Shown here: piece after piece, positions 1 to 64,000 of the stretch
Position numbering within the stretch: position 1 is the first letter of the stretch
Layout of the letters: the number at the start of each line of letters is the position of its first letter
Assembly (NCBI RefSeq): GCF_022385335.1
Contig: NZ_CP092431.1
Coordinates: 6,324,001 to 6,388,000 of the forward strand
DNA from: Streptomyces deccanensis
GTDB taxonomy: Bacteria; Actinomycetota; Actinomycetes; Streptomycetales; Streptomycetaceae
Direction: 5' to 3'
DNA: 64,000 bases
Position numbers and translations under genes: made by a program
The notes under the pieces: generated by a model
Told to the model about the DNA's origin: nothing
Seen by the model: only the letters and a program-made list of their open reading frames with translations
The model's database searches: none

Positions 1-469
1 AGGCCGTGGCGCCCTTGACGTAGACGACACCCTCCCGCTTGGTCAGCTGGGAGCCCGGGAAGAGGATGTCCGGGCTGATCGGCGCCTTGTCCTTGCCCGA
101 GCTGGAGATGAAGTCCTTCGGGTTCAGCGGGGGCGGGGCCGAGGTCGGCGCGAACGACGGGTCCGTCTTGGCGCTGGCGCTCGGGATGCCCGCCGTGGCC
201 GGCAGGTCGTTCGGGCCGTTGGCCGTGGTGGAGCCGTTGTCGGTGTTGACGACGGCCATCGCCACGGCGACGCCTATGCCGACCGTGGCGAGGGCGCCGC
301 CGACGATCAGCAGGAGTCTGCGGCGCCTGTTGCGTGTTTCGGACTGCTCGGCGAGTGACGCCCAGTCCGGGGTCTGGTTACTGGAGGAACTCCACTGACT
401 GTCCCACGGATTGTGGGAACCCCCGGGGCTCCACTGAGACCCCCCCTGCCCAAAGCTCATGGGCCGCAT
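1..469 (-). CDS. Membrane-anchored protein of unknown function (partial, C-terminus outside window)
   Basis: The gene reads leftward and runs off the window edge, so only about 156 N-terminal residues are visible. The first 50 residues are polar and rich in Gly, Ser, Gln and Trp. An arginine cluster (RNRRRR) and one hydrophobic segment near residues 53-75 follow, and then a Ser/Thr/Pro-rich stretch. This is the layout of a single-pass protein with a short cytoplasmic tail and an exported C-terminal domain. Starts at 469 (MRPMSFGQ) and 460 (MSFGQ) are both possible. It is divergent from rplM. I do not recognise the family from the visible part. Confidence 0.75.
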   Translation of the reverse strand, partial: MRPMSFGQGGSQWSPGGSHNPWDSQWSSSSNQTPDWASLAEQSETRNRRRRLLLIVGGALATVGIGVAVAMAVVNTDNGSTTANGPNDLPATAGIPSASAKTDPSFAPTSAPPPLNPKDFISSSGKDKAPISPDILFPGSQLTKREGVVYVKGATA

Positions 470-832
470 TTTAGACGGGCGAGGGGAGGCCGTTGTCAGT
501 TCCAGGTCACGCCCTGATACCGGGTTACTGCTCGGTACCGGGTCACGCCCTGTCCTTCCGGCCGGCGACGAGCTGGCGCGTGCTGTGGTCGCCAGGTTCC
601 GGGGTCGGTTCCGGGGCCGTTTTGACCCGTCCGGGGCCGCCCGAGTACGCTTGCCGATTGTTATGCGTATTGGCTTGGTCGCTCTCAGGCGAGAAGCCGT
701 GCGTAGGTTCCCTGGAGCAGTTACCAGTGGGCGGCATACGGGCAGCGTTTCCGGCACTGTCGTCCCCAGCTGCACGATCGCTTCAGTGATGCCATGTGTC
801 ACCACCCATCCACTGAAGAAGAAGGCTGCGAA
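470..832. other. Intergenic region upstream of rplM
   Basis: This 363-bp gap separates a leftward membrane-protein gene from rplM and must hold the promoters of both. GTCACGCCCTG occurs at 506-516 and 542-552, and TACCGGGT occurs at 518-525 and 536-543, so two short direct repeats are interleaved. I could not pick a convincing -35/-10 pair. The region just before rplM could be a ribosomal-protein leader, but no known leader motif was recognised. Confidence 0.4.
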
Positions 833-1276
833 GTGCGTACGTACAGCCCCAAGCCCGGCGATGTGACTCGCCAGTGGCACGTCATCGACGCACAGGACAT
901 CGTCCTGGGTCGTCTGGCTACCACTGCCGCGAACCTCCTCCGCGGCAAGCACAAGCCGACCTATGCCCCTCACATGGACATGGGCGACTTCGTCATCATC
1001 ATCAACGCCGACAAGGTTCACCTGTCCGGCAACAAGAAGACCCAGAAGCTGGCGTACCGCCACTCCGGCTACCCGGGTGGTCTGCGCTCCGTCCGTTACG
1101 ACGAGCTGCTGGCGAAGAACCCCGAGAAGGCCGTCGAGAAGGCCATCAAGGGCATGATCCCCAAGAACTCCCTGGGTCGTCAGATGCTCTCGAAGCTGAA
1201 GGTCTACTCGGGCGACCAGCACCCCCACGCTGCCCAGCAGCCGGTGCCGTTCGAGATCACCCAGGTCGCGCAGTAG
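833..1276 (+). CDS. rplM: 50S ribosomal protein L13
   Basis: L13 is an early-assembling protein of the large ribosomal subunit that contacts 23S rRNA. The 147-residue product has the usual bacterial length. It carries the family landmarks [16 protein letters not shown] near the N-terminus, [16 protein letters not shown] in the middle and [12 protein letters not shown] near residue 110. The GTG at 833 is chosen because translation then begins MRTYSPKPG, as in other actinobacterial L13 proteins, and a purine-rich GAAGAAGAAGG lies just upstream. An in-frame ATG at 794 would add 13 unrelated residues. rpsI follows after 41 bp, the standard rplM-rpsI operon. Confidence 0.98.
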
Positions 1277-1317
1277 TTCCGGCCACACCCCCAAACAGAA
1301 AAGATCTGAGGAGAATC

Positions 1318-1830
1318 GTGGCCGAGACCACTGCCGAGCAGCCGCTCGAAGAGCTTGACATCGACAGCTACACCACGGAGTCGGACGTCCCCGTCGAGGG
1401 CGAGTACACCTCCGAGTCCATGGCCTCCCGCTTCGGCGACCCGCAGCCGGCCGCCGGCCTGGGCCGTCGCAAGAACGCCATCGCCCGCGTCCGGATCGTC
1501 CCGGGCACCGGCAAGTGGAAGATCAACGGTCGCACCCTCGAGGACTACTTCCCCAACAAGGTGCACCAGCAGGAAGTCAACGAGCCCTTCAAGGTGCTGG
1601 AGCTCGAGGGCCGTTACGACGTCATCGCCCGCATCTCCGGCGGCGGTGTCTCCGGTCAGGCCGGTGCGCTCCGTCTCGGTGTCGCCCGCGCGCTCAACGA
1701 GGCCGACGTCGACAACAACCGTGGCGCCCTCAAGAAGGCCGGTTTCCTCCGCCGCGACGACCGTGCGGTCGAGCGCAAGAAGGCCGGTCTGAAGAAGGCC
1801 CGCAAGGCTCCGCAGTACAGCAAGCGCTAA
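1318..1830 (+). CDS. rpsI: 30S ribosomal protein S9
   Basis: S9 belongs to the 30S head, and its basic C-terminal tail reaches the P-site tRNA. The product is 170 residues. An acidic N-terminal extension of about 45 residues, common in actinobacteria, precedes the conserved body ([17 protein letters not shown], then [19 protein letters not shown]) and the tail [12 protein letters not shown]. That tail ends with the invariant Lys-Arg. The GTG at 1318 follows a strong GAGGAG ribosome-binding site. It is co-transcribed with rplM and followed by a strong terminator. Confidence 0.98.
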
Positions 1831-1882
1831 ATCGCGCTCGCGCCGCTGGGCGCGATTCGCGTGCGTCGCGCATTGCGCGTAT

Positions 1883-1920
1883 CGCCCCGGTGGCACGTAT
1901 CCGTGCCGCCGGGGCGGTTT
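1883..1920 (+). terminator. Hairpin terminator of the rplM-rpsI operon
   Basis: Bases 1883-1897 pair with 1902-1916 over 15 bp with a single G-T wobble and a TATC loop. A short T run follows. The hairpin lies 53 bp after the rpsI stop and before the glmM leader. Confidence 0.85.
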
Positions 1921-2095
1921 GCTTCGCAGGGCGTACCAGCACGCGTCCATTCATCGCAGGCTTATACGCAGACTGTCGGTACAACCCCGAAAGGGGGAGG
2001 ACAGTCTCAGGGGATGTACTTGGTCAGGGGAAAGCCGGGACACTCGTGACCATCAGTACGAGCCGCACATTCTGAGCAATTCGGAGGACACCACA

Positions 2096-3454
2096 GTGGG
2101 ACGACTCTTCGGCACGGACGGCGTGCGCGGTGTCGCCAACGCGGATCTGACGGCCGAGCTCGCGCTCGGACTCTCCGTCGCGGCGGCACACGTACTCGCC
2201 GAGGCGGGAACGTTCGAGGGCCACAAGCCGGTGGCGGTGGTCGGGCGGGATCCGCGAGCGTCCGGGGAGTTCCTGGAGGCGGCCGTCGTGGCCGGCCTCG
2301 CCAGCGCGGGCGTCGACGTGCTGCGCGTCGGTGTGCTGCCGACCCCCGCGGTCGCGTTCCTCACCGGCGAGCTGGGCGCCGACCTCGGCGTGATGCTCTC
2401 CGCCAGCCACAACGCCATGCCGGACAACGGCGTCAAGTTCTTCGCCCGCGGCGGTCACAAGCTCGCCGACGAGCTGGAGGACAGGATCGAGGGCGTCTAC
2501 GAGGAGCACCGCACCGGGGCCCCCTGGGAGCGGCCCACGGGTGCGGGCGTCGGGCGCGTCCGCTCCTACGACGACGGTTTCGGGCAGTACGTCGAGCATC
2601 TGCTCGCGGCCCTCCCCAACCGGCTCGACGGGCTCAAGATCGTCCTCGACGAGGCGCACGGCGCCGCCGCCGGGGTCTCGCCGGAGGCGTTCACCCGCGC
2701 CGGCGCCGAGATCGTCACGATCGGGGCCGAGCCGGACGGGCTCAACATCAACGACGGGTGCGGGTCGACGCACCTCGGGCCGCTGAAGGCCGCCGTCCTG
2801 GAGCACGGGGCGCACCTCGGGATCGCGCACGACGGGGACGCGGACCGGTGCCTCGCGGTGGACCACGAGGGCAACGAGGTCGACGGGGACCAGATCCTCG
2901 CGGTGCTCGCGCTGGCGATGCGGGAGCGCTCCGCGCTGCGGGCCGACACGGTCGTGGCGACGGTGATGTCCAACCTCGGGTTCAAGCTGGCGCTGGAGCG
3001 GCAGGGGCTGCGGCTCGTCCAGACGGCGGTCGGGGACCGGTACGTGCTGGAGGAGATGAAGGAGCACGGGTACGCGCTCGGGGGCGAGCAGTCCGGGCAC
3101 GTGATCATCTCCGACCACGCGACGACGGGCGACGGCACGCTGACGGGGCTGCTGCTGGCCGCGCGGGTCGCGCAGACCGGGCGCACGCTGCAGGAGCTGG
3201 CCGGGGTGATGGAGCGGCTGCCGCAGGTGCTCATCAATGTGCCCGATGTGGACCGGTCGCGGGTGTCCACGTCGGCGGAGCTGGCGGCGGCGGTGGGGGA
3301 GGCCGAGGCCGAACTGGGCTCCACGGGGCGGGTGTTGTTGCGGCCGTCCGGGACCGAGCCGTTGGTGCGGGTGATGGTGGAGGCGGCCGATATCGAGCAG
3401 GCGCGGGCGGTTGCGGGGCGGCTGGCGGATGCGGTGAAGTCGGCGCTTGGCTGA
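2096..3454 (+). CDS. glmM: Phosphoglucosamine mutase
   Basis: GlmM interconverts glucosamine-6-phosphate and glucosamine-1-phosphate on the route to UDP-GlcNAc and peptidoglycan. The 452-residue product is typical in length. The N-terminus [14 protein letters not shown] is the family signature. The phosphoserine loop is [12 protein letters not shown] near residue 100, the metal-binding loop is DGDADRC near 245, and the phosphate-binding loop [14 protein letters not shown] is near 415. The GTG at 2096 follows GGAGG; an open frame continues further upstream but only this start gives the family N-terminus. glmS, which makes the substrate, lies 5 kb downstream on the other strand. Confidence 0.97.
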
Positions 3455-3519
3455 ATTGCCGGCCGGGTAGGGGTGTGGGGTTCTGTGCGTGGCGGGCCGC
3501 GGGTTCGTCGTGGCGTGTC

Positions 3520-3571
3520 GCGCAGTTCCCCGCGCCCCTGAAGGCAGGGGCTGCGCCCCTTGCCTTTCAGG
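3520..3571 (+). repeat. Dispersed GCGCAGTTCCCC repeat, copy A, with adjoining hairpin
   Basis: The 20-bp core GCGCAGTTCCCCGCGCCCCT occupies 3520-3539. It runs directly into a hairpin at 3537-3571 (CCTGAA/TTCAGG, GGCA/TGCC and GGGGC/GCCCC with two single-base bulges). The element sits between the convergent genes glmM and the DUF389 gene, so the hairpin could terminate from both sides. Four more copies of the core lie at 7728, 10218, 13778 and 24739. Confidence 0.85.
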
Positions 3572-3577
3572 GTGCGG

Positions 3578-4498
3578 TCAACGGGTTCTGGACCACAGCC
3601 ACTTCTGTAGGAGCAGGGTCAGGGTGCCTGCCAGGATGATGCCCAGGAGGTTCAGGAGCAGTTGCTCCGTCGAGCCCACCGTCTGCTTGGTGTCGCCGTA
3701 GGCCAAGGCCACCGCCGCGTTCGCCGCCGCCGGGACCGTGGTGACCGAGATGGCGACGCCCACCAGGGCTCCGGACTTGGCTGAGGTCAGCGAGAGGGTG
3801 CCCGCGATGCCCGCGAGGACCGCCACGATGAAGGAGAAGGCGTCCGGGGCGTAGACGAAGGCGGTGTTGGGGCGGTCGGCCTCCAGCTTCGCCTCGGTGA
3901 AGTAGCCGAGCGCGTCCATGAAGAGGCTGAAGGCGACCGTCGCCGCCATGGCCACCGCGAAGCCCACGAGCAGGGCGACCAGGGAGCGCAGGGCGAGGCG
4001 CGGATGGCGCTGGACGATGGACGTGCTGATGCCGGCCAGGGGGCCGAACTCCGGGCCGACCGCCATCGCGCCGACGATCAGGATCGCGTTGTCGAGGACC
4101 ACGCCGCAGGCCGCGATCATCGTGGCGAGGGTGATGAAGGCGACGTAGGTGACGGAGAGCGTCGACTCCTCGTGGGTCGCGTCCGTCAGGTGCTCCCAGA
4201 GGACCGCGTCGGCGCCCTCGCCGGGTGCGTCCTTCTCGGCCTTGTCGGCGCGCTCGGAGAGTGACAGGTCGATGTTCTCGACGGCGATGGAGCCGGCGCG
4301 GTCGAGGTCCAACGCCCTTAGTTCGCCGATCAGTTCGTCGCCCGCCTCACGTGCCACGTCGCACATGACGACGTCTCCGGCGGGGTCGCGGGCGGCACCC
4401 GGCATGACGACGAGGTGGGTCGTCCCGACCGTCCTCTCGATCAGGTGCACCACCTCGTCGGTCTTGCCCGGCGGGGTGATCAGGCGCAGATGCAGCAT
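3578..4498 (-). CDS. DUF389 family membrane protein
   Basis: The 306-residue product has a soluble N-terminal domain of about 120 residues (MLHLRLITPPGKTDEVVHLIE) and a block of about six hydrophobic helices. These include a segment with VGAMAVGPEFGPLAG and one with LTSAKSGALVGVAISVTTVPAAAN. The polar, glycine-rich motifs inside membrane segments are typical of DUF389 (TIGR00341-like) proteins. Their molecular role is not established as far as I know. The stop lies only a few bases after the copy-A hairpin. coaA is upstream on the same strand with a 31-bp gap, so the two may be co-transcribed. Confidence 0.85.
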   Translation of the reverse strand: MLHLRLITPPGKTDEVVHLIERTVGTTHLVVMPGAARDPAGDVVMCDVAREAGDELIGELRALDLDRAGSIAVENIDLSLSERADKAEKDAPGEGADAVLWEHLTDATHEESTLSVTYVAFITLATMIAACGVVLDNAILIVGAMAVGPEFGPLAGISTSIVQRHPRLALRSLVALLVGFAVAMAATVAFSLFMDALGYFTEAKLEADRPNTAFVYAPDAFSFIVAVLAGIAGTLSLTSAKSGALVGVAISVTTVPAAANAAVALAYGDTKQTVGSTEQLLLNLLGIILAGTLTLLLQKWLWSRTR

Positions 4499-4529
4499 GC
4501 CCGCAGGGTAGCCGGGACAGATGAAGCGG

Positions 4530-5519
4530 CTACAGCTTGCGCAGGCTGAGGCGGCGGACCTTGTGGTCGGCGCCCTTGCGGATGATGAGGGTGGCGCGGC
4601 CCCGGGTGGGGGCGATGTTCTCGATGAGGTTGGGCTTGTTGATGGTGCGCCAGAGCGTGCGGGCGTAGTCGAGGGCGTCGTCCTCGGAGACCTGAGTGTA
4701 CTTGCGGAAGTACGAGTCGGGGTTCTGGAACGCGGTCTGGCGGAGCTTCTTGAAGCGGTTGAGGTACCAGCGCTCGATGTCGTCGGCGCCGGCGTCGACG
4801 TACACGCTGAAGTCGAAGTAGTCGGCGAGACCGACGCGGGTGCGGCCGTCGCTGCCGGGGAGGGCGGGCTGCAGGACGTTCAGGCCCTCGACGATGAGGA
4901 TGTCGGGGCGGCGGACCGTCAGCTTCCGGTCGGGGACGATGTCGTAGATGAGGTGGGAGTAGACGGGGGCCGTCACCTCGTCCTTGCCGGCCTTGATGTC
5001 GGCGACGAAACGGGTCAGGGCCCGGCGGTCGTACGACTCGGGGAAGCCCTTGCGGGAGACCAGGCCGCGTTCCTGGAGGTCCTTCATGGGGAGCAGGAAG
5101 CCGTCGGTGGTGACCAGTTCGACGCGCGGGTGCTCGGGCCAGCGGGCCAGGAGGGCCTGGAGGAGGCGGGCGACGGTGGACTTGCCGACGGCGACGGACC
5201 CGGCGACGCCTATGACGAACGGGGTGCCGGACTGGGAGCCCTGCTCGCCCAGGAAGGTGTTCAGGGCGCCGCGCAGGCCGTCGGTGGCGCCCACGTAGAG
5301 GTTGAGGAGCCGGGACAGCGGCAGATAGATGTCCCGGACCTCGTCGAGGTCGATGACATCGCCCAGACCGCGCAGCTTCTCGACCTCCTCGGCGTTGAGC
5401 GGGAGCGGCGTCTTTTCGCGCAGCGCGCTCCACTCGGCACGGGTGAGGTCGACGTAGGGAGTCGCCTCCGGCCTGGGCCGGTGGGCGCTCCGCGGCAACG
5501 AGGAGACCGGTGAGATCAC
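4530..5519 (-). CDS. coaA: Pantothenate kinase, type I
   Basis: CoaA phosphorylates pantothenate with ATP, the first and usually rate-controlling step of coenzyme A synthesis. The 329-residue protein has the P-loop [12 protein letters not shown] near residue 105. [13 protein letters not shown] and [12 protein letters not shown] follow, and then [12 protein letters not shown] with its catalytic-region acidic residue and the C-terminal [17 protein letters not shown]. Length and motif order match the type I (bacterial PanK-I) enzymes of actinobacteria. The start at 5519 is the first in-frame start after the divergent intergenic region. Confidence 0.96.
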
Positions 5520-5727
5520 AGTCCATTGTTAACGGAGTTTGAACGGGGTGGTGGGGCGGGGGCCGGTGGGCTCCGTCACGCCGGGCGAAGAGGCACGGTA
5601 GGGGGTTCTCCCTTCGCTGTGCGTGAACTGTGGTGAAGGTATGGACCTGGGGTGTGGGGAGGACTAGCGTCCGGGCGGTCGGGAGGGAGCCGCCTCCCGG
5701 TCGACCAGGGGGAAATGGGGGACGGGA

Positions 5728-5970
5728 ATGGCTTTTGGTGTGCGTCTGCGGTTACGGGACGCCGTTCGACGGGGGTCTACGCGCGGTGACGCGGAACTCG
5801 CCGGACGGGTGTGCAGCGAGCTCTCGGCGGACCTGCCGGACGAGGATCTGGGCGAGTGCCTGGATGACGCGCTTGACATGTACCGGATGGGCAGTAAGCC
5901 GCGGTGCGAGGAGGTCGAGTATCTGGGTCTGGTGCGGGAGGCCATCGACCGGATCGAGGAAGGGAGTTGA
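5728..5970 (+). CDS. Hypothetical 80-residue acidic protein
   Basis: This small frame starts at an ATG preceded by GGGGGACGGG, a reasonable ribosome-binding site. It encodes a predominantly helical, Asp/Glu-rich protein (LPDEDLGECLDDALDMYRMG, VREAIDRIEEGS) with no signal peptide or membrane segment. It stands alone, divergent from coaA and convergent with the NAD(P)HX repair gene. I do not recognise a family. Codon positions fit coding use, but small size keeps confidence moderate. Confidence 0.55.
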   Translation: MAFGVRLRLRDAVRRGSTRGDAELAGRVCSELSADLPDEDLGECLDDALDMYRMGSKPRCEEVEYLGLVREAIDRIEEGS

Positions 5971-6014
5971 GCCGGGGCGGCAGAGAGGTGGTGCCATGAG
6001 GTGGCTGGGCGGTG

Positions 6015-7460
6015 TCATGAGGTGATGTCCCGCCAGGCCCTCGGGATCGCCTCCGCCACGTCGTGGGCGCTGGTGGGGGCGCCGTCGGCGGCGTAGCGGC
6101 CTGCCAGGCCGTGGAGGTAGGCCGCCGCGCTCCCCGCGTCCAGGGGGGAGAGGCCCGCCGCCAGGAGCGAGCCCGCCAGGCCCGAGAGGACGTCGCCGCT
6201 GCCGGCGGTGGCGAGCCAGGGCGTGCCGGTGGGGTTGACGCGGACCGGGGCGGCGGGGTCCGGGGTGGCGACGAGGGTGGTGGAGCCCTTGAGGAGGACC
6301 GTGGCGTCGTAGGCGCGGGCCAGGTCGTGTACGGCGGTGAGGCGGGCGGCCTCGACCTCCTCCCGGGAGATGCCCAGGAGGGCGGCAGCCTCTCCCGCGT
6401 GCGGGGTCATCAGGGTCGGGGCCTCGCGGGTGCGGACCGTGTCGCGGTCGGCGAGGCGGAGGCCGTCCGCGTCCAGGAGGACCGGGACGTCGGAGGCGAG
6501 GGCCTCGGCGACGGGGGTCGGGTCGTCGCCCGCGCCGGGGCCCGCGACCCAGGCCTGCACCCGGCCCGCCTTCTTCGGGCCCGCGTTCGAGACAAGGGTC
6601 TCCGGGTAGCGGGCGAGGACCGCTTCGGCGGCGGCGCCCACGTAGCGGACGGCGCCCGCGCCGCCGCGCAGGGCGCCCGCGACCGCGAGGACCGCCGCGC
6701 CCGGGTAGCGGGTCGAGCCCGCCGCGATGCCCACGACTCCCCTGCGGTACTTGTCGCTCTCGCCGGTGGGGCGGGGGAGGAGGGCCGCCACGTCCGCGTG
6801 CTGGAGCGACTCCAGGGCGGGGGTGGACGGGAGGGTCTCCGCCAGGCCGATGTCGATCAGGCGGACCGAACCGGCGTACTCGCGCGCCGGGTCGATGAGG
6901 AGGCCCGGTTTGTGGGTGCCGAAGGTGACGGTGAGGTCGGCGCGGACGGCTGCGCCGTGCACCTCGCCGGTGTCCGGTTCGATGCCGCTCGGGAGGTCCA
7001 CGGCGACGACCGCGGCGGGGGAGTCGGCGAGGAGGGCGGCGAGGCGGGCGGCGTCGGGGCGGAGGCCGCCCTTGCCGCCGATGCCGACGACGCCGTCCAG
7101 GACGAGGTCGGCGCGGGCGAGGGCGGTGGGGGTGGTGGTGGCGTGGGGGGTGGTCGTGGTGCCGCCCGCTCGGCGGAGGGCCTCGAGGGCGGCCGGGTGG
7201 GTGCGGTCGGGGGAGAGCAGTACGGCGGTGACGCCGGCGCCTCGCCTTGCCAGGCGGGCGGCCGCGTACAGGGCGTCGCCGCCGTTGTCGCCGCTGCCGG
7301 TGAGGACGACGACGCGGCTGCCGTACACCCGGCCGAGGAGGTCGGCGCAGGCTGTGGCCAGGCCGGCGGCGGCGCGTTGCATCAGGGCGCCGTCGGGGAG
7401 GCGGGCCATGAGGGTGCGTTCGGCTGTGCGGACGGTTTCTACGCGGTGGGCTGAGCGCAT
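6015..7460 (-). CDS. nnrDE-type fusion: Bifunctional NAD(P)H-hydrate epimerase / ADP-dependent NAD(P)H-hydrate dehydratase
   Basis: The enzyme repairs hydrated NADH and NADPH. The N-terminal half epimerises R- to S-NAD(P)HX, and the C-terminal half dehydrates the S form using ADP. In the 481-residue product the epimerase part (about 1-210) has VVLTGSGDNGGDALYAA and VVAVDLPSGIEPDTG. The ribokinase-like dehydratase part has MTPHAGEAAALLG and NPTGTPWLATAGSGDVLSG. The ATG at 7460 (MRSAHRVETVRTAERTL) is the family N-terminus; the frame stays open upstream only because of GC bias. It lies downstream of glmS-acpS on the same strand, separated from acpS by repeat copy B. Confidence 0.95.
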   Translation of the reverse strand: MRSAHRVETVRTAERTLMARLPDGALMQRAAAGLATACADLLGRVYGSRVVVLTGSGDNGGDALYAAARLARRGAGVTAVLLSPDRTHPAALEALRRAGGTTTTPHATTTPTALARADLVLDGVVGIGGKGGLRPDAARLAALLADSPAAVVAVDLPSGIEPDTGEVHGAAVRADLTVTFGTHKPGLLIDPAREYAGSVRLIDIGLAETLPSTPALESLQHADVAALLPRPTGESDKYRRGVVGIAAGSTRYPGAAVLAVAGALRGGAGAVRYVGAAAEAVLARYPETLVSNAGPKKAGRVQAWVAGPGAGDDPTPVAEALASDVPVLLDADGLRLADRDTVRTREAPTLMTPHAGEAAALLGISREEVEAARLTAVHDLARAYDATVLLKGSTTLVATPDPAAPVRVNPTGTPWLATAGSGDVLSGLAGSLLAAGLSPLDAGSAAAYLHGLAGRYAADGAPTSAHDVAEAIPRAWRDITS

Positions 7461-7700
7461 GGGACGAGTCTGCCTCGTTCTTGGGAGCGGTGGGGAGGCG
7501 GGCCGGGGGTTGCTGGGCACCCTCCGCTGTGGCTGGGCGGGGGTGGCGTCCGCTGCTCGGCGGTCGCGAGGCGCCGCCTGCGCCCACCCTCCCCCACTCT
7601 CGGCTTCGCTCGAGCGGGAGGTGCCCCCATCGCCCCAGCGGCACGATTGCCCGCAGGAGGGGAGGGGAGGGAGGGGAAGAGGGAAGCGGAGGGGAAGGGA

Positions 7701-7747
7701 GGAGGCAGGGGCGGAGCCCCGCCTCCTAGGGGCGCGGGGAACTGCGC
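7701..7747 (-). repeat. Dispersed GCGCAGTTCCCC repeat, copy B (reverse orientation), with hairpin
   Basis: The reverse complement of the 20-bp core is at 7728-7747. Directly beside it at 7701-7726 is a hairpin GGAGGC-A-GGGGC-GGA-GCCCC-GCCTCC. As in copy A, a conserved GGGGC/GCCCC inner stem is combined with a copy-specific outer stem. It lies between acpS and the NAD(P)HX repair gene, both transcribed leftward. Confidence 0.85.
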
Positions 7748-7820
7748 GATCAGCCACGCACGGTCCGCAGCCGCCCCACAAGGCGTACCCCCGAGTCATG
7801 AGGCGCCGACGCCTACCCCC

Positions 7821-8192
7821 TCAGCCCTCCGCGATCACCACCGCCGAGGCCACTCCCGCGTCGTGGCTCAGGGAGATGTGCCAGGACTGGACGCCCAGTT
7901 CCGAGGCGCGGGACGCGACCGTGCCGGTGACGCGGAGGCGGGGTTGGCCGGAGGGTTCGACGTAGACCTCCGCGTCGGTCCAGCGCAGGCCGCTGGGCGC
8001 GCCGAGGGCCTTGGCGAGGGCCTCCTTCGCGGCGAAGCGGGCCGCGAGGGAGGCGATGCCCCGGCGCTCGCCGCTGGGGAGGAGCAGCTCGCTCGGGAGG
8101 AAGAGGCGGTCGGCCATGCTGGGCGTGCGCTCCAGCGAGGCACGGAAGCGGTCGATCTCGGCGACGTCGATGCCGACTCCGATGATGGGCAT
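7821..8192 (-). CDS. acpS: Holo-[acyl-carrier-protein] synthase
   Basis: AcpS transfers 4'-phosphopantetheine from CoA to the serine of apo-ACP, activating it for fatty-acid and polyketide synthesis. The 123-residue product opens [16 protein letters not shown], with the magnesium-binding Asp. It carries [18 protein letters not shown] with the catalytic-site Glu and Lys, and ends with [20 protein letters not shown], all hallmarks of AcpS-type PPTases. The ATG at 8192 gives the standard N-terminus; a GTG at 8201 adds three residues. It follows glmS by about 40 bp on the same strand, so co-transcription is likely. Confidence 0.96.
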
Positions 8193-8231
8193 GATCCGCA
8201 CCCTAGCCGCAGCGGCGTGGCCCGCGGCCGC

Positions 8232-10079
<1,848 letters not shown>

Positions 10080-10217
10080 GTTTACCCCTGTGTCGTGCCG
10101 TTCGCGACCTGTCGTGTGCCGTATGTGACTGTACGTGACAGCTTGGATTGGGGTAGTGCATCGGGTTCGGGGTGGGGGCTCCGAGCGTTGCGGGGCGCGC
10201 GTGAGTCGTGGCTTGTC

Positions 10218-10246
10218 GCGCAGTTCCCCGCGCCCCTACGGGGCGC
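10218..10246 (+). repeat. Dispersed GCGCAGTTCCCC repeat, copy C
   Basis: The 20-bp core is at 10218-10237. Its right end forms a compact hairpin GCGCCCC-TAC-GGGGCGC at 10230-10246. This copy lies between the divergent genes glmS and alr, 31 bp before the alr start, so it cannot be a terminator for either gene. It would be in the alr leader if transcription starts upstream of it. Confidence 0.85.
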
Positions 10247-10276
10247 TTCCGGTGGCTCTGCGACACTGGGGCTGAC

Positions 10277-11437
10277 ATGAGTGAGACAGCACCTGTGCCG
10301 CACGCGCCCCTTCGGGCCCGTGCGGAGATCGATCTGGACGCCCTGCGGGCCAATGTGCGGACGCTGCGCGCGTCCGCGCCGGGCGCCGAGCTGATGGCCG
10401 TCGTCAAGTCGGACGCCTACGGCCACGGGGCGGTCCGGTGTGCGCGCGCCGCGGTCGAGGCCGGGGCCACCTGGCTGGGGACGGCCACGCCCGAGGAGGC
10501 GCTGGCGCTGCGCGCGGCGGGGCTGTCGGGTCGGCTGATGTGCTGGCTCTGGGCGCCGGGCGGGCCCTGGCGCGAGGCGGTCGAGGCGGACCTCGACGTC
10601 GCGGTCAGCGGGTTGTGGGCACTGCGGGAGGTCACCGAGGCGGCCCGGCAGGCGGGCCTGCGCGCCCGCGTGCAGCTCAAGGCCGACACCGGGCTCGGGC
10701 GCAACGGCTGCCAGCCCGAGGACTGGCCGGAGTTGGTCGCCGAGGCGCTGCGGGCCGAGGCCGAGGGGCTCGTGAAGGTCACCGGGCTCTGGTCGCACCT
10801 CGCGTGCGCCGACGAGCCGGGGCACCCCTCCATCGACGCCCAGCTCACCCGTTTCCGCGAGATGGTCGCGTTCGCCGAGGGCCGGGGCGTCCGCCCCGAG
10901 GTGCGGCACATCGCCAACTCGCCCGCCACACTCACCCGGCCGGACGCGCACTTCGACCTCGTCCGGACGGGCATCGCCGTCTACGGCATCTCGCCCAGCC
11001 CGGAGCTGGGCAGTTCGGCCGACCTCGGGCTGCGGCCGGCGATGCGGCTCAGCGCCTCGCTCGCCCTGGTCAAGCACGTCACCGCCGGCCACGGTGTCAG
11101 CTACGGCCACCACTACGTCACGCCCGGCGCGACGACCCTCGGTCTGGTCCCCGTCGGCTACGCGGACGGCATCCCCCGGCACGCCTCCGGCAGCGGGCCC
11201 GTCCTGGTCGGCGGCAAGTGGCGCACGGTCGCGGGCCGGGTCGCCATGGACCAGTTCGTCGTCGACCTCGGCGGGGACGAACCCGCCGTCGGGGACGAGG
11301 TCGTGCTGTTCGGGGCCGGTGACGGCGGTGAACCGACCGCCGAGGACTGGGCGAAGGCGGCCGGGACCATCGCGTACGAGATCGTGACGCGCATCGGAAC
11401 CCGCGTTCCGCGCGTCTACGTCGACACGGGTGAGTGA
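10277..11437 (+). CDS. alr: Alanine racemase
   Basis: Alr is a PLP enzyme that interconverts L- and D-alanine for peptidoglycan. The 386-residue protein has the PLP lysine in AVVKSDAYGHGAV near residue 45 and KADTGLGRNG near 140. It also has the second catalytic tyrosine in GVSYGHHYVTPG near 278 and GRVAMDQFVVDLGG near 322. Fold order (TIM barrel, then beta domain) and length are standard. The ATG at 10277 gives a short N-terminal leader before ARAEIDLDALRANVRTL. Confidence 0.96.
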   Translation: MSETAPVPHAPLRARAEIDLDALRANVRTLRASAPGAELMAVVKSDAYGHGAVRCARAAVEAGATWLGTATPEEALALRAAGLSGRLMCWLWAPGGPWREAVEADLDVAVSGLWALREVTEAARQAGLRARVQLKADTGLGRNGCQPEDWPELVAEALRAEAEGLVKVTGLWSHLACADEPGHPSIDAQLTRFREMVAFAEGRGVRPEVRHIANSPATLTRPDAHFDLVRTGIAVYGISPSPELGSSADLGLRPAMRLSASLALVKHVTAGHGVSYGHHYVTPGATTLGLVPVGYADGIPRHASGSGPVLVGGKWRTVAGRVAMDQFVVDLGGDEPAVGDEVVLFGAGDGGEPTAEDWAKAAGTIAYEIVTRIGTRVPRVYVDTGE

Positions 11438-11605
11438 GCGGGCGCGGAGGACCGGGGCCCGTGAGGATGGGAATCCCGGGCGGCTGAGCAGCACCGAGCG
11501 CACGCGTAGGCGCACGAGTAAGTGAAAGACGAACGAGACGGGTAACTCCGTACAGGCGTGCGGAGCGACAGTGATACCGGACAGGTCGGCGAAGAGGAGC
11601 GGGAC

Positions 11606-12853
11606 GTGAGCGAGAGCAGCGCCGAGGCCGTGGAGGCCGTCGCGAGCGCGGCCGCCGCCACGGCCGCTTCCGGCGACGGGATCTGGCGCAGAGCCGGGGT
11701 CGCGGGGGCGGCGATAGGCGTCGTCGCGGCGGGCGCGGCGGCCGGCGTCGCCATAGAGCGGCTCACGGTCGGGCGCGGCATGCGCCGGAAGGCCCGCCTG
11801 GCGCTCGACTCCACCGGCCCGTACGGGGCGCTGCGCGGTGTCCCCGGCAAGGCGGTCGCCGACGACGGCACCGAGCTGTACTACGAGGTGGACGACGTCG
11901 AGCCGGAGGCGGGCCTGACGCCCCGCAGACGCCGTCTCTTCGGCCGCAAGGCACCGGCGCCCGTCACCGTCGTCTTCAGCCACGGCTACTGCCTCAACCA
12001 GGACTCGTGGCACTTCCAGCGGGCCGCGCTGCGCGGTGTCGTGCGGACCGTGCACTGGGACCAGCGCAGCCACGGCCGCTCCGAGCGCGGGGTGTCCGGG
12101 GTGCGTGACGGGCTGCCGGTCACCATCGACCAGTTGGGCCGCGACCTCAAGGCCGTCATCGACGCGGCGGTGCCCGAGGGGCCCATCGTGCTCGTCGGCC
12201 ACTCCATGGGCGGCATGACGGTGATGGCGCTGGCCGCGCACTACCCGGAGCTGATCCGGGAGCGGGTCGTCGCCGTCGCGCTGGTCGGTACGTCGTCGGG
12301 GCGGCTCGGCGAGGTCAACTTCGGGCTGCCCGTCGCCGGCGTCAACGCGGTGCGGCGGGTGCTGCCGGGGGTGCTGAGGGCGCTCGGGCAGCAGGCCGCG
12401 CTGGTGGAGCGGGGGCGGCGGGCGACCGCCGATCTGTTCGCCGGGATCATCAAGCGGTACTCGTTCGCGTCGCGGGACGTCGACCCGGCGGTCGCGCGGT
12501 TCGCCGAACGGATGATCGAGGGCACGCCCATCGACGTCGTCGCCGAGTTCTATCCGGCGTTCACCGAGCACGACAAGACGGAGGCGCTGGTGGCCTTCGC
12601 CGAGCTGCCGGTGCTCGTGCTGGCCGGGGTCAAGGACCTGGTCACACCGAGCGAGCACAGCGAGGCGATCGCCGATCTGCTGCCGGACGCGGAGCTGGTG
12701 CTCGTGCCGGACGCGGGGCATCTGGTGATGCTGGAGCACCCCGAGGTGGTGACCGACCGGCTGGCCGACCTGCTCACCCGCGCGGGGGCCGTGCCGGCGG
12801 GGGCTACCGTAAGTGGTTATGGAAGCGCCAGCAGCACCGCACGTCCCGGGTGA
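11606..12853 (+). CDS. Alpha/beta-hydrolase with N-terminal membrane segment
   Basis: The product is about 415 residues. A hydrophobic Ala/Gly-rich segment near residues 30-58 (GAAIGVVAAGAAAGVAIE) probably anchors it. The rest is an alpha/beta-hydrolase fold: VVFSHGYCLNQDSWHFQ (oxyanion region), the nucleophile elbow GHSMGGMTVMAL with Ser, an Asp in LVLAGVKDLVTPSEHSE and a His in DAGHLVMLEHPE. The substrate is unknown. The GTG at 11606 is preferred over 11558 because GAGGAGCGGG lies just upstream. Its end overlaps the tsaE start by about 35 bp, so the genes are translationally coupled within the alr-to-tsaE run. Confidence 0.9.
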   Translation: MSESSAEAVEAVASAAAATAASGDGIWRRAGVAGAAIGVVAAGAAAGVAIERLTVGRGMRRKARLALDSTGPYGALRGVPGKAVADDGTELYYEVDDVEPEAGLTPRRRRLFGRKAPAPVTVVFSHGYCLNQDSWHFQRAALRGVVRTVHWDQRSHGRSERGVSGVRDGLPVTIDQLGRDLKAVIDAAVPEGPIVLVGHSMGGMTVMALAAHYPELIRERVVAVALVGTSSGRLGEVNFGLPVAGVNAVRRVLPGVLRALGQQAALVERGRRATADLFAGIIKRYSFASRDVDPAVARFAERMIEGTPIDVVAEFYPAFTEHDKTEALVAFAELPVLVLAGVKDLVTPSEHSEAIADLLPDAELVLVPDAGHLVMLEHPEVVTDRLADLLTRAGAVPAGATVSGYGSASSTARPG

Positions 12854-13379
12854 GTCCGGGGCCTCCGAATCCTCCGGGTCCTTCGAGTCCTCCGGGTCGT
12901 CTCTTCAGATCACCGTCCAGTCGCCCGAGCAGATGCTGGAGCTGGGCCGTCGCCTGGCCAAGCTCCTGCGTGCGGGTGATCTCGTGATGCTCAACGGGGA
13001 GTTGGGCGCCGGGAAGACGACGCTCACCAGAGGGCTCGGGGAGGGGCTCGGGGTGCGCGGGGCCGTCACCTCGCCGACCTTCGTCATCGCCCGGGTGCAT
13101 CCGTCGCTCGGGGAGGGGCCGCCGCTCGTGCACGTCGACGCGTATCGCCTGGGCGGCGGGCTGGACGAGATGGAGGACCTCGATCTCGATGTCTCGCTGC
13201 CGGATTCGGTGATCGTCGTGGAGTGGGGCGAGGGCAAGGTCGAGGAGTTGACCGACGACCGGCTGAACGTCGTCATCCATCGGGCGGTGGGGGACACGAC
13301 GGACGAGGTGCGGCATGTGACGGTCACCGGTCTGGGTGAGCGGTGGGCCTCCGTCGAACTGGGTGTGCTGTCTGCGTGA
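12819..13379 (+). CDS. tsaE: tRNA N6-adenosine threonylcarbamoyltransferase complex ATPase TsaE
   Basis: TsaE is the ATPase that drives cycling of the TsaB-TsaD complex forming t6A37 in ANN-decoding tRNAs. The 186-residue product has a Ser-rich N-terminal extension of about 25 residues. The P-loop LNGELGAGKTTLTRGLGEGL, VTSPTFVIARVHPS, HVDAYRLG and the VVEWGEG motif follow. ATG 12819 is used; GTG 12813 would add two residues. The start lies inside the 3' end of the hydrolase gene. tsaB, rimI and tsaD follow 1.1 kb later. Confidence 0.95.
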   Translation: MEAPAAPHVPGESGASESSGSFESSGSSLQITVQSPEQMLELGRRLAKLLRAGDLVMLNGELGAGKTTLTRGLGEGLGVRGAVTSPTFVIARVHPSLGEGPPLVHVDAYRLGGGLDEMEDLDLDVSLPDSVIVVEWGEGKVEELTDDRLNVVIHRAVGDTTDEVRHVTVTGLGERWASVELGVLSA

Positions 13380-13491
13380 CGCCTGGTGGGCGCCCTGTCA
13401 CTGGGCGGCCGGCCGATCATCGTCTGTTCCGACAAGCCGTCGGCAAGATGTTGCGCTGGTCGTCTTCGGCGTGGTCACATGGTAACCAGTC

Positions 13492-13510
13492 CTTGGTTAG
13501 GTCTACCTAA
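13492..13510 (+). promoter_or_regulatory. Candidate iron box (DmdR/IdeR-type operator)
   Basis: The 19 bases CTTGGTTAGGTCTACCTAA match 14 of 19 positions of the actinobacterial iron-box consensus TTAGGTTAGGCTAACCTAA. They contain a perfect inverted repeat GTTAGGT-CT-ACCTAAC (13496-13511). The site is 31 bp upstream of the start of a 56-codon frame, where an operator would act. Binding is an inference. Confidence 0.55.
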
Positions 13511-13541
13511 CTTGGTTCGCCGTGGCACCCAGGAGGCGTCC

Positions 13542-13712
13542 ATGTCGACAGCGCAGCGTGAGCCGGTTCCCTCCGGGGTGGCCGGGGTGTCGATGCGGGA
13601 CTTGTTGGCTGCCTGTGCGGCGGCGAAGGTGGTCTCCACGCCGCCGTCGGCTCCGCCGGTCAAGCGGGATGTGCGGCGGGGTGTGGGTGAGCGGTGCCGC
13701 AAGGTGGCGTAG
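13542..13712 (+). CDS. Small hypothetical protein (56 residues), possibly iron-regulated
   Basis: This short frame has a very good ribosome-binding site (AGGAGG at 13531, 5 bp before ATG). It encodes MSTAQREPVPSGVAGVSMRD followed by a helix LLAACAAAKVVSTPP and a basic tail. There is no signal peptide or recognised domain. The iron-box-like palindrome just upstream suggests metal-responsive control. It interrupts the tsaE-tsaB order, being convergent with the following leftward gene. Function unknown. Confidence 0.6.
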   Translation: MSTAQREPVPSGVAGVSMRDLLAACAAAKVVSTPPSAPPVKRDVRRGVGERCRKVA

Positions 13713-13777
13713 CCGTGGGGCGCGTTCGGAGGGGTGGTTGCGGTTGTGGCGCGGCTGCCGGCTGGGTGGGGGTTCTC

Positions 13778-13797
13778 GCGCAGTTCCCCGCGCCCCT
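13778..13797 (+). repeat. Dispersed GCGCAGTTCCCC repeat, copy D
   Basis: An exact copy of the 20-bp core, here without an obvious GGGGC/GCCCC partner hairpin. It lies between the convergent 56-codon gene and the leftward membrane-protein gene ending at 13824. Confidence 0.85.
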
Positions 13798-13823
13798 GAG
13801 GTGACCGGCGGCCAAGAGGCCCC

Positions 13824-14465
13824 CTACTCGACCACGACCACCTTCGTGCCGATGCCCGCGAATTCCCACATCGCCTTGCCGTCCTTGCGGGACTCTCGGA
13901 TGCCGCCCGTCTTGGTGGTGGGGTCGGGGCGGGGGGTGGAGCCGTCGACGGCCGCGCTGAAGCCCACGGAGACGCCGTCCACCGAGGCGAAGCGGACGAC
14001 GTGTTCGATCGGGGTGCCGTCGGAGCCGGTGACGGCGGCGGAGCGGGACGAGACCGTGTACGTGGCGGGGGTGGGGTCGACCGTGCTCGGGGTGACCTCG
14101 AACGTGCGGGTGACCTTCTCGTTGGCGCCGACCAGCCACACGCGGTCCTCGTCGAGGGAGTAGACGACCCGCTCGCCGGCGCCCGAGTCCTCGGGGAGCA
14201 CCTCGTCCGTGTCCTTCTCACCCTTGCCGGGGGTCTTGGACTGCTTGGCCTTCGGGGACTCCGATGCGGACGGTTTCCCCAGGTCGTCCGGCGCTTTCGC
14301 CGACGCCTGGTAGGTGAGGAAACCGACGGCGGCGATGGCCGCCGCGGTGAGCCCGGCCACGAATCCCGAGCTGCTACTGGCCACCTTCTGCGCCCACCTC
14401 TCGTACCCACGTACGCCCTTGAAGTACGTCTGTGCTGTGACGGTAGCAGCAGGGGGAGCGTGCAC
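13824..14465 (-). CDS. Membrane-anchored exported protein of unknown function
   Basis: The protein has a short basic N-terminal tail (GVRGYERWAQK), one hydrophobic segment (GFVAGLTAAAIAAVGFLTYQ) and a Lys/Ser/Pro linker. A beta-rich domain of about 125 residues follows (RVWLVGANEKVTRTFEV ... FAGIGTKVVVVE). This layout predicts a single-pass protein with an external domain. The start is uncertain: GTG at 14465 is used because it keeps the basic segment before the membrane helix; GTG 14384 and 14549 are alternatives, and the last would overlap tsaB. It is divergent from tsaB. No family recognised. Confidence 0.75.
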   Translation of the reverse strand: MHAPPAATVTAQTYFKGVRGYERWAQKVASSSSGFVAGLTAAAIAAVGFLTYQASAKAPDDLGKPSASESPKAKQSKTPGKGEKDTDEVLPEDSGAGERVVYSLDEDRVWLVGANEKVTRTFEVTPSTVDPTPATYTVSSRSAAVTGSDGTPIEHVVRFASVDGVSVGFSAAVDGSTPRPDPTTKTGGIRESRKDGKAMWEFAGIGTKVVVVE

Positions 14466-14508
14466 CGGGTCGGCCGTGGCCCGGGCCGAAGCGCCGTAGG
14501 CTGTTTGC

Positions 14509-15174
14509 GTGCTCTTGCTCGCTCTGGATACCGCCACCCCCGCCGTCACCGTCGCGCTGCACGACGGGACGGATGTCGTCGCCGCGTCGAGTCAGGTGGA
14601 CGCGCGACGCCACGGGGAACTGCTGCTGCCCGCCGTCGACCGGGTCCTCGCCGAGGCGGGCACCCGTCTCGACGCCGTCACCGGCATCGTCGTGGGCATC
14701 GGTCCCGGCCCGTACACCGGGCTGCGCGTCGGCCTCATGACCGCCGACACCTTCGGCCTCGCCCTCGGGGTCCCCGTCCACGGCCTGTGCACCCTCGACG
14801 GGCTCGCGTACGCGGCCGGCGTCGAGGGGACGGTCGAGGGGCCGTTCGTGGTCGCCACCGACGCCCGGCGCAAGGAGGTGTACTGGGCGCGGTACGAGGA
14901 CGCGCGGACGAGGGCGACCGAGCCGGCCGTCGACCGGCCCGCCGAGATCGCCGAGTCGGTGACCGGGCTTCCCGCCGTCGGGGCGGGCGCGCTGCTGTAC
15001 CCCGACACCTTCAGCGACGCCCGCGCGCCCGAGCACGTCTCCGCCGCCTCCCTCGCGGCGCTGGCGGCGGAGCGGCTGGCCAAGGGTGAGGAGCTGGAGC
15101 CGCCCCGGCCGCTGTACCTGCGTCGGCCCGACGCCCAGGTGCCCAAGAACTACAAGGTGGTCACCCCGAAGTGA
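14509..15174 (+). CDS. tsaB: tRNA threonylcarbamoyladenosine biosynthesis protein TsaB
   Basis: TsaB is the non-catalytic ASKHA-fold partner of TsaD in t6A synthesis. The 221-residue product starts MLLLALDTATPAVTVALHDG. It contains GIVVGIGPGPYTGLRVGLMT near residue 62 and the typical DARRKEVYWARY segment. It lacks the metal-binding His pair of TsaD, as expected. The GTG start at 14509 gives the conserved N-terminus. Its stop overlaps the rimI start in a GTGA junction, so the two are translationally coupled. Confidence 0.95.
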   Translation: MLLLALDTATPAVTVALHDGTDVVAASSQVDARRHGELLLPAVDRVLAEAGTRLDAVTGIVVGIGPGPYTGLRVGLMTADTFGLALGVPVHGLCTLDGLAYAAGVEGTVEGPFVVATDARRKEVYWARYEDARTRATEPAVDRPAEIAESVTGLPAVGAGALLYPDTFSDARAPEHVSAASLAALAAERLAKGEELEPPRPLYLRRPDAQVPKNYKVVTPK

Positions 15175-15695
15175 CGACCTCGGTGCTGCGCGAGATGCGC
15201 TGGTGGGACATCGAGCCCGTCCTGGAGCTGGAGAGGGACCTCTTCCCCGAGGACGCCTGGTCCCGGGGCATGTTCTGGTCGGACCTCGCCCACGCGCGGG
15301 GCCCCAACGCCACCCGGCGTTACGTGGTGGCGGTGGCCCCGGACGAGGGCGCGGACGGTGGTGGTGAAGGGCGGATCGTCGGCTACGGGGGGCTCGCCTC
15401 CGCCGGGGACACCGCCGACGTCCAGACCATCGCCGTCGCCCGGGAACACTGGGGCACCGGCCTCGGCGCGACGATCCTCACCGAGCTGCTGCGGGCCGCC
15501 ACCGCCTTCGAGTGCGCCCAGGTGATGCTCGAATGCCGGGTCGACAACGTCCGCGCCCAGAAGCTCTACGAACGCTTCGGCTTCGAGGCGATCGGCTTCC
15601 GCCGCGGCTACTACCAGCCGGGGAACGTGGACGCGCTGGTCATGCGCCTCAACGACCCTTCCACCTCCGTACAAGGAACCGAGATCAATGGCTAG
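15171..15695 (+). CDS. rimI: Ribosomal-protein-alanine N-acetyltransferase RimI
   Basis: RimI is a GNAT-fold enzyme that acetylates the N-terminal alanine of S18 and probably other proteins. The 174-residue product has [20 protein letters not shown] at the N-terminus. The acetyl-CoA pyrophosphate loop is [13 protein letters not shown] (R-x-x-G-x-G) near residue 88, and [20 protein letters not shown] with the usual Asn and Tyr is near 125. It overlaps tsaB by 4 bp and is followed within 20 bp by tsaD. Confidence 0.94.
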
Positions 15696-15709
15696 GGATG
15701 GCAAGGTCA

Positions 15710-16825
15710 ATGGCTGACGAACCGCTGGTCCTGGGGATCGAGACCTCCTGCGACGAGACCGGCGTCGGCATCGTGCGCGGGACGACCCTGCTGGCCGACG
15801 CGATCGCGTCGAGCGTCGACGAGCACGCCCGGTTCGGCGGCGTGGTGCCCGAGGTCGCCTCCCGGGCGCACCTGGAGGCGATGGTCCCGACCATCGACCG
15901 CGCGCTGAAGGAAGCGGGGGTGAGCACGAGGGACCTCGACGGCATCGCCGTCACCGCCGGGCCCGGCCTCGCGGGCGCCCTCCTGGTGGGCGTCTCGGCC
16001 GCGAAGGCGTACGCGTACGCGCTGGGCAAGCCGCTCTACGGGGTGAACCACCTCGCCTCCCACATCTGCGTCGACCAGCTGGAGCACGGGGCGCTGCCCG
16101 AGCCGACGATGGCGCTGCTGGTGTCGGGCGGCCACTCGTCGCTGCTGCTGTCGACGGACATCACGTCGGACGTCCGGCCGATGGGCGCGACCATCGACGA
16201 CGCGGCGGGCGAGGCCTTCGACAAGATCGCTCGTGTGCTGAATCTCGGGTTCCCGGGCGGGCCGGTCATCGACCGGTACGCGAAGGAGGGGGACCCCGAG
16301 GCCATCGCCTTCCCGCGCGGTCTCACCGGGCCCCGCGACCCCGCCTACGACTTCTCCTTCTCCGGGCTGAAGACCGCCGTGGCCCGCTGGATCGAGGCCA
16401 AGCGGGCGGCCGGGGAGGACGTTCCGGTCCGGGATGTCGCCGCGTCCTTCCAGGAGGCCGTGGTGGACGTGCTGACCAGGAAGGCCGTGCGCGCCTGCCG
16501 GGACGAGGGTGTCGACCACCTGATGATCGGCGGCGGTGTCGCCGCCAACTCCCGCCTCCGGGTACTCGCCCAGGAGCGCTGCGAGGCGGCCGGCATCCGA
16601 CTCCGGGTGCCCCGGCCCAAGTTGTGCACGGACAACGGGGCGATGGTGGCGGCGCTGGGCGCGGAGATGGTCGCGCGGGGGCGCTCCGCTTCGGACTGGG
16701 ATCTGTCGGCGGACTCGTCGCTGCCGGTGACGGATCCGCATGTGCCGGGGACCGCCGCCGGGCACGGGCACGACCACGATCACGATCACGTTCACGAGGT
16801 CAGCAAGGAGAACCTGTACTCGTGA
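15710..16825 (+). CDS. tsaD: tRNA N6-adenosine threonylcarbamoyltransferase TsaD
   Basis: TsaD transfers the threonylcarbamoyl group to A37. The 371-residue product opens [17 protein letters not shown]. It has the metal-binding histidines in [16 protein letters not shown] near residue 112, and [31 protein letters not shown] and [12 protein letters not shown] follow. After the family C-terminus there is a His/Asp-rich tail ([14 protein letters not shown]). ATG 15710 follows AAGG; ATG 15698 would add four residues. Its TGA overlaps the next GTG start. Confidence 0.96.
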
Positions 16826-17076
16826 CGGTCGCGCTGATGTGGGAGGCGCGTGCGGTGGCCGGGCGGGGGGACGAGCTCCTCGCCTGGGCGCGGGCCCAGG
16901 AGCTTCCCCTACGGCCGCTGCGGCGCGAGACGTTCCGGGCGCCGCAGGACCGGGTGCTGGTCATCACGTGGTGGGACGCGGAGTACGACGCCGAGTTGCC
17001 CGAACTGCCGGAGCCCGGCGGGGAGTTGGTCAGTCGGGCCGTGCACCGGTGGCGGTTCGAGTCGCTGGGGGAGTGA
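16822..17076 (+). CDS. Small conserved-type protein coupled to tsaD (84 residues)
   Basis: The GTG start overlaps the tsaD stop (GTGA), so it is translated by coupling. The 84-residue product [20 protein letters not shown] ... ALHR-like alpha/beta pattern ([20 protein letters not shown]) has the size and rhythm of a dimeric ferredoxin-like barrel, as in antibiotic-biosynthesis-monooxygenase-like proteins, but I cannot assign it with confidence. Its 3' end overlaps the convergent PH-domain gene by 47 bp. Confidence 0.7.
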
Positions 17077-17770
17077 GGCCGCGTCGGTGCCGGCGTTCTC
17101 CGAAGCGGTCGAAGGCGTAGAAGAGGACGGGTAGGCAGGCCAGCGGGACGCCCAGGAGCATCAGGTACATGTGCGTCGGCCGGTCGGTGAAGAGCAGCCA
17201 GGCGTCGATGACGAACATGGCGGCCATGACCACGGCGCTCGCGATGGCCGCCCGCTGCCATGCCGCACGGCGTCGTGCGCCGCGTGCGACGCGTTCCTCC
17301 ACGTCAGGCCGTGTGTCCATGGAGGTCAGCCCGAGTCGCACGGCCGTGGCGCCCAGGTCGGCGATCTCCGCGATCGGGTCGGTCAGTTGGTACTCGTCGA
17401 CGTGCAGGAGGCGGACCCGGGTCCCGTCGGTCGCGTAGAGGTAGCCCGACCAGCGAGGGCTGCCCCACCTGTTGGCCTCGACCCGGATGCCGTGGATCTC
17501 CGACCAGGCCCAGCTGCGGGTGCGGAGCGCTCCGCGTACGGTGACGCCGTCGGCCGTGACGGTTGTACGGGCCCTGAACTGCTCCAGCACCACGCGGGTG
17601 GCGATGAGCAGCCAGGCCGCCACGGCCATCGCACTCCCGCTCGTCGGGCCCAGCGTGATCATCGAGTTCACCGACATGGCGATGATCAGCGCTGCCGCGG
17701 CCATGGTGACGAGGAAGGCGGGGTGTATGCCTCTCCGTCTTCGGTACTCCCGGTCGATTTCATTGCTCAT
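17030..17770 (-). CDS. PH-domain membrane protein (bPH_6-like)
   Basis: The 246-residue product has two hydrophobic helices near residues 18-60 and a bacterial PH-like module (TTVTADGVTVRGALRTRSWAWSEIHGIRVE). A middle soluble section and two further helices near 175-220 (AIASAVVMAAMFVIDAWLLF, MYLMLLGVPLACLPVLFYAF) follow, with a basic tail. The VTADGVxVR and W-S-EI motifs are those of the PF10756-type PH domain. The ATG at 17770 is preferred over the longer frame to 17935. It overlaps the 84-residue tsaD-linked gene at its 3' end. Confidence 0.85.
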   Translation of the reverse strand: MSNEIDREYRRRRGIHPAFLVTMAAAALIIAMSVNSMITLGPTSGSAMAVAAWLLIATRVVLEQFRARTTVTADGVTVRGALRTRSWAWSEIHGIRVEANRWGSPRWSGYLYATDGTRVRLLHVDEYQLTDPIAEIADLGATAVRLGLTSMDTRPDVEERVARGARRRAAWQRAAIASAVVMAAMFVIDAWLLFTDRPTHMYLMLLGVPLACLPVLFYAFDRFGERRHRRGLTPPATRTATGARPD

Positions 17771-17838
17771 CGGGTCGTTATAGCCCCTCGCCGTGAACGC
17801 CGGGTAAGAGGGGTCGCGGTGTGTACTGAGGGGGGAGC

Positions 17839-17999
17839 ATGCGGGCGTTCGGGGCGGTCGTCCAGGCGCTGCGGGAGCATGCGGGGTTGAGCCGGGAGGA
17901 GCCACCATCCACATCCGCGACTCCAAAGACACCACCCGCCCCCACCTCGGCCCCGCCGCCTGGGCCGCGTTCGTCGCGTACGCGGCCCAGGCGGGCTGA
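17839..17999 (+). pseudogene. Remnant of an XRE/DUF397 regulator pair
   Basis: The first 20 codons from ATG 17839 read MRAFGAVVQALREHAGLSRE, the start of the Streptomyces helix-turn-helix regulators (XRE-DUF5753 type) that usually continue with a full HTH domain. Within a few codons the frame becomes unrelated. In another frame, bases 17907-17999 read HIRDSKDTTRPHLGPAAWAA and end in a stop, which is the C-terminus of a DUF397 protein. The two ends belong to a typical adjacent gene pair, so an internal deletion joining them is the simplest explanation. Confidence 0.7.
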
Positions 18000-18002
18000 A
18001 CC

Positions 18003-20288
18003 TCAGCTCTCCAGGGTCCGGACCTCCGTCTCGCAGTGCAGGCGGCGGTCCGGGCCGACCTCCCGTACCGGGCCCTCCAGCGTCAGCCGCACCCGGTGGC
18101 GGATGTCCGCGCTCGACGCGCCCAGGCGCAGTTCCAGGGCGCCCGGTTCCACCACAAGCCGTCCTGAGCGGTCCGCGAAGCACGAGACGTCGGGGTGGAA
18201 GCGGAACGTGACCCGCGAGGCATCCCCCGGCCCCAACTCCAGCCGCTGATAGGCGATCAGGCGGATGTCGGGGCGCGTCACCGAGGCCACCGGGTCGTGC
18301 AGGTACAGCTGCACGACCTCCGCACCCGCCCGCTCACCCGTGTTGCGCACGGTCACCGACACGTCGTACCCCTCCTCCTCGAAGTCCGTCCACGCGAACG
18401 TCGTGTACGAGAGGCCGTGCCCGAAGGGGTACAGCGGGGTCGGGTCGATGTTGCTCGCGCCGCCGAGCAGGCCCATGGGCGGCTGGAGGTACGTCCACGG
18501 CTGGCCGCCGGGGCGGGCGGGGACGCTGACCGGGAGGCGGCCGGAGGGGGAGATGCGGCCCGACAGCACTCCCGCCACCGACGGGCCGCCCTCCTCCCCG
18601 GGGAAGAACGCCTGGACGGTGGCCGCCAGCCGGCCGTTCCAGCGGCCCAGCGCGTAGGGGCGGCCGGTCAGGAGGAGCAGGACCACCGGCGTGCCCGTGG
18701 CGACCAGCGCGTCCAGCAGCTTCGCCTGGACACCCGGCAGCCGGAGGTCCTCCGCGTCGCAGCCCTCGCCGGAGGTGCCCCGGCCGAAGAGCGCGGCGCG
18801 GTCGCCGAGGACCGCCACGCAGACGTCGGCCTCGGAGGCGCGGGCGACCGCCTCGGGGAACCCGTCGGTGTCGGCGCCGTCGACCGTGCTGCCGGCGGCG
18901 TACGTGATCTTCGCGTCGGGGAGTTCCGTGCGCAGGGAGTCCAGGACGGTCGGGATCTCGATGCCGAGCGCGGTGCCGGGGTGGGCGGGCAGGACGTGGG
19001 ACGGGAAGGAGTAGCAGCCCAGCATGGCCAGCGGGTCGTCGGCGCGGGGGCCCACGACCGCGATCCTGAGGTCGGGGGCGAGCGGCAGCACGGCGCCGGG
19101 GTTGTCCAGCAGGACCACCGACTCCTCGGCGAGGCGGCGGGCCAGGGCGCGGTTGCGCGGGGGGTCCAGGTCGGCGGCGGGGGCGGCCGGCTCGGGGCTC
19201 CAGTCCTCGTCCAGGAGGCCCAGTTCGCACTTCTGGAGCAGGACGCGGCGGGCGGCGAGGTCCACCAGGGACTCGGGGATCTCGCCCGCCTTCACGGCCT
19301 CGATCAGGGGCTCGCCGTAGCAGCGCAGGCTCGGCAGCTCCACGTCGACGCCGGCGGCCAGCGCTGCGTGGGCGGCCTCCGCTCGGTTGCTCGCCACCCG
19401 GTGGTTGGTCTCCAGGAAGCCGATGCCGAAGTAGTCGGAGACGACCGTGCCGGTGAAGCCCCAGTCGTCGCGGAGGAGTTCCGTGAGCAGGGCCCGGTCG
19501 GCCGACACCGGGACGCCGTCGGTCTCCGTGTACGCGGCCATGACCGAGCGGGCGCCGCCCTCGCGCAGCGCCATCTCGAACGGCGGCAGGACCACGTCGG
19601 CGAACTCGCGGACGCCCGCGCGCACGGGCGCGTGGTTGCGGGCGCCCACCGAGGCGGCGTACCCGGCGAAGTGCTTCAGCGTGGCCACGATGCCGGCCGA
19701 CTCCAGGCCCCGTACGTACGCCGAGCCGATCGTGCCCACCAGATACGGATCCTCGCCCACGGTCTCCTCGACCCGTCCCCAGCGAGGGTCGCGGACGACG
19801 TCCAGAACGGGGGACAGGCCCTGGTGGACACCGACCGACGCCATGTCGTGGCCGATGTTCCGGGCCATCTCCTCGACGAGCGAGGGGTCGAAGGTCGCCC
19901 CCCAGGCGAGGGGGACCGGGTACGCCGTCGCGCGCCAGCTGGTGAAACCGGCCAGGCACTCCTCGTGGGCGACGGCCGGGATGCCGAAACGGTTCGCGGC
20001 CATGATGCGGCGCTGGAAGCGGGCCAGCACTTTGGCGCCCTCGGCCGGGTCGAGGGGGGCCGTGCCGAAGACGCGGGTGAGCTGGCCGAGGCCCCGGGTG
20101 ATCAGCTCGTCGAAGTCGAACGCCTCCGTCATGCCCGCCTCGTCGGGGGCGATGTCCTCACCGTTCGCGTCGTTCTTCACCCACACGCCGTACAGCTGCG
20201 CGGTCTTTTCCTCCAGGGTCATCCTGGAGAGCAGATCGTCGACCCGGGCCGCTGCGGGCAGGGCCGGGTCACGCCAAGGGGTTGTCAT
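18003..20288 (-). CDS. bxlA: GH3 beta-xylosidase/beta-glucosidase (BxlA-like)
   Basis: This 761-residue glycoside hydrolase family 3 enzyme has no signal peptide, so it should act on imported oligosaccharides. The N-terminal barrel carries RDPRWGRVEETVGEDPYL, KHFAGYAASVGARNHAPV, and the nucleophile Asp in GTVVSDYFGIGFLETNHRV. The second domain has VAVLGDRAALFG and the acid/base region, followed by a C-terminal fibronectin-III-like domain (PLYPFGHGLSYTTFAW). The gene is last in an SBP-permease-permease-GH3 operon facing a LacI regulator, the arrangement of the Streptomyces bxlEFGA cluster. The context and the neighbouring xylanase favour xylosidase over glucosidase, but that choice is inferred. 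Confidence 0.9.
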   Translation of the reverse strand: MTTPWRDPALPAAARVDDLLSRMTLEEKTAQLYGVWVKNDANGEDIAPDEAGMTEAFDFDELITRGLGQLTRVFGTAPLDPAEGAKVLARFQRRIMAANRFGIPAVAHEECLAGFTSWRATAYPVPLAWGATFDPSLVEEMARNIGHDMASVGVHQGLSPVLDVVRDPRWGRVEETVGEDPYLVGTIGSAYVRGLESAGIVATLKHFAGYAASVGARNHAPVRAGVREFADVVLPPFEMALREGGARSVMAAYTETDGVPVSADRALLTELLRDDWGFTGTVVSDYFGIGFLETNHRVASNRAEAAHAALAAGVDVELPSLRCYGEPLIEAVKAGEIPESLVDLAARRVLLQKCELGLLDEDWSPEPAAPAADLDPPRNRALARRLAEESVVLLDNPGAVLPLAPDLRIAVVGPRADDPLAMLGCYSFPSHVLPAHPGTALGIEIPTVLDSLRTELPDAKITYAAGSTVDGADTDGFPEAVARASEADVCVAVLGDRAALFGRGTSGEGCDAEDLRLPGVQAKLLDALVATGTPVVLLLLTGRPYALGRWNGRLAATVQAFFPGEEGGPSVAGVLSGRISPSGRLPVSVPARPGGQPWTYLQPPMGLLGGASNIDPTPLYPFGHGLSYTTFAWTDFEEEGYDVSVTVRNTGERAGAEVVQLYLHDPVASVTRPDIRLIAYQRLELGPGDASRVTFRFHPDVSCFADRSGRLVVEPGALELRLGASSADIRHRVRLTLEGPVREVGPDRRLHCETEVRTLES

Positions 20289-20346
20289 GAAACTCCTGTC
20301 AGAGGTCGGTGAGTTTCAGAAGCCGTGCGGGCTCGAAGCGCTGACG

Positions 20347-21252
20347 TCACTTGCCGCCCACGCCCATCAACCCGCCCACCAGCGCCCGTCGCGCCACCAG
20401 GTACACGGCGAAGATCGGGATGCCGGAGAGGACGACCGAGGCGAGCAGGGCGGGGATGTTGACGCCGAACTGGCTGACGTAGTTGAACAGTCCGAGCGTG
20501 AGGACCCGGGGGCCGTCGGACTGGGTGAAGATCAGCGGGAAGAGGAAGCCGTTCCACGCCTGGAGCGCCGAGAAGATGACGACCGTGCTGATGCCGCCCT
20601 TGGCGAGCGGGATCGTCAGCTGGAAGAGCATCCGCAGCGGGGACGCCCCGTCCAGGGCCATCGCCTCGTACAGGTCCTCGGAGACGTCCCGGAGGGTGCC
20701 CACCAGGACCAGGACCGAGACCGGCATCGCGAAGGCCGCCGTCGGGAGGATGACGGCCAGGAGGGTGTCGTAGAGGTCGAGTTTGGCGATCAGCAAATAC
20801 AACGGGACGACCACTGCCTGGGCCGGGATCGCCACGCCCAGCAGGAAGAGGCGGAACGCCGCGTTCGACCAGCGGTCGCGGGTGCGGACGGCCGTGTACG
20901 CGAGCGGGATGGACAGGGCCAGGACGATGCCCACGACCGACACCGCGACGATCGCCGTATTGCTCAGGAGGTGACCGAAGCCACTGGTCAGGACGGTGTT
21001 GTAGTTGTCGAGGGTCGGGTCGGCGGGAGGCTTGAGGGGATTGCCCGTCAACGCCTTGTCCGCGCCGGTGAGAGACGCCGACAGCATCGCGTAGATCGGG
21101 ATCAGGACGATGACCAGCCAGACGAAGGCGCCCAGGCCCGCCACCGGGTTGGCTCGGCGCGCCCAGTGCCTGCGGCGGCGGGGGGCCTCAGTCACCGGGC
21201 CACCGCCCGGCTGCCGGGTCCTCGTGGGGCGCGCCAGTGTGTCGTGTGACAT
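20347..21252 (-). CDS. bxlG: ABC transporter permease, CUT1 family (MalG-like)
   Basis: The 301-residue inner-membrane protein has six predicted helices and the permease EAA loop YEAMALDGASPLRMLFQLTIPL near residue 205, which contacts the ATPase. The C-terminus AVYLVARRALVGGLMGVGGK is typical of MalG-type subunits. No ATPase gene is present, so a shared ATPase such as MsiK is expected, as for other Streptomyces sugar importers. It sits 9 bp after the MalF-type gene and 58 bp before the GH3 gene. Confidence 0.93.
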   Translation of the reverse strand: MSHDTLARPTRTRQPGGGPVTEAPRRRRHWARRANPVAGLGAFVWLVIVLIPIYAMLSASLTGADKALTGNPLKPPADPTLDNYNTVLTSGFGHLLSNTAIVAVSVVGIVLALSIPLAYTAVRTRDRWSNAAFRLFLLGVAIPAQAVVVPLYLLIAKLDLYDTLLAVILPTAAFAMPVSVLVLVGTLRDVSEDLYEAMALDGASPLRMLFQLTIPLAKGGISTVVIFSALQAWNGFLFPLIFTQSDGPRVLTLGLFNYVSQFGVNIPALLASVVLSGIPIFAVYLVARRALVGGLMGVGGK

Positions 21253-21261
21253 TGCGTGCCG

Positions 21262-22179
21262 TCACATCCCTTCGCGGGTGCTGCGCATGGCGCCGAAGCC
21301 GGTCAGCCGGACCAGGACCAGGGAGAGGCCCGTCGCGGCGATGACCAGGAAGGACGCGATGGCGCTGGCGTAGCCGAAGTCGTACGTCTTGAAGCCCGCC
21401 TCGTACATCAGGTACGGCAGGATCGCGGTGTCCGTGCCGGGGCCGCCCTTGGTGAGGATCAGGACCGTCTCGAAGTACGTCAGGGAGCCGACGACCATCA
21501 GGACCGTGGACGTGGTGATCGTGTGGCGCAGCTGCGGCAGCGTGATCGAGAAGAACTGGCGGTAGCGGCCGGCGCCGTCGATGGCGGCCGCCTGGTAGAG
21601 CACCTCGGGGATCTGGCGGGCCCCGCCCTGGTAGATCAGGGTGTGGAAGGGGATGAACTGCCAGCCGCCGACGAAGACGATCGCGAGGAACGCGCCGCTC
21701 TGCGAGCCGAGGGTGTCCTTCTGGATGATGCCGAAGTTCGGGTCGAGCAGGGCGTAGAACAGGATCGCGATGGCGGTGGAGGAGAGCAGGAACGGGACGA
21801 AGAAGACCGCGGAGAGGATCGCCCGGTTGCGCTGCCGGCCCGCCGCCCAGACACCGAGGAGCAGGGCGACGACCGTCTGGAAGACCCAGCTGGCGACGGT
21901 GAGGACGACCGTCAGCCACAGGGACTGCGTCATCCGGGGGTCGTCGAGGAGCTTCTTCCAGTTGTCGAGGCCCACGGGCCGGGGGTCGCCGAGGCCGTCC
22001 CAGCTGGTGAAGGAGAGGTAGAGGGCCAGCGCCATCGGGACGACCGCGAAGAAGGTGAAGAAGAGGACGCCGGGCAGGGCCCAGGCGGCGTGCGGGCGGC
22101 CGGTGCGGCTCGTACGCCGAGCCGCCCGGTGCACCTGCCCCGTCCGTGGCGCCGGGGTCTTCTCGACCGTGACGGTCAC
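21262..22179 (-). CDS. bxlF: ABC transporter permease, CUT1 family (MalF-like)
   Basis: This second transmembrane subunit of the importer is 305 residues, with a basic N-terminal tail and six helices. Its EAA loop is [21 protein letters not shown], and the conserved [10 protein letters not shown] segment follows. The GTG at 22179 is chosen because it overlaps the stop of the binding-protein gene (GTGA junction) and has AGGGG upstream; GTG 22194 is also open. It heterodimerises with the downstream MalG-type subunit. Confidence 0.93.
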
Positions 22180-23537
22180 TTCAGCCCCTTGCACGCCGTC
22201 ACGAACTCGCTCGGCGAGGACTGGCCCGCGAACAGCTTGCCTATCTCCGTGTGCATCTTGGTGCCGAGGCCGTCGCCGAGCGCCTGATCCCAGGAGAGCG
22301 TGAAGGCCGGGGCCTTCTGCACCATGTCGTACTGGAACTTCGCGTACTCGGGGTTGGGGGAGGAGGCGAGCAGCTCGGCCGCGTTCGAGGTGGTCGGCAC
22401 GTCGCCGTTGTCGATGAGCGCCTGCGCGTACTCCTTCGACGCGCAGTCCTTCAGGAAGCCGACCGCGAGATCCTTGTTCTTCGTACGGGCGTTGATCGAC
22501 CAGTAGTTGGTGGGGTTGCCGACGACGTTGCGGACGTCACCGGTGCCGCCCTCGACGGTCGGGAAGGCGGCCCAGCCCAGGTTGCTCTTGGCGAAGTCCG
22601 GGAACTTGCCGAGCTGGGTCGAGTACTCCCACGAGCCCATCAGGTGCATGGCCGCCTTGCCGCGCGCGAAGACCGCGGGAGCGCCGCCGTTGACGTACGA
22701 CACCGAGGTGAACTTGGAGCCGAAGGCGCCGTCGTCGATGAGCTCCTTGACCAGCTCGGCGGCACGGACGACGGCCGGGTCGCCCCAGCCCTCGGCGTCA
22801 CCGTCCTGGATGCGCTTGAAGACCTCGGGACCGCCGATCCGGTCGACCAGATACTCCAGCCACATCAGCTCGGGCCAGACGTCGGAGCCGCCGAGCGCGA
22901 AGGGGGTGATCTTCGCCTTCTTCAACTTGGCGTTGATGTCGAGGAGTTGGTCCCAGGTGGTGGGCGGCTGGAGCTTGTGCTCGGCGAAGACGGACTTGTT
23001 GTAGAAGAGGATCACCGGCTGCATGCCGCGCATCGGGATGCCGTAGTGGCGGCCCCCCAGGTCGCCGGCCGCGAGGACCGAGGGCAGGAAGCCGGACTTG
23101 AGGACCGGGTCGCCCTCGATGATGTCGGTGAGGTCGACGAGCTTGCCCGCCTCCTCGTACGGCTTGATCGAGCCGCCGCCCCAGTTGAAGAAGATGTCCG
23201 GCGCGCTCGGGGAGCCCATCGCCGTGCGGAGCTTGGGGGAGTAGTCGGAGCCGGGGACCTTCTGGAGCTTGATGGTGCCGCCGGCCTTCTTCGCCGCGGC
23301 CGACTTGTTGAACCGGTCCACGCCCGCCTGCTGGACCTTCACCGCGTCGTCGCCGTACACGAACGCGGTGAGCGTCTTGCCGTCCCCGCCGCCCGAGCCG
23401 CCGCCGGAGCCGCAGGCGGTGAGGCCGGCCCCGAGGCCGGCGGTGAGCAACGAGGCGGACCCCGCGCCGAGGAACCAGCGCCTGCTGAACGAACGGCCGC
23501 CTGCGCCGCCGGTGACCTGGCCTCTACTCGACTCCAT
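22176..23537 (-). CDS. bxlE: Sugar-binding lipoprotein (BxlE-like)
   Basis: This is the extracellular solute-binding protein of a CUT1 importer, 453 residues. The N-terminus has a twin-arginine region ([12 protein letters not shown]) followed by a hydrophobic stretch and the lipobox LTAC, so Tat export and lipid anchoring are both predicted. The mature part has family 1 landmarks ([60 protein letters not shown]). The start at 23537 has GAAGGG upstream. It is first gene of the operon and divergent from the LacI regulator, with operator-like repeats in the 105-bp gap. Confidence 0.93.
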
Positions 23538-23551
23538 GAGAGCACCCTTCG

Positions 23552-23610
23552 CGAATGTTTCGGGTGTTACTTCGAATGTTCCGGGAACGTAAGGCCGTCG
23601 AAAGGGTTCG
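23552..23610. promoter_or_regulatory. Operator region between bxlE and bxlR (CGAA-type repeats)
   Basis: Two direct copies of CGAATGTTYCGGG lie at 23552-23564 and 23573-23585, 21 bp apart, or two helical turns. The first contains CGAA-TGT-TTCG, and the second differs by one base. A third CGAA-AGGG-TTCG is at 23599-23610. The spacing suits a pair of LacI-family dimers controlling both divergent genes. Confidence 0.65.
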
Positions 23611-23642
23611 TCAAGGGGTCGCGCAGGGATACGATCCCGCAC

Positions 23643-24710
23643 ATGAAGCCCGCGAAGCCCGAGGAAATCCAGACAAGAGCGCGTGCGTCGCACTCCACGC
23701 AGACCGCGACGCTCGCCGAGATCGCCCGCCAGGCAGGCGTCTCGGCTCCGACTGTTTCGAAGGTGCTCAACGGCCGCGCGGACGTCGCGCCCGCGACCCG
23801 CACCCGCGTCGAGGACCTGCTGCGCGAGTACGGCTACCGCCGCCGACGCGCCGAGGCGACCCGGTCCCCCCTCATCGACCTGGTCTTCCACGAGCTGGAG
23901 AGCGCCTGGGCCATGGAGGTCATCCGGGGTGTGGAGAACATCGCGCGCGAGGAGGGCCTGAGCGTCGTCCTCTCCGAGAGCGCGGGGCGCCTCACCCCCG
24001 GCCGCACCTGGGCCGACCAGGTCGCCGCGCGCCGCCCGCACGGGGTCGTGCTGGTCCTGTCGGGGCTGGACGAGTCCCAGCGCGCCCTGCTCACCAGCCG
24101 CTCCATCCCGTTCGTGGTGATGGACCCGGCGGGCGACCCGGGCGACGACGTACCCTCGATCGGCGCCACCAACTGGCAGGGCGGCCTCGCCGCGACCCGT
24201 CATCTGATCGAACTCGGCCACCGGCGCATCGGCGCCATCAGCGGACCCTCGCGGATGATGTGCAGCCGCGCCCGGGTCGACGGCTACCGGGCCGCCCTGG
24301 AGACCGCCGGGCTGCCGGTCGCCGCCGACCTGATCAAGGCCGGGGACTTCCACCACGAGACCGGCTACCGGCTGGGGCTGGAGCTGCTGCGCCGCCCCGA
24401 CCGCCCGACCGCCGTCTTCGCCGGCAACGACCTCCAGGCCCTCGGCCTCTACGAGGCGGCCCGCGAACTGGGCCTGCGCATCCCGGAGGACCTCAGCGTC
24501 GTCGGCTTCGACGACCTGCCGGTGGCCCGCTGGGTGGGGCCCCCGCTGACGACCGTGCGCCAGCCCCTGATGGAGATGGCCGAGGCGGCGGCCCGCCTGG
24601 TGCTGGACCTGGGGCGCCAGGACGGGGGCCCCTCGGCGGCGACGAGGGTGGAGCTGGCGACGAGTCTGGTGGTGCGCAGTAGTACGGGGGTGCCGCCACT
24701 GGCTCCCTGA
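23643..24710 (+). CDS. bxlR: LacI-family transcriptional repressor (BxlR-like)
   Basis: The 355-residue regulator has an N-terminal HTH near residues 21-50 ([20 protein letters not shown], then [12 protein letters not shown]) and a periplasmic-binding-protein-like sensor domain. Sensor-domain motifs include [35 protein letters not shown] and [20 protein letters not shown]. It is divergent from the importer operon and is expected to repress it until a xylooligosaccharide or similar ligand binds. The hairpin at 24706-24741, overlapping the stop codon, probably terminates it. Confidence 0.93.
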
Positions 24711-24758
24711 AGGAAGGCAGGCGAAGCCGCCTTCCTTCAGGGGCGCGGGGAACTGCGC
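24706..24758. repeat. Terminator hairpin plus dispersed repeat copy E (reverse)
   Basis: A perfect 13-bp inverted repeat CCTGAAGGAAGGC / GCCTTCCTTCAGG (24706-24718, 24729-24741) begins inside the bxlR stop region. The reverse complement of the 20-bp repeat core follows at 24739-24758. Copies A and E share the outer CCTGAAGG stem sequence, which links them as one element type. Confidence 0.85.
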
Positions 24759-24883
24759 GACAAGCCACGACGTAGGGGTCAGCCGGCCATGAACCGATCC
24801 CGGCAGACGCCTGTCCGGAAGTTGATGTATTGACGGCTGACGCCTCCCCCTCCACACTCCTCCGAAGTCAATCGGTTGCACCA

Positions 24884-24896
24884 CCGAAACTTTCGG
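24884..24896. promoter_or_regulatory. Xylanase-type operator CCGAAACTTTCGG
   Basis: A perfect 13-bp palindrome centred on C ends 11 bp before the xylanase start. It matches the CGAAA-centred inverted repeat I remember from Streptomyces xylanase promoters. It has the same CGAA-N3-TTCG form as the strongest site in the bxlE-bxlR gap. Confidence 0.7.
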
Positions 24897-24907
24897 AGGC
24901 ACCCGCA

Positions 24908-26254
24908 ATGAGACCCTCCCTGAGCGGCCTGCTCACCGGCCTGGCCGCCGTCGCCGCCCTGATCGTCGCCGCCCCCTCCGCCCACGCCGCCGACCCACCC
25001 CTGCGTGACCTCGCCGCGGCCAAGAACAAGGCGATCGGCACCGCCGTCACCGGCTCCAAACTCACCGGCACCTACGGCGAGATCGCGGGCCGGGAGTTCA
25101 ACTGGCTCACCCCCGGCAACGCCATGAAGTGGGGCTCCGTCGAACCCACCCGGGGCAACTTCAACTGGACCGAGGCCGACCAGATCGTCGACTTCGCCGA
25201 GGCCCACGACCAGGACGTACGCGGCCACACCCTCGTCTGGCACAGCCAGAACCCGAGCTGGCTCGACAACGGCACCTGGACACCCGCGCAGCTCAGCCAG
25301 CTGATGAACGACCACATCGCCCTCGAGGTCGGCCGCTACAAGGGCCGCCTCGCCGCCTGGGACGTGGTGAACGAGCCGTTCAACGAGGACGGCACCTACC
25401 GCCAGACCCTCTGGTACAACGGCCTCGGCGCCGACTACATCGCCCAGGCCCTGACCGCCGCCCGCGCCGCCGACCCGGCCGCCAAGCTCTACATCAACGA
25501 CTACAACGTCGAGGGCGTCAACGCGAAGAGCACGGCCCTCTACAACCTGGTCCGGGACCTCAAGGCACGCGGTGTCCCCATCGACGGGGTCGGCCTCCAG
25601 GCCCACCTGATCCTCGGTCAGGTCCCCTCCACGCTCCAGCAGAACATCCAGCGCTTCGCCGACCTGGGCGTGGACGTCGCCATCACCGAACTCGACATCC
25701 GGATGCAACTCCCCGCCACGGCGGCCAAGTTGGCCCAGCAGCGCACCGAGTTCGACGCCGTGGTGAAGGCCTGCGTCGCCGTGACCCGCTGCACCGGTGT
25801 GACGGTCTGGGGCTTCACCGACTCCGACTCCTGGATCCCGGACACCTTCCCCGGCGAGGGCGCGGCGACCCCGTACGACGAGAGCTACGCGCCGAAGCCC
25901 GCGTACTACGGCATCGCGACGGCGCTCGGTGGCACGGTGACCGAGCCACCGGTACCCACCGGCTGCTCGGCCGTGTACAGCGTCCCGAACCAGTGGAACA
26001 CCGGCTTCACCGGCAATGTGACCATCAGTTGCGCCGCCGGATCCTCGCTCTCCTCCTGGCGGGTCACCTGGACGTTCGGGGCGGGGCAGCGGGTCGGCCA
26101 GGCGTGGAACGCGAACTGCGTCCAGACGGGTACGGCCGTCAGCTGTTCCAACGCCTCCTGGAACGGGAGCGTGCCGAGCGGCGGTTCGGTGAGCTTCGGC
26201 TTCAACGGAACCTGGAGCGGGAGCAATCCGGTGCCCACGGTGACGCTGGGCTGA
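24908..26254 (+). CDS. Secreted endo-1,4-beta-xylanase, GH10 with CBM2
   Basis: The 448-residue enzyme cleaves internal xylan bonds outside the cell. A Sec signal peptide ([20 protein letters not shown], cleavage after AHA near 28) precedes a GH10 barrel. The acid/base Glu is in [14 protein letters not shown] near residue 158 and the nucleophile Glu in [15 protein letters not shown] near 263; [12 protein letters not shown] lies between them and the N-terminus. After a short Pro/Thr linker the C-terminal 105 residues form a CBM2-type cellulose-binding module ([20 protein letters not shown], Trp residues and paired cysteines). An operator-like palindrome overlaps its leader. Products would feed the adjacent importer. 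Confidence 0.95.
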
Positions 26255-26367
26255 GAGTGGCTGCCGAGTACTCCCGAGGACTGCAGAGGACTGAGAAGTC
26301 TGAGAATTTCCGAAGGAAAGGCGGCATGAGGTTCTGCCCGTAACAATTCGGACGTAAGTTCCTGTGC

Positions 26368-27459
26368 GTGAATGGTGAAGAAAGCGCGTTCGGGGGCGGC
26401 AGCGGGGACCCGGCCCGACGGCGGCGTCGGCTGAGAATCGCCGGGTGCCTGCTCGCCGGGGTCCTCGTGGTCGGGGCGGGCGGGGCGGGTTGGGCGTTCT
26501 GGCGGCTGAACGACAACATCGCGAGTGTCGACATCGACGCCGCCCTCGGCGACAACCGCCCCGCGAAGATCCGTTCCTCCCCGGATCCGTTCGCGTCGGA
26601 TCCGTCCGCGTCAAATCCGTCGGCGTCGGCCGCCGCCGAGGCCCTGCCGAGCGGCGCCCTGAACATCCTCGTCCTCGGCTCCGACTCCCGCAGCGGCAAG
26701 GAGAACGCGGAACTCGGCGGCGGCGACGAGGGCGCGGGGGCCCGCTCGGACACGGCGATGGTCGTCCACGTCGACGAGGGGCGCACCGGGGCGACGGTCG
26801 TCAGCATCCCCCGCGACACCCTCGTCACCCGCCCGTCCTGCCCGCTGGAGTCGGGCGGCTCGACGGCGGTGGCGTACAACGTGATGTTCAACAGCGCGTA
26901 CGCGGTCGGCGGCCCGGTCTGCGCGGTCAAGACGGTCGAGTCGATGACGGACGTCCGCATGGACCACTACATCGAGATCGACTTCGCCGGCTTCGCGAAG
27001 CTCGTCGACGCCCTCGGCGGCGTCACGGTCACCACGGACGAGGACATCGACGACGAGGACAGCCATCTGACCCTGGACGCCGGCACCCACCACCTGGACG
27101 GCGAACAGGCCCTCGCCCTGGCCCGCACCCGCCACGGCATCGGCGACGGCAGCGACCTCGGCCGCATCGGCCTCCAGCAGACACTGGTCAAGGCCCTGCT
27201 GGACCAGATCTCCTCGACCGACCTCCTGACCAACCCCGCGCAGCTCTACCGGGCCGCCGACGCGATCACCGGAAGCCTGACGACGGACACCGGACTGGAC
27301 TCGCTGGGGGAGCTGGTGAGCCTGGGCAAGAGCCTGAACGGCCTGACCTCGGCCGAGACGGAGACCGTGATGATGCCGGTGGTCACGGCCGCGTACGACC
27401 GCAACCGGGTGGTGGCGGACGAGCCGGAGGCGAGCCGGTTGTGGGAGTCGCTGAGGTAG
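26368..27459 (+). CDS. LytR-CpsA-Psr family cell-wall ligase
   Basis: LCP proteins transfer lipid-linked glycopolymers to peptidoglycan. The 363-residue product has a basic N-terminal tail (PARRRRRLR), one membrane helix near 25-48 and a Ser/Pro spacer. The external LCP domain follows: LNILVLGSDSRSG, ARSDTAMVVHVDE, VVSIPRDTLV, HYIEIDFAGFAKLVDALGGV and ALALARTRHGIGDGSDLGR, which carry the Arg and Asp residues for pyrophosphate binding. The GTG at 26368 is the first start in the frame. It appears monocistronic. Confidence 0.92.
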   Translation: MNGEESAFGGGSGDPARRRRRLRIAGCLLAGVLVVGAGGAGWAFWRLNDNIASVDIDAALGDNRPAKIRSSPDPFASDPSASNPSASAAAEALPSGALNILVLGSDSRSGKENAELGGGDEGAGARSDTAMVVHVDEGRTGATVVSIPRDTLVTRPSCPLESGGSTAVAYNVMFNSAYAVGGPVCAVKTVESMTDVRMDHYIEIDFAGFAKLVDALGGVTVTTDEDIDDEDSHLTLDAGTHHLDGEQALALARTRHGIGDGSDLGRIGLQQTLVKALLDQISSTDLLTNPAQLYRAADAITGSLTTDTGLDSLGELVSLGKSLNGLTSAETETVMMPVVTAAYDRNRVVADEPEASRLWESLR

Positions 27460-27493
27460 CGGAGAAAAAGTTTCTCGGAAAATCCGGCGGCGG

Positions 27494-27520
27494 TGTCGAT
27501 CCGGTGTGCGGTCGTTCGAC
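27494..27520 (+). promoter_or_regulatory. Candidate ECF42 promoter of the DGPF gene
   Basis: TGTCGA at 27494-27499 and CGAC at 27517-27520 are separated by 17 bp and lie 54 bp before the DGPF-protein start. This resembles the TGTCGA / CGA-type promoter I recall for ECF42 sigma factors in S. venezuelae, whose main targets are DGPF genes. Confidence 0.55.
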
Positions 27521-27573
27521 GCATGGGTGAGAGTCGGGGACAGGCCCCGCCCGCTGATGCCGTAGGAGTCACC

Positions 27574-27930
27574 ATGCCGCGTTATCTGTCGCTGGTTCAG
27601 ATCGACGAGAAGACCGCCCCCGCCGAGGGGCCCAGCCCCGAGCTGATGCAACGGATGGGGGAGCTGCTGGAGGAGATCACCAAGGCGGGGGTCATGCTCG
27701 ACACCGCCGGCCTGACGCCGACCGCGCAAGGGGCGCGCGTGCACTGGGAGGGCGGCAGGATCTCCGTCACGGACGGGCCGTTCACCGAGTCCAAGGAGGT
27801 CGTCGGCGGCTATGCGCTGATGCAGTGCAAGGACATGGCCGAGGCGATCGAGTGGACCAAGCGGTTCCTGAAGGTGCACGAGGAGCACTGGACGGTGACG
27901 TGCGAGGTGCGGGAGATCATGGAGGGCTGA
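27574..27930 (+). CDS. YCII-related DGPF-domain protein
   Basis: This 118-residue protein has a ferredoxin-like fold (PF03795, YCII-related). The signature DGPFTESKEVVGGY is at residues 69-82, and a second half runs MAEAIEWTKRFLKVHEEHW. Biochemical function is not established for this family; members accompany ECF42 sigma factors. The start has TAGGAG upstream, and a candidate ECF42 promoter lies ahead of it. The sigma factor begins 69 bp downstream on the same strand. Confidence 0.93.
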   Translation: MPRYLSLVQIDEKTAPAEGPSPELMQRMGELLEEITKAGVMLDTAGLTPTAQGARVHWEGGRISVTDGPFTESKEVVGGYALMQCKDMAEAIEWTKRFLKVHEEHWTVTCEVREIMEG

Positions 27931-27999
27931 GCCCGCCTGGCGAGGCCGCTGGCGAGGCCGCTTCTCGGACGCCTGGGATGTCGTGTCTGATGGTGGGCT

Positions 28000-29283
28000 G
28001 TGACCTCACAGCCCACCCCGCCCATGCCCCCACCCAAGGACCCCGACCCGGACACGGCCATCGAGACCGTGTTCCGGATCGAGTCGCCCAGAGTCATCGC
28101 CGGTGTCGCGCGGATCGTGCGGGACGTCGGGATCGCGGAGGAGTTGGCACAGGACGCGCTGGTCGCCGCGCTGGAGCGATGGCCGAGGGACGGGGTGCCG
28201 GACAATCCAGGCGCCTGGCTCATGGCGACGGCCAAGCACCGGGCGATCGACCTCGTGCGCCGCCGGGAGCGGTACGCGCGCAAGCTCGCGGAGGTGGGGC
28301 GGGACCTGGAGGCGGCGGGGCCGTATCTCGATCAGCCGTCCGACCCGGACGACATCGACGACGACCTGCTCCGCCTGGTCTTCACGGCCTGCCACCCGGT
28401 GCTGTCCGCCGAGGCCCGCATCGCCCTCACCCTGCGGCTGCTCGGCGGCCTGACCACCACCGAGATCGCCCGCGCCTTCCTGACCCCCGAGCCGACGCTC
28501 GCCCAGCGCATCGTCCGCGCCAAGCGCACGCTGGCCACGAGGAACGTCGCCTTCGAGGTGCCGTACGGCCCCGACCGGGAGGCCCGCCTCGACTCCGTCC
28601 TGGAGGTCATCTACCTGATCTTCAACGAGGGGTACGCGGCCACCGCGGGCGACGACCTGCTGCGCCCGGCGCTGTGCGAGGACGCCCTCCGACTGGCGCG
28701 CGTGCTGGCCCAGTTGATGCCCAAGGAGCCCGAGGTGCACGGTCTGGTCGCCCTGCTGGAGCTCCAGGAGTCGCGGGCGGCCACCCGCACGGGGCCCGCC
28801 GGGGAGCCGGTCCTGCTGCGGGACCAGGACCGCCGCCGCTGGAACCGCCTCCTCATCGCCCGGGGCTTCACCGCCCTCGGCCGTGCCACCGCCGCCGCGC
28901 AGGGGGCCCCGGGCCCGTACGCCCTCCAGGCGGCCATCGCCGCGTGCCACGCCCAGGCGTACACCTACGACGAGACGGACTGGCCGAGGATCGCCACGCT
29001 GTACGCCCTGCTGGCCGCCCGCGCCCCGTCCCCCGTGGTCGAACTGAACCGCGCGGTCGCCGTCTCCATGGCCGAGGGCCCCGGCCCCGCCCTGGAGATC
29101 GTGGACAGCCTCGCCGCCGAACCCGCCCTGCGGGACTACCACTTGCTGCCGAGCGTGCGCGGCGACCTCCTCCACCGCCTGGGCCGCACGGAGGAGGCGC
29201 GCGCGGAGTTCCTCCGGGCGGCCACCCTGACCCACAACGAACGCGAGCGGGCGTTGATGCTGGCGAGGGCGCAGGAGGAGTGA
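28000..29283 (+). CDS. ECF42-type RNA polymerase sigma factor with long C-terminal extension
   Basis: The 427-residue product has sigma region 2 (VRDVGIAEELAQDALVAALE, AWLMATAKHRAIDLVRRR) and region 4 (TLRLLGGLTTTEIARAFLTP, TLAQRIVRAKRTL) in the first 190 residues. A helical extension of about 230 residues follows, with VYLIFNEGYAA-type and PSPVVELNRAVAVSMAEGP motifs. This extended architecture next to a DGPF gene defines group ECF42, which has no classical anti-sigma factor; the extension is thought to control activity. The GTG at 28000 has a weak ribosome-binding site, and ATG 28024 is an alternative. Confidence 0.93.
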   Translation: MTSQPTPPMPPPKDPDPDTAIETVFRIESPRVIAGVARIVRDVGIAEELAQDALVAALERWPRDGVPDNPGAWLMATAKHRAIDLVRRRERYARKLAEVGRDLEAAGPYLDQPSDPDDIDDDLLRLVFTACHPVLSAEARIALTLRLLGGLTTTEIARAFLTPEPTLAQRIVRAKRTLATRNVAFEVPYGPDREARLDSVLEVIYLIFNEGYAATAGDDLLRPALCEDALRLARVLAQLMPKEPEVHGLVALLELQESRAATRTGPAGEPVLLRDQDRRRWNRLLIARGFTALGRATAAAQGAPGPYALQAAIAACHAQAYTYDETDWPRIATLYALLAARAPSPVVELNRAVAVSMAEGPGPALEIVDSLAAEPALRDYHLLPSVRGDLLHRLGRTEEARAEFLRAATLTHNERERALMLARAQEE

Positions 29284-29902
29284 AGGGGCGGACGACGCGC
29301 GGACGACGCGCGGTTGAGAGGCGGGTGAGGGTGGGTGGGTGGCGGCGGGACGTGAGTGGGTGGGTGGCGCATCGAGGGCATCGGGCGGGGCATTCACGCG
29401 TGAGGACATCGGGCGGCGCATCCACGCGTGAGGGCCGCGGGCGGGGCATTCACGCGCGGCTGCTCCGTCTGCGGGGCGCGCGTCCCGCGTGGCGGGGCGA
29501 GGTGAGCAGCGCGGCGATGCCGTGAGGCGCTGCCCGGGAGCCGCACGACGGGCTGCCACGGACCGCGACGGCGGCCACGGCTACGGGGTCAGCCGGCGGC
29601 CCCACCTACGGGGTCGGCCGCCGGCCACGGCTACGGGCCCGGCCGCGTGGCCGGTAACGGCGATGGCGCGGACGGGCGCCAGCGCCTCCGGCAACCCGGC
29701 GCCTCCGGCAGCCCGGCGCCTCCGGCAGCCCGGCGCCTCCGGCAGCCCGGCCCCTCCGGTGCCCCGGCCTCTCCGGCGCCCCGGCCTCTCCGGTGCCCAG
29801 GCCCCTCGGCCTCTCCGGCCTCTCCGGCGCCCCTCGGCACCCTCGGCGCCCCCGGCACCCCGGTATCCCTGCGGAGCAGGCACCCCCGGCGGAACCGGGG
29901 CC
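29284..29902. repeat. Gene-free stretch with two tandem-repeat arrays
   Basis: This 619-bp gap between the sigma factor and the convergent methyltransferase holds no credible gene. Three imperfect 28-bp units lie at 29379-29406, 29407-29434 and 29435-29462. Seven units of about 17 bp (consensus GGCGCCTCCGGCAGCCC) lie at 29681-29799 and decay into similar CTCCGGC-rich DNA up to about 29870. A 17-bp period is not a multiple of three, so the array is not a coding repeat. Confidence 0.8.
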
Positions 29903-31099
29903 CTACGCCGGGTGGCCGATCAGCATCGTCGGGGCGCCTGCGACGCGGGTCAGGAAGACCGTTGCCGCGTTGCGGCCCTGTGGCTTGACCTTCTTGCGCA
30001 GTTCCTCCGGCTCCACGGCCGACCCCCGCTTCTTCACGGTGAGGATGCCGACCTCGCGCTCCCGCAGTAGGGCCTTCAACTTCTTCACGTTGAAGGGAAG
30101 CCGGTCGGTGATCTCGTACGCCGTCGCGTACGGGGTGACATGGTGCTCGTCGGCGGTGACGTAGGCGATCGTGGGGTCGATCAGCCCGCCCGCCAGTTCC
30201 TCGGCGACCTCGGCGACCAGGTGGGCGCGGATCACGGCGCCGTCGGGCTCGTACAGGTACCGGCCCACCGGACGGACCGGCGGGTCGGGCAGCATCGTGT
30301 CGGGCGTGGCGCGGATCCCGGCCTCGGCGGGCAGCAGCATCGCCCGCCGCGCCCCCGGCGTCCCGTCCGCACGGAACCAGAGCACGGCCTCCTTCACGTC
30401 CCCACCGTCCGAGATCCACTCGGCCTCGGCCTCCGGCGGGATCGCCTCGTGCGGGATGCCGGGCGCGATCTTCAGCGCGCCGAGCGGGGCCTTCAGCGCG
30501 GCGGACACGGCCCAGGACAGGGGCGGGGAGTAGGCCTCCGGGTCGAAGATCCGGCCGCGCTTGGAGGAACGCCGGGCGGGGTCGACGAACACGGCGTCGT
30601 ACCCGGCCGTGTCCACCTCCGTCACATCCGCCTCGCGCACCTCGACCAGCCCGGCGAGCCCGAGCGCGTCGGCGTTGGCGCGGGCCACCGCCACGGTCAG
30701 CGGGTCGCGGTCGACGGCCAGCACCCGGATCCCGGCCCGCGCGAACGCGATCGCGTCCCCGCCGATCCCGCAGCACAGGTCGGCGACCGACCGCACGCCC
30801 AGCGCCCGGAAACACTCGGCCCGGTACGTCGCCACGCTCGTCCTGGTCGACTGTTCGACCCCGTTCGGCGTGAAGAACATTCGCTCGGCGTCCGCCGCGC
30901 CGAACTTCGCCACGGCCCGCTGCCGCAGCCGGGCCTGTGCCAGCGCGGCCGAGACCAGGTCCGCCGGGTGGTCGCGGCGCAGCCGGGTCGCCACGGCCAG
31001 CTCCCGCGCGGGCTCGGTGTCGCGCACCTCGTCGAGGAGGGCACGGCCCTCGGGGGTGAGGAGGGGGGTGAGGAAGGCGGCGGGGTCGAGGTCGTTCAC
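29903..31099 (-). CDS. Class I SAM-dependent methyltransferase with THUMP-like C-terminal domain
   Basis: The 398-residue product has a helical N-terminal section. A Rossmann methyltransferase core follows, with SAM motif I as VADLCCGIGGDAIAFARAG near residue 105, VLAVDRDPLTVAVARANA, and an Asp-Pro motif DAVFVDPARRSSKRG near 168. The last 100 residues (FNVKKLKALLREREVGILTV, then KKRGSAVEPEELRKKVKP) form a THUMP-like domain as in PF18096, so an RNA substrate is plausible. The substrate is unknown. It is convergent with the sigma-factor gene across a repeat-rich gap. Confidence 0.88.
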   Translation of the reverse strand: MNDLDPAAFLTPLLTPEGRALLDEVRDTEPARELAVATRLRRDHPADLVSAALAQARLRQRAVAKFGAADAERMFFTPNGVEQSTRTSVATYRAECFRALGVRSVADLCCGIGGDAIAFARAGIRVLAVDRDPLTVAVARANADALGLAGLVEVREADVTEVDTAGYDAVFVDPARRSSKRGRIFDPEAYSPPLSWAVSAALKAPLGALKIAPGIPHEAIPPEAEAEWISDGGDVKEAVLWFRADGTPGARRAMLLPAEAGIRATPDTMLPDPPVRPVGRYLYEPDGAVIRAHLVAEVAEELAGGLIDPTIAYVTADEHHVTPYATAYEITDRLPFNVKKLKALLREREVGILTVKKRGSAVEPEELRKKVKPQGRNAATVFLTRVAGAPTMLIGHPA

Positions 31100-31230
31100 C
31101 GGGACATTGTCGGTCAGGGGGACGGGGCGGGGGCCGGGGGGAGGGTGGTGTGGGCCAGTCGGTGGATGGTCGGGGGACGGCGGCGGTGTCGGGGCGGTGG
31201 AGGCGGGGCGCCCTGCGAGGATGCGGCGCC

Positions 31231-32265
31231 ATGCGATTCGTACGACAAAATGATCTAAAGGGTGCGAAACGGGTGACCGGGAGGGGGTGCGGCGGCGTCC
31301 GGGGCGGCATCGTGCTCCTCGCCGTCGCGGCCGTGGTGTCCGGATGCGGCGGGGGAGGCGCCGAGAAGGCCCTGGAGCGGGGCTCCGCCGGGCTGCGCGG
31401 TGGCGCCGAGGCCGGGGCGGCCGCCGGGACCGCCGAACCCGCCCACGGCCGGCCGGGCGGGGCGCGACAGCACGGACAGCGGCGCCTCGACGCGCCCGCC
31501 GCGCGGGCCCTGGACGCGTACGCCGGGAAGGTGCGCCGGGCGCACGCGGCGCGGGTCGCCGCAGCGAAGCGCTGGGGGCTGGCGAAGGTGCCGCTGAGCG
31601 CGCCCGCGCCGCCGGCGCGGAAGCCGGAGCTCAGGACCCGCAAGGGATTCGAGGTCGACGGCCATGTCGAGGACGGCCTTCCCCCGGTCTTCACCACCGT
31701 CCCCACCCGTCACAAGGTCGTCTTCCTCACCATCGACGACGGCGCCGAGAAGGACCCCGCGTTCCTGCGGATGATGACCGACCTGCGGATCCCGTACACC
31801 GCCTTCCTCAGCGACTACCTGATCAAGGAGGACTACGGCTATTTCGAGCGGATGCGGGACCGTGGCGTCGCCCTCCACAACCACACCCTCCGCCACCGCC
31901 ATCTGCCCGCGCTCTCCTACGCCGCCCAGAAGCGGGAGATCTGCGGGATGCAGGACGTGCTCGAGAGGCGGTACGGCACCCGGCCCACCCTCTTCCGGCC
32001 GCCGTACGGCAGCTACGACCGGGACACCCTCCGCGCCGCCGCGACCTGCGGCGTCGAGGCCGTCCCCCTGTGGAACGAGGAGGTGTTCGTCGACCGCTGG
32101 GACTACCGCGAGTCGGACCGCGAACTCCGCCCCGGCGACATCGTCCTCAGCCACTTCCGGGGCCCGTCCGACTGGAAGGGCACCATGCCCGACATGATCC
32201 GCCGCTTCCTGAACCTGGTCACCGCCGAGGGGTACGCGGTGGCGAGGCTGGAGGACTACCTGTGA
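31231..32265 (+). CDS. NodB-type polysaccharide deacetylase lipoprotein, first of a tandem pair
   Basis: The 344-residue product has a basic N-terminus, a hydrophobic segment ending in a lipobox-like VSGC, and a Gly/Ala-rich linker. The C-terminal NodB domain carries motif 1 TIDDGAEKDPAF, motif 2 HNHTLRHRHL with metal-binding His residues, and motif 3 RPPYGSYDRDTLRAAATCG. ELRPGDIVLSHFRG follows. Such enzymes remove acetyl groups from cell-wall or other glycans outside the membrane; the exact substrate is unknown. Its TGA overlaps the GTG of the next gene. Confidence 0.9.
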   Translation: MRFVRQNDLKGAKRVTGRGCGGVRGGIVLLAVAAVVSGCGGGGAEKALERGSAGLRGGAEAGAAAGTAEPAHGRPGGARQHGQRRLDAPAARALDAYAGKVRRAHAARVAAAKRWGLAKVPLSAPAPPARKPELRTRKGFEVDGHVEDGLPPVFTTVPTRHKVVFLTIDDGAEKDPAFLRMMTDLRIPYTAFLSDYLIKEDYGYFERMRDRGVALHNHTLRHRHLPALSYAAQKREICGMQDVLERRYGTRPTLFRPPYGSYDRDTLRAAATCGVEAVPLWNEEVFVDRWDYRESDRELRPGDIVLSHFRGPSDWKGTMPDMIRRFLNLVTAEGYAVARLEDYL

Positions 32266-33467
32266 GGCGGGGCGGGGACCGACGGGGCCGCGGGGAGTGG
32301 CTGCAGCGGGGAGCGTTCGGGGCGAGCGGGGCACACGGGGCGAGTGGCGAGCGCTGGGCGCGTAGGGCGCGTAGGGCGCGTGGCGCATGCGGCGGGGCGC
32401 GTCGTCGGGGGTGCGTTTCGACGTCCCGATCTGCGACGTCCCGATCTGCGACGTCCCGATCTGCGGCGGTTCGGGCCACGGCGGTTCGGGCGTCGGCAGT
32501 CCGCGTGGGTGCCGCCCTCTCCGTCGTCACGGTCCTGGCCGCTCTGCTCCTCGCCGGGTGCGTCACCGCGCACCCGGACCCCGCCGATCCCGGCGTTCGC
32601 GCCGCCGGCCCGGGAGGCAGGACGGCGAGCGAGAGCCAGCCGCCGACGCACGGTCCGACGCGGCCATCGAAACCGCCATCGAAACCGCCATCGACACCGC
32701 CCCGCCGACCGGAGCTCGCGCCGCCCCCTGCCTCCCCGTCACCCACGCCGCCTGCGCCCCTCTCGGTTCAGCCCTCCCTCACCCCACCCCCCTACCGCCG
32801 CTGGGGCCTGGACGCCCCCCTCGCCGCCGCGCCGCAGCCCCCCGACCGGCAGTCGGCTCCGCGCGCCGCCGCGCCCGGGCTGCTGCCCGTCGTCGATCGT
32901 GTGCCCACCCGGGACAAGGTCGTCTTCCTCACCTACGACGACGGGGCCGAGCGGGATCCCCGGTTCGTCGACATGGTGCGTGAGCTGCGGCTGCCGGTGA
33001 GCATGTTCCTGACGGACAGCGTCGTGGGCCCGGGATACGGCCACTTCGCCCGGCTACGGGCGGTCGGCGCGACCGTGCAGAACCACACGCTCGACCACAC
33101 CGCCCTGCGCGGCCTGCCGTACGCCGGACAGCGCGCCGAGATCTGCGGCCAGCAGAACAAGCTCAAGCAGCGCTTCGGCGTCCGGCCGACCCTCTTCCGC
33201 CCGCCCTACGGCGTCCACGACACCACCACGCTCCGCGCCGCCGCCGACTGCGGCCTCTCCGCGGTCGTCCTGTGGCGCGCGTCCATGCAGATCCACGACC
33301 TGCGCTACGCCGTCGGCGACCGCCTCCGCCCCGGCGACATCGTCCTCGCCGGATTCCGGGGCCCGGACCAGCTGAAAGGCACCACCCTCACGGAGATGAC
33401 GACCCGGCTGCTGCGCCGCGTCCAGGAGCAGGGCCTGACGGTCGGCCGCCTGGAGGACTACCTCTGA
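32262..33467 (+). CDS. NodB-type polysaccharide deacetylase, second of a tandem pair
   Basis: The C-terminal 200 residues parallel the preceding gene: TYDDGAERDPRFVD, QNHTLDHTALRG, RPPYGVHDTTTLRAAADCG, LRPGDIVLAGFRG. The gene probably arose by tandem duplication. The start is uncertain. GTG 32262 overlaps the upstream stop and has GGAGG 7 bp before it, giving 401 residues with an Arg-rich N-terminal 80 residues. GTG 32505 would start right at the hydrophobic segment ending in LLLAGC, a good lipobox but with no basic n-region. A Pro-rich linker precedes the enzyme domain. Three in-frame 15-bp repeats lie in the disputed N-terminal part. Confidence 0.8.
   Translation: MRRGGDRRGRGEWLQRGAFGASGAHGASGERWARRARRARGACGGARRRGCVSTSRSATSRSATSRSAAVRATAVRASAVRVGAALSVVTVLAALLLAGCVTAHPDPADPGVRAAGPGGRTASESQPPTHGPTRPSKPPSKPPSTPPRRPELAPPPASPSPTPPAPLSVQPSLTPPPYRRWGLDAPLAAAPQPPDRQSAPRAAAPGLLPVVDRVPTRDKVVFLTYDDGAERDPRFVDMVRELRLPVSMFLTDSVVGPGYGHFARLRAVGATVQNHTLDHTALRGLPYAGQRAEICGQQNKLKQRFGVRPTLFRPPYGVHDTTTLRAAADCGLSAVVLWRASMQIHDLRYAVGDRLRPGDIVLAGFRGPDQLKGTTLTEMTTRLLRRVQEQGLTVGRLEDYL
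32421..32465 (+). repeat. Three exact 15-bp tandem repeats
   Basis: GACGTCCCGATCTGC occurs three times without interruption (32421, 32436, 32451). The period keeps the deacetylase frame and would encode SRSAT-type repeats if translation starts at 32262. If the start is GTG 32505 instead, the array lies in the leader. Confidence 0.9.
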
Positions 33468-33522
33468 AGCCCCTCGAAAGCCCCTCCGAGGTCCCCTCCG
33501 ACACCCGCCGCAACCCGCTCGA

Positions 33523-33549
33523 TTAGCAGTCCGCTTGACCGAGTGCTAA
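33523..33549. promoter_or_regulatory. CIRCE element 1 (HrcA operator) overlapping the groES promoter
   Basis: TTAGCAGTC and GAGTGCTAA flank a 9-bp spacer, one mismatch from the CIRCE consensus TTAGCACTC-N9-GAGTGCTAA. A likely -35 TTGACC (33535-33540) lies in the spacer, and CATAGT (33558-33563), 17 bp on, is a plausible -10. HrcA binding would therefore block the promoter. Confidence 0.93.
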
Positions 33550-33569
33550 TCGCGGTCATAGTCTCAGGT

Positions 33570-33596
33570 CTGGCACTCCCCCCTGGAGAGTGCCAA
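33570..33596. promoter_or_regulatory. CIRCE element 2
   Basis: CTGGCACTC-N9-GAGTGCCAA sits 20 bp after the first element and just downstream of the proposed -10. Its arms are complementary except at the outermost base. Two CIRCE copies ahead of groES are usual in Streptomyces. Confidence 0.92.
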
Positions 33597-33695
33597 CAAC
33601 GCGACGGGCAGGTCCGGCACCCGCGACGACGGATCCACCTGGTCGCCACCTCAGACAGTTAACCCCGTGAGATCTCCGAAGGGGGAGGTCGGATC

Positions 33696-34004
33696 GTGAC
33701 GACCACCAGCTCCAAGGTTGCCATCAAGCCGCTCGAGGACCGCATCGTGGTCCAGCCGCTCGACGCCGAGCAGACCACCGCCTCTGGCCTGGTCATCCCG
33801 GACACCGCGAAGGAGAAGCCCCAGGAGGGCGTCGTCCTCGCCGTGGGTCCGGGTCGCTTCGAGGACGGCCAGCGGCTGCCGCTCGACGTCTCCGTCGGCG
33901 ACATCGTGCTGTACAGCAAGTACGGCGGCACCGAGGTGAAGTACAACGGCGAGGAGTACCTCGTCCTCTCGGCTCGCGACGTGCTCGCGATCGTCGAGAA
34001 GTAG
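33696..34004 (+). CDS. groES: Co-chaperonin GroES
   Basis: GroES is the heptameric lid of the chaperonin. The 102-residue product contains [20 protein letters not shown], the mobile loop region [19 protein letters not shown], and [20 protein letters not shown]. The GTG at 33696 follows GGGGGAGG. It is controlled by two CIRCE elements upstream and followed by groEL1 after 129 bp. The intergenic part has no strong terminator, so a groES-groEL1 transcript is expected. Confidence 0.98.
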
Positions 34005-34124
34005 TTCACCCGCTTCCTCGCGAAGCACCTTGCTTTTGAGCTGCGCCCTTGGCCCCCCGCGACCACTAATCAGCCGGGCGTCGGGGGCGCAGTTCGTTTC
34101 ACCCACGTTTTCCGAGAGGGCTGA

Positions 34125-35762
<1,638 letters not shown>

Positions 35763-35794
35763 CGCACGACGTCGGTAAGCGGTAAGCGGTAGAC

Positions 35795-35832
35795 GAAGGC
35801 CCGGCACCCCACCCTTGGGATGCCGGGCCTTC
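35795..35832. terminator. Terminator after groEL1
   Basis: GAAGGCCCGGCA (35795-35806) pairs perfectly with TGCCGGGCCTTC (35821-35832) around a loop of 14 bases. It lies between groEL1 and the convergent ester-cyclase-like gene and could serve both. Confidence 0.85.
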
Positions 35833-35873
35833 GCACGCCCCGCGCTGCCCGCCGCCCCCCGCTCCCGCGCCGC

Positions 35874-36581
35874 CTACTGTTCCAGCGCGTCGAGTGCGCC
35901 CAGCTGCCCCATCAGCCCGAGCCGGTCGTACTCCCACCAGCCCTCGACGATCTTCCCGTCCGACGAGAAGCGGTGGATCGTCGTGCCGGTCATGCTGACC
36001 TCCCGCCCGGTGGCCGCGATCCCGAGGAAGTCGCCCTGGTGCGTGGCGTTCCACGTCCAGCGCGTGCACACCCGGTCACCCTGCGCGATCTGGTCCCGGA
36101 TCGCGAACGAGAAGTCGAAGGCGGCCCGCCACATGCCGACCTCGCGCCTGACCGCGTCCATGCCGATGGCGTCCTGTGGGTTGGCCGGATCGTGGTCGTG
36201 ATAGTCCTCGATCAGCACGTCGTCGAGCGGCGGCAGTTCGCCCTCGGTCGCGATCGTCTCGAAGAACCTGCGCGCGTTCGCCGCGTACAGCTGCTCGTCG
36301 CGCACCACGTCCAGATCGGTGAACGTGGGCATCTCCTCGCACAGCGCCACCATCTCCTGGAAGATCCGCTCCGTCTCCGGCAGCCCGGAGTTGCGCATCG
36401 CCTCCTCGTACGACGGGAACTCCACGATCTCCACGAAGTGCGACCCGTCCGAGCGGTCCTTCCCGATCACGCTGTGCGTCGCGGTCCGCTTCCCCCTGGT
36501 CTGCTCCACCCAGGTGTCCATCAGCCGGTTCATCTCGTCGAACCGGCTGGTCCTGCAGTCGATGAGCTGCACGAATGTCAT
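35874..36581 (-). CDS. SnoaL-like ester-cyclase protein fused to an N-terminal barrel domain
   Basis: The 235-residue product has two parts. Residues 1-95 (MTFVQLIDCRTSRFDEMNRL, SHFVEIVEFPSYEEAMRNSG) look like a dimeric alpha/beta-barrel domain. Residues 105-230 (ARRFFETIATEGELPPLDDV, WTWNATHQGDFLGIAATGRE, GKIVEGWWEYDRLGLMGQLG) are a SnoaL/ester-cyclase-like fold with the conserved E-x-W-x-x-x-D. Proteins of this type bind small hydrophobic ligands or act as hydrolases or cyclases; no specific reaction can be assigned. Confidence 0.85.
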   Translation of the reverse strand: MTFVQLIDCRTSRFDEMNRLMDTWVEQTRGKRTATHSVIGKDRSDGSHFVEIVEFPSYEEAMRNSGLPETERIFQEMVALCEEMPTFTDLDVVRDEQLYAANARRFFETIATEGELPPLDDVLIEDYHDHDPANPQDAIGMDAVRREVGMWRAAFDFSFAIRDQIAQGDRVCTRWTWNATHQGDFLGIAATGREVSMTGTTIHRFSSDGKIVEGWWEYDRLGLMGQLGALDALEQ

Positions 36582-36674
36582 GACACACCGCCTCCCGACC
36601 CCCCTGGGTCCGGACGAACAGCTCCATTGTCCCGCCGGGCCGCCGCGCTCACCCGCTGGACCGTTCCGCGCCCG

Positions 36675-37448
36675 CTACTGCGGCCCGTACTTCCGTCCCG
36701 TCTTCGAGCTGATCCCGCCCAGCAGCCCGCGCGGCACCACCTTCACCACACCCATCAGGGCCTTGTACCGGGGGTCGGGGATGGAGACGGTCCGGCCGCG
36801 GGAGAGGTCGGCGAGGGCGGCGGTGACGAGCTTGTCGGCGTCGAGCCACATCCAGGAGGGGATGTTGTCGGTGCCCATGCCGGCCCGGTCGTGGAACTCG
36901 GTACGGACGAAGCCGGGGCACAGCGCCATCAGCCGCACCCCGGTGCCGGCCAGATCGCGCGCGGCACCCTGCGTGAACTGCACGACCCACGCCTTCGACG
37001 CCCCGTACGTGCCGCGCGGCACGAACGCCGCGACCGAGGCCACGTTCACCACGCCGCCCCGGCCGCGCTCGCGCATGGCCTCGGTGGCCGCCGAGGTGAG
37101 GCGCAGGACCGCCTCGCAGTGCACCTTGAGCATCCGCAGCTCGTCGGCCATGGAGACGTCGAGGTAACGGCCCTTGTTGCCGAAGCCGGCGTTGTTGACC
37201 AGCAGGTCGACCGGGTTCCTGCGGTCCGCCAGCCGCCGGGCCACCGACTCGATGCCCTCGTCCGTCGCGAGGTCCGCCGTCAGCACCTCCGCCTCGATGC
37301 CGTGGCGGTCGTGCAGTTCGGTCGCCTGCTCCCGCAGCCGCTTGGTGTCACGCGCCACCAGCACCAGGTTGTGCCCGTCCGCCGCCAGCCGCCGCGCGAA
37401 GGCGGCACCGATCCCCGCGGTCGATCCCGTAATCAGAGCCGTTGTCAT
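36675..37448 (-). CDS. Short-chain dehydrogenase/reductase
   Basis: This 257-residue classical SDR has the cofactor loop TGSTAGIGAAFARRLA (TGxxxGIG), LLVNNAGFGNKG, and the catalytic Ser/Tyr/Lys set (VASVAAFVPRGTYGASKAWV; Y-x-x-x-K). LCPGFVRTEFHDRAGM follows. VARDTKRLREQA after beta-2 favours NADPH. The substrate is unknown. ATG 37448 (MTTALITGSTAGIG) is chosen because the glycine loop should lie within the first 15 residues; the frame extends to 37493. Confidence 0.93.
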   Translation of the reverse strand: MTTALITGSTAGIGAAFARRLAADGHNLVLVARDTKRLREQATELHDRHGIEAEVLTADLATDEGIESVARRLADRRNPVDLLVNNAGFGNKGRYLDVSMADELRMLKVHCEAVLRLTSAATEAMRERGRGGVVNVASVAAFVPRGTYGASKAWVVQFTQGAARDLAGTGVRLMALCPGFVRTEFHDRAGMGTDNIPSWMWLDADKLVTAALADLSRGRTVSIPDPRYKALMGVVKVVPRGLLGGISSKTGRKYGPQ

Positions 37449-37582
37449 GGCGCAAGCGTAGTGACCGGGACTGCGGGGGTCCGCTTGCTCCACCGCACGT
37501 TCACCAGCGACTTCGCCGACGCCCCGGCGAACCCCCGCACCACCGTGGCACCTTCACCGGCACCCCGTCCCGCACAGGCCCG

Positions 37583-38248
37583 TCACTCCTGCGCCGCCAC
37601 GTACTTCCGCGCGATCTCCAGCACCTCGGGATGCAACGCCTCGCCCGCCGCCAACAGCCGCGGCAGCAGGGAGTGTTGATCCATCGTGGCGCGGAAGGCG
37701 AGAGCCACGGTGACGTCGTGGTCGGGCCGGTGCACGATCTCGATCGGGTCGCCCGCGCTGATCTCGCCCGGCCGGATCACCCGCAGATACGCGCCGGGCG
37801 CGCCCTGGCGGGTGAAACGCTTGACCCAGCCCCGCTCGCCCAGGTGGCGCTGGAAGTTGAGACAGGGGACGCGGCCGGACGTGACCTCCAGGACCACCTC
37901 GGAGCCGATCCGCCAGCGCTCGCCGATGAGGGCGCCGGAGACGTCGAGGCCCTCGGTGGTGAGGTTCTCGCCGAAGACGCCGCTGGGCAGGGTGCGGCCC
38001 AGCTCGCGCTCCCAGCCGTCCAGGTCCTCCCGGGCGAAGGCGTAGACCGCCTGGTCGTCGCCACCGTGGTGCTTCGTGTTGCACACCGCGTCCCCGGCCA
38101 CCCCGCTGGCGCCGACCCCCTTGGGTCCGGGCGCCGCCACCCGCACCGGCCCGTCCACCGGCCGCTTGTCGATGCCCGAGACCCTCTTCGACTCCTCCAC
38201 GACGTCGACGGCCTTGGCACGCCCCACATTCAGTGACAGAAGCTTCAT
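37583..38248 (-). CDS. MOSC-domain protein (YiiM-like)
   Basis: The 221-residue product begins MKLLSLNVGRAKAV and carries MOSC motifs: GDAVCNTKHHGGDDQAVYAF, PSGVFGENLTTEGLDV and VTSGRVPCLNFQRHLGERGW, with the conserved Cys. ISAGDPIEIVHRPDHDVTV follows. MOSC proteins handle molybdenum-cofactor-bound sulfur or reduce N-hydroxylated compounds. Here the full YiiM-like length suggests the latter, but this is inferred. It is divergent from a LysR regulator 69 bp away. Confidence 0.92.
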   Translation of the reverse strand: MKLLSLNVGRAKAVDVVEESKRVSGIDKRPVDGPVRVAAPGPKGVGASGVAGDAVCNTKHHGGDDQAVYAFAREDLDGWERELGRTLPSGVFGENLTTEGLDVSGALIGERWRIGSEVVLEVTSGRVPCLNFQRHLGERGWVKRFTRQGAPGAYLRVIRPGEISAGDPIEIVHRPDHDVTVALAFRATMDQHSLLPRLLAAGEALHPEVLEIARKYVAAQE

Positions 38249-38317
38249 ACAGGCACGGTAGGCGGCGGACGGTCAAAGCGTCGACGGGGTATTCAGCGCG
38301 CGGTCCAAGCCCCGCTT

Positions 38318-39232
38318 ATGCTCGACCGCGTGATCGAGGCCCGCCATCTCCGTGTCCTGCGCGCCGTCGCCGCCACCGGCTCCTTCTCGGCGGCCGGACG
38401 GGAACTCGGCTGCACCCAGCCCGCCGTCAGCCAGCAGATGAAGGCGCTCGAATCCTCCGTCGGCACCCCGCTGCTGGTCCGCACCGGCCGCGAGATGCGG
38501 CTGACCCAGGCGGGCGAGGCCCTGGTACGGCACGCGGCCGGCATCCTCGCCGGGCTCACCGCGGCCGAGGAGGAGGTCGCCGCCATCGCCGGGCTGCGGG
38601 CCGGACGGGTCCGCCTGGTCTCGTTCCCGAGCGGCAGTTCCACCCTCGTGCCCACCGCCCTGGCCGCCCTGCGCGCCGATCACCCCGGCACCCGGGTCTC
38701 GCTGGAGGAGGCCGAACCGCCGCGCTCGGTCGAGATGCTCCGTGACGGCGACTGCGACATCGCGCTCGCCTTCCGCTACGAGGGCGCGGCCGGAGCCGAG
38801 GAGGGGGAGTGGGACGACCTGGTCGTGCGCCCGCTGCTCATGGACCGGCTCGTCGGGCTCGTCCCGCAGGGGCACCGACTGGCCCGCGCGGGCTCCATCG
38901 GCATCGGGGAACTGGCCGGGGAGTCCTGGATCGCCGGCTGTCCGCGCTGCCGGGGGCAGCTGGTGCGGGTCTGTGAGAGCGCGGGCTTCACGCCCCGGAT
39001 CGACTTCGCGACCGACGACTACCCGGCGGTGGTCGGTCTGGTGGGCGCGGGGCTGGGGGTCGCGGTGCTGCCGGAGCTGGCCGTGGAGTCCGTACGCCCC
39101 AAGGGGGTCCGCACGGTGTCGGTCGAGCCGGTGGTGCACCGGGAGATCGTGGCGCTCACCCTGCCGGACCTGGCTCTGGTGCCCACGGTCGCGGCGACGC
39201 TGGACCGGCTGGCCGGAGCGGCCGCGCGCTAG
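38318..39232 (+). CDS. LysR-family transcriptional regulator
   Basis: The 304-residue regulator has an N-terminal winged HTH (LRVLRAVAATGSFSAAGREL, CTQPAVSQQMKALESSVGTP) and a LysR substrate-binding domain (GRVRLVSFPSGSSTLVPTAL, GLVGAGLGVAVLPELAVESV). It is divergent from the MOSC gene and could regulate it, the common LysR arrangement. ATG 38318 or GTG 38330 (MIEARHLRVL) could be the start. Ligand unknown. Confidence 0.92.
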   Translation: MLDRVIEARHLRVLRAVAATGSFSAAGRELGCTQPAVSQQMKALESSVGTPLLVRTGREMRLTQAGEALVRHAAGILAGLTAAEEEVAAIAGLRAGRVRLVSFPSGSSTLVPTALAALRADHPGTRVSLEEAEPPRSVEMLRDGDCDIALAFRYEGAAGAEEGEWDDLVVRPLLMDRLVGLVPQGHRLARAGSIGIGELAGESWIAGCPRCRGQLVRVCESAGFTPRIDFATDDYPAVVGLVGAGLGVAVLPELAVESVRPKGVRTVSVEPVVHREIVALTLPDLALVPTVAATLDRLAGAAAR

Positions 39233-39279
39233 CGCCTGGGAGCACGGGCATCTGGTGCCCGCGCTGAAGAAACGTTCTT

Positions 39280-39609
39280 TCAGGTGTCCGAACCGGTCTC
39301 GCTGCCGGACGCGGACGCCGTCACCAGCCGGTGGCGCGCCCTGCCCATGAGCTCCTCGCGCTCGTCCTCGGTCAGCCCGCCCCACACGCCGTACGGCTCG
39401 CGCACCGCGAGGGCGTGGGCCGCGCACTGCGCGCGTACCGGGCATCGCATGCAGACCTCTTTGGCCGAGTTCTCACGAGCGCTCCGTGCCGCACCGCGTT
39501 CTCCTTCGGGGTGGAAGAAGAGTGAGCTGTCGACCCCACGGCAGGCCGCGAGGAGCTGCCAGTCCCACAGATCAGCGTTCGGTCCGGGAAGGCGGGAGAA
39601 ATCTGCCAT
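39280..39609 (-). CDS. whiD: WhiB-family iron-sulfur regulator WhiD
   Basis: WhiD is needed for late spore maturation and septum placement in Streptomyces. The 109-residue product has the four cluster-binding cysteines (C23 in LLAACRGVD; the spaced pair in VCMRCPVRAQC, residues about 53, 56 and 62). The turn motif EPYGVWGGLTEDEREEL follows, and then a basic stretch RARHRL. Sequence and position directly next to bldM match whiD. It has AAGGGG as its ribosome-binding site. It probably works by contacting region 4 of the principal sigma factor, as other Wbl proteins do. Confidence 0.95.
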   Translation of the reverse strand: MADFSRLPGPNADLWDWQLLAACRGVDSSLFFHPEGERGAARSARENSAKEVCMRCPVRAQCAAHALAVREPYGVWGGLTEDEREELMGRARHRLVTASASGSETGSDT

Positions 39610-40000
39610 TGCGTGTCCCCTTGTTGCCGTTCTGGGAGGAGATGTTGCCCATGACCGTACATCGACTATCTAAGGAGATGAAAATATGACTCATTGCGAA
39701 TCTAGCCTCAGACACCAATAAATGGGAACAAAAACGTCTGAATGGGGCATAGGTTGTGATGAAACGTTGAGGGTCCCTGCGCATGTCTGCACCGTGTCCG
39801 CCCCCTCACGTAGAGTGCCGAAGGTGACCAGCCATCCCGTAACTCTTTCGAGTGACCGTCGTTGAGACGGGCGGAGGCGGTTGAAGGAACAAGCGCTCGG
39901 GCAGGCGTTCGTGTCCGCTCGTGAGTGTCGACCGCACAGGTGACGATTTCGTACCAGCCTGGAGGCTCAAGGTGACGCGCATCAGCTGCGGAGGGCGGCC
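39610..40000. promoter_or_regulatory. Divergent whiD-bldM control region
   Basis: This 391-bp gap is conspicuously AT-richer than its surroundings between 39660 and 39770 (AAATATGACTC, CACCAATAAATGGG, AAAAACG). The leftward whiD promoters should lie there. The bldM promoter is at 39838-39865, and the bldM leader is about 130 nt. No small gene was found in it. Confidence 0.7.
39838..39865 (+). promoter_or_regulatory. bldM promoter, sigma-BldN type
   Basis: CGTAAC (39838-39843), exactly 16 bp, then CGTTGA (39860-39865) reproduces the bldMp1 promoter sequence I recall as recognised by sigma-BldN. Transcription should start near 39872, about 130 nt ahead of the bldM ATG. Confidence 0.88.
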
Positions 40001-40612
40001 ATGACATCCGTCCTCGTCTGCGACGACTCCCCGCTTGCCCGAGAGGCGCTGCGCCGCGCGGTGGCGACCGTGCCCGGCGTCGAGCGCGTGACCACGGCGG
40101 CCAACGGCGAGGAAGTCCTCCGCCGCTGGGGGGCCGACCGCTCGGACCTGATTCTGATGGACGTACGCATGCCCGGTCTGGGCGGCGTCGAGACCGTGCG
40201 GCGGCTGCTGTCCGCCGACCCCGGGGCGCGCATCATCATGCTCACCGTCGCCGAGGACCTGGACGGCGTGGCCCTCGCGGTCGCCGCCGGAGCCCGGGGC
40301 TACCTGCACAAGGACGCCTCCCGCGCGGAGCTGCGCGCCACGGTGACCCAGGCCCTCGCCGACCCCACCTGGCGGCTCGCCCCGCGCCGGCTGCGCTCGG
40401 CCGAGATGGGTGCCGCGCCGACGCTCACCGCCCGCGAGATCCAGGTCCTGGAGGGCATGAGCCACGGCCGTTCCAACGCGGAGATCGGTCGCGAGCTGTT
40501 CCTCTCCGAGGACACGGTCAAGACCCACGCCCGGCGCCTGTTCAAGAAGCTCGGCGCCTCGGACCGCGCGCACGCGGTGGCGCTCGGTTTCCGCTGGGGT
40601 CTGGTCCGCTGA
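40001..40612 (+). CDS. bldM: Response regulator BldM
   Basis: BldM is the orphan NarL-type regulator that switches on early aerial-growth genes as a homodimer and later genes with WhiI. The 203-residue product has a receiver domain (MTSVLVCDDSPLAREALRRA, phosphoacceptor-position Asp in LILMDVRMPGLGG near 53) and a LuxR-type HTH (LTAREIQVLEGMSHGRSNAE, LFLSEDTVKTHARRLFKKLG). No partner kinase is present. Its promoter matches the BldN consensus, and it lies divergent from whiD, so two developmental regulators share one control region. Confidence 0.96.
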   Translation: MTSVLVCDDSPLAREALRRAVATVPGVERVTTAANGEEVLRRWGADRSDLILMDVRMPGLGGVETVRRLLSADPGARIIMLTVAEDLDGVALAVAAGARGYLHKDASRAELRATVTQALADPTWRLAPRRLRSAEMGAAPTLTAREIQVLEGMSHGRSNAEIGRELFLSEDTVKTHARRLFKKLGASDRAHAVALGFRWGLVR

Positions 40613-40790
40613 GTGGACCGTGCCGGGGGTGGTCCCCCACAAGGGAGGAGCCCCGCCTGCCGCACGGCGGGCGGGGACGACGAGACGATCCGCCGGGTGC
40701 CCGCTGCTCGTTTCGCCGCGGATGCCGCATCCTTGAGGTGTGGAGTTCCTAGGGGAGCAGTCGAACGAGCGGGAGGGGAGGGCGCAGGAG

Positions 40791-41456
40791 ATGAGTTCCG
40801 GCGCGCCTGCTCATAACGCTTCGGTGCACAACCATGGACGTGGCGCCACGGACCGGACGGCCGCAAGGCACCATGGACCGATGCGCGACGACGAGACGAC
40901 AGTGATCGGTGCGCTCGTGCATCGCGCGGTCGACGGGGACGAGCAGGCCACGCACGATCTGCTCGCCCATGTCCACCCCTTGGCGCTGCGCTACTGCCGC
41001 ACCCGGCTGTCCCGGCTGCCGGGCGACGCGCGGCACTTCGTGGAGGACCTGGCGCAGGAGGTCTGTGTCGCCGTCCTCCTCGCGCTGCCGCGCTACAAGG
41101 ACACCGGAAGGCCGTTCGAGGCGTTCGTCTTCGCCATCGCCGGCCACAAGGTCGCCGACCTCCAGCGGGCCGCGATGCGCCACCCCGGGTCGACGGCCGT
41201 CCCCTCGGACGAGATGCCGGAGCGCCCCGACGACTCCCTCGGTCCCGAGGAGCGCGCCCTGCTCAGCAGCGACGCCGAGTGGGCCAAGAAGCTCCTGGCC
41301 AACCTCCCGGAGAACCAGCGTGAGCTGCTGCTGCTGAGGATCGCGGTGGGGCTCACGGCCGAGGAGACCGGGCAGATGCTGGGGATGTCACCGGGCGCGG
41401 TCCGGGTGGCCCAGCACCGGGCACTGAGCAGACTCCGGGCACTGGCCGAGCAGTGA
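40791..41456 (+). CDS. sigD: SigD-like RNA polymerase sigma factor
   Basis: This sigma-70-family ECF-type factor of about 221 residues has region 2 near 60-125 ([57 protein letters not shown]) and region 4 near 170-220 ([41 protein letters not shown]). Its position between the whiB-type gene and guaB parallels sigD of mycobacteria. The start is uncertain: ATG 40791, GTG 40740 and ATG 40881 ([17 protein letters not shown]) are all open. A strong terminator follows. Confidence 0.9.
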
Positions 41457-41471
41457 CCGTACGGCTCCCAG

Positions 41472-41503
41472 GGCGCCCCGCATGAACAGGCGGGGCGCCT
41501 TTT
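41472..41503 (+). terminator. Terminator after the sigD-like gene
   Basis: GGCGCCCCGC and GCGGGGCGCC pair perfectly around an 8-base loop and are followed by TTTT. It separates the sigma gene from guaB. Confidence 0.92.
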
Positions 41504-41570
41504 CCGTACGAATATACGAAGCCCGGCCGTACTTCGTACCGTGGAATGTGTGCCCCGCGCTTCCCGTTAG

Positions 41571-43118
<1,548 letters not shown>

Positions 43119-43222
43119 ACAGCGGACCTCGTGAGGGCGGCCTCGGTGCATCCGGGGCCGCCCTCGTCGTGCCCGTCGGCGATACTGGTAGACGCTGAAC
43201 GCATCAGGGAAAGGCCACAGAC

Positions 43223-44347
43223 GTGACTGAGATCGAGATCGGGCGCGGCAAGCGCGGCCGCCGGGCGTACGCCTTCGACGACATCGCCGTCGTCCCCAGC
43301 CGCCGTACGCGGGACCCGAAGGAGGTCTCGATCGCCTGGCAGATCGACGCCTACCGCTTCGAGCTGCCGTTCCTGGCCGCCCCCATGGACTCGGTCGTCT
43401 CCCCGGCCACCGCGATCCGCATCGGCGAGCTGGGCGGCCTCGGCGTCCTCAACCTCGAAGGGCTCTGGACCCGGTACGAGGACCCGCAGCCGCTGCTCGA
43501 CGAGATCACCGGCCTGCCCGACGAGGCCGCGACCCGCCGCCTCCAGGAGATCTACGCCGCTCCCATCAAGGAGGAGCTGATCGGGCAGCGCATCAAGGAG
43601 GTGCGCGACTCCGGTGTGGTGACCGCCGCCGCGCTCTCGCCGCAGCGCACGGCCCAGTTCTCCAAGGCCGTCGTGGACGCGGGTGTCGACATCTTCGTCA
43701 TCCGCGGTACGACTGTGTCGGCGGAGCACGTCTCCGGCTCGCACGAGCCGCTGAACCTGAAGCAGTTCATCTACGAGCTGGACGTCCCCGTGATCGTCGG
43801 CGGCTGCGCCACCTACACGGCCGCCCTGCACCTGATGCGCACGGGCGCGGCCGGTGTCCTCGTCGGCTTCGGCGGCGGCGCGGCGCACACCACGCGCAAC
43901 GTGCTCGGCATCCGGGTCCCGATGGCCACGGCGGTCGCCGATGTCGCCGCCGCCCGCCGGGACTACATGGACGAGTCCGGCGGCCGGTACGTGCACGTCA
44001 TCGCGGACGGTGGCGTCGGCTGGTCCGGCGACATCCCGAAGGCGATCGCCTGTGGCGCGGACGCCGTGATGATGGGCTCCCCGCTGGCCCGCGCGACGGA
44101 CGCGCCCGGCAAGGGCAACCACTGGGGCATGGAGGCGGTGAACGAGGAGCTGCCGCGCGGCATGAAGGTCGACCTCGGCACGGTCGGCACGATCGAGGAG
44201 GTCCTCACCGGGCCCTCCCACACGCCCGACGGTTCCATGAACCTCTTCGGCGCGCTGCGGCGGGCGATGGCCACGACCGGGTACAGCGAGCTGAAGGAGT
44301 TCCAGCGCGTCGAGGTGACGGTGGCGGATTCGCCGCACATGCGGTGA
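43223..44347 (+). CDS. guaB3: GuaB3 family IMP-dehydrogenase-related protein
   Basis: The 374-residue product has the IMPDH/GMP-reductase barrel without CBS domains: YAFDDIAVVPSRRTRDPKEV, FLAAPMDSVVSPATAIRIG, VIADGGVGWSGDIPKAIACG, ADAVMMGSPLARA. In the loop that corresponds to [11 protein letters not shown] of GuaB, it reads GGGAAHTTRNV, so a histidine occupies the catalytic cysteine position. The reaction is therefore unlikely to be classical IMPDH. The guaB-guaB3 order is conserved in actinobacteria. GTG 43223 follows GGGAAAGG. Confidence 0.94.
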   Translation: MTEIEIGRGKRGRRAYAFDDIAVVPSRRTRDPKEVSIAWQIDAYRFELPFLAAPMDSVVSPATAIRIGELGGLGVLNLEGLWTRYEDPQPLLDEITGLPDEAATRRLQEIYAAPIKEELIGQRIKEVRDSGVVTAAALSPQRTAQFSKAVVDAGVDIFVIRGTTVSAEHVSGSHEPLNLKQFIYELDVPVIVGGCATYTAALHLMRTGAAGVLVGFGGGAAHTTRNVLGIRVPMATAVADVAAARRDYMDESGGRYVHVIADGGVGWSGDIPKAIACGADAVMMGSPLARATDAPGKGNHWGMEAVNEELPRGMKVDLGTVGTIEEVLTGPSHTPDGSMNLFGALRRAMATTGYSELKEFQRVEVTVADSPHMR

Positions 44348-44634
44348 CGCTGCGCTCGCCTTGAGCGGGGTTCGGGGCTCGGTTGCCTGAGGGCGACCGG
44401 GCCCTTTCGCGTGCCCAAGTGGGCTGTTGGGGGCGTGAGTTGCGGGGGTGGGGGCGCGTGGTTGCGTTTGGGGCGAATGTGGGCCGAACGGGCGTAGCCG
44501 GGCGATAGCGTTCGTGTCCGGCGCCCAGCTTGGCTGGGAGCCCCCTTCCAAGGACACGATCCGGACCCCGCCCTCGGGGCCCGGCCCGATTCCGACGGAC
44601 CGTCCACCGGGCGGTGTCGTGGAAGGGGGCGCCC

Positions 44635-44730
44635 ATGGGACGTCACCGCAAGCCCACTCGCTGGGACCGGATCCGTCTGCGGATGGTGAAGTGCCGGAGG
44701 AGGTGGATCTTGCGGATTTACGGATGGTGA
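44635..44730 (+). CDS. 31-residue arginine-rich peptide ahead of the tandem hairpins
   Basis: ATG 44635 has GGAAGGGGG a few bases upstream. The peptide begins MGRHRKPTRWDRIRLRMVKC and continues RRRWILRIYGW; about a third of residues are Arg or Lys, with three Trp. The stop codon (44728-44730) overlaps the end of the first stem arm of hairpin copy 1, so translation would unfold it. It could be a real small basic peptide, possibly RNA-binding or membrane-active, or a leader peptide for the structures downstream. No homologue recognised. Confidence 0.5.
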   Translation: MGRHRKPTRWDRIRLRMVKCRRRWILRIYGW

Positions 44731-44812
44731 GCGGCCGCCCCCACGTCAGCTAGGGGCGGACACTCCGTGAACCATCCAGGAGCTCGTCGCAGACCCAACT
44801 GCGGCGGGCTCC
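44722..44812 (+). ncRNA. Two-hairpin structured element, copy 1
   Basis: Hairpin 1: GGATGGT (44722-44728) pairs with ACCATCC (44771-44777). Inside it CCGCCCC (44735-44741) pairs with GGGGCGG (44753-44759), closing an 11-base loop CACGTCAGCTA. Hairpin 2: GGAGC (44779-44783) pairs with GCTCC (44808-44812). Inside it CGCAG (44788-44792) pairs with CTGCG (44799-44803), closing the loop ACCCAA. ACTTTTCTTG follows, terminator-like on the plus strand. Strand and function are inferred. Confidence 0.6.
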
Positions 44813-44826
44813 ACTTTTCTTGTTGT

Positions 44827-44917
44827 GGATGGTGAGCGGCCGCCCCCAAACCAAGTAGGGGCGGACACTCCGTGAACCATCCAGGAGCTCGTCGCAGTGC
44901 TCGCTGCGGCGGGCTCC
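44827..44917 (+). ncRNA. Two-hairpin structured element, copy 2
   Basis: This is a second 91-nt copy, 105 bp downstream of the first. All four stems, the internal loops and the hairpin-to-hairpin linker are identical to copy 1. The ten differences lie only in the apical loops: CAAACCAAGTA in hairpin 1 (44847-44857) and TGCTCG in hairpin 2 (44898-44903). The pattern suggests selection on structure with loop sequences free or specifically diversified. Confidence 0.6.
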
Positions 44918-44996
44918 GCCTGTTTCCGTACGGTACCGGTGGAGGCGGGCGGCTGCCAGCGGCCCCAGAGGCCAGGGGTTTGCCGTGCGCCCCCTC

Positions 44997-46205
44997 TCAC
45001 AACCTGTGCGCCGCCCCCGTGGGCGTGGCCCCCCGGGTGTCCAGCAGCAGTTGCGCCTTCACCGACAGGCCCTGGAGGTCGTACGTGCGGTGCTGCTGGA
45101 GGAGGATCGTCAGATCGGCGTCGGCGGTGGCCTCGTAGAGGGAGTCGGCGCGGGGGATGGGGCGGTCGAGGACGCTCCAGGTGGGGATGTGCGGGTCGTG
45201 GTAGCTGACGTGGGCGCCGAGTTCGATGAGGCGGCGGGCGATCTCGTCGGCGGGGGTGCCCTCTTGGTCGGGGACGTCGGGCTTGTAGGTGATGCCGAGC
45301 AGGAGGACGCGGGCGCCCCGGGCCGACTTGCCGTGCTCGTTGAGGAGGGTGGCGGCGCGCTGGACGACGTACTGGGGCATGCGGTGGTTGACCCGCTGGG
45401 CCAGTTCGACCATGCGCAGTGAGCGGGGGGCGTGCCCTGCCAGGTCCTGGGGGAGGGCGTGGCCGCCGACGCCGGGGCCGGGGCGGAAGGCCTGGAAGCC
45501 GAAGGGCTTGGTCTCGGCGCAGCGGATGACGTCCCAGAGGTCGACGTTCAGGTCGTGGCAGAGGGCGGCCATCTCGTTGACCAGGGCGATGTTGACGTGG
45601 CGGTAGTTGGTCTCCAGGAGGTGGACCGTCTCCGCCTCGCGCAGGCCACGCGCGCGTACCACCTTGTCGGTGAGGCGGCCGTAGAAGGCGGCCGCCGATT
45701 CCGTGCAGGCGGGGGTGAGGCCGCCGATCACCTTGGGGATGTTGGCGGGGCCGTAGGCGCGGTTGCCCGGGTCCACGCGCGCGGGGGAGTAGGCGAGGTG
45801 GAAGTCGCGGCCGGCGCGTAGGCCGGAGCCCTCTTCGAGGAGGGGGCGCAGGAGGTCCCCGGTGGTGCCCGGCGGGACCGGGGACTCCAGGATGACCGTG
45901 GTGTGCGGGCGCAGCCGGGCGGCCAGGGTGCGGGCGGCCTCCTCGACCTGGGTGAGGTCGAGCGAGCCGTCGGCGCCGAGGGGGGTGGGCGCGCAGATGA
46001 CCGCCGTACGGACGCGGCCGAGTTCGGCTGGGCTGGTGGTGGGCTTGAAGCCGCGGGCCAGCATGCGGCGCAGTTCGCCGGGGGTGAGCGAGCCGGAGTC
46101 GGGCCCGGTGCGGTAACCGAGCGTGGCGATGCCGGCGGCGACGGCGGCCTGGGCCAGCGGCAGCCCCAACTGGCCGAGTCCGATCACGGCGAGATCTGCG
46201 GGCAT
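44997..46205 (-). CDS. Nucleotide-sugar dehydrogenase family protein lacking the catalytic cysteine
   Basis: The 402-residue product resembles UDP-ManNAc/UDP-glucose dehydrogenases: NAD loop LAVIGLGQLGLPLAQAAVAA, VICAPTPLGADGSLDLTQVE, ESPVPPGTTGDLL, LAYSPARVDPGN, ETNYRHVNIALVNEMA and the C-terminal GITYKPDVPDQEGTPADEI. The active-site loop reads RPGPGVGGHALPQDLAGHAP where the family has GGHC(L/I)P-D-P, so the catalytic Cys is Ala and the residues after it differ. It may bind sugar nucleotide without four-electron oxidation. ATG 46205 gives the normal N-terminus. Confidence 0.88.
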   Translation of the reverse strand: MPADLAVIGLGQLGLPLAQAAVAAGIATLGYRTGPDSGSLTPGELRRMLARGFKPTTSPAELGRVRTAVICAPTPLGADGSLDLTQVEEAARTLAARLRPHTTVILESPVPPGTTGDLLRPLLEEGSGLRAGRDFHLAYSPARVDPGNRAYGPANIPKVIGGLTPACTESAAAFYGRLTDKVVRARGLREAETVHLLETNYRHVNIALVNEMAALCHDLNVDLWDVIRCAETKPFGFQAFRPGPGVGGHALPQDLAGHAPRSLRMVELAQRVNHRMPQYVVQRAATLLNEHGKSARGARVLLLGITYKPDVPDQEGTPADEIARRLIELGAHVSYHDPHIPTWSVLDRPIPRADSLYEATADADLTILLQQHRTYDLQGLSVKAQLLLDTRGATPTGAAHRL

Positions 46206-46497
46206 GGCGGGGCCGTCCTTCCCAGTAACCGAAGCGGGACAGACGCGCAAGCCCGGTGGTCTGGATGAGCGAGCGCAATGTCACATTAGGCGGAAATATG
46301 ACCGATATGCGGGATTGGGAGAGTGTTTTTCTGTGCGCGTCCTGCGGAGTTATCCACAGGCTGGGGGCCGGTGGTGGCCGAACTCGGGCAACACGGTCAG
46401 AATTTTGGGCAGGGGATGCGAGAGCGACGAAAGAGCTGGGTCTCGCCTGACGGGCATGGACGGATGAGGCCGACGCGACGGACAGCGGGAGGCAGCG

Positions 46498-48204
46498 GTG
46501 AGGACAGCGGCACTGGGACCGGCGCAGCGCGCCGAGTCACTGGCGGGTATGGCCGAGCGCGAGCTGGACGTGCTGGTCGTGGGTGGTGGCGTGGTCGGTG
46601 CGGGCACGGCCCTGGACGCCGTGACCCGCGGTCTGTCCACGGGCCTGGTCGAGGCGCGTGACTGGGCGTCGGGCACCTCCAGCCGGTCCAGCAAGCTGAT
46701 CCACGGCGGCCTGCGCTATCTGGAGATGCTCGATTTCGCCCTCGTCCGCGAGGCCCTGAAGGAGCGTGGGCTGCTGCTGGAGCGGCTGGCCCCCCATCTG
46801 GTCAAGCCGGTCCCCTTCCTCTATCCCTTGCAGCACAAGGGGTGGGAGCGGTGGTACGCCGGCTCGGGCGTCGCGCTGTACGACGGGATGTCCATGGCGC
46901 GCGGACACGGGCGCGGGCTCCCGATCCACCGTCACCTGACCCGTCACCACGCCCTGCGCATCGCGCCCTGCTTGAAGAAGGACGCGCTCGTCGGGGCGCT
47001 GCAGTACTACGACGCCCAGATGGACGACGCGCGGTACGTGGCCACCATGGTCCGCACGGCCGCGTCGTACGGGGCGAAGGTCGCCAACCGCGCGCGGGTG
47101 ACCGGGTTCCTGCGGGAGGGCGAGCGGGTCGTCGGGGCCAAGGTGCAGGACGTCGAGGGCGGCGGGGAGTACGAGATCCGCGCCCGGCAGGTCGTGAACG
47201 CGACCGGGGTGTGGACCGACGACACCCAGGCGATGGTCGGCGAGCGCGGGCAGTTCCACGTCCGGGCCTCCAAGGGCATCCATCTGGTCGTACCGAAGGA
47301 CCGGATCCACTCCACGACCGGGCTGATCCTGCGGACCGAGAAGTCCGTGCTGTTCGTCATCCCCTGGGGGCGGCACTGGATCGTGGGCACGACGGACACC
47401 GACTGGGACCTCGACAAGGCGCATCCGGCGGCGTCCAGCGCGGACATCGACTATCTGCTGGAGCATGTGAACTCGGTCCTGGCGGTGCCGCTGACGCGGG
47501 ACGACGTGCAGGGGGTGTACGCCGGGCTGCGGCCGCTGCTCGCGGGGGAGTCCGACGCCACCAGCAAGCTCTCGCGGGAGCACATCGTGGCGCATCCGGT
47601 GCCGGGGCTGGTGGTCGTGGCCGGCGGCAAGTACACGACCTACCGGGTCATGGCCAAGGACGCGGTGGACGCCGCCGTGCACGGGCTCGACCAGCGGGTC
47701 GCGGAGTGCGTCACCGAGGATGTGCCGCTGCTGGGGGCCGAGGGGTACCGGGCGTTGTGGAACGCGCGGGCGCGGATCGCGGCGAGCACCGGGCTGCACG
47801 TGGTGCGGGTGGAGCATCTGCTGAACCGGTACGGGTCGGCGACCGAGGAGGTGCTCGAACTGATCGCGGCCGATCCGTCGTTGGGTGAGCCGCTGCACGC
47901 GGCCGACGACTATCTGCGGGCCGAGGTGGTGTACGCGGCCTCGCACGAGGGGGCGCGGCATCTCGACGACGTGCTGACGCGGCGGACGCGGATCTCGATC
48001 GAGACGTTCGACCGGGGGACGCGCAGTGCGCGCGAGGCGGCCGAGTTGATGGCTCCCGTGCTCGGGTGGGACAAGGACCAGATCGAGCGGGAGGTTCAGC
48101 ACTACGAGAAGAGGGTGGAGGCGGAGCGGGAGTCGCAGCGGCAGCCGGACGACCTGACCGCGGACGCGGCGCGGCTGGGGGCGCCGGACATCGTGCCGCT
48201 GTAG
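46498..48204 (+). CDS. glpD: Glycerol-3-phosphate dehydrogenase (FAD-dependent, aerobic)
   Basis: GlpD oxidises sn-glycerol-3-phosphate to dihydroxyacetone phosphate and passes electrons to quinone at the membrane. The 568-residue product has the FAD dinucleotide loop VLVVGGGVVGAGTALDAVTR near residue 28. It also has SSRSSKLIHGGLRYLEMLDF, VVNATGVWTDD and the substrate-site region VAGGKYTTYRVMAKDAVD, then a C-terminal helical domain. GTG 46498 follows GGGAGG. The 292-bp gap upstream is AT-richer and probably holds its promoter; no glpF-glpK genes are adjacent. Confidence 0.96.
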   Translation: MRTAALGPAQRAESLAGMAERELDVLVVGGGVVGAGTALDAVTRGLSTGLVEARDWASGTSSRSSKLIHGGLRYLEMLDFALVREALKERGLLLERLAPHLVKPVPFLYPLQHKGWERWYAGSGVALYDGMSMARGHGRGLPIHRHLTRHHALRIAPCLKKDALVGALQYYDAQMDDARYVATMVRTAASYGAKVANRARVTGFLREGERVVGAKVQDVEGGGEYEIRARQVVNATGVWTDDTQAMVGERGQFHVRASKGIHLVVPKDRIHSTTGLILRTEKSVLFVIPWGRHWIVGTTDTDWDLDKAHPAASSADIDYLLEHVNSVLAVPLTRDDVQGVYAGLRPLLAGESDATSKLSREHIVAHPVPGLVVVAGGKYTTYRVMAKDAVDAAVHGLDQRVAECVTEDVPLLGAEGYRALWNARARIAASTGLHVVRVEHLLNRYGSATEEVLELIAADPSLGEPLHAADDYLRAEVVYAASHEGARHLDDVLTRRTRISIETFDRGTRSAREAAELMAPVLGWDKDQIEREVQHYEKRVEAERESQRQPDDLTADAARLGAPDIVPL

Positions 48205-48392
48205 TTCCGCAACCGCCGGACGGGCTCAGCGGGGTGGGCCGGCCTCAGAACGGGGGCCGGTTGTGAAGTGTGGGCGGGTGCGGTGAGGGGCTTGGAGGTG
48301 GGGTGGCCGGTTGAGGGGGGCCCTGGGCGTGGGGCGGTTGGCGGGTGGGTGACAATGGAGGCTCTGTCAGGGCGGGTTGTATGAGGGGACGC

Positions 48393-50633
48393 ATGTCGGA
48401 GGCGGAGCGGGCTGGGGAATCCCGTCAGGACAAGGACGCACGTCTCCTCGCCGGGCGGTACCGGCTGGGAGGGGTCCTCGGTCGCGGCGGTATGGGCACG
48501 GTGTGGCGTGCCGAGGACGAGACGTTGGGCCGTACGGTCGCCGTCAAGGAGTTGCGGTTCCCGTCGAGCATCGACGCGGACGAGAAGCGGCGGCTGATCA
48601 CGCGTACGTTGCGCGAGGCCAAGGCGATCGCGCGGATCCGCAACAACGCCGCCGTGACGGTGTTCGACGTCGTCCACGAGGACGACCGGCCGTGGATCGT
48701 GATGGAGCTCGTCGAGGGCAAGTCGCTCGCCGAGGTCATCCGGGAGGACGGCGTCCTCGAACCGAGGCGGGCCGCCGAGGTGGGGCTCGCCATCCTCGAC
48801 GTGCTGCGCGCCGCGCACCGCGAGGGCATCCTGCACCGGGACGTGAAGCCGTCGAACGTGCTCATCGACAAGCGCGACGGCCGGGTCGTCCTCACCGACT
48901 TCGGTATCGCACAGGTCGAGGGCGACCCCTCCATCACCTCGACCGGCATGCTCGTGGGCGCTCCCTCGTACATCTCGCCGGAGCGGGCGCGCGGGCACAA
49001 GCCCGGGCCCGCCGCCGACCTGTGGTCCCTCGGCGGTCTGCTCTACGCGGCGGTCGAGGGGGTGCCGCCCTACGACAAGGGGTCGGCCATAGCGACGCTG
49101 ACCGCAGTGATGACCGAGCCGGTGCCGCCGCCGAAGCGCGCCGGGGCGCTGAAGGACGTCATCTTCGGCCTGCTCACCAAGGACCCCGAGCGGCGCCTCG
49201 ACGACGCCGGCGCACGGGCCCTGCTCAACAGCGTGATCCACGCGCCCGATCCCAAGGACGTCGATCCGGTGGACGCCACGCGGGTCGTGCCGTTGCCGCC
49301 GGTGCCGGAGGAGCGCTCGAAGAAGGGCGGTTCCGGTGGCGGCGGGGCCGGGGCCGGTGGCAAGAACGGGGGTGGCGAGCGGACTCGCGCGCCTCGATGG
49401 TCGATGCGCAAGGGCGCGGCTGGGGCCGGGGCCGGGGCCGGGACGGCGGCTGCCGGTTCCGGTGTCGGTACCGGTTCTGGTTCTGGTTCCGGTGTCGGTG
49501 TCGCTCGGGGGGCTTCCGGTGGGGCTTCGGGCGGTGCCTCCGGTGCCGCCTCCGGCGGGGCCGGTGTGAAGTCCTCGGCTTCGGCGGCCGTGACGACGCG
49601 GTCCGCTTCCGTCGGGGTGTCGTCCGCCGCCGACAGCGCGAAGTCCGGTGGGGGCGCGGCGCACGCGGCGGGCAAGTCGGCGTCCGGGGTGCCCGGACCG
49701 CGGGTCGGCGGTGCCGGTCAGGGTGCGGGATCGGGTGTGGGTGCCGGCGCGGGTGTGGGCAACTCCGTCTCGGCGGGGCGGACTTCGGGGTGGCCCGAGA
49801 TGCCGCCGCCGGATCTGCCGCCGAGGCCGGTGCCCAGGGCGCCCATCACGGACGTGGTGTCACGGCGGACGCTGGCGGTCATCGCGGTGGCCGTGGTCCT
49901 CGCCGTCCTCGGAACCGTGCTGGCGCTCACCCTCGGTGGGGACGGCGGCAGTTCGACCGACAGCAAGGGGCCCGACACCAAGGCGGCCGCGTCCAGCGGG
50001 GCGGCGTCGGGGAGCGACGCCGACAGCAAGGACGCGGACAAGGGCACGGACGCCGACAAGGCCAAGGGGTCCGACCCCAGCCCGGACGGGGAGACGACGG
50101 AGGAGGCCGGTTCGAGCGGGTCCGGGGGCAGTTCGCCGAGCCCCTCGGGCGGGTCGAACGGATCGGTCGGCGGTGACGGTTCCGGCTCGGGCTCGGGCGA
50201 CATCGCGACCAAGACGTACAAGAGCTCTCAGGGGTTCTCGATCGGGCTGCCCGACGGGTGGAAGTACCAGTCCACGGACGCCGCGGGCGCCCGATTCTCC
50301 GGCCCTGACGGTCAGCGGCTGCTCGTCGGGTGGACGTCCACGCCGAAGAGCGACCCGGTCGCGGACTGGAAGAACCAGGAACGCTACATGACGCGTCCGC
50401 AGTACGAGCGGATACGAATAGAGGCGGTGAACTACCGGGGCTGGAACGCGGCCGACTGGGAGTTCACCTATGTGGAGAGCGGTACGAAGAACCGGTCGAT
50501 CGACCGGGGGTTCGTCGTCGACTCGCGGCAGGGGTACGCGCTGATGTACACCGCGAAGGCCGCGAAGTGGAGCGGTGAGCTGCGCAAGGACACGTGGCGG
50601 ACCTTCACGAAGACCTTCGAGCCCAAGGCCTGA
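48393..50633 (+). CDS. Membrane Ser/Thr protein kinase 1 of the array
   Basis: The 746-residue PknB-type kinase has the glycine loop LGRGGMGTVWRAEDETLG and the ATP lysine in VAVKEL near residue 50. Its catalytic loop is ILHRDVKPSNVL and its DFG is LTDFGIAQVEG, followed by SPERARG. A Gly/Ala/Ser linker of about 180 residues leads to one helix near 490-512 (RRTLAVIAVAVVLAVLGTVL). A Ser/Asp-rich spacer and an extracellular domain (SSQGFSIGLPDGWKYQSTDA ... WRTFTKTFEPKA) follow. All catalytic residues are present. ATG 48393 with GAGGGG is preferred; ATG 48381 is close by. Confidence 0.94.
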   Translation: MSEAERAGESRQDKDARLLAGRYRLGGVLGRGGMGTVWRAEDETLGRTVAVKELRFPSSIDADEKRRLITRTLREAKAIARIRNNAAVTVFDVVHEDDRPWIVMELVEGKSLAEVIREDGVLEPRRAAEVGLAILDVLRAAHREGILHRDVKPSNVLIDKRDGRVVLTDFGIAQVEGDPSITSTGMLVGAPSYISPERARGHKPGPAADLWSLGGLLYAAVEGVPPYDKGSAIATLTAVMTEPVPPPKRAGALKDVIFGLLTKDPERRLDDAGARALLNSVIHAPDPKDVDPVDATRVVPLPPVPEERSKKGGSGGGGAGAGGKNGGGERTRAPRWSMRKGAAGAGAGAGTAAAGSGVGTGSGSGSGVGVARGASGGASGGASGAASGGAGVKSSASAAVTTRSASVGVSSAADSAKSGGGAAHAAGKSASGVPGPRVGGAGQGAGSGVGAGAGVGNSVSAGRTSGWPEMPPPDLPPRPVPRAPITDVVSRRTLAVIAVAVVLAVLGTVLALTLGGDGGSSTDSKGPDTKAAASSGAASGSDADSKDADKGTDADKAKGSDPSPDGETTEEAGSSGSGGSSPSPSGGSNGSVGGDGSGSGSGDIATKTYKSSQGFSIGLPDGWKYQSTDAAGARFSGPDGQRLLVGWTSTPKSDPVADWKNQERYMTRPQYERIRIEAVNYRGWNAADWEFTYVESGTKNRSIDRGFVVDSRQGYALMYTAKAAKWSGELRKDTWRTFTKTFEPKA

Positions 50634-51030
50634 GGTGCCGGGCGCTCGCGGCAGGGGCGCCTGACGCCTCGCCGCAGGGGCGCGTGCGGCCGGGTGTTGT
50701 GCGCCGGTGTGTGGGGCGCGGTGGCGCTGTGCCGCTCCGTGCTTCGGTTCGGGGTGCCGTACGGGGGCGTGCGGGTGCGCGGGCCGGGGCGAGTCGCCTC
50801 GATATGAGCTCGGCATCGGATGTTGTGCCCGCCCGGTGAGTTCGGGGACGGGCCTTCCGGGGAAGATCGGATGCGTTCGAGCGCATTCGAGACGAACGAG
50901 ATATCGCATCGAGTCAATGAGAGTTGCCTCCGGCACGTATCGTGAAGGGCTGCGGACCGTACGCAATCCAGAGCGGAACGGGTCGCTGGGCGAGCGGAAT
51001 TGACCAATCGGGCGGCCGGGGGAGGGCATT
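50634..51030. other. Intergenic region before the pseudokinase gene
   Basis: This 397-bp gap has no credible gene. The first half is GC-rich with runs of CGCAGGGGCGC. The second half (about 50850-50960) is AT-richer (GATATCGCATCGAGTCAATG) and is the likely promoter region for the downstream gene, which suggests the array is not a single transcript. Confidence 0.5.
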
Positions 51031-53901
51031 GTGGACGAATACGCGGGGCGAGTACTCGCCGACCGCTATCGCCTGCCGCTGCCGCCCTCCGACGAGTACG
51101 AACTCGCCGCCGAGATACGGGCCTTCGACACCTACAGCGGACAGGAAGTCCTGGTCCGGCAGGTGCCGTTGCCCGAGGTGGTCGAGGCGGAGGTGCTCGA
51201 CTCGGACGGTCTGCCCGAGGGGTACGTCGCACGGGACGGCGGGGTACGCCGGGGTGCGGCTCGGGCCACGCGCGGGTCCGCCGACCCCGCTGTCCGGCGG
51301 GCCATCGAGGCCGCGCAGGCCGCCGCGCAGATCCCCGACCACCCCCGGCTCGACCAGGTCTTCGACGTGTTCGCCGAAGGCGGCTCGTTGTGGATAGTGA
51401 GCGAACTGGTGTCCGCCCGGACCCTGGAGACGCTGCTCGCTGAGCAGCCGTTGACGCCGTACCGCGCGGCGGAGGTCGCCGCCGACGTGCTCACCGCGCT
51501 GCGCGCGCTGCACGCGCACGGCTGGGTCCACCGGAACATCACCGCCCGCACCGTGCTGGTCTGCGACGACGGCCGGGTGATGCTGACCGGGCTGGCCGCC
51601 GGGGCGGCGGAAGAGGCGCTGTGCGGGTACGACCCGGTGCCCGCGCGGGAGTTCGAGGACAGGCCGCCCGCGCCCCCCGTGGGTGGCGCGGGGGCGTCTG
51701 CCGTGGGGCCGGGTGGAGGGCAGGGGCCGCGGCAGGTTCCGGTGCCGCCCGGCGGGGTGCGGGACGTCCGGCGTGACCCGGTGCCGCCCGGCGGTGTCCC
51801 CGGTGCCCGCGGCGGCGCGCTGCCCGGAGGCGGCGGGACGTTCGGCGGCGCGCGCGGTGGTGGGCCCGGCGGCGCGTCGCCCAGTGGTTCGGTCGAGGAT
51901 CCCGAGGCCGCGCGGCGGGCCGCGATAGAGGCGCGGGCGGGGAGCGCGGCTCCGGGGGCGGACCCCTCCGGGGGACAGCGCGCGCTGGAGGCCGGCGGGG
52001 ACGCGCGGGCGGCGCGGGCGGGTGCCATCGCGGCGTACCGGGCTGGTGCGCGGGCCGCGGCCCGTGTGCAGGACGACCAACGCGGCGGGCCGGGCACGGG
52101 GTTGCCCGCGCAGCGGCCGGCACCGCAGGACGGGACGTCGGAGGCGGGACGGGACAGCGGACCGACGTCCGGGGCGGCGACGCGCCCGGTGCCGCTCCAC
52201 CAGATCGCCGACCCCTACGGCGTCCTCGCGAACGGCGGACCCACGAGCGCCTGGCACGGAGCCCTGCCGCGCGGGGGAGCGGACGCGTCCGGTGCGGACG
52301 ACCGCCGTAGGGCCGACAGCGGTACGACCGACAGCGGTACGGCCGCCAGCAGGACGACCGACGGTGGTGCCCCCGGCGGCTACGGCGCCCACGATGGGGC
52401 CACGCCCGGCGACGCGCCGTACGGTGGCGGAGCGGTCGGCGGCGGAAGGGTCGGCTACGGCACGGGCGGTGGGACGGTCGGCGGTGGCTCGGTCGGTGGC
52501 GGGGCGGGCGGTGGTGCGTACGCCGACGCCGGGTCCGGCGCCCCGGTTCCCGTGGGTGTGACGGACGCCGTGCCCTGGGACGCCGGCGGGGCCGGGGCCG
52601 CTCCTCGGCGGGGGCCCGCGACCGCGCTCGCGGCCGAGCGCGCACGCCAGGCGCGGATGGCTCTGGTGGGGCCGGTCACGGAGCGATGGGCGCCCGAGCA
52701 GGCCGGACCGGTGCACGAGAACTGGCAGTTGGCCGCGCCGATCGGACCGGCCACGGATCTGTGGGCGCTCGGCGCGCTGCTGTTCCGGGCCGTGCAGGGG
52801 CATGCGCCGTACCCGGAGGAGAACACCGCCGAGCTGGTGCAGCTGGTGTGCGCCGAGCCGCCCGCGTTCGCCGAGGAGTGCGGACCGTTGCGGCCGGTCG
52901 TGGAGTCGCTGCTGCGGCAGGACCCCACCGAGCGGCTGGACTTCGAGGAACTGCGCGGCTGGCTGCGCTCCCTGGTGCGGTCGGCGCCCGAACCCGAGGC
53001 CGGTACGCACGTCGTGCCCGCGCCGCCCGTCGACGCGAGCCGGCTGCCGATCGTACGGCGGCGGGGCGAACTCGTCCGCAGACGACGGGCCGGGCTGCCC
53101 GCGACCAGCGCGCACGCCCGCCACAAGCGCACTCGGCAGGACGGCAGGCCCCAACCCCGCAAGCTGGGCCGGAACCTGCTCCTGCTGATCCTGCTCGCGC
53201 TGGCCGCCGCCATCACGTACGCCATGGTGTTCATGCCCAAGGCCACGCCGAGCAGCGGGGGCGCTGACACCGGCAGCCGTACGGACAGTGTCGGGCAGCC
53301 CAGTTCGGCGCCGGAGGCGAGCGGTGACTCACGGCCCGGTCAGAACTCCAGCTCACCCGACGGTGGCGAGGAGGGCCAGAGCGACGCGAGCCCGTCGCCG
53401 TCGGAGTCGTCCGGGTCCACGCAGACGCAGACCGGCGATCCCGAGGTCGCCCAGGGGTTCACCCTGCGCAAGGACCCCGAGGGCTTCCAGGTCGCCGTGG
53501 CCACCGGCTGGGACCGTGCCGGCCGGAACGGGCGCGGCCAGATCGTCTACTCCCAGGGCGGCTTCGAGCTGATCCTCGTCCCCGGGCGGGACAGCACGGG
53601 GACGTACGGCAGCGATCCGCTGAAGTACCAGCGGGAGGACGAGCGCGAGTTGCAGCCCTTCCGCGACTCGTCCTGGGCCACCTCCACCGGCATGCGGCTG
53701 ATCGAGGTGGGCGGGGTGACCTCGGCCGAGGGGCAGTTCACCTGGCAGGACTCCGAGGGGCGCGGCGTCTTCGTACGCAACCTCGTGATCCTGCTCGACG
53801 GGCGGTACCACGTGGTGCAGGTGCGCGGGCCGGAGGCGGAGCGGGACGAGGTCACCCGGCTGTACGAGCAGGCGGCGGCCACGTACAAGGCGACCGGCTG
53901 A
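51031..53901 (+). CDS. Ser/Thr kinase-like protein 2 of the array: predicted pseudokinase with low-complexity insert
   Basis: The 956-residue product keeps the outline of the family. The N-lobe has VLVRQVPLP in place of VAVKEL. The catalytic loop is WVHRNITARTVLV (HRD to HRN, Lys lost), and LTGLAAG replaces the DFG motif. The glycine loop is also absent. About 350 residues of Gly/Ala/Arg/Pro-rich sequence then intervene before the C-lobe resumes (PIGPATDLWALGALLFRAVQ, LLRQDPTERLDFEELRGWLR). One helix near residue 715 (LLLLILLALAAAITYAMVF) and an external domain (VAQGFTLRKDPEGFQVAVAT) follow. Catalysis is unlikely; a scaffold or regulator role is inferred. Confidence 0.9.
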   Translation: MDEYAGRVLADRYRLPLPPSDEYELAAEIRAFDTYSGQEVLVRQVPLPEVVEAEVLDSDGLPEGYVARDGGVRRGAARATRGSADPAVRRAIEAAQAAAQIPDHPRLDQVFDVFAEGGSLWIVSELVSARTLETLLAEQPLTPYRAAEVAADVLTALRALHAHGWVHRNITARTVLVCDDGRVMLTGLAAGAAEEALCGYDPVPAREFEDRPPAPPVGGAGASAVGPGGGQGPRQVPVPPGGVRDVRRDPVPPGGVPGARGGALPGGGGTFGGARGGGPGGASPSGSVEDPEAARRAAIEARAGSAAPGADPSGGQRALEAGGDARAARAGAIAAYRAGARAAARVQDDQRGGPGTGLPAQRPAPQDGTSEAGRDSGPTSGAATRPVPLHQIADPYGVLANGGPTSAWHGALPRGGADASGADDRRRADSGTTDSGTAASRTTDGGAPGGYGAHDGATPGDAPYGGGAVGGGRVGYGTGGGTVGGGSVGGGAGGGAYADAGSGAPVPVGVTDAVPWDAGGAGAAPRRGPATALAAERARQARMALVGPVTERWAPEQAGPVHENWQLAAPIGPATDLWALGALLFRAVQGHAPYPEENTAELVQLVCAEPPAFAEECGPLRPVVESLLRQDPTERLDFEELRGWLRSLVRSAPEPEAGTHVVPAPPVDASRLPIVRRRGELVRRRRAGLPATSAHARHKRTRQDGRPQPRKLGRNLLLLILLALAAAITYAMVFMPKATPSSGGADTGSRTDSVGQPSSAPEASGDSRPGQNSSSPDGGEEGQSDASPSPSESSGSTQTQTGDPEVAQGFTLRKDPEGFQVAVATGWDRAGRNGRGQIVYSQGGFELILVPGRDSTGTYGSDPLKYQREDERELQPFRDSSWATSTGMRLIEVGGVTSAEGQFTWQDSEGRGVFVRNLVILLDGRYHVVQVRGPEAERDEVTRLYEQAAATYKATG

Positions 53902-53947
53902 GCGATCGGCCGACCGGCGGGCCGTCGGCGGCGTGCGTCGGCGCGTC

Positions 53948-54016
53948 GGCTGTTCGGGTCGGCGGCGCTGGGCTGTTGGGGTCGGCGGCGCTCGGCTGTT
54001 CGGGTCGGCGGCGGAA
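53948..54016 (+). repeat. Three 23-bp tandem repeats between kinase genes
   Basis: Units at 53948-53970, 53971-53993 and 53994-54016 follow GGCTGTTCGGGTCGGCGGCG plus three bases, with a single internal change in the second. They lie in the 235-bp gap after the pseudokinase. Confidence 0.88.
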
Positions 54017-54136
54017 GGTTGCGCTCCGTTCGCGGAAGCGAGAACCGTCACAGTGCGGTCTCTGTGCGGCCCGGCCGGTTCCCCGGGTCGCGGGCCGCTC
54101 CCTACTCTGACCCTGTCAAGAACATTGCGGGGCAAC

Positions 54137-55936
54137 GTGAATCAGATGCAGGGCCAGCTCCTCGCGGGGCGCTACCGGCTCGTCGACACCATCGGCAGCG
54201 GTGGCATGGGACGGGTCTGGCGTGCGCACGATGAGGTGCTGCACCGGGCGGTCGCGGTCAAGGAGTTGACGGCCGCGCTGTATGTCTCGGAGAGCGAGCA
54301 GGCCATCCTGTTGCGGCGGACCCGGGCCGAGGCGCGCGCGGCGGCACGGATCAACCACGCGGCCGTCGTCACCGTGCACGACGTGCTGGAGCACGACAAC
54401 CGCCCGTGGATCGTCATGGAGTTGGTCGAGGGCGTCTCGCTGGCCGACGCCGTGCGGGACCGGGGGCGGGTGGAGGCGCGCGAGGCGGCGCGGATCGGTG
54501 TGTGGGTGCTGCGCGCGCTGCGGGCCGCCCACCGGGCCGGTGTGCTGCACCGCGATGTGAAGCCGGGGAACGTGCTGCTCGCCGAGGACGGCCGGGTCAT
54601 GCTCACCGACTTCGGTATCGCGCAGGTCGAGGGTGACACCACGATCACCCGGACCGGCGAGATCGTCGGTTCCGTCGACTACATCGCCCCCGAGCGGGTG
54701 CGCGGGCAGGAACCCGGTCCCGCCTCCGATCTGTGGTCCCTGGGCGCCACCCTCTATACGGCGGTGGCCGGCAAGTCGCCGTTCCGGCGCACCACTCCGC
54801 TCACCACCATGCAGGCCGTGGTGAGCGAGGAGGCCGAGGAACCGGCGGACGCCGGGGCGTTGGGGCCCGTCATCACCGCGCTGCTGTGCAAGGACCCCGC
54901 CCTGCGTCCCGGTCCCGACGAGGCCGAGCAGATGCTCGCCGAGGCGGCGGAGGGGCGGCGACCCCGGGAGGCGCAGGCGTATCTGGCGACTCGGGAGCAT
55001 GCGGGGGGCGAGGGGGCCGGATCGGAGGGCTCGGGCGACCTGGAGGGTGCGGGCTCCGGCGGGGCGGATGGCTGGGGGCACGCGCAGGGCTCGGGTGGAG
55101 TCGGCGGCCCTGGCGAAGCGAGTGGAACCAGTGGTGTCGGTGGTGTCGGGGCAACGAGTGGTGCCGGCGGGGTTAGTGCGCAGGGGGCGGAGTACTCCAC
55201 CGGGGCCGTTGGCGGCTGGAGCGGCGGGGCCGGTGGTTTCGGTGGGGCCGGGGTGTCGGCCGCTCCGGCGTCCGGCGCCCATCGGACGAACTCCGTGCCC
55301 GCCGCTCCGACCGCCCAGCGGCGCCGCCGGGGCCGTACGGTCGCCCTCGTGCTGCTGCTGGCGGTGCTGGTCGGAGGCGCCGGTGCCGTCGCGCTGCACT
55401 ACGCGGGCGGGTGGTTCGCGGGGAGTGGCTCCACCGCGGACGGATCGGGCGGGTCGGAGGACGGGGGCCAGTCGGCCGACGGGGTGCCCGAGGGGTGGGA
55501 GCGGGTCGAGGATCCGCAGGGCTTCAGCCTCGCGCTGCCCAAGGGGTGGAAGCGGCAGGTGGAGGGCTCGCAGATCGACTACACGCCCGACGGCGGTGAG
55601 CACTTCCTCCGGATCGCCGTGGACGACTCGCCGGACTTCGACAGCCCGTACCACCACCAGCTCGACCTGGAGGAGCAGGTGCGGACGCGGCCGCAGTACG
55701 ACCGGGTGCGACTGGAGGAGAACATCTTCCGCGACCGGCCGGGCGCGCTGTGGGACTTCACGTGGACCGCGCCGGCGAAGGACACGGAGTTCCCCGGGCC
55801 GCGCCGGGCGATCGAGCAGATGTACCTCTCTCGGGACGGCGTCGAGTACACGATCTACATGTCCTCGCCCGCGGCGGACTGGAAGACGGCCGAGAAGCAG
55901 TTCTACGCGGTGCTGCGCAGCTGGCGGCCTGCGTAG
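54137..55936 (+). CDS. Membrane Ser/Thr protein kinase 3 of the array
   Basis: The 599-residue PknB-type kinase has GSGGMGRVWRAHDEVLHR, the Lys in VAVKELTAAL, VLHRDVKPGNVLL, LTDFGIAQVEG and APERVRG, so it looks active. A Gly/Ser-rich linker (GTSGVGGVGATSGAGGVSAQ) leads to one helix near 405-425 (VALVLLLAVLVGGAGAVALH). The external domain (DPQGFSLALPKGWKRQVEGS ... YMSSPAADWKTAEKQFYAVL) is of the same type as in its neighbours. GTG 54137 or ATG 54146 (MQGQLLAGRYRL) could be the start. Confidence 0.94.
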   Translation: MNQMQGQLLAGRYRLVDTIGSGGMGRVWRAHDEVLHRAVAVKELTAALYVSESEQAILLRRTRAEARAAARINHAAVVTVHDVLEHDNRPWIVMELVEGVSLADAVRDRGRVEAREAARIGVWVLRALRAAHRAGVLHRDVKPGNVLLAEDGRVMLTDFGIAQVEGDTTITRTGEIVGSVDYIAPERVRGQEPGPASDLWSLGATLYTAVAGKSPFRRTTPLTTMQAVVSEEAEEPADAGALGPVITALLCKDPALRPGPDEAEQMLAEAAEGRRPREAQAYLATREHAGGEGAGSEGSGDLEGAGSGGADGWGHAQGSGGVGGPGEASGTSGVGGVGATSGAGGVSAQGAEYSTGAVGGWSGGAGGFGGAGVSAAPASGAHRTNSVPAAPTAQRRRRGRTVALVLLLAVLVGGAGAVALHYAGGWFAGSGSTADGSGGSEDGGQSADGVPEGWERVEDPQGFSLALPKGWKRQVEGSQIDYTPDGGEHFLRIAVDDSPDFDSPYHHQLDLEEQVRTRPQYDRVRLEENIFRDRPGALWDFTWTAPAKDTEFPGPRRAIEQMYLSRDGVEYTIYMSSPAADWKTAEKQFYAVLRSWRPA

Positions 55937-56417
55937 CGGTGAGCCCCGGCGGACCGCCGACCGAGGTGGGGCGGCAGACGTGGTCCGAGGCGCGCCCGTC
56001 GGCCCGGCCCGCGCCTGCCGACCGGCCCGCCCTGCGCCCCACCGACCGGCCCGCGCCTGCCGACCGGCCAGCCCCGCGCCGACCGGCCCGTGTCCACCGG
56101 CCCGCCCCGCGCCGACCGCCCCGCGTCGACCGGCCCGCGCCTGCCGACCGGCCAGTCCCGCGCCCACCGGCCTGCCCCGCCCCGCGCCGACCTGCCAGTC
56201 CCGCGCCGACCGGCCAGTCCCGCGCCGACCGGCCCGTGTCCACTGGCCCGCCCAACGCCCGCCGACCGGACCGCGACCGCCGGACCGCGCCGCGCGGCGC
56301 TCGTGGAGCGCTCGTGAGGCGCTTGTGAGGCGCTCGTGAGACGTGTGTGCGGCGCTTGTCGGCCAGCCGGTCGCGCGGCACCGGAGGGTTCGGGTCCGGT
56401 GCGGCATGATGGGGCGC
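55937..56417. repeat. 481-bp gene-free gap with GC-rich tandem repeats
   Basis: From about 55996 to 56290 the DNA is a run of imperfect units of about 17-21 bp built on CCGACCGGCCCGCGCCTG and its variants. At about 56298-56341 there is a second array of 11-bp units (GGCGCTCGTGA / GGCGCTTGTGA). No coding potential was accepted despite long open frames, because they follow the repeats. The promoter of the next kinase gene, if separate, must lie in the last 80 bp. Confidence 0.8.
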
Positions 56418-58277
56418 ATGGGGACCGAGGGGGAGAGCGTCCGTGTCATAGCCGGGCGTTACCGGCTGGAGGCCAGGATCGGCCGCGGCGGTATGGGGAT
56501 CGTGTGGCGGGCCACCGACCAGCTCCTCGGTCGGCAGGTGGCGGTCAAGGAACTCGCCCTGGACGACTCGCTCCCCGAGGAGCGCTCCCGGCAGCGGCGT
56601 GAGCGCACCCTGCGGGAGGCACGGGCGGTCGCCCGGCTCGGCCACCCGCACATCATCGTCGTGCACGACGTCGTCGAGCAGGACGAACGGCCCTATATCG
56701 TCATGGAGTTGATCGACGGCGGCTCGCTCGCGGAGCGGATCGAGGAGCAGGGGCCCGTCGACGCGCGGGAGGCCGCGCGGATCGGGATCGCTCTGCTGGG
56801 CGCGCTGCGGCGGGCGCACGACGCGGGGGTCCTGCACCGCGACCTCAAGCCCGCGAACGTCCTGCTGGAGAACGGCACCGACCGGGTCGTCCTCACCGAC
56901 TTCGGGATCGCCCAGGTCGCCGGCGCGACCACGCTCACCGAGAGCGGGTCCTTCGTCGGCTCGCCCGAGTACACCGCCCCGGAGCGCATGTCCGGGGTCC
57001 GCACCGGGCCGGAGTCCGACCTGTGGTCGCTGGGCGCGCTGCTGTGTGCCGTGCTCAGCGGGGAATCGCCGTTCCGGCGCGACTCGTTGGGCGGGATCCT
57101 GCACGCGGTCGTCGTCGACGAGATCCGGCCGCCCGCGCAGGCCGCGCCGCTGCTCCCGGTCGTACGGGGGCTGCTGGAGCGCGATCCGGACCGGCGGCTC
57201 GACGCGGCGGAGGCCGAGCGGTTGCTGCGGGCGTTCCGGGAGACCGGCCGGACGCCGCGCACGACGAAGCACCCGAGGACGTCGCCGGGCTACACCCCGA
57301 CCCGGCGGGACGTGCCGCGCCAGGGGCGGGACGCGCGGCGTACGGATGCCGCGGGGGGAGCGGGGGGCGCCGGGGCCGCCGCCCAGGACGTAACGGCGGC
57401 CGGGGGCGGACCGTCGCCGTCGGGTCCGGGCGGGCCCGGTTCGGAGGCGCTGCGGGAGCAGCCCGGGCAGCAGCGGCCGCCGCACTCCACCCGGAGTGTG
57501 CTGGTCGCGGCCGCGCTGGTGGCGGCGATGGCCGGGGCGGGTGTCTCGGCGGCGGCGCTGCTGATGCGGGAGGGGGGCGGTGGGGGCGGCACGCCGGGCA
57601 GTTCGGCGCCGCGGACGCCGGGCGCGTCGGACACGGCGGGCGAGTCGGGGCAGTCCGGACAGTCGGGATCGCCGGGCGGGTCGGGAGGGTCCGGCACGCC
57701 GAGTGCTTCGCGCACTCCGGGTGTGTCGGGCGGATCCGGAGGGTCCGGCGCTACGTCCGGTACGGCTGGTACCTCCGGCACGTCGGGTGACGTGACTCCC
57801 ACCGTGACGCGGTCTCGGGCGGCCACCGCGCCGACCGTGCCCTCGGGGTACCGGCTGGCGGAGGACGAGCGGGGCTTCAGCCTCGCGGTGCCGGACGACT
57901 TCACCCGGGAACCGCAGGGCGAGCGGGTCTTCTACATGTCGCCGGGGCAGGTGATCCGGATCGGGGTCAAGGTCGACGACCCGGAGGCGGGCGGGCCGGC
58001 CGGGGTGATGCGGCGCGCCCACGCGAAGGGACCGTCCACGAACCCCGGTTACCGCGACGGCCGGGTCACCGAGACCACGCACGACGGCCGGCCGGCCGCG
58101 CTCTGGGAGTTCACCTGGGACGGCTTCAGCGCGGCGGAGGGGCCCCGGCACACGTACGACCTCTGCTGGGAGCGGGACGGTCGGCTGTACGACGTATGGG
58201 TGTCGGCGCCGGTCGGGAGGGTGAGCGAGGCCAAGGAGTACTTCGACGTGGCGGTGGACACGTTCGTACGTCACTGA
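56418..58277 (+). CDS. Membrane Ser/Thr protein kinase 4 of the array
   Basis: The 619-residue kinase has IGRGGMGIVWRATDQLLG, VAVKELALDD, VLHRDLKPANVLLE, LTDFGIAQVAG and APERMSG, all intact. After a Gly/Ser/Thr/Pro linker and one helix near 375-398 (VLVAAALVAAMAGAGVSAAA) come Ser/Gly repeats. The external domain (EDERGFSLAVPDDFTREPQG ... VSEAKEYFDVAVDTF) follows. ATG 56418 with GGGG upstream is chosen; ATGs at 56406 and 56409 are in frame as well. Confidence 0.94.
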   Translation: MGTEGESVRVIAGRYRLEARIGRGGMGIVWRATDQLLGRQVAVKELALDDSLPEERSRQRRERTLREARAVARLGHPHIIVVHDVVEQDERPYIVMELIDGGSLAERIEEQGPVDAREAARIGIALLGALRRAHDAGVLHRDLKPANVLLENGTDRVVLTDFGIAQVAGATTLTESGSFVGSPEYTAPERMSGVRTGPESDLWSLGALLCAVLSGESPFRRDSLGGILHAVVVDEIRPPAQAAPLLPVVRGLLERDPDRRLDAAEAERLLRAFRETGRTPRTTKHPRTSPGYTPTRRDVPRQGRDARRTDAAGGAGGAGAAAQDVTAAGGGPSPSGPGGPGSEALREQPGQQRPPHSTRSVLVAAALVAAMAGAGVSAAALLMREGGGGGGTPGSSAPRTPGASDTAGESGQSGQSGSPGGSGGSGTPSASRTPGVSGGSGGSGATSGTAGTSGTSGDVTPTVTRSRAATAPTVPSGYRLAEDERGFSLAVPDDFTREPQGERVFYMSPGQVIRIGVKVDDPEAGGPAGVMRRAHAKGPSTNPGYRDGRVTETTHDGRPAALWEFTWDGFSAAEGPRHTYDLCWERDGRLYDVWVSAPVGRVSEAKEYFDVAVDTFVRH

Positions 58278-58389
58278 AGGGGCGATAGGGGGAGATGAGC
58301 GGAGATAAGTGGTGCTCCGCGTCACGGGTCTGTGACCGGAAAGCGACGGGGCTGGATGCCGAAGCGCTTCCCGCGATACAGATGAACGT

Positions 58390-60177
58390 ATGAGCAGCAA
58401 CGGGGGCGCCCCTTACGGACCAGGGCCTGGGCCCGGCTATGGAGCCGACGAGCCGACGAGTTTCGGACTGCAACCGCCGCAGCCGAGTGCGCCGTACCCG
58501 GGGAACCCCTACGCGCAGCCGAGCCCGGTCGCGGCCGGGCCGGTGCCCGCCCCGGTCCCGCCGCCACAGGCCGCGCAGCCGGCGCAGACGGCTCGGCCCA
58601 CCCCGCCCCCGCAGTCGGCACAGCCGGGGCAAGCCTCGCAGGACCCCGGCACCGGGCGGTTGATCGCCGGGCGCTACCGGTTGCTCGCCAAGCTCGGGCA
58701 CGGCGGTATGGGCACCGTGTGGCGGGCGCAGGACGAGACGGTGGACCGGGAGGTCGCCGTCAAGGAGCCTCGCGTACCCGACCATCTTCCCGAGCGCGAA
58801 CGGGCCAACGCCTTCGAACGGATGCGCCGCGAGGCCCGTGCGGCGGCCCGGCTCGATCATCCGTCGGTCGTGAACGTGCACGATGTGGCGGTCGTGGACG
58901 GCCGGCCGTGGATCGTCATGGAGCTGGTCCGGGGACGTTCGCTGGGTGACGCGCTCCAGGAGGGCACTCTCGGGGCCCGTGACGCGGCGAAAATCGGCCT
59001 CGACGTGCTCGGCGCGCTGGAGGCCGCGCACGCGGCGGGCATCCTGCACCGGGACGTCAAGCCGGACAACGTCCTCCTCGGCCGGCACGACCGGGTCGTC
59101 CTCACCGACTTCGGTATAGCCCAGATCGAGGGCGAGACCAATCTGACCGACACCGGCGGCTTCGTCGGCTCGCCCGAGTACATCGCCCCCGAGCGGGTGC
59201 TCGGCCAGCGCCCCGGGCCCGCCTCGGACCTCTGGTCGCTCGGCGTCGTCCTCTACGCCGCGACCGAGGGCGTGTCGCCCTTCCGACGCAGCAACACGCC
59301 CGCGACCCTGCAGTCCGTGCTCAACGCCACGCCCGCGGCGCCCGCCTCGGCCACCGGCCCGCTCGCCGAGGCCATCAACGGCCTGCTGCAGAAGGACCCG
59401 GCGCGCCGTCCGAGCGCCGCGCGCGTCCGCGAGCTGCTGGAGGCGGCCGCGAACCCGCCCGCGCCCATCCAGGTGGTCCAGACGGTCGCCGGGCCCCAGG
59501 CGGGGGACTCCAAGGGCATCAGGATCGGCGCCAAGACCCTCGCCGGGGTCGGTGCGGCGGTCGTCGCGACGGCGGTCGCCGGGCTCGGCGTGCTGGGCGT
59601 GGCGGCGGCGGTGACGGCCTACGTGGTGATCGCCGACCCCTTCGCGGGGCCCCTCCCGGACGGCTGGAAGCAGCGGGACCTCGGTACCAAGGTCGCCGCG
59701 AGCGTGGGCGTGCCCGGGGACTTCGTGCAGGACAAGTTCGCACCGGACGAAACAGACGGCACGTTCGCGCAGTACAGCGACCCGAGCGGGCTGATCCGGA
59801 TCAACGTCGACCGGGACATCAAGGAGGACGACAAGGAGAACGAGATCCCGGGGGTCGCGCTGGACAGGGCGTACGCCGACTGGGAGTTGATCAAGGACGG
59901 CGAGTACTCGCTGGACGTCGCCGACGTGCCCGCGCCGAAGGGGCGGCCGCAGGAGACGAAGTTCCAGGACCATGAGGCCGCCGAGAACACGATCCGGTAC
60001 ACGACCACCGACACCCAGGCGCCGCGCCTGCGTGAGGCGCGGGTCCTGTACTACCGGGCGGACAACGGTGACATGTACCGGATCTGGATCGACTATCCGG
60101 GCAAGGGGCACTTCACCGAGCAGGGCCGTGAGATCGCCCGCACGGCCATCGCCAACCTGAAGATCGACAAGATGTAG
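58390..60177 (+). CDS. Membrane Ser/Thr protein kinase 5 of the array
   Basis: The 595-residue product differs from the others by a Pro/Gln/Ala-rich N-terminal extension of about 90 residues. The kinase domain is intact: LGHGGMGTVWRAQDETVD, VAVKEPRVPD, ILHRDVKPDNVLL, LTDFGIAQIEG, APERVLG. A helix near 380-405 (VVATAVAGLGVLGVAAAVTA) leads straight into the external domain (LPDGWKQRDLGTKVAASVGV ... DNGDMYRIWIDYPGKGHFTE) without the long Gly/Ser linker. It is convergent with the glycosyltransferase gene. Confidence 0.94.
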   Translation: MSSNGGAPYGPGPGPGYGADEPTSFGLQPPQPSAPYPGNPYAQPSPVAAGPVPAPVPPPQAAQPAQTARPTPPPQSAQPGQASQDPGTGRLIAGRYRLLAKLGHGGMGTVWRAQDETVDREVAVKEPRVPDHLPERERANAFERMRREARAAARLDHPSVVNVHDVAVVDGRPWIVMELVRGRSLGDALQEGTLGARDAAKIGLDVLGALEAAHAAGILHRDVKPDNVLLGRHDRVVLTDFGIAQIEGETNLTDTGGFVGSPEYIAPERVLGQRPGPASDLWSLGVVLYAATEGVSPFRRSNTPATLQSVLNATPAAPASATGPLAEAINGLLQKDPARRPSAARVRELLEAAANPPAPIQVVQTVAGPQAGDSKGIRIGAKTLAGVGAAVVATAVAGLGVLGVAAAVTAYVVIADPFAGPLPDGWKQRDLGTKVAASVGVPGDFVQDKFAPDETDGTFAQYSDPSGLIRINVDRDIKEDDKENEIPGVALDRAYADWELIKDGEYSLDVADVPAPKGRPQETKFQDHEAAENTIRYTTTDTQAPRLREARVLYYRADNGDMYRIWIDYPGKGHFTEQGREIARTAIANLKIDKM

Positions 60178-60241
60178 GGACAGGCCGCCGCCGCTCGGGA
60201 ACGTATGCCTGGTGCCGTGTAAGCCTGTTGCCGCGTACGTC

Positions 60242-62446
60242 TCAGGAGACGGCGACGGCCAGGTCGTTGGTGACGGTGAAGAAGAAGCGGGCCTGTGGCG
60301 CGGCGCCGCCCGGTGTGGGCATCGTGACCGCCGGGTACTTGTCGGTGTCCTTGCGGTCCACGATGTCGTCGAACAGCCGGCCGAGGCGGATGGGTTCGGC
60401 GTCGGGGGAGGGACGCAGGAACAGGTCCCAGATCACCTTGTCAGGTCCGGCGGGGTCCGGCAGGGACGTCAGTCGTGCGTGGAATCCGGGTCGTCCGGTG
60501 GCGCGTTGCTCGCCGGTGCGCGTCACCGGTGCCTCGAGGTCCGCCACGCCCTCGCCCCGGGCCACACCCACCAGGGTCGCGCCCTCGCCGAGCGCGGCCC
60601 CGTGCAGGACGCCCTCCACGGCGATCGAGTCGTCGCCGACGGGCAGTGCGGTGACCTCGGCGTGCGCGGTGCGGTGGAAGGCACGCAGGGCCAGGTAGCC
60701 GTCCTTGGTGGTGTACGGGATCCACCAGGCGACCGGCGACCGGTCCGGGAGCTCGGCCGTCAACAGGCCCCGCTGCTCGACCGGTCCGGCCCGCAGTCTG
60801 CGGCGGGCCCCGTCCACGTCCCGCTCGACGTGCAGGTCCCAGCGGCCCTCGGCGAGGTCCCGTTCGTCGTGGTGCAGTGTGGCGGTCCACGGGCTCTCGG
60901 CGTCGCCCGGCGTGTCCTGGCGTAAGGGGACGCGCACCTCGTCGTCGACGGCGTGGCGTCGACGCAGCACGAGCGTCAGGACCGCCCCTGACAAGCCGGA
61001 CCCGGTGACGGAGACCCGCACCTCACCGCGCCCGCCGACGCGACAGCCGGCTTTGGGGCGTAACGGCTTCGGCGCGGCGTTCTCGGCGGCCGACTCCACC
61101 GCCGAGGGCTTCTCCGCCCGGGGCTTCGCCGTCCCGCCCTTCGCTCCGGCGGTGGGCGGCTCGGGCGTTCCGGGGTCCTGGTCGGCCCTGGACGGGAGCC
61201 ATCCCCGCGTCCGGCGTAAGAGGCGTCGCAGTTTCACCGTCGCCGGGGCGCGGGCCTCCTGGAGGTCGGCGATCAGCTGTTCGTACTCCGTGGCGATCAC
61301 GCGCGGTGCGTACCGTTGGACGGTCGTGCGGCCGGTGGTGCCGACGCGTCGCCGCAGTTCCGGGTCGTCGATGAGCCGGAGCAGGCCCGTGGCCAGGGCG
61401 TTCGGGTCGTTCGGGGTGACGAGGAGGCCGTCGGTGCCGTCGGTGAGGATCTCGCCGGGGCCGTGCGGGCAGTCGGTGGCAACCACGGGGACTCCGGCGT
61501 GCATGGCCTCCAGGATGGTCATGCCCAAGGACTCCCACTCGGAGCTGACCACGGCGATGGAGGCCTTCGGCCACTCGGTCTCCAGCGTGGCGGAGGGACC
61601 CATGAGGAACACGTGGTCATTGAGGCCCAGCGTGTCGATCAGGGCACGCAGGTTGGCGCGCTCCGGGCCCTTGCCGTAGATCCGCAGCCGCCACTCGGGG
61701 CGCTCCGCGACCACCTTGGCGAAGGCCTCGACGAGCAGGTCGTACCGCTTGACCGGGAACAGGCGCCCGGCGGCGACCACCAACGGCACGCGCAGGTCGG
61801 AGGGTTCGGCCCGGGGGCGGGGCGCGGCGTTGGCGATGTTCGTGATGCGGGTGCGCAGCCCGGCCAGGTGCAGGCGGTGGTCGGCGGCGTCCCGCGCGGA
61901 GACGGTGACGAAGGCGTGCAGGCGCCCGATCGCCGCGTTCTGCGCCTCGCGCACGCCGGGTACGTGGTTGTCGTACGACAGGTGCTCCTGCCCGATGAGC
62001 AGCGGGCCCCGGCGGGTCGGACCGGACGCGCGGGACGCGCCGGGCGGGCGGCGCGAGCCGACGGAGCCGTGCCCGGCCAGGGTGACCACGAGCGCCGGGC
62101 GGGTCGCGACGACGACATCGGCGTCGGTGGTGTCGAGGAAGGCGCGCAGACGTTCGTCGGTGAGCGCGGTGTAGCGGTGGGCGAGCACCTCGGTGGGCGG
62201 GACCACGGCGGAGGGCCGGGACATCAGCTCGTGGTCGCCGTCGTAGGACGCGGCGCCGGGGCGCTCGTCGACGAGCGGGACCAGGCGCACCCGGCCGCTC
62301 ACGCCGAGCAGGGGGCGCTCCTCGGTGCGTAACACCGAGACCACCTCCACGTCGTGACGGAGCGCCAGCGCGGCGGCGAGGTTCAGTGTCGAGCGGACGG
62401 TGCCGCCGATGGCGTACGCGTTGTGGAGCAGAAAGGTGATCTTCAT
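60242..62446 (-). CDS. GT4-type glycosyltransferase with C-terminal beta-rich domain
   Basis: The 734-residue protein starts MKITFLLHNAYAIGGTVRST, the Rossmann entry of GT4 enzymes. It has LVVAAGRLFPVKRYDLLVEA, LMGPSATLETEWPKASIAVV and the E-x7-E motif in SSEWESLGMTILEAMHAGVP (about 315-335), with GLLVTPNDPNALATGLLRLI after it. Residues beyond about 410 form a linker and a beta-rich region of unknown role that could bind glycan. There is no membrane helix, so it acts in the cytoplasm or at the inner membrane face. Donor and acceptor are unknown. It follows a hydrolase gene by 5 bp. Confidence 0.92.
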   Translation of the reverse strand: MKITFLLHNAYAIGGTVRSTLNLAAALALRHDVEVVSVLRTEERPLLGVSGRVRLVPLVDERPGAASYDGDHELMSRPSAVVPPTEVLAHRYTALTDERLRAFLDTTDADVVVATRPALVVTLAGHGSVGSRRPPGASRASGPTRRGPLLIGQEHLSYDNHVPGVREAQNAAIGRLHAFVTVSARDAADHRLHLAGLRTRITNIANAAPRPRAEPSDLRVPLVVAAGRLFPVKRYDLLVEAFAKVVAERPEWRLRIYGKGPERANLRALIDTLGLNDHVFLMGPSATLETEWPKASIAVVSSEWESLGMTILEAMHAGVPVVATDCPHGPGEILTDGTDGLLVTPNDPNALATGLLRLIDDPELRRRVGTTGRTTVQRYAPRVIATEYEQLIADLQEARAPATVKLRRLLRRTRGWLPSRADQDPGTPEPPTAGAKGGTAKPRAEKPSAVESAAENAAPKPLRPKAGCRVGGRGEVRVSVTGSGLSGAVLTLVLRRRHAVDDEVRVPLRQDTPGDAESPWTATLHHDERDLAEGRWDLHVERDVDGARRRLRAGPVEQRGLLTAELPDRSPVAWWIPYTTKDGYLALRAFHRTAHAEVTALPVGDDSIAVEGVLHGAALGEGATLVGVARGEGVADLEAPVTRTGEQRATGRPGFHARLTSLPDPAGPDKVIWDLFLRPSPDAEPIRLGRLFDDIVDRKDTDKYPAVTMPTPGGAAPQARFFFTVTNDLAVAVS

Positions 62447-62451
62447 GGCGC

Positions 62452-63357
62452 TCAGTGCGTCCTCTCAGCGATCCAGCCCAGGACCCGGTCTGCCACCCCC
62501 GGCTCCTTCAACAGTGCTCCGCCGTGCGCGGTTCCGGCCACCGCCTCAACCGTGACACCGTTCGCGGGCATGTTGTGGTCCTTCTCCTCGGCGGCTTCGA
62601 GGTCGAGCGAGTGCCGGACGGGCACGAAGTCGCCCTTGGAGTGGATCAGGAGCATGGGGGCGTCATCGCCGCCCGAGGCACGGTTCCTGACGACCATGTC
62701 CGTCCAGGTGTCCTCGCAACCCGGGTGCGGTGAGTCGGAGTTGTCGTCCGTCTCGGGGTGACAGCGGGCCAGGAGGGTGGCGTTGTCGCGCAGTTTGCGC
62801 TGCCTGGCGGTCGCCTCGCCGGAGTTGCCGTCGCGCCAGGCGCGGTACGGGTCGTTGACGGGGGACAGGGCCACCACGCCGTCGACGCGGAAGGTGCCGG
62901 AGCCGTAGGTGGCGACGGCCGTGGCGATCTGGCCGCCCGAGGAGGAGCCCAGCAGGACCAGCCGGTCGGTGTCGACGTCGAAGTCGGCGGCGTGGGCGCG
63001 GATCCAGTCCAGCGCGGACAGCGCGTCGGTCCGCTGGGCCGGCCAGGGAGCGTCGTGGTTCAGGCGGTGGTCGACGGCGAAGACGGCGTACCCCGCGTCC
63101 GCGAAGGTGCGCGACCAGGTGGCCCAGCCGGTGTCCTCGTACCAGTGGCCGCCGTGCAGGATCACGATCCCCGGCTGCTTCCCGCCCCGCTCCTCGCCGG
63201 CGGCGTTCCAATAGGCGTCGAGGGTCTGCCGGGGGTGTGAACCGTAGGCGTGGGAGCTCTCGTTGCGGTCGGCCGCCGCGCTGTCGCGGATGTCGTGGAC
63301 GAGGAACCCCGCAACGGTGGCGACGCAAAGAATGAGACAACCCCAGAGCCGACGCAC
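62452..63357 (-). CDS. Membrane-anchored alpha/beta-hydrolase (esterase/BD-FAE-like)
   Basis: The 301-residue product has an N-terminal signal-anchor (MRRLWGCLILCVATVAGFLV) and an external alpha/beta-hydrolase domain. Landmarks are oxyanion-side GIVILHGGHWYEDTG, nucleophile elbow LLGSSSGGQIATAVA, acid-region LIHSKGDFVPVRHSL and catalytic His in VAGTAHGGALLKEPG. Feruloyl/acetyl-xylan esterase-like or prolyl-peptidase-like substrates are possible. GTG 63357 with AAGGGCAGG upstream is chosen; the frame extends to 63468. It is probably co-transcribed with the glycosyltransferase gene. Confidence 0.85.
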   Translation of the reverse strand: MRRLWGCLILCVATVAGFLVHDIRDSAAADRNESSHAYGSHPRQTLDAYWNAAGEERGGKQPGIVILHGGHWYEDTGWATWSRTFADAGYAVFAVDHRLNHDAPWPAQRTDALSALDWIRAHAADFDVDTDRLVLLGSSSGGQIATAVATYGSGTFRVDGVVALSPVNDPYRAWRDGNSGEATARQRKLRDNATLLARCHPETDDNSDSPHPGCEDTWTDMVVRNRASGGDDAPMLLIHSKGDFVPVRHSLDLEAAEEKDHNMPANGVTVEAVAGTAHGGALLKEPGVADRVLGWIAERTH

Positions 63358-63624
63358 GGCTACCTGCCCTTCGAGTGACCTGACGGCAGGCGGCGCCTCC
63401 CCGGGCACGGGATTCGACCGGATCGTCCACGGCATGGGGGCGCCCATACGGCCTGCTTGCGTGAGCAACCGGACTATAGGCGGCCCGCGCGAGCAACCCC
63501 CAATCGGGGCAGGCGAGTTGACCTGACGGATCCGGAGCGAACGGCTTGGCGCCAGGGGGAGGGGTGGGGGCAGGGGTACGATCGCGCACCGGACCGGTCA
63601 CTACGAGACGTTTGCGCGGGTGCG

Positions 63625-64000
63625 ATGACGACGGATGATCTCCAGGATTCCTGGGTGGACCCCCGGGACGTCCTGCCCTGGCTGCCGTCGGAGCCGTACT
63701 TCGCGCCGCAGAGCCGTCGCGAGGAAGTGGTCCAGGAACTGGGCGGCGCCGGATTCACCGTCCTGGAGGCCGAGCTGGCCGACGTGACGACGGAATCGGA
63801 CCTGCTGACGGTGCTGGGACGCGCGCTGTCGGCGCCGGACCACTACGGCGAGAACTGGGACGCCCTGACGGACATCCTCCGGGACCGGGGGGCGGAGACG
63901 CTGTTCCGGATCGCCCTGGTCCTCTCGTCGAGTGCCGTGTTCCTCGGAGCCGACGTCCACGGGTTCGTCCGCTCCGTCTCGCTCCTGCACACCATCGCGC
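63625..64000 (+). CDS. Barstar-family protein (partial, C-terminus outside window)
   Basis: About 125 residues are visible. After 50 residues (LPWLPSEPYFAPQSRREEVV) comes the barstar-like motif ALSAPDHYGENWDALTDILR, the part that in barstar contacts barnase-type ribonucleases. A strand and helix (IALVLSSSAVFLGADVHGFV) follow. No ribonuclease gene is visible beside it within the window, so it may be a solitary immunity protein or have its partner beyond the edge. Confidence 0.8.
   Translation, partial: MTTDDLQDSWVDPRDVLPWLPSEPYFAPQSRREEVVQELGGAGFTVLEAELADVTTESDLLTVLGRALSAPDHYGENWDALTDILRDRGAETLFRIALVLSSSAVFLGADVHGFVRSVSLLHTIA

Follow-up and report, generated by a model that had tools for sequence, protein, structure and literature searches.

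Organization of the locus

The window analyzed here, a stretch of 64,000 nucleotides from Streptomyces deccanensis (contig NZ_CP092431.1), contains a small peptide gene between guaB3 and a sugar-nucleotide dehydrogenase gene, and the end of this peptide gene overlaps the first of two tandem copies of a two-hairpin element. A repeat search of the window located the 91-nt copies at 44722-44812 and 44827-44917 (spacing 105, identity 89%). An earlier reading, made from the letters of the window alone (the sequence-only reading), described the two copies and missed the peptide gene, the Shine-Dalgarno (SD)-complementary 5′-untranslated region (5′UTR), and the minus-strand promoter. The features are listed below in window coordinates. 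The four hairpins were delimited by repeats, folding, alignment, and covariation, and both promoters are putative, each resting on a −10 box.

44506..44511, plus strand: putative −10 box TAGCGT of the peptide mRNA, starting 129 nt upstream of the ATG, outside the range counted across loci
44541..44549, plus strand: anti-SD stretch CCCCCTTCC in the 5′UTR, within an inverted repeat with 44620-44635
44621..44629, plus strand: SD sequence GGAAGGGGG of the peptide gene, complementary to 44541-44549
44635..44730, plus strand: 31-codon gene MGRHRKPTRWDRIRLRMVKCRRRWILRIYGW, whose stop codon falls within the outer stem of copy 1
44698..44709, no strand assigned: AGGAGGTGGATC inside the gene, conserved at the DNA level, with the Arg codons AGG AGG in 67 of 68 loci each
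44722..44777, no strand assigned: copy 1, hairpin 1, with the variable 7-nt loop 44744-44750
44779..44812, no strand assigned: copy 1, hairpin 2, with the loop 44793-44798
44827..44882, no strand assigned: copy 2, hairpin 1, with the variable 7-nt loop 44849-44855
44884..44917, no strand assigned: copy 2, hairpin 2, with the loop 44898-44903
44930..44935, minus strand: putative antisense −10 box TACCGT, with the transcript start expected near 44923
44953..44962, minus strand: upstream block of the putative antisense promoter, CGCTGGCA here, consensus CTGGTGGC in an alignment of 87 loci

All 10 differences between the two copies fell into the apical loops, as the sequence-only reading had claimed (5 of 11 bases in loop 1 and 5 of 6 in loop 2, none elsewhere). 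For 10 differences placed anywhere in the 91 positions, the chance that all land in the 17 loop positions is 3e-9. The two-hairpin fold was reproduced for both flanked copies, at −61.5 and −66.2 kcal/mol (z about −6). Rfam gave no match at or above the gathering score in the window, and the seven sub-threshold matches over 44350-45000 were all far under threshold. A riboswitch or another known RNA family, including ribozymes and sRNAs, was rejected on this ground, as was a tRNA-like element, of which none was found. In its own genome, the element of the window was the sole strong match (runner-up with E 0.14). Also, a dispersed repeat was rejected, because among the matches listed the strong ones occupied a single place per genome (best 10 candidates per genome scored). 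Cis-regulation of a downstream plus-strand gene was rejected because the next large gene is convergent. The product of the dehydrogenase gene (44997-46250, minus strand) matched all three family domains. The sequence-only reading had called it apparently inactive, which agrees with GGHALPQD in the window protein in place of what we take to be the family motif, GGHC with the catalytic cysteine.

Distribution and gene neighbourhood

A DNA search of 61 genomes (the own genome and 60 relatives) gave matches in 12 genomes at E ≤ 0.01, namely the own genome, seven genomes of the same genus at the same locus, and four weak matches (E 0.001-0.006). A covariance model built from 10 copies (threshold E ≤ 0.01) matched 92 of 392 Streptomyces genomes; homologues in other Streptomyces, on which the sequence-only reading had staked its case, were thus present. 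In a family sample, the model matched 15 of 200 genomes, 14 of the same genus and one with a weak 34-bit match elsewhere, and in an order sample 32 of 147, all of the same genus. From 88 loci, 128 copies with at least 53 bits each were kept after removal of lower-scoring copies and reverse-strand matches. Outside these loci are four genomes with matches under 40 bits only (G084, G135, G274, G327) and the second weak match of G201, and five duplicate loci were not used (L026, L047, L052, L098, L110).

A varying number of tandem copies had been proposed as a check and was found, with one to five copies per locus. One copy was present in 53 loci, two in 32, three in 2, and five in 1, which is an undercount since at least six single-copy loci carry a further degenerate or overlapping copy. 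Five-copy arrays with a period of about 103 nt were seen in L049 (G360) and L173 (G588). In long-period arrays (159-165 nt; L041, L044, L056, L079, L081), the putative minus promoter lies within the spacer, and in several of them the spacer also duplicates the 3′ portion of this gene's peptide-coding frame. In L070 (G207), one copy lacks the ACAC bulge and is now a nearly perfect palindrome.

The position between guaB3 and the dehydrogenase gene proved general: the convergent dehydrogenase gene followed the element on its 3′ side in 87 of 88 loci (exception L070, contig end), and guaB3 lay on its 5′ side in 86 of 88 (exceptions L096, with an insertion and a contig end, and L092). guaB3 itself was present in all 101 genomes of a sample that mixed carriers and non-carriers of the element. 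The element-less loci inspected had a short gap, another gene, or relics of the 5′UTR and the peptide gene. In seven loci (L148, L152, L157, L162, L163, L164, L171), the same gap spans 731-877 nt and, judged by eye, the peptide locus is apparently replaced by a different convergent gene, which probably encodes a membrane protein. An exact-pattern scan matched S. olindensis as the only named organism. In a published table, SCO4772 is labelled a transposase, and S. coelicolor may therefore differ at the guaB3 locus. The main texts of two transcriptome studies on S. coelicolor, checked for 4771-4773, did not name the locus, and a literature search for scr4770-scr4773 gave no match.

Covariation and strand

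In 120 aligned copies, 97.3% of the pair cells were standard. Double changes occurred in 102 cells; shuffles gave 21.4, none of 500 reaching the observed count, and the best slid version gave 23. As the alignment was fitted to the model, these counts lean towards the structure. Compensation was plain in the outer stem (GGATGG/CCATCC, GGAAAG/CTTTCC, and others), so the stems covary, as the sequence-only reading had required of them. Near-invariant across the 128 copies were AGCGG, the bulge ACAC (126 of 128 for each base), and the loop-closing TA (122 of 128).

The reverse strand of the window also folded well (z −5.3 and −4.3), and the strand is therefore not settled by folding alone. The sequence-only reading had favoured the plus strand, for which it cited the T-rich tract that in the window follows copy 1 only. 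This choice stood for the whole element (plus strand more stable in 100 of 128 copies) and for hairpin 2 (111 of 128), where pairing was also kept on the plus strand (233 G-U versus 44 A-C cells). It did not stand for hairpin 1, for which the minus strand was more stable in 86 of 128 copies as a whole hairpin and in 111 of 128 as a core. With these mixed stabilities, both strands therefore look constrained. The sequence following hairpin 2 had the consensus ACCTGT in 128 copies, and a U-tract as in intrinsic terminators was not found as a rule.

Peptide gene and putative promoters

In a tblastn search (E ≤ 0.1), the peptide matched 101 of 392 genomes; the weakest matches may be due to chance. 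In two genomes (G149, G027), the match was better than 1e-5 and the covariance model gave none; at both loci, parts of the system have been lost. The gene has 31 codons, and 38 in some genomes. Over 68 aligned loci, codons 2-13 had a pN/pS of 0.12, which argues that the gene encodes a small peptide under protein-level selection in these codons. In codons 14-27, pS was low (0.137 versus 0.340); together with the two AGG codons, this implies constraint on the 3′ half of the gene at the DNA or RNA level, too. AGG is a rare Arg codon in Streptomyces, and AGGAGGTGGATC is presumably nearly the complement of the 16S rRNA 3′ end. In L096 (G347), the element adjoins what resembles the end of a transposase, with the 5′ part of the gene on another contig; this locus seems to have been split at AGGAGG by an insertion.

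The peptide is very basic (12 K/R, 1 D/E, GRAVY −1.13), and its helical amphipathicity is unexceptional, 21% of shuffles being as high. A Pfam scan, for which a 31-aa query is short, gave no family, including Fst-like ones, at E ≤ 1. Five similar protein records were found (four of 31 aa and one of 48), and the four named ones are hypothetical proteins.

Upstream of the gene, 56 of 68 loci had a plus-strand TANNNT starting 135-147 nt before the ATG (3.2 in shuffles on average, at most 9), and 66 of 68 had an SD-complementary 7-mer in the 5′UTR (24.7 in shuffles on average, at most 33). On the minus strand, 74 of 87 loci carried TANNNT at a distance of 7-12 nt from hairpin 2 of their last copy, with 4-20 nt allowed and L070 being too short for the scan; shuffles averaged 3.7 and reached at most 10. 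The shuffle controls for these promoter counts leave shared ancestry in. After inner copies, the minus box was absent from short-period arrays (0 of 35) and present in long-period ones (5 of 5), whose repeat unit carries its own putative minus promoter. Thirteen loci had no minus box at first pass; by reading, eight of them (L040, L059, L093, L058, L063, L074, L044, L091) have degenerate repeat sequence followed by TANNNT. The middle bases of the box vary (TACCGT, TACCTT, TAACGT, TAGCGT), while T, A, and T are constant, as expected for the S. coelicolor TANNNT box, which according to a mapping study occurs at 80.4% of 3,570 mapped starts (PMC4895711). The upstream block CTGGTGGC differs from a standard −35 motif, and some loci carry a different block. 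The combined promoter pattern was found in 64 of 87 element loci versus 0 of 15 element-less ones, a weak control in which many loci hold unrelated DNA.

Loss patterns

The peptide gene was broken in 11 of 87 scored loci, of which 8 kept the minus −10 box. Among the 76 loci with an intact gene, the box was present in 66 at first pass and in 74 after addition of the eight loci read by hand; in the other two (L073, L055), the gene is intact and no minus TANNNT was found. The difference in retention (74 of 76 versus 8 of 11) gave a Fisher value of 0.013. Four loci were seen, by reading, to have lost hairpin 2 together with the putative minus promoter: the peptide gene is broken in L153 and L154, its promoter region and SD are lost in L179, and in L106 the SD is altered and the 5′UTR shortened. 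This is the loss pattern that a toxin-antitoxin pair would predict, though with these small numbers it is only suggestive.

Loop hypervariability

The loops varied more than the stems, as anticipated from the two copies of the window, and also more than the neighbouring DNA. The main comparison used all 33 genome pairs under 0.15 fourfold distance, unselected. Loop 1 differed at 118 of 231 positions (0.511; 0.416 with best-matching copies paired) and loop 2 at 57 of 183 (0.311), compared with 137 of 2,558 in the rest of the element (0.054) and 1,563 of 14,432 fourfold sites (0.108). In the 27 of 33 pairs with comparable genes, the upstream DNA differed at 417 of 4,039 positions (0.103) and the 5′UTR at 440 of 3,562 (0.124). 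When 3,741 pairs were sorted into bins according to the fourfold distance of their dehydrogenase genes, the loop-1 difference had reached 0.57 by a distance of 0.06 (5 pairs) and lay at 0.49-0.59 in every bin, with the core stem at 0-0.07.

These unselected pairs and bins agree with 15 pairs hand-picked from the 26 closest of 3,828 possible ones, in which some genomes recur. There, loop 1 differed at 47 of 105 positions, loop 2 at 22 of 85, the rest of the element at 56 of 1,159, the upstream DNA at 198 of 1,747, the 5′UTR at 129 of 1,453, and the downstream DNA at 206 of 966, the last being inflated where arrays differ. Without correction for relatedness, loop 1 compared with upstream plus 5′UTR gave p ~1e-18, and compared with downstream p 4e-7. 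Between the window and L037, 0 of 78 element positions outside the loops and 1 of 127 5′UTR positions changed. In the loops, 8 of 13 positions differed for copy 1; with copy 2 as the counterpart of L037, the figure would be 4 of 13 (p 6e-5 for this lower count).

The sequence-only reading had proposed that the loops may recognize different targets. On the plus strand, loop 1 is rich in A (43%) and poor in T (6%), with 96 distinct sequences among 126, and loop 2 is mostly U-R-S-C-C-N; the loops are therefore variable but not free. Loop inversion by template switching was ruled out, as the loops stay T-poor on the same strand. A U-turn (YUNR) in the minus-strand loop 1 was rejected, since 58 of 126 lies within the shuffle range of 31-62; on the plus strand the count was 0 of 126, under the shuffle range of 1-16. 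A second mini-ORF inside hairpin 1 (ATG/GTG to TAG across loop 1) was also rejected: its TAG is nearly invariant, which the stem explains as well, yet the frame is lost in L014. In its variable codon, stop codons were rarer than expected (5 versus an estimated ~16 among T-starting codons).

Discussion

With the peptide gene, the SD-complementary 5′UTR, and the minus promoter added, the presumed plus-strand RNA becomes a probable sense/antisense overlap. The element probably marks the region in which the mRNA of the peptide and an antisense RNA overlap, in a layout that resembles type I toxin-antitoxin loci of the Fst/par type. Convergent promoters, an SD that can be hidden, constraint on both strands, and variable loops would find their simplest account in a sense/antisense pair. 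We consider a convergent sense/antisense architecture likely, and whether the locus works as a type I toxin-antitoxin pair a close call that falls just short of even.

In the proposed mechanism, the plus unit would consist of a promoter, the SD-hiding 5′UTR, the gene for the 31-aa basic peptide, and the two-hairpin element as 3′UTR. The minus promoter beyond the last copy would yield a small antisense RNA running from the hairpin 2 end back towards the gene. This RNA may pair with the mRNA from the exposed loops and block or destroy it, while the SD-hiding 5′UTR would delay translation. The 3′-most hairpin of each strand (hairpin 2 on plus, hairpin 1 on minus) would probably aid termination, and tandem copies would lengthen the overlap. 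Both RNAs would be synthesized, and the peptide would be toxic.

Several observations stand against this reading. Type I toxins are usually hydrophobic, and the peptide, with a GRAVY of −1.13, does not look like a hydrophobic membrane toxin. That expectation is not strict, as a review also has a cytosolic class among type I toxins (PMC8309996). Against an antisense RNA, hairpin 2 has A-C mismatches on the minus strand and the whole element folds better on the plus strand. Also, some genomes have lost the 5′ part of the gene and kept the RNA element, and the AGGAGG conserved within the gene has no explanation in the sense/antisense model.

The main rival, which we regard as quite unlikely, is that the minus-strand RNA acts in trans and the peptide gene is a dispensable passenger. 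Such an RNA would be compact, with two hairpins and a short AGGU/ACCU closing stem, and could bind SD sequences through its 3′ GAUCCACCUCCUCC stretch, which we take to resemble the 16S rRNA 3′ end. The DNA-level conservation of AGGAGGTGGATC would fit. Of the five loci without the 5′ part of the gene, four (L010, L034, L076, L096) keep at least AGGTGG and the element, and the minus −10 box is retained in three of the four. In L015, the minus RNA folds with the AGGU/ACCU closing stem. However, the fifth locus, L062, has lost both the motif and the box, the retention in L096 may be recent given the seeming split by an insertion, and the two-copy RNA of the window folds differently from that of L015. 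Protein-level selection on the N-terminal codons, the conserved SD-complementary 5′UTR, and the hairpin 2 pairing, kept on the plus and not on the minus strand, also speak against this rival. An improbable account is likewise that of a structured 3′UTR and bidirectional terminator, in which termination or mRNA stability would preserve the stems while the loops drift. The position between convergent units, the greater stability of the last hairpin on each strand, and the covarying stems with free loops are what it predicts. It is at odds with the ACAC bulge (126 of 128 for each base), AGCGG, and the linker being more conserved than termination should need, with loops that outpace neighbouring intergenic DNA in change, and with the terminator hairpin that guaB3, by eye, seems to have upstream, and it leaves the minus promoter just outside the element unexplained.

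The variability of the loops may have its own origin. Possibly, though we would not call it probable, it is mainly mutational, with loops of DNA hairpins cut, miscopied, or reshuffled among tandem copies and no selection for diversity; because this account is limited to the loops, it can hold beside any other reading. Close genomes differ in whole loops with nearly identical flanks, copies of the same genome differ by a mean of 3.07 of 7 loop-1 bases versus 4.06 for all pairs, the L088 loop GGAGAAA recurs in the second copy of L074, and pairing of best-matching copies lowers the loop-1 divergence from 0.51 to 0.42. Reshuffling leaves the remaining 0.42 unexplained, however, and the strand-asymmetric composition (T 6%, A 43%) suggests selection on RNA. 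More doubtful is that the antisense overlap has been amplified in tandem, with pairing loops under diversifying selection or loop-targeted mutation, such that each copy would carry its own recognition code on fixed stems.

Fst/par is the closest known system that we found, and membership is not claimed for the Streptomyces locus. This RNA I-RNA II system of Gram-positive bacteria is reported to have convergent promoters, an SD-hiding stem-loop, and direct repeats (PMC7472228). The likeness extends to an overlap hairpin read on both strands and to peptide size, 33 aa for Fst (PMC7472228) versus 31. Unlike the Streptomyces peptide, to which no sequence relation was seen, Fst is membrane-associated; par shares an intrinsic terminator, whose U-tract is not evident in Streptomyces, and the Streptomyces repeat is the whole 91-nt two-hairpin unit in 1-5 copies with hypervariable loops. 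In ColE1 RNA I/RNA II, antisense hairpins with conserved stems have 7-nt loops that set specificity, but they serve plasmid copy-number control and not a chromosomal peptide locus. The 6C sRNA is likewise a two-hairpin actinobacterial RNA, but is absent from the Rfam matches of the window. In txpA/ratA of Bacillus subtilis, the antisense antitoxin overlaps the 3′ end of the toxin mRNA, and we know of no tandem repeats of the overlap there or in bsrG/SR4. An overlap at the same end is described for B. subtilis bsrG/SR4 in a review (PMC8309996). The toxins of both pairs differ from the Streptomyces peptide in being hydrophobic. The antisense layout of aapA1/IsoA1 from Helicobacter pylori differs from that of the Streptomyces locus. 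A 30-aa peptide with cationic ends and a cis-encoded antisense RNA are shared features, as given in the same review (PMC8309996), but the AapA1 peptide has a membrane-spanning helix. Among Streptomyces type I toxin-antitoxin literature, the titles and abstract beginnings of a part of it mentioned no such locus.

Streptomyces is the source of many clinical antibiotics, and if the antisense RNA is real, the genus would have a common sense/antisense peptide locus, present in 92 of 392 genomes sampled. The element is also a rare measured case in which RNA stems are frozen while the loops turn over faster than nearby DNA and synonymous sites. The natural arrays of 1-5 copies make loop diversification directly testable and, if the tandem-loop reading is true, they would provide orthogonal kissing loops that occur in nature as a set and evolve fast.
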